From assembly GCA_001797815.1 (NCBI GenBank), contig MGQK01000073.1, forward strand, positions 74,288 through 87,122: a stretch of 12,835 nucleotides of DNA, given 5' to 3'. The stretch is from Deltaproteobacteria bacterium RBG_13_61_14 (GTDB taxonomy: Bacteria > RBG-13-61-14). Positions 1 to 12,835 of this stretch are shown here, in pieces. A program made the translations under genes and the position numbers. The notes beneath the pieces are model-generated. The model had not been told where the DNA came from and ran no database searches. It saw only the letters and a list, made by a program, of their open reading frames with translations. Every line of letters begins with the position of its first letter. The first letter of the stretch is position 1.

Positions 1-234
1 CGGTTCAGTTCCACCCTGCTCTATTCCAAGCATCAGGACCACGGCCGGCTGCGCGAGTTGGGGGAAGCGGTGGCTAATCAATACCAGGTGCCGTTCCTTT
101 ACCGCGACTTCCGCGAAGGCTGGAAGCACGGCATCGAGGCGTCCAAGGAGATGGGTCTCTACCGGCAACCCTATTGCGGCTGCATTTTCAGCGAGCGGGA
201 CCGGTATCAAAAGTCCGGGAGGAAATCGGGATGA
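1..234 (+). CDS. queH: Epoxyqueuosine reductase QueH, C-terminal part (5' end outside window)
   Basis: QueH reduces epoxyqueuosine to queuosine in tRNA, the last step of queuosine synthesis, and is the iron-sulfur alternative to QueG. Only the last 77 codons are present, in frame from base 1 to a TGA at 232-234. The visible part carries the family's C-terminal hallmarks: a segment reading YSKHQDHGRLRELGEA, then YRDFREGWKHG, then a Cys-containing block YRQPYCGCIFSERDRY. In this family the Cys residues of that block help bind the metal cofactor (family knowledge, not visible here). The N-terminal CC motif lies outside the window. The stop overlaps the ATG of the following kinase gene by ATGA, so the two are translationally linked and very probably co-transcribed. 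The short Lys/Arg-rich tail after the RDRY motif is normal. Identification is firm; the start cannot be seen. Confidence 0.93.
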   Translation, partial: RFSSTLLYSKHQDHGRLRELGEAVANQYQVPFLYRDFREGWKHGIEASKEMGLYRQPYCGCIFSERDRYQKSGRKSG

Positions 235-2687
235 GGCGGGCCTTCGCCCTGGGCGCGGCGCTGTGGCTTTGCGGCCTCCCGGCCGCGGCCCAGCCTCTCA
301 CCCGCCTTTCTCCCACCCTCGGCATCCCGGTAGTCGGAATCCTGGCCGCGTTCCTGCTCCTGGTCTTCTTCCTCTTCATCTTCCGCAAGGAGCAGAATCT
401 CGAGGGCTACGATCCGCTGCGCGACCTGGAGACGCACTCGCCCAAGTGGATCCAGAAAAAGGCCCAGGAACTCGCCCGCAGCGAAGCCTTCCGCACCGCG
501 GGCGACCTGTATCTCTACCTGAAAAAATACGAAGAAGCCGCATCCTGCTTTCTCAAGGGCAAGCAGTTGGTCAAGGCCGGAGAGACCTTGCTGGCCGCGG
601 GCAAGATCCGGGAGAGCGCCCGGGTTTACGAAGCCCTGGAGGATTATCCCCGTGCCGCCAAGCTCTACCTGGACGCCGGAGATCCGGTGCAGGCCGCGGA
701 AATCTTGATCAAAGCCGGCGAGATCGCGACCGCGGCCCGGGTGCTGGAGCAGGCCGGCCGATTTTCCCGGGCGGCCGAGCTCTTCCAGGAGCAAACCCTG
801 TTCCGCCGCGCCGCGGAGTTGTTCGAGCGCGCCGAGCAATGGGACCGCGCCGGCGACGCGCTTCTGCACTGCTACCAGCGGGAGAAGGCGCGCCTGCCCG
901 AAGAGTTGGCCGAGGCCGACGCCTGCAGCCTGGCCCGGCTCTGCCGGCGCTGCGGGGAGCTCTATGAAAAAGGCCGTCGCCCGGCCGAGGCGGTGGCGGC
1001 CTTTGAGCGCGGCGGCTTTTTGCAGGAGGCGGCCCGGGTCTACGAAGGGATGGAGAATTTCGGATCCGCTTCCGATGCCTACCTGCGCGCGGGCCTGCCC
1101 TTTGAAGCCGCCCGCTGCCTGGAACGGATGGGGCAGTCTCGGGCCGCGGCTTCGCTCCGCGCCAGGACTTACCTGGAAAAGGGCCAGAAACGCGAGGCCC
1201 TGATTCACCTCGAGCAGGCGGAGGAGTTCGAGACCGCGGCCGCGATTTACCAGGAGCTGGGCGAGACCGTGCGCGCCGGCGAGGCCTGGGAACGCGCCGG
1301 CCAATCCGCCCGCGCGGCCCAAGCCTTCCTGATGGTGGACAACTGGGAGCGCGCCGCCGAGAACCTGGACCTGGCCGGCAACTACCAGGAGGCGGCCCGC
1401 TATTTCGAGAAAGCCGGAAACTTCTCGCGCCAGGCCGAGATGTACGAGAAGGCGGAAGCGTTCTACCTGGCCGGGGAAAATTATTTCCGTCGGGGTCTGT
1501 TCGATCGGGCGATCCGGGTGCTCCAGCAAGTGGAGCGCCCCGACCCGGATTTTTCCCGGTCCTGTGCGCTGCTGGGCGAAATCTTTCGGGAAAAGGGCAT
1601 GCTCAAACTGGCACGCGACAGCTTCCGGCTGTCCGTGGAAAACCAGGAGATTTCCCGGGGCAACCTGAACACTTACTACCAGATCGCCGTGTGTTCGGAG
1701 CGCCTGGGCGACAACGCCGAGGCCATGGCCCTCTATGACAAGATCCTGACCGTGGACTATCATTTCCAGGACGTGGCCAGCCGGATCAACGCGCTCAAAC
1801 AGACCCGCACCGAGGTGGAGAGCCGGCCCTCGGAAGCACACTTCCAAGACACCCAGGCCATGGGCGAGAGCACCGCCCCGGTCTTGCTCGAGCGCACCGC
1901 GGAGACCCGGTACGAGATTATCGAAGAGATCGGCCGCGGGGGCATGGGCATTGTCTATCGCGCCCGCGACACCATCCTCGACCGCATCGTCGCCTACAAG
2001 GTGCTGCCGGCCAACCTCAAGGACCACCCCCAGGCGCTCAAGAACTTTTTCCGCGAGGCCAAGAGCGCGGCCAAATTGAACCACTCCAACATCGTCACCG
2101 TTTACGACGCCGGCGAAGAGGCCGGGACCTACTACATCGCCATGGAATACATCGAGGGCCAGACCGTCAAGGAGATCATCAACCGCGAGGGCCGGCTGCC
2201 GATCAAGGCGGTGCTGGTCATCGCCGGCCAGATCTGCCGGGCCCTGGAATACGCCCACCAGCGCAAGATCGTCCACCGCGACATCAAGTCCTCCAACATC
2301 ATGTGGACCCCGGACAAGCAAGTCAAGATCATGGACTTCGGCCTGGCCAAGGTGATCGAGGAAGTCAAAGGCTACCAGACCCTGGCCTCGGGCACGCCCT
2401 ATTACATGTCGCCCGAACAGGTGCTCGGCCAAAACGTGGAATTCAGCACCGACCTCTACTCCCTGGGCATCACCCTCTTCGAGATGGCCGCCGGCGCCCT
2501 GCCCTTTCGCCACGGCGAAGCCGCTTACCATCACGTCCATACCCCCCCACCCGAAGTCAAAAGCATCCTCCCCGAGGTTCCCGACAGCCTCAACTCGATC
2601 ATCCTCCGCCTGATGCAGAAAAACCCGAATGACCGCTACCCCTCCGCCCGCGAGGTCTTCGAGGCGTTCAAACAAGTGAGGGTGTGA
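231..2687 (+). CDS. Membrane-anchored Ser/Thr protein kinase with 13-residue helical repeats and TPRs
   Basis: 818 residues, predicted to phosphorylate Ser/Thr on cytoplasmic proteins from the inner membrane. I start it at ATG 231: GGGAGG lies 8 nt upstream, it overlaps the queH stop, and it opens a signal peptide (MRRAFALGAALWLCG, likely cut after AAA at 18-20). A TTG at 174 in the same frame lies inside queH and is unlikely. After a periplasmic stub of about 11 residues comes one membrane helix (about 32-51) followed by RKEQ, which places the rest in the cytoplasm. Residues 86-215, 249-313 and 331-434 consist of units of exactly 13 residues (for example DYPRAAKLYLDAG, DPVQAAEILIKAG). Two ordinary TPRs follow at about 440-520. 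The kinase domain, about 561-818, looks complete: glycine loop GRGGMG (569-573 region), Lys590 in AYK, helix-C Glu609, HRD 682-684, DFG 702-704, SPEQ and STDLYSLG. The C-terminal position of the kinase and lack of an external sensor differ from PknB-type proteins. Substrates are unknown. Confidence 0.92.
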   Translation: MRRAFALGAALWLCGLPAAAQPLTRLSPTLGIPVVGILAAFLLLVFFLFIFRKEQNLEGYDPLRDLETHSPKWIQKKAQELARSEAFRTAGDLYLYLKKYEEAASCFLKGKQLVKAGETLLAAGKIRESARVYEALEDYPRAAKLYLDAGDPVQAAEILIKAGEIATAARVLEQAGRFSRAAELFQEQTLFRRAAELFERAEQWDRAGDALLHCYQREKARLPEELAEADACSLARLCRRCGELYEKGRRPAEAVAAFERGGFLQEAARVYEGMENFGSASDAYLRAGLPFEAARCLERMGQSRAAASLRARTYLEKGQKREALIHLEQAEEFETAAAIYQELGETVRAGEAWERAGQSARAAQAFLMVDNWERAAENLDLAGNYQEAARYFEKAGNFSRQAEMYEKAEAFYLAGENYFRRGLFDRAIRVLQQVERPDPDFSRSCALLGEIFREKGMLKLARDSFRLSVENQEISRGNLNTYYQIAVCSERLGDNAEAMALYDKILTVDYHFQDVASRINALKQTRTEVESRPSEAHFQDTQAMGESTAPVLLERTAETRYEIIEEIGRGGMGIVYRARDTILDRIVAYKVLPANLKDHPQALKNFFREAKSAAKLNHSNIVTVYDAGEEAGTYYIAMEYIEGQTVKEIINREGRLPIKAVLVIAGQICRALEYAHQRKIVHRDIKSSNIMWTPDKQVKIMDFGLAKVIEEVKGYQTLASGTPYYMSPEQVLGQNVEFSTDLYSLGITLFEMAAGALPFRHGEAAYHHVHTPPPEVKSILPEVPDSLNSIILRLMQKNPNDRYPSAREVFEAFKQVRV

Positions 2688-2706
2688 TCCTGCTTGTGAC
2701 CTGGAG

Positions 2707-3378
2707 ATGAATGACCCCGGCAACTGGCGCGTGCTTGCTTACCGGCCCGCGGACCGGGCCGCAGTGCGCTGGATCTGCGCGGAGACCGGCTTTCTCGGCG
2801 AGCCCCAGGAAAAGGTGGTTCTTGACCGCGAGGTCTTTGCCGACATGTGGTCCGCCTACTGGACCGACCGCGAGCCGGAAAGCGGTTTCGTAGCCGAGTG
2901 CGAGGGCCGGGTGGTCGGGTATCTCCTCGGCTGCGTGGACACCGACCGCTACGAAAGGGTCTTCAACCAGGAAATGGCCCGGCCCCTTCTCTGGAAAGCG
3001 CTCCGCCGGGGCTTTTTCCTCCGGGGTAAAAATCCCGGTTACATCTACCGGATGGTGCGAAGCCTGCGCCGGGGCGAGTTCAAGGCGCCGATGCGGGCCA
3101 TCAAACATGAATACCCGGCCCACCTGCACATGAACATCGCGCCCCCGGAATTCCGCGGCCGCGGCCTGGGCCAGGCGTTGCTGCGCGCCTACCTCGATTA
3201 TCTCCGGGCGCGGGGAGTCAAAGGACTGCACCTCGGCACCACCTCGCACAACCAGCAGGCCGTGCCCTTTTACCTCGCCGCCGGCTTCCAGGAAATTTTC
3301 CGCAGCCGCATTACCTGCTACGACCACGCGGTCCCGGACCCGCCCGTCTATCTTCTCTACTTCGGCATGAAATTGTAA
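2707..3378 (+). CDS. GNAT-family N-acetyltransferase
   Basis: 223 residues. GNAT enzymes transfer an acetyl group from acetyl-CoA to an amine. The acetyl-CoA pyrophosphate-binding motif is clear at about residues 138-160 (MNIAPPEFRGRGLGQALL, with R-G-R-G-L-G), and motif B follows as NQQAVPFYLAAGF. The N-terminal third (YRPADRAAVRWICAETGFLG) is typical of a cytoplasmic GNAT subgroup. The acceptor, whether small molecule or protein, cannot be told. It lies 19 nt behind the kinase and is probably in the queH-kinase operon. The start is slightly odd: GGAG directly abuts ATG 2707 with no spacer, and an in-frame stop at 2677 rules out a long upstream extension. CTG 2701 is the only upstream alternative. 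ATG 2711 is better spaced from the GGAG but is in another frame and gives only 60 codons. Confidence 0.85.
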   Translation: MNDPGNWRVLAYRPADRAAVRWICAETGFLGEPQEKVVLDREVFADMWSAYWTDREPESGFVAECEGRVVGYLLGCVDTDRYERVFNQEMARPLLWKALRRGFFLRGKNPGYIYRMVRSLRRGEFKAPMRAIKHEYPAHLHMNIAPPEFRGRGLGQALLRAYLDYLRARGVKGLHLGTTSHNQQAVPFYLAAGFQEIFRSRITCYDHAVPDPPVYLLYFGMKL

Positions 3379-3425
3379 CGGCCACGCGGCCGTGCCTCCG
3401 GATTCCCAGGGATCAAGCTCCTGGG
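3378..3425 (+). other. Two small inverted repeats behind the GNAT gene
   Basis: ACGGCC at 3378-3383 pairs perfectly with GGCCGT at 3388-3393 (loop 4 nt, overlapping the stop codon), and CCCAGG at 3405-3410 pairs with CCTGGG at 3420-3425 (loop 9 nt). Neither is followed by a T tract, so intrinsic termination is not shown. They may protect the 3' end of the operon mRNA, or be chance in G+C-rich DNA. Confidence 0.3.
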
Positions 3426-3464
3426 CTATTTCGACCGCGCCGGCGGCCCCGAAGGTTTTGCGCG

Positions 3465-3494
3465 TTTAATTTTCCCCGGTGAATTCGATATAAT
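3465..3494 (+). promoter_or_regulatory. Sigma70-type promoter of the LysE-family gene
   Basis: A perfect -10 box TATAAT lies at 3489-3494. The -35 region (TTTAAT at 3465-3470, 18-nt spacer) is weak, matching TTGACA at about 3 of 6 positions. Transcription would begin near 3501-3503, only 3 to 5 nt before ATG 3506, and no Shine-Dalgarno sequence lies in between. This predicts a leaderless or nearly leaderless mRNA. Confidence 0.6.
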
Positions 3495-3505
3495 GGTGCC
3501 AGACC

Positions 3506-4126
3506 ATGGACCTCCTGAACTTCATCCTCATGGCCATGATGATCTCGCTTTCCGGCGTGCTCATGCCCGGACCGATCACCGCGGTCTCGGTGGCCGGCGG
3601 CGCCCGCTCGCCCCACGCCGGCGGACTGGTGGCGCTCGGTCACGCGGTGGTGGAGTGGCCGCTGATGGCCGCCATCTACTTCGGGGTCGGGGCCCTGTTC
3701 AAGCTGCCGGGCGTCAGGATCGGCCTGGGGATCGTGGGCGGCCTGGTCCTGCTCGGGATGGGCATGGACATGCTCCGCCATTATAAAAAGGCGGGAGTGA
3801 GCGAACATCCCTCCGCTTCCTCGCCCTTCCTGGCCGGGATCCTGCTCAGCGCCGGCAACCCCTACTTCCTGGTCTGGTGGGCCACGGCCGGCGCCGCCCT
3901 CGTCGGCCAGTCGCTTAAGTTCGGCGTCGTCGGCTTCCTGCTCCTCATGGTCTTCCACTGGCTCTGTGACCTCATCTGGTATTACTTCCTCTCCGCCCTC
4001 GCCTTTCGCGGCGGCAAATTCTTCGGGCAAAAACTCCAGCAAGCCGTCTTTATCCTGTGCGGAATCGCGCTCCTTTACTTTGCCGGTTACTTTATCGTCA
4101 AGGCAGCGATGGAATGGGCCGCGTGA
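3506..4126 (+). CDS. LysE/RhtB-family transporter (amino-acid exporter type)
   Basis: 206 residues, the usual length for the family, with about six hydrophobic segments. These proteins sit in the inner membrane and export amino acids or related metabolites by proton exchange. Family features: the N-terminal helix followed by SGVLMPGPITAVSVAGGA (about 16-33), the GH..VE motif (GHAVVEWPLMAAIYFG) and GNPYFLVWWATAG (about 117-129). The substrate cannot be inferred. ATG 3506 is chosen because the family signature begins just behind it and a TATAAT box ends 11 nt upstream. An overlapping 97-codon frame from ATG 3493 is a shadow. The pyruvate-kinase-like gene follows 25 nt after the stop with a strong ribosome binding site, so both are likely on one transcript. 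Confidence 0.87.
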   Translation: MDLLNFILMAMMISLSGVLMPGPITAVSVAGGARSPHAGGLVALGHAVVEWPLMAAIYFGVGALFKLPGVRIGLGIVGGLVLLGMGMDMLRHYKKAGVSEHPSASSPFLAGILLSAGNPYFLVWWATAGAALVGQSLKFGVVGFLLLMVFHWLCDLIWYYFLSALAFRGGKFFGQKLQQAVFILCGIALLYFAGYFIVKAAMEWAA

Positions 4127-4136
4127 AGATAATACC

Positions 4137-4145
4137 AGGAGGAGG
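4137..4145 (+). promoter_or_regulatory. Strong Shine-Dalgarno sequence of the PK_C gene
   Basis: AGGAGGAGG ends 6 nt before ATG 4152. It fixes this start over the in-frame ATG at 3966, which would lie inside the transporter gene. It also contrasts with the promoter-proximal genes of this window, which lack such a site. Confidence 0.85.
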
Positions 4146-4151
4146 TTGGGT

Positions 4152-4706
4152 ATGAACTTCGATCAAGTAGGTCCCCAAAACACCGAGGCGACCCTGAAGA
4201 TCGCGGTGGCCGCGGCCCGGGAGCGGGGTATTGCTCACCTGGTGGTCGCTTCCACCAACGGCGACACCGCCCGGGCCGCGCTCTCGGCCATCGCCGGCAC
4301 TTCGCTCAAGCTGGTGGTGGTCACCCACAACGTGGGCTTCGGCCAGGAGGGCAAGGACGAGTTCGATCTCGCGGTGCGCGCGCAAGTGGAGCAAGCCGGC
4401 CACCGGGTGCTGACCGCGACCATGGCCACCCGCAACCTGAACAAGGCCATTTCCAACAGGTGGGGCGGCTATTCCCAGACCGAGCTGGTGAACGCCGCCC
4501 TGCGCATGTTCAGCCAGGGGATCAAGGTCTGCGCCGAGATCGCGGCCATGGCCTGCGACGCCGGGCTAATTCCTTTCGCCGACGTGGTGGCCGTGGCCGG
4601 CACCGGCAAGGGCGCCGACACCGCGGTCGTGATCCGGGCCAATTCTTCCAACCGCTTCTTTGACCTCAAGTTCAAGGAAATCCTGTGCAAGCCGAGGAAC
4701 TTCTAA
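4152..4706 (+). CDS. Stand-alone pyruvate kinase C-terminal-like domain protein
   Basis: 184 residues matching only the alpha/beta C-terminal domain of pyruvate kinase; there is no catalytic TIM barrel. In full-length pyruvate kinase this domain carries the allosteric effector site, so the free-standing form may bind a phosphorylated metabolite or nucleotide (inference). Visible features: THEATLKIA-type opening (here QNTEATLKIAVAAA), HLVVASTNGDTARAALSA (about 29-46), LVVVTHNVGFGQEG, and a C-terminal block AGTGKGADTAVVIRANS, followed by FFDLKFKEI. It is probably cytoplasmic and cotranscribed with the upstream exporter; a functional link between the two is unproven. The stop codon TAA overlaps the first bases of the A+T-rich inverted repeat downstream. 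Family assignment is good; its biochemical role is not established from sequence. Confidence 0.82.
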   Translation: MNFDQVGPQNTEATLKIAVAAARERGIAHLVVASTNGDTARAALSAIAGTSLKLVVVTHNVGFGQEGKDEFDLAVRAQVEQAGHRVLTATMATRNLNKAISNRWGGYSQTELVNAALRMFSQGIKVCAEIAAMACDAGLIPFADVVAVAGTGKGADTAVVIRANSSNRFFDLKFKEILCKPRNF

Positions 4707-4812
4707 TTTTAGATTTTGGATTTTGGATTTTAGATTGAGGACAAAAGAACTGGGAGCTTTCGGCAATTGCACGCTCTGCCAATCCAAAATCTAAAATCCA
4801 AAATTGAAAATT
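4705..4812. repeat. A+T-rich inverted repeat built of 7-nt units, 32-nt arms
   Basis: The left arm (4705-4736) and the reverse complement of the right arm (4781-4812) agree at 28 of 32 positions by eye, around a 44-nt centre. The left arm is four tandem 7-mers, ATTTTAG, ATTTTGG, ATTTTGG, ATTTTAG, plus ATT; the right arm has the same units in opposite orientation. It is strikingly A+T-rich against its surroundings. The left arm begins on the TAA of the PK_C gene and the right arm contains the -35 box of the next gene. No transposase is present. It could be a non-autonomous repeat, a transcription-boundary hairpin, or slippage-generated sequence. Confidence 0.85.
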
Positions 4813-4832
4813 CCATTGGTTCATGGTATCTT
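4804..4832 (+). promoter_or_regulatory. Extended -10 promoter of the Na/Pi cotransporter gene
   Basis: TTGAAA (4804-4809, 5 of 6 to consensus) and TATCTT (4827-4832, 4 of 6) are separated by exactly 17 nt. A TG at 4824-4825 gives an extended -10 (TGn). The predicted start near 4839-4840 leaves a leader of only 7 or 8 nt before ATG 4847. The -35 hexamer lies inside the right arm of the inverted repeat. Confidence 0.65.
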
Positions 4833-4846
4833 AGAGAAAGAAAGCC

Positions 4847-6478
4847 ATGACGAACCTGATGCTCCTCACCCTGTTCGGAGGCGTGCTCCTGCTCCTCTAC
4901 GGGATCCAACTGGCCGGCGAGGGGCTGAAAGAAGCGGCCGGCCCCCAGGTCAAGAATGCGCTCCGCACCCTGACCCGCAACCGGGTGGCCGCGCTCTTCA
5001 CCGGGGTGGGCGTTACTTTCCTGATCCAGTCCAGTTCCGCCACCACCGTGCTCCTGGTCGGGTTTGTGGACGCCGGACTGATGTCCCTGGCTCAGACCAT
5101 GGGCGTTATCCTCGGCGCCGACGTGGGCACCACCCTGACCGTTCAGCTCATCGCTTTCCGCATTGAAAACCTGGCGGTATTCATCGCCGGCGTGGGCCTG
5201 TTGCTCATGTTTGTCGGCAGCCGACCCGAGCGGAAAAGCCTGGGCAAGGGCATCCTCGGGTTCGGGTTGATCTTTCTTTCCATCAAGATTATGGCCGAAG
5301 CCATGGCCCCGCTTCGGGAAAACCTATTGTTCCAGGACCTGCTCCTGGCCGTGGGCCAAAACCCCTTGGCCGGAATCCTGGTCGCTGCCGCTATCACCGC
5401 CATTCTCCACTCCAGCGCCGCCACCCTGGGCCTGGTGATCACCCTGTCCCTGCAAGACCTGATCACCCTGCCCGCGGCCCTGCCTATCATCCTGGGCGCC
5501 AACATCGGCACCTGCATCACCGCCTACCTGGGAAGCCTGCGCGCCAAATCCGACGCCAAGCGGGTGGCCTGGGCCCACATCCTGTTCAAGGCGCTCGGCA
5601 CCCTGCTGGTCTTTCCCTTCCTCGGCCCCTTTGCCCGGCTCACCGAACTTACATCCGCGGACCTCGCCCGCCAAATCGCCAACGCCCACACCATTTTCAA
5701 CCTGGGGCTGGCCCTGGTATTTTTGCCTTTTACCGGGGCGATCACCCGCTTGACCCGGGTGATCGTGACCGAGAAAGCCGAGCCAATCGAGGAAAAGTTC
5801 GCGCCCAAATACCTGAGCGCCTCCGCCCTGAGCGACCCCAGCCTGGCCCTGGCCCAGGCCGCGCGCGAGGCCCTGCGCATGGCCGAGGTGGTGCAGGATA
5901 TGCTCAAGCTCAGCCTCGATGCCCTGCTCGGACACAGCCGCGAGCTGATCGAGCTGATTGAAAATATGGACGACCGGGTGGACCTCCTCGACCGGGCCAT
6001 CCGCTTCTTCCTCACCCAGCTCTCGCGCAAGGCCCTGACCGAGGAAGAGGCCGGACGGCAGATGGAGATCCTGCAACTGGTCAGCAACCTGGAGAGCGTG
6101 GGCGACGTGATTGACAAGAACCTGATGGAGCTGGCCAAGAAGCGGCTGAACAAGCAGGTGGAGTTCTCCGCCGAGGGCCGGCAGGACATCCAGGAGCTAC
6201 ACGCCAGGGTGCTGGAGAACCTGGAGCTGGCGCTCTCCGCCTTCACCGGCCGTGACCAGGAGCTGGCCCAGAAAGTTTTGCGCCACAAACCGGCGATCCG
6301 GGAGTTGGAGCAGGATCTCTACCAGCGCCACATCCAGCGCCTGGAAGCCGGGCTCTCCGAGTCGTTTGAAACGTCCTCCATCCACCTCGACGTGATCGCC
6401 AACCTCAAGCGCATCAACTCGCTGCTCACCAACATCATCTATCCCCTGGTGCAATCCCCGGAAGCTCCGCTCCGCTAG
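4847..6478 (+). CDS. Na+/phosphate cotransporter family protein with PhoU-like C-terminus
   Basis: 543 residues, typical of bacterial NptA/YjbB-like proteins, which move phosphate across the inner membrane with Na+. The two inverted Na/Pi cotransporter repeats are plain: QSSSATT at 61-67 with GADVGTT at 90-96, and HSSAATLG from 188 with GANIGT at 217-222. Each pair marks the substrate-binding region. Eight or so hydrophobic segments fill residues 1-320. The rest (about 335-543) is Leu/Glu/Arg-rich helical sequence of the PhoU type (NMDDRVDLLDRAIRFFL, LVSNLESVGDVIDKNL). In PhoU-containing phosphate proteins such a domain serves regulation or metal binding; here it is fused. The gene appears to be its own transcription unit, with a promoter just upstream. 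Whether it imports or exports phosphate cannot be decided from sequence. Confidence 0.92.
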   Translation: MTNLMLLTLFGGVLLLLYGIQLAGEGLKEAAGPQVKNALRTLTRNRVAALFTGVGVTFLIQSSSATTVLLVGFVDAGLMSLAQTMGVILGADVGTTLTVQLIAFRIENLAVFIAGVGLLLMFVGSRPERKSLGKGILGFGLIFLSIKIMAEAMAPLRENLLFQDLLLAVGQNPLAGILVAAAITAILHSSAATLGLVITLSLQDLITLPAALPIILGANIGTCITAYLGSLRAKSDAKRVAWAHILFKALGTLLVFPFLGPFARLTELTSADLARQIANAHTIFNLGLALVFLPFTGAITRLTRVIVTEKAEPIEEKFAPKYLSASALSDPSLALAQAAREALRMAEVVQDMLKLSLDALLGHSRELIELIENMDDRVDLLDRAIRFFLTQLSRKALTEEEAGRQMEILQLVSNLESVGDVIDKNLMELAKKRLNKQVEFSAEGRQDIQELHARVLENLELALSAFTGRDQELAQKVLRHKPAIRELEQDLYQRHIQRLEAGLSESFETSSIHLDVIANLKRINSLLTNIIYPLVQSPEAPLR

Positions 6479-6499
6479 TCGCGGCCGCCTTCCATCGGG

Positions 6500-6528
6500 T
6501 TTCAACCCCGCCTTTTCAATGTTACAAT
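6500..6528 (+). promoter_or_regulatory. Extended -10 promoter of the DUF4911-like gene
   Basis: TACAAT (6523-6528, 5 of 6) is preceded by TG at 6520-6521, giving TGTTACAAT, an extended -10. The -35 is poor (TTTCAA at 6500-6505, 17-nt spacer). Transcription should begin around 6535-6537, at or just before GTG 6537, which would make the mRNA leaderless and exclude ATG 6519 as the start. Confidence 0.55.
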
Positions 6529-6536
6529 GTTCTGGC

Positions 6537-6800
6537 GTGAAGCAGCCGGCAACCCAGGACCTGGTCCGCTTCTATCGCCTGCCGCACGAGCGGATCGTGG
6601 ATTTGATCTTCCTGCTCGAAGGCTACGAGGGCATGGCCGTGCCCCGCACCCTGGACAAGGAACAGGGCATCATCGAGCTTTTGATCGCGCCCGACTTTTT
6701 GCCGGAGCTCGAGGCCCTGCTCCGCGACCTGCGGGAGGAGCTCCAGATCAGCGAAATCCCCAAGCCCGACCACACCAAGAGCAAAAGCATCCTCGACTGA
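6537..6800 (+). CDS. Small DUF4911-like protein
   Basis: 87 residues from GTG 6537 (93 from ATG 6519). The sequence LIFLLEGYEGMAVPRTLD, then IIELLIAPDFLPELEALL, matches my recollection of DUF4911, a family of about 80-residue proteins of unknown function frequent in Desulfobacterota and relatives. No membrane segment, metal motif or catalytic signature is visible; the alternation of strands and helices suggests a small alpha/beta fold resembling ACT-like domains (weak inference). I prefer GTG 6537 because ATG 6519 overlaps the predicted -10 box and neither start has a Shine-Dalgarno sequence. The stop TGA shares its last A with the ATG of the glycosyltransferase (TGATG), so the two are translationally coupled. 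Family name is moderately sure; function unknown. Confidence 0.72.
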   Translation: MKQPATQDLVRFYRLPHERIVDLIFLLEGYEGMAVPRTLDKEQGIIELLIAPDFLPELEALLRDLREELQISEIPKPDHTKSKSILD

Positions 6801-8752
6801 TGAACCCTTCGCCTGACCACGGAGTAGAACAAGCCCACGGCTCCCAGCCCGGCCGAGGACATGCGATTATCCTGGCCGGTATTCTCCTTTTCGCCCTCAT
6901 CCTGAAACTCCTGCACCTGGGAATCGTCCACAACTATCCCCTGCTCGAACCGCGCGGCGACCTGGACCCGAAATATTATTTCGACTTCGCGCTCCGCGTG
7001 ATGCACGGCGACCTCCTCGCCGGCCCCGACGTCTTCTTCATCTCCCCTTTCTATATCTATTTCCTGGCCGCGGTCTTTGGGCTGATCGGATCGCGCGTGG
7101 TCATGGCCTACGTGGTCCAGACCCTGCTCGGCACCCTGGCCATTGCCCTGATCTACCTCGCCGGCCGGCGCGCCTTCGGGCCCCGCGCCGGGCTCTTCGC
7201 CGCGGCCCTGATGGCGCTGGACGGAATCCTCACCTTTTACGAGGTCACCCTGCTGCCCGAGGCCGTGACTCCGGTTCTCACCGCGCTTTTACTATGGCTT
7301 CTGGTCAGGGCCCAGACGCGCCCCACCGTTCCTGCTTGGCTCCTGGCCGGCATCTCGCTGGGTCTTTTGGGCCTGGACCGGCCCAATGCCCTGCTCTTCG
7401 CGCCGATCGCCGCGCTTTTCGCGCTCTTTGCGCTCAGGCCCCTCCGTCTGGCCTCCCTGCGCCCGGTTGCGGCCCTGGCCCTGGGAGCAGCCCTCTTCAT
7501 CCTGCCGGTGACGCTGCGCAATTACGTAATCGGCCAAGACCTCGTGCTCATCAGTTCCCACGGCGGGATGAACTTCTACATCGGCAACGGCCCCGGCGCG
7601 ATCGGCACCTACCAGTCGCCGCCCGGCGTCGCCGCCAGCATCACCGGCCAGATGAGGGACACCCGTCGCATCGCGGAAGCGGCCGCGGGCCGGGCGCTGA
7701 AGCCCTCCGAGGTCTCCGACTATTACTACCGCCTGGCCTGGAACTTTCTCCGGGCCCACCCCCTCTGGTGGATCAACCTAAACCTGCTGAAAATCATTTA
7801 CCTGGTGAACGGCGCCGAGGTGGGGCTCAACCTGAGTTACGCCTTTTTCCAGGAGGAAGTCTCCTGGCCGCTCAAAGTTCTTTTCGCCGGCTTCGGCGTG
7901 ATCTTTCCTCTCGGCATCCTCGGCCTGGGCCTGGCCCGCAAGCGCGCGGCCCCAATCGCGATCCTCGCCGCGTTCCTGGGCGTCTATGCCGTCTCCGTCG
8001 TCATCTTCTTCGTGGCCGACCGCTACCGCATCCCGCTGCACCTGCCGCTGCTGCTCTTTGCCGGCTTCGCGCTTGACCGCTGGCTGACCTTGGTCCAACA
8101 CCGCGCTTGGGTCACGGCCGCGGTACTCCTTGCTGCGGGTCTGGCCTTAGGCTGGCTCGCGAACCTGGACCAAGGTCTGGAACAAGGCAAAGACCTGATG
8201 AGGACCGATCTCATTCTCTACGATATTGAGAATTACCATTTTGACCAGGCGCGCGCCGAGATCGCGAAGCTTTCGTCCCTGGGCCAGGAGTCCGCCGCCA
8301 TCCAGCTCAAGCTGGGCCAGGCCTTCATGATCCGCAACCAATTCACCAACGCCCTCGAACACCTGGAGACCGCGGCCCGCCTCGACCCCAAGCTGGCCGA
8401 GACGCACCAGATGGCCGCCCTGATCTGGATCCAGAAAATGGACTATGCCCAGGCGCTCCCGCACTTGCAAGCATGGTTCTGGCTCAAGCCCGAGGATATC
8501 CAGGCCGGCGTCAGCCTGGCCACGGTTTACTCCAAGCTGGGCCAGCCCCAGCAAGCCATCGAGGTATTGCGCGGCTTGATCCACACCCTTCCGGACGAAG
8601 CATCGCTGCATTATTTCCTCGGGGTGTTGAGCAACACCCATGGCGACCGCGGCGAGGCCATCCGGGAGTTGGAGCGAGCCGTGGCCCTCAGCCCGGATAC
8701 GCCGGAATACCGCGCCACGCTGGAAAAGCTCCGGGCTTCTTCCCCGAAATGA
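6800..8752 (+). CDS. GT-C membrane glycosyltransferase (family 39-like) with C-terminal TPR domain
   Basis: 650 residues. Such enzymes transfer a sugar from a polyprenyl-phosphate donor to protein or lipid at the outer face of the inner membrane. Residues 1-460 contain about ten hydrophobic helices, the first at about 24-43. The first outer loop has the acidic motif GDLDPKYYFD (Asp54 and Asp56 are the likely catalytic or metal-binding residues by family analogy), followed by SPFYIYFLAAVFG and TLLPEAVTPVL. A long loop begins RNYVIGQDLVLISSHGG and continues NFYIGNGPGAIG. After the last helix (about 435-455), residues about 495-640 form roughly four TPRs (QLKLGQAFMIRNQFTNALEH and following), probably periplasmic. 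The start overlaps the DUF4911 stop by 1 nt and has no Shine-Dalgarno sequence, so translation likely depends on coupling. An open frame upstream to 6527 is only a shadow of the previous gene. Donor and acceptor are unknown. Confidence 0.82.
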   Translation: MNPSPDHGVEQAHGSQPGRGHAIILAGILLFALILKLLHLGIVHNYPLLEPRGDLDPKYYFDFALRVMHGDLLAGPDVFFISPFYIYFLAAVFGLIGSRVVMAYVVQTLLGTLAIALIYLAGRRAFGPRAGLFAAALMALDGILTFYEVTLLPEAVTPVLTALLLWLLVRAQTRPTVPAWLLAGISLGLLGLDRPNALLFAPIAALFALFALRPLRLASLRPVAALALGAALFILPVTLRNYVIGQDLVLISSHGGMNFYIGNGPGAIGTYQSPPGVAASITGQMRDTRRIAEAAAGRALKPSEVSDYYYRLAWNFLRAHPLWWINLNLLKIIYLVNGAEVGLNLSYAFFQEEVSWPLKVLFAGFGVIFPLGILGLGLARKRAAPIAILAAFLGVYAVSVVIFFVADRYRIPLHLPLLLFAGFALDRWLTLVQHRAWVTAAVLLAAGLALGWLANLDQGLEQGKDLMRTDLILYDIENYHFDQARAEIAKLSSLGQESAAIQLKLGQAFMIRNQFTNALEHLETAARLDPKLAETHQMAALIWIQKMDYAQALPHLQAWFWLKPEDIQAGVSLATVYSKLGQPQQAIEVLRGLIHTLPDEASLHYFLGVLSNTHGDRGEAIRELERAVALSPDTPEYRATLEKLRASSPK

Positions 8753-8777
8753 CCTATTTCCTCGATCCTGAAGCAAG

Positions 8778-8805
8778 TTGACTTTTTACCGCCAACCGAT
8801 AACAT
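8778..8805 (+). promoter_or_regulatory. Promoter of tldD, predicted leaderless
   Basis: TTGACT (8778-8783, 5 of 6) and TAACAT (8800-8805, 4 of 6) have a 16-nt spacer. ATG 8812 begins 7 nt after the -10 box, exactly where transcription should start. The AAGG at 8806-8809 is only 2 nt from the ATG and cannot serve as a normal ribosome binding site. Confidence 0.6.
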
Positions 8806-8811
8806 AAGGCC

Positions 8812-10200
8812 ATGCTTGAACAACTGGATGGAGAGACCATCCTGCGCCAGGCTCTCCGCCGGGGCGGCGACTGGGCCGACATCTTTGCCGAGCGTAAGCA
8901 AACTACCCTGGTCCAGTTGGAAGCCGGCAAGATCGAGAAAATCTCCAACGGCGTCACCCTCGGCGCCGGCGTCCGCCTGGTCCAGAATTTCCGCACGGCT
9001 TATGCCTATGCCAACGGCCTCGCCGGCGACACGCTCCTGGAGCTGGCGCGGACGGTCAGCCAGGCCGGCCTGGACCAGGGCGATCGGCCTCAAATCAGCA
9101 TCGCCATTCAAAACTGGCAGGCGCCGGTGATCTCGCCTCTCCGGGTCCCGCCGGATGGCGTGGCTTTGTCCGAGAAAGTGGCCAAACTCTGGGAGGCGGA
9201 CCAAGCGGCCCGCGCCGTGGACCCGCGCGTCCGGCAGGTGCGGGTGGTCTATGCCGACCAGGGCCGCGAGGTGGCGGTGCAGAACAGCCGGGGCTTTTCC
9301 GGCACGGACCGGGTGACCCAAACTATTTTTTACGTGCTGGTCATCGCCGGCGAAGGCGACCTGCTCCAGACCGGGTACGAGAGCCACGGCGGCACGAACG
9401 GCTTCGAGATTTTTGAGGCGCGGCCGGTGGAGGACGTGGCGCAATGCGCGGCCGCGCGGGCGGTGCGCATGCTCTCGGCCCGCAAAATCAAGGGCGGCCC
9501 CATGGCGGTGGTGCTGCACAGCGAAGCCGGGGGCACCATGATCCACGAGGCCATCGGCCACGGCCTGGAAGCCGATCTGGCCACCGAGGGCTTGAGCGTT
9601 TATTCCGGCAAGATCGGCGAAACCGTCGCCTCGCCGCTCATTACCGTGCTGGATGACGCCACGCTCCCGGGCCGGCGCGGCTCCTTCGGCATGGACGACG
9701 AGGGCACCCCTTCGGAGCGGACGGTGCTGGTCGAGCGGGGAATTCTCAAGGGCTACCTGATGGACCGGCTCCGGGCCTTGAAGACCGGGGGCAAGAGCAC
9801 CGGCAACGGCCGGCGCGAGTCCTATCGCCACCTGCCGGTGGTGCGCATGAGCAATACCATGATCGCGCCGGGGTCCGCGGACCCGGAGGAAATCATCCGC
9901 AGTGTTTCCCAAGGGCTCCTGGTCAAACGCATGGGCGGAGGCCAGGTCAACACGGTCAACGGCGATTTCGTCTTCGATGTGGAAGAGGGCTACTTGATCG
10001 AAGGCGGCCGGGTGAGCGAGCCGGTGCGGGGCGCGACCCTGACCGGGAACGGGCCGGAGATTTTGAAGCAGATTGACCTGGTCGGGTCCGACCTGGGCTT
10101 CGGGCTGGGCACCTGCGGCAAAGACGGCCAGGGCGTGCCCGTGGCCGATGCCCAGCCGACCCTGCGGATTCCGGAGATCATTGTTGGAGGTGAGGGGTGA
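8812..10200 (+). CDS. tldD: TldD-family metalloprotease subunit
   Basis: 462 residues, close to the usual TldD length. TldD with its partner TldE (PmbA) forms a zinc protease that degrades unfolded peptides and, in enterobacteria, matures microcin B17. The zinc motif is intact: HEAIGH at 245-250 (HExxxH) in the context SEAGGTMIHEAIGHGLEAD, and the third ligand is expected to be Cys435 in GTCGKDGQGVPV. Both mark this as the catalytic TldD rather than TldE, which lacks HExxxH. Other family blocks: SVYSGKIGETVASPLITVLD, GSFGMDDEGTPSERTVLV, and GLLVKRMGGGQVNTVNGDFV. No TldE gene is in the window; the partner could lie elsewhere. A separate promoter stands just upstream, and the lipoprotein gene overlaps its stop by 4 nt (GTGA). 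Confidence 0.93.
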   Translation: MLEQLDGETILRQALRRGGDWADIFAERKQTTLVQLEAGKIEKISNGVTLGAGVRLVQNFRTAYAYANGLAGDTLLELARTVSQAGLDQGDRPQISIAIQNWQAPVISPLRVPPDGVALSEKVAKLWEADQAARAVDPRVRQVRVVYADQGREVAVQNSRGFSGTDRVTQTIFYVLVIAGEGDLLQTGYESHGGTNGFEIFEARPVEDVAQCAAARAVRMLSARKIKGGPMAVVLHSEAGGTMIHEAIGHGLEADLATEGLSVYSGKIGETVASPLITVLDDATLPGRRGSFGMDDEGTPSERTVLVERGILKGYLMDRLRALKTGGKSTGNGRRESYRHLPVVRMSNTMIAPGSADPEEIIRSVSQGLLVKRMGGGQVNTVNGDFVFDVEEGYLIEGGRVSEPVRGATLTGNGPEILKQIDLVGSDLGFGLGTCGKDGQGVPVADAQPTLRIPEIIVGGEG

Positions 10201-10589
10201 GAAAGCGCTGCCTGATGGTCATGTTGATGATAATTCCGGCGTTGGGCGGCTTAAGCTCTTGCGCCAAGCCTTCCCGCGAGATGCGCATGGTGGTCCAGGA
10301 GTGCGAGAAGATTGACCAGGTCGCCTCGGTCAAGAATAAGAACCCGGCTTTGGCCGCAGCCCTGGGACTGGTCTTTGGAGGCGGCTCTTTTTACACCCGG
10401 CAGTATGAGCTGGGCCTGCTCAATGCCTTGACCTGGCCGCTCTCCATCCTCTGGGATCCCTTCATCGGGTACCTGGGCGCCAAGCGCATCAATGACGAAG
10501 CCACGGTGGACGCCTGCCGCCAACTCCGCTGGCAAAAGCGCCAGGCTTCTGCACCCGTCGCGCCGGCGCCGCTGCCGCCAGCCCCTTAA
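10197..10589 (+). CDS. Small lipoprotein with TM2-like hydrophobic hairpin
   Basis: 130 residues from GTG 10197. GGAGG at 10186-10190 has a 6-nt spacer, and the GTGA overlap with the tldD stop confirms translational coupling. Residues 1-22 form a lipoprotein signal: MRKRCLMVMLMIIPALGG, then lipobox LSSC with the predicted acylated Cys22. Residues 49-100 begin KNPALAAALGLVFGGG and continue SFYTRQYELGLLNALTWPL, which resembles the TM2 domain (two helices around a G-x-FY-x(n)-G pattern). A Pro/Ala-rich tail closes the protein (APVAPAPLPPAP). It is therefore predicted to be lipid-anchored and possibly membrane-inserted as well. A link with TldD is suggested only by the gene overlap. No function can be assigned; the TM2 resemblance is my reading of the motif and needs a profile search. 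Confidence 0.75.
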   Translation: MRKRCLMVMLMIIPALGGLSSCAKPSREMRMVVQECEKIDQVASVKNKNPALAAALGLVFGGGSFYTRQYELGLLNALTWPLSILWDPFIGYLGAKRINDEATVDACRQLRWQKRQASAPVAPAPLPPAP

Positions 10590-10590
10590 C

Positions 10591-10641
10591 CCAAAGGCCA
10601 AGCCAGCTCATCGCCGGGCGGCCTTTGGCCGAGCCCGGCGA
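10591..10641 (+). promoter_or_regulatory. Leader with two mutually exclusive hairpins before the acyl-CoA synthetase
   Basis: Hairpin A: CCAAAGGCC (10591-10599) pairs perfectly with GGCCTTTGG (10620-10628). Hairpin B: TCGCCGGGC (10611-10619) pairs perfectly with GCCCGGCGA (10633-10641) and encloses a further GGCC-TTT-GGCC stem (10620-10630). Both need the same bases 10620-10628, so only one can form. B ends 28 nt before ATG 10670. No T tract follows, so a standard terminator is not shown. Confidence 0.55.
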
Positions 10642-10669
10642 ATCTGAATCGAAACTGAAAGAGATCACG

Positions 10670-12763
10670 ATGGAGAAGTTTTTTTATCCGGAGAGCGTGG
10701 TCGTAATTGGCGTCTCCAACCGCCCGGGCAACCTGGCCACGGGCGTGATCCACAACCTCCAGCATTTTGGTTTTTCCGGCCGCTACTACGCGGTGGGCCG
10801 GGAAGAAGGCGAGGTGCTGGGCGTCCCCATCCATGTTTCCTTGGAGGAGATCGAGGACCGGATTGACCTGGCCGTGATCCTCACCCCGACGGCCACGGTC
10901 CCCGCGATTTTCCGCGAGTGCGCGGCCAAGGGCATTAGCCGGCTGATCATCGAGTCCGCGGGTTTCCGCGAGTACAAGGACGATTTCCGCCGGATTGAGG
11001 ACGAGCTCCTGGCGGTTTGCCGGGAACACGGCCTGCGCTTCATCGGGCCCAACTGCATCGGCACCATGAACTTTGCCCGGCACATGTGCCTGCACTTTTC
11101 GCCCCAGCGCATCCTGCCCCGGCTGGGCCGGGTCGGACTCGTGTCCCAGAGCGGCGGCATCACGGTGTGGTTCAGCCATCTTCTCAGCCGCGAGGGGGTG
11201 GGGCTGAACAAGGCGGCCTCGGTGGGCAACAAGCTCAACGTGGATGAGGCGGACCTCCTGGAATATTTTCTCCGGGACCCGGAAGTGCAGATGCCGGTCC
11301 TTTACCTGGAAGGGTTCAGCCGGGGACGCCGGCTCTTGGACCTGGCCCGCGGCTCGGACAAGCCGATCCTGGTCTGGAAAAGCAACGCCTTCCCCCAGAG
11401 CGCCGGCATCGCCCTTTCGCACACCGCGGCGATCCTCGCCGACGACCGGGTGGCGGACGCGGCCCTTCTTCAGGCCGGGATCTGGCGCAGCCGCGACGCC
11501 CACCATTTCACGGTGGCGGCCAAGGCGCTCTCGCTCAAGCCCATGAAGGGCAACCGCCTGATGATCATCGCCCGCAGCGGCGGCCACGCGGTGATGTGCG
11601 CCGACCGCGCCGCCGGGCACGGCTTTGAGCTGGTGAAACCTCCGGCCGAGTTCTTCGAGGCGATCAACCGGATCGCGCCCGAGACCCGCATCACCCGCCA
11701 GAACCCGCTGGATATCGGCGACGTCTTTGATGCCACTTGCTACGACCGGATGGTGGAAGCGGCGCTCCGGATCCCGGGCCTGGACGGGCTGGTTTTCTTG
11801 CAGTTGCTGACCCCCATCGAAAATAACCAGCGCTCGGATGCCATGATGAAGCGGGTGGCGGCCCTGGCCGCATCGGCCTCGGTCCCGGTGGGCATCGGCT
11901 ACATCATCCAGGGCGGCGACACCGCGCCTCTCAAGCAGGCGCTTGATTACCCGATCTTTGATAACCCCGACGACACCCTGGACGCTCTGGCCATCGCCCG
12001 CGATTATTGGCGGCTGAAAGCGCGGGCGCGGCGGGAGCGGAAATTTGAGGAGCTGAATCGCGATCAGACTCAGGCCGCGACGATCGTCGGCCGGGCTCAA
12101 GGCCGGCTCTTGGCCGCGGACCAGGCCCTGGAACTGCTCGCGGCCTATGGCATTGCGGTCCCGCCGTGGCGCCGGGCTGCGGGACCGGAATCAGCCGCGC
12201 CGGCGGCGAAAGAGCTCGGCTTCCCGGTGGCTCTGAAAGCGATCTCGGCGCAAGTGTCGCACAAGACCGAGGCCGGCGCCGTGGTCCTGGATCTCAAGAC
12301 CGCGGACGAGATAACCGAGGCGGCCCGGGCCATGGCGGACCAGCTGGGACCGGCGCTGCCCGCAGCCGGTCGGGAAGGTTACCTGGTGCAAAAGATGGCG
12401 GGGCCGGCAGTGGAGTTGATCCTCGGCGGCAAGCGTGATTTGAGCTTCGGGCCGGTGCTGATCCTGGGCCTGGGCGGGATCTTCGCGGAGGTATTGGACC
12501 GGGTGGTGATCCGGCTGCTGCCGATCGACCGCCAGGAGGCGCGGGAGATGATCGAGGATCTTCCCGGCCTGGCCTTGCTCAAAGGCGCGCGCGGCCAAGC
12601 GCCGGCCGACCTGGAAGCGCTCGCCGATCTGATTCTGCGCGCCGGCCAGATCCTCCTCGATCACCAGGCCATCCAGGAGCTGGACCTGAACCCGGTCCGG
12701 GCCTATCCCGCGGACGCGCTCGCCCTGGACGCGCGGGTCATCCTTTCGACACAGGAAACCTAG
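10670..12763 (+). CDS. ADP-forming acetate/acyl-CoA ligase family protein (fused alpha-beta)
   Basis: 697 residues, the usual size of the single-chain enzymes. The reaction is acyl-CoA + ADP + Pi to acid + CoA + ATP, reversibly, an energy-conserving step of anaerobes. The order is CoA-binding Rossmann domain (about 3-130; FYPESVVVIGVSNRPGN, FIGPNCIGTMNF), succinyl-CoA-ligase-like domains (about 140-440; GLVSQSGGITVWFSHLLS, AASVGNKLNVDEADLLEYF) and ATP-grasp (about 465-697). The phosphohistidine is expected to be His251 in ALSHTAAILADDRV, and a second conserved His531 lies in ISAQVSHKTEAGAV. The C-terminal block LILGLGGIFAEVLDRVV, ending ELDLNPVRAYP, is standard. There is no GNAT domain, so it is not a Pat-type protein acetyltransferase. 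The start is ATG 10670, two residues before the CoA-binding fold; the weak AAAGAG lies upstream. TTG 10625 in frame sits inside a hairpin and is rejected. Substrate specificity (acetate or larger acids) cannot be read off. Confidence 0.9.
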   Translation: MEKFFYPESVVVIGVSNRPGNLATGVIHNLQHFGFSGRYYAVGREEGEVLGVPIHVSLEEIEDRIDLAVILTPTATVPAIFRECAAKGISRLIIESAGFREYKDDFRRIEDELLAVCREHGLRFIGPNCIGTMNFARHMCLHFSPQRILPRLGRVGLVSQSGGITVWFSHLLSREGVGLNKAASVGNKLNVDEADLLEYFLRDPEVQMPVLYLEGFSRGRRLLDLARGSDKPILVWKSNAFPQSAGIALSHTAAILADDRVADAALLQAGIWRSRDAHHFTVAAKALSLKPMKGNRLMIIARSGGHAVMCADRAAGHGFELVKPPAEFFEAINRIAPETRITRQNPLDIGDVFDATCYDRMVEAALRIPGLDGLVFLQLLTPIENNQRSDAMMKRVAALAASASVPVGIGYIIQGGDTAPLKQALDYPIFDNPDDTLDALAIARDYWRLKARARRERKFEELNRDQTQAATIVGRAQGRLLAADQALELLAAYGIAVPPWRRAAGPESAAPAAKELGFPVALKAISAQVSHKTEAGAVVLDLKTADEITEAARAMADQLGPALPAAGREGYLVQKMAGPAVELILGGKRDLSFGPVLILGLGGIFAEVLDRVVIRLLPIDRQEAREMIEDLPGLALLKGARGQAPADLEALADLILRAGQILLDHQAIQELDLNPVRAYPADALALDARVILSTQET

Positions 12764-12802
12764 TGCTCTGTCAAACGATAAATGTGGAATAAATTCTTGG
12801 TA

Positions 12803-12824
12803 GGGGCGGGGCTTGCCCCGCCCT
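12803..12824. repeat. G+C palindrome downstream of the acyl-CoA synthetase
   Basis: GGGCGGGGC (12804-12812) pairs perfectly with GCCCCGCCC (12815-12823) around a TT, in a context starting GGTAGGGGCGGGG. It resembles the dispersed extragenic palindromes seen in many bacterial genomes. No T tract follows, so termination is not shown. The 40 nt between the stop codon and the palindrome are A+T-rich and unassigned. Confidence 0.6.
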
Positions 12825-12835
12825 GATCCTGGGCA

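Follow-up and report, generated by a model that had tools for sequence, protein, structure and literature searches.

Described kinases and solenoids related to the locus

Kinases that carry TPRs are well known. In PknG, the TPR domain has been proposed to link the membrane protein GlnX to substrate phosphorylation or choice (PMC8546545). Bacterial TPR kinases have the kinase domain first and the TPRs at the C-terminus, the latter mostly periplasmic in Planctomycetota (PMC11032199). In cyanobacterial SpkB and others, the kinase is fused to pentapeptide repeats (PMC2176072). Beyond the kinases, IFT proteins have WD40 propellers at the N-terminus (PMC10191852). Their solenoids, in IFT-A and IFT-B (IFT140, IFT144/WDR19, IFT172 and IFT122), appear to be built from the same type of unit as the protein described here.

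The window, i.e., the whole stretch of DNA analyzed (12,835 nucleotides from Deltaproteobacteria bacterium RBG_13_61_14), encodes a membrane-anchored kinase with a long helical arm. Like PknG, this protein joins a TPR-class scaffold to a kinase; unlike PknG and the other TPR kinases, it has its solenoid N-terminal to the kinase domain and probably in the cytoplasm. SpkB is one fused protein, whereas here the pentapeptide repeats lie on a separate, neighboring gene. IFT proteins have no kinase domain, and the window kinase has no WD40 propellers: no WD40 match was found in it, and only ∼85 residues precede the lattice. For a fixed 13-residue lattice ahead of a kinase, we found no description in the open-access literature searched.

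Organization of the locus and of the kinase

The features of the locus are collected in Table 1. The first of them was assigned to queH from its sequence, from the G002 counterpart upstream of the kinase, which matched the QueH family (PF02677, 207 bits), and from the queH-kinase gene order, which is the same in G001 and G002.

Table 1. Coordinates of the features in the window, with the basis of each assignment.
Feature	Positions	Strand	Basis
queH (epoxyqueuosine reductase), 3′ part	1..234	+	sequence; its stop codon and the kinase start codon share ATGA
Membrane-anchored Ser/Thr kinase with 13-residue helical lattice, 818 aa	231..2687	+	ATG start
Single transmembrane helix, about residues 32-52	324..386	+	hydropathy and charge counts; positive charges lie C-terminal to the helix
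Lattice block 1, ten 13-residue units, residues 86-215	486..875	+	autocorrelation, relatives-only profile, AF2
First conserved break, 21 residues (216-236)	876..938	+	profile; modelled within a longer helical hairpin
Lattice block 2, six units, residues 237-314	939..1172	+	profile; AF2 pLDDT >90 over most of the block
Second conserved break, 4 residues (315-318)	1173..1184	+	profile; unit plan of relatives
Lattice block 3, nine units, residues 319-435	1185..1535	+	profile, AF2
Cap, about two ordinary TPRs, residues 436-530	1536..1820	+	Pfam TPR matches at 443-517; model helices of 14-16 aa
Variable linker, residues 531-558	1821..1904	+	least conserved part of the sequence, with 0.67 bits per column
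Ser/Thr protein kinase domain, residues 561-809	1911..2657	+	PF00069, 192 bits; all catalytic residues present

From N- to C-terminus, the protein consists of membrane helix, lattice arm, TPR cap, linker and kinase domain. The original prediction, which concerned positions 486-1532 (kinase residues 86-434), had the arm between the membrane helix and the kinase domain, and this order is correct. From the charge pattern and the need for ATP, the arm and the kinase are likely to be cytoplasmic, since both come after one N-out/C-in helix.

Judged from its complete catalytic set and the PF00069 match, the protein is a bacterial Hanks-type Ser/Thr kinase. The equivalog of the PASTA kinases (Stk1/PknB, NF033483) matched the kinase part only, with 332.9 bits, which is below its cut-off of 450. 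Residues K590, E609, D684, N689 and D702 were invariant in 30/30 kinase-bearing proteins of alignment A3, and the HRD arginine was absent in one relative, L045. By these residues, the kinase is apparently active.

A 13-residue lattice in the arm

The periodicity of residues 80-440 was analyzed by autocorrelation (BLOSUM62, 1000 shuffles). The z-score was 9.7 at lag 13, 9.4 at lag 26, 7.6 at lag 39 and 6.0 at lag 52; the top value over all shuffles and lags was 4.24. A 34-residue period was absent from this region (lag 34, z −3.5). A 13-position unit profile was then trained on 46 relatives, with the window protein excluded. This profile located 25 units at residues 86-435, in runs of 10, 6 and 9, with the consensus [DEKN]-[YF]-x-[KER]-A-[AG]-E-L-[YFL]-E-[KR]-A-G. 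Over residues 80-555 it gave 28 units, against a mean of 6.6 and a maximum of 11 in shuffled sequences. Hence the proposed 13-residue spacing was confirmed by both approaches, and the proposed count of ∼23 units was near the one found; the lattice is not uninterrupted as claimed, since a break of 21 residues and then one of 4 residues separate the runs. That such a lattice is unusual on a bacterial Ser/Thr kinase also held: 56 other bacterial kinase ORFs reached 2 consecutive units at most, compared with 10 in the window kinase.

No DNA tandem repeat was left under the arm in a DNA-level search, and the units are thus old. Recent tandem duplication was ruled out by this result and by a within-protein unit identity of only 24%. 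An alternation of A and B helices was also considered; no clear alternation was observed, lags 13 and 26 being about equal over the arm.

Length and register of the arm across relatives

The arm profile was searched against 386 sampled genomes (E ≤ 1e-40). Matches were obtained in 28 of them, about 45 proteins altogether, nearly all with a lag-13 z-score of 7 to 12. Among the sampled genomes the lattice family is near-universal in three small phyla, with members in 3/3 genomes of the window's own phylum, 8/9 of the G022 phylum and 10/12 of the G109 phylum. The window kinase has the lag-13 signal, the three-block plan and the TPR cap by which the family is defined. A search of genome contigs for relatives returned almost only generic kinases.

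The 349 residues of the arm align without any indel to those of L043, L044 and L139-L142, at 24-38% identity. Identity between the same units of the window arm and these relatives was 0.25-0.38, versus 0.21-0.24 between different units, and a single ungapped diagonal scored above the 13- and 26-residue shifts. The remoter members show a few indels in the arm, and the unit plan of 10-11, 5-6 and 8-10 units is constant across most members. By sequence, the length and register of the arm are fixed, near-constant over many relatives, which speaks against a sensor of varying length; the original prediction had entertained a long solenoid scaffold or a length-sensitive sensor. As a rule, arrays of repeats are expected to add and drop units. 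In this arm, ∼25 units retain their number, their breaks and their register across large distances, which makes it a suitable case for testing whether solenoids can act as devices of fixed geometry.

Conservation within the arm falls almost wholly on core positions 5, 6, 9 and 13 of the unit. Near the second break, A311 is unusually conserved in the alignment of relatives. The most conserved positions outside the lattice are the cap residues Y483, N478, Y502, D514 and R518.

The lattice also occurs in other contexts. It is found with the cap alone after a membrane helix in L038, L144 and L145. In L050:4015-5520 (+) (G000:C67) and L161:901-2349 (−), a cyclic-nucleotide-binding (cNMP) domain comes after lattice and cap, and there is no kinase. 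In L160:502-3159 (−) and L169:1814-4294 (−), an N-terminal HD domain replaces the membrane helix and is followed by a short lattice and the kinase. No clear membrane helix was found in L046, L141, L142 and L152-L154.

The genome of the window (G000) encodes a second lattice kinase, L006:2800-5271 (+) (G000:C131), with 38% identity. Downstream of L006 and of its counterpart L035 lie an apparent MBL-fold-like gene and a putative coaBC-like gene. The G001 ortholog, L042:2152-4540 (−) (G001:C11), is split over two overlapping frames, owing to a frameshift or an assembly error. A protein of Bacteriovoracaceae UBA2394, L058:580-2628 (+), has cap and kinase in common with the family and lacks the long lattice; its N-terminal part is different, and we take it to resemble an MshEN-type domain.

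Fold class of the arm

Two AlphaFold2 (AF2) models were computed from the single sequence, without an alignment, one covering residues 69-525 and the other residues 82-329. In both models the lattice helices are 10 residues long, joined by 3-residue turns, so that they advance in 13-residue steps, mostly with pLDDT values of 84-97; the helices of block 1 are regular from residue 126 on. The longer model is poor around residues 190-249, and the shorter one places a longer helical hairpin at the break. With pTM values of 0.49 and 0.59, the overall and long-range curvature is unreliable. As modelled, the arm has helices at 13-residue steps and not the spacing of ordinary 34-residue TPRs. The suggestion that two units make a 26-residue hairpin is supported by these models and by the lag-26 signal.

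In the models, antiparallel helix pairs stack as a solenoid that superposes on TPR chains, on gamma-SNAP and on IFT-A chains; helical repeats often reach Z-scores of 10-12, and hence the superpositions show class and not descent. The SNAP family (gamma-SNAP, Sec17) provided the best fold match of the model of blocks 1 and 2, gamma-SNAP (Z 12.6). However, its helices are longer (212 residues for 167 model residues), and it has neither kinase nor membrane anchor. With IFT140 the aligned spans were nearly equal (303 model and 317 chain residues) in a loose superposition, with an rmsd of ∼20 Å and Z near 10. An rmsd of this size means that the curvature differs or was mis-modelled, and the IFT proteins match only a few consecutive units; in IFT144, three units of the window arm align ungapped. 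The 34-residue TPRs, both designed and natural (CTPR, OGT, LGN), belong to the same helix-stacking class, and the window unit resembles TPR helix B plus a tight turn, yet alignment of consensus TPRs to the arm needs insertions of ∼8 residues between units. In Pfam, the scores exceeded the cut-offs for TPR_2 (59 versus 27 bits), TPR_8 (49.4 versus 25.7), SNAP (PF14938; 49.1 versus 25) and IFT140/IFT172-TPR (PF24762; 33.6 versus 26.8).

These matches raise the alternative that the arm is an ordinary TPR array that has drifted, in which the helices happen to be short, the 13-residue spacing has no meaning and the partners vary by lineage. The TPR_2 and SNAP scores are in its favor, as are the best VIA-align rows, which were gamma-SNAP (3.3 Å over 160 residues) and consensus TPRs, and the genuine TPR cap. 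We nevertheless consider this reading unlikely: lag 34 carries no signal, length and register are fixed across phyla, and the 56 other kinase ORFs never exceeded 2 consecutive units. The statement that the arm is not a 34-residue TPR thus holds for its spacing and not for its affiliation, since the lattice still belongs to the TPR superfamily and an ordinary TPR cap precedes the kinase. On the profile matches and models, the arm is a solenoid of the TPR clan in which all helices have been trimmed. As to structure alone, we are confident that the protein comprises a fixed-size α-solenoid of ∼25 trimmed TPR-type helices, two TPRs, a linker and a kinase. It would provide a natural bacterial model of very short-helix solenoids, most other known examples of which come from transport proteins of eukaryotes.

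Proposed role of the arm

We infer that the arm is probably a scaffold of fixed geometry that docks a protein partner. The restriction of conservation to the core positions fits a scaffold whose members have no ligand pocket in common. The N-terminal membrane helix would anchor the protein, and the cytoplasmic solenoid would dock the partner and place it relative to the membrane and the kinase. The TPR cap might then pass the occupancy of the solenoid to the kinase via the flexible linker, by analogy with PknG.

The same constancy of unit number, the absence of indels and the core-only conservation would also suit a stalk or ruler of fixed length, which sets the distance and orientation of the kinase relative to the membrane or reaches across to a further structure, and many members do have an N-terminal membrane helix. 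This alternative appears slightly less probable than a drifted array: the six members listed above lack a clear membrane helix, and in others an HD domain or a cNMP domain at the C-terminus takes its place. An arm that binds a small molecule or metabolite and thereby switches the kinase would agree with the sensor-like order of parts, and the HD and cNMP domains of relatives hint at nucleotide signaling, but we regard it as improbable because the conservation analysis of relatives revealed no conserved non-core arm residues that could form a shared pocket.

A pentapeptide-repeat gene beside the kinase

A gene for a pentapeptide-repeat protein (PF00805, up to 308 bits) adjoins the kinase gene or lies one gene off in 15 genomes, namely G000, G001, G002, G151, G289 and all ten kinase-bearing genomes of the G109 phylum. 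It directly adjoins the kinase in 12 of them (G151, G289 and the ten of the G109 phylum), and queH intervenes in G000-G002. In the window's genome it is G000:C73:72219-73964 (+) (L009:2220-3965), just outside the window and upstream of queH, and encodes a 582-aa protein; ruvC lies further upstream. At control kinase loci no such gene was found (0/79), and G245, G109 and G372 showed no further strong pentapeptide locus.

The ten G109-phylum genomes are related and represent about one event, with a mostly convergent orientation, and the additional loci of this phylum were collected only after the gene pairing had been noticed. Since genomes within a phylum are related, the pairing amounts to about four independent observations (the window's own order, G151, G289 and the G109 phylum) and not fifteen, where the kinship of G151 and G289, with one another or with the phylum of the window, is placed at the level of "same domain". 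No such gene was observed next to the kinase at the G022-phylum, G180, G386, G078 and G220 loci, nor next to the paralogs L006, L034 and L035. The pentapeptide protein is therefore not the partner of the whole family.

Where the gene occurs, its product is the best candidate for a partner or substrate. That it is the docking partner in these lineages is a proposal to which we give slightly less than even chances; it would supply a concrete candidate partner for kinases with unknown inputs. The explanation as a whole, in which a membrane-anchored kinase carries a docking solenoid of fixed size and the pentapeptide protein is the probable partner in some lineages, we favor by a small margin over its being wrong. 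A bolder version is quite doubtful, in which an invariant solenoid-kinase of the IFT/coat kind and a rigid pentapeptide β-helix would form a two-part signaling scaffold, so ancient that it is a core gene in a number of small phyla, and perhaps sharing descent with the eukaryotic transport solenoids.

Other genes in the window

Two further genes of the window were recorded. Positions 4152-4703 encode a stand-alone protein with a pyruvate kinase C-terminal (PK_C) domain and without the catalytic part. Positions 6527-8749 encode a PMT_2 glycosyltransferase fused to ordinary 34-residue TPRs, whose true start is probably inside the ORF.
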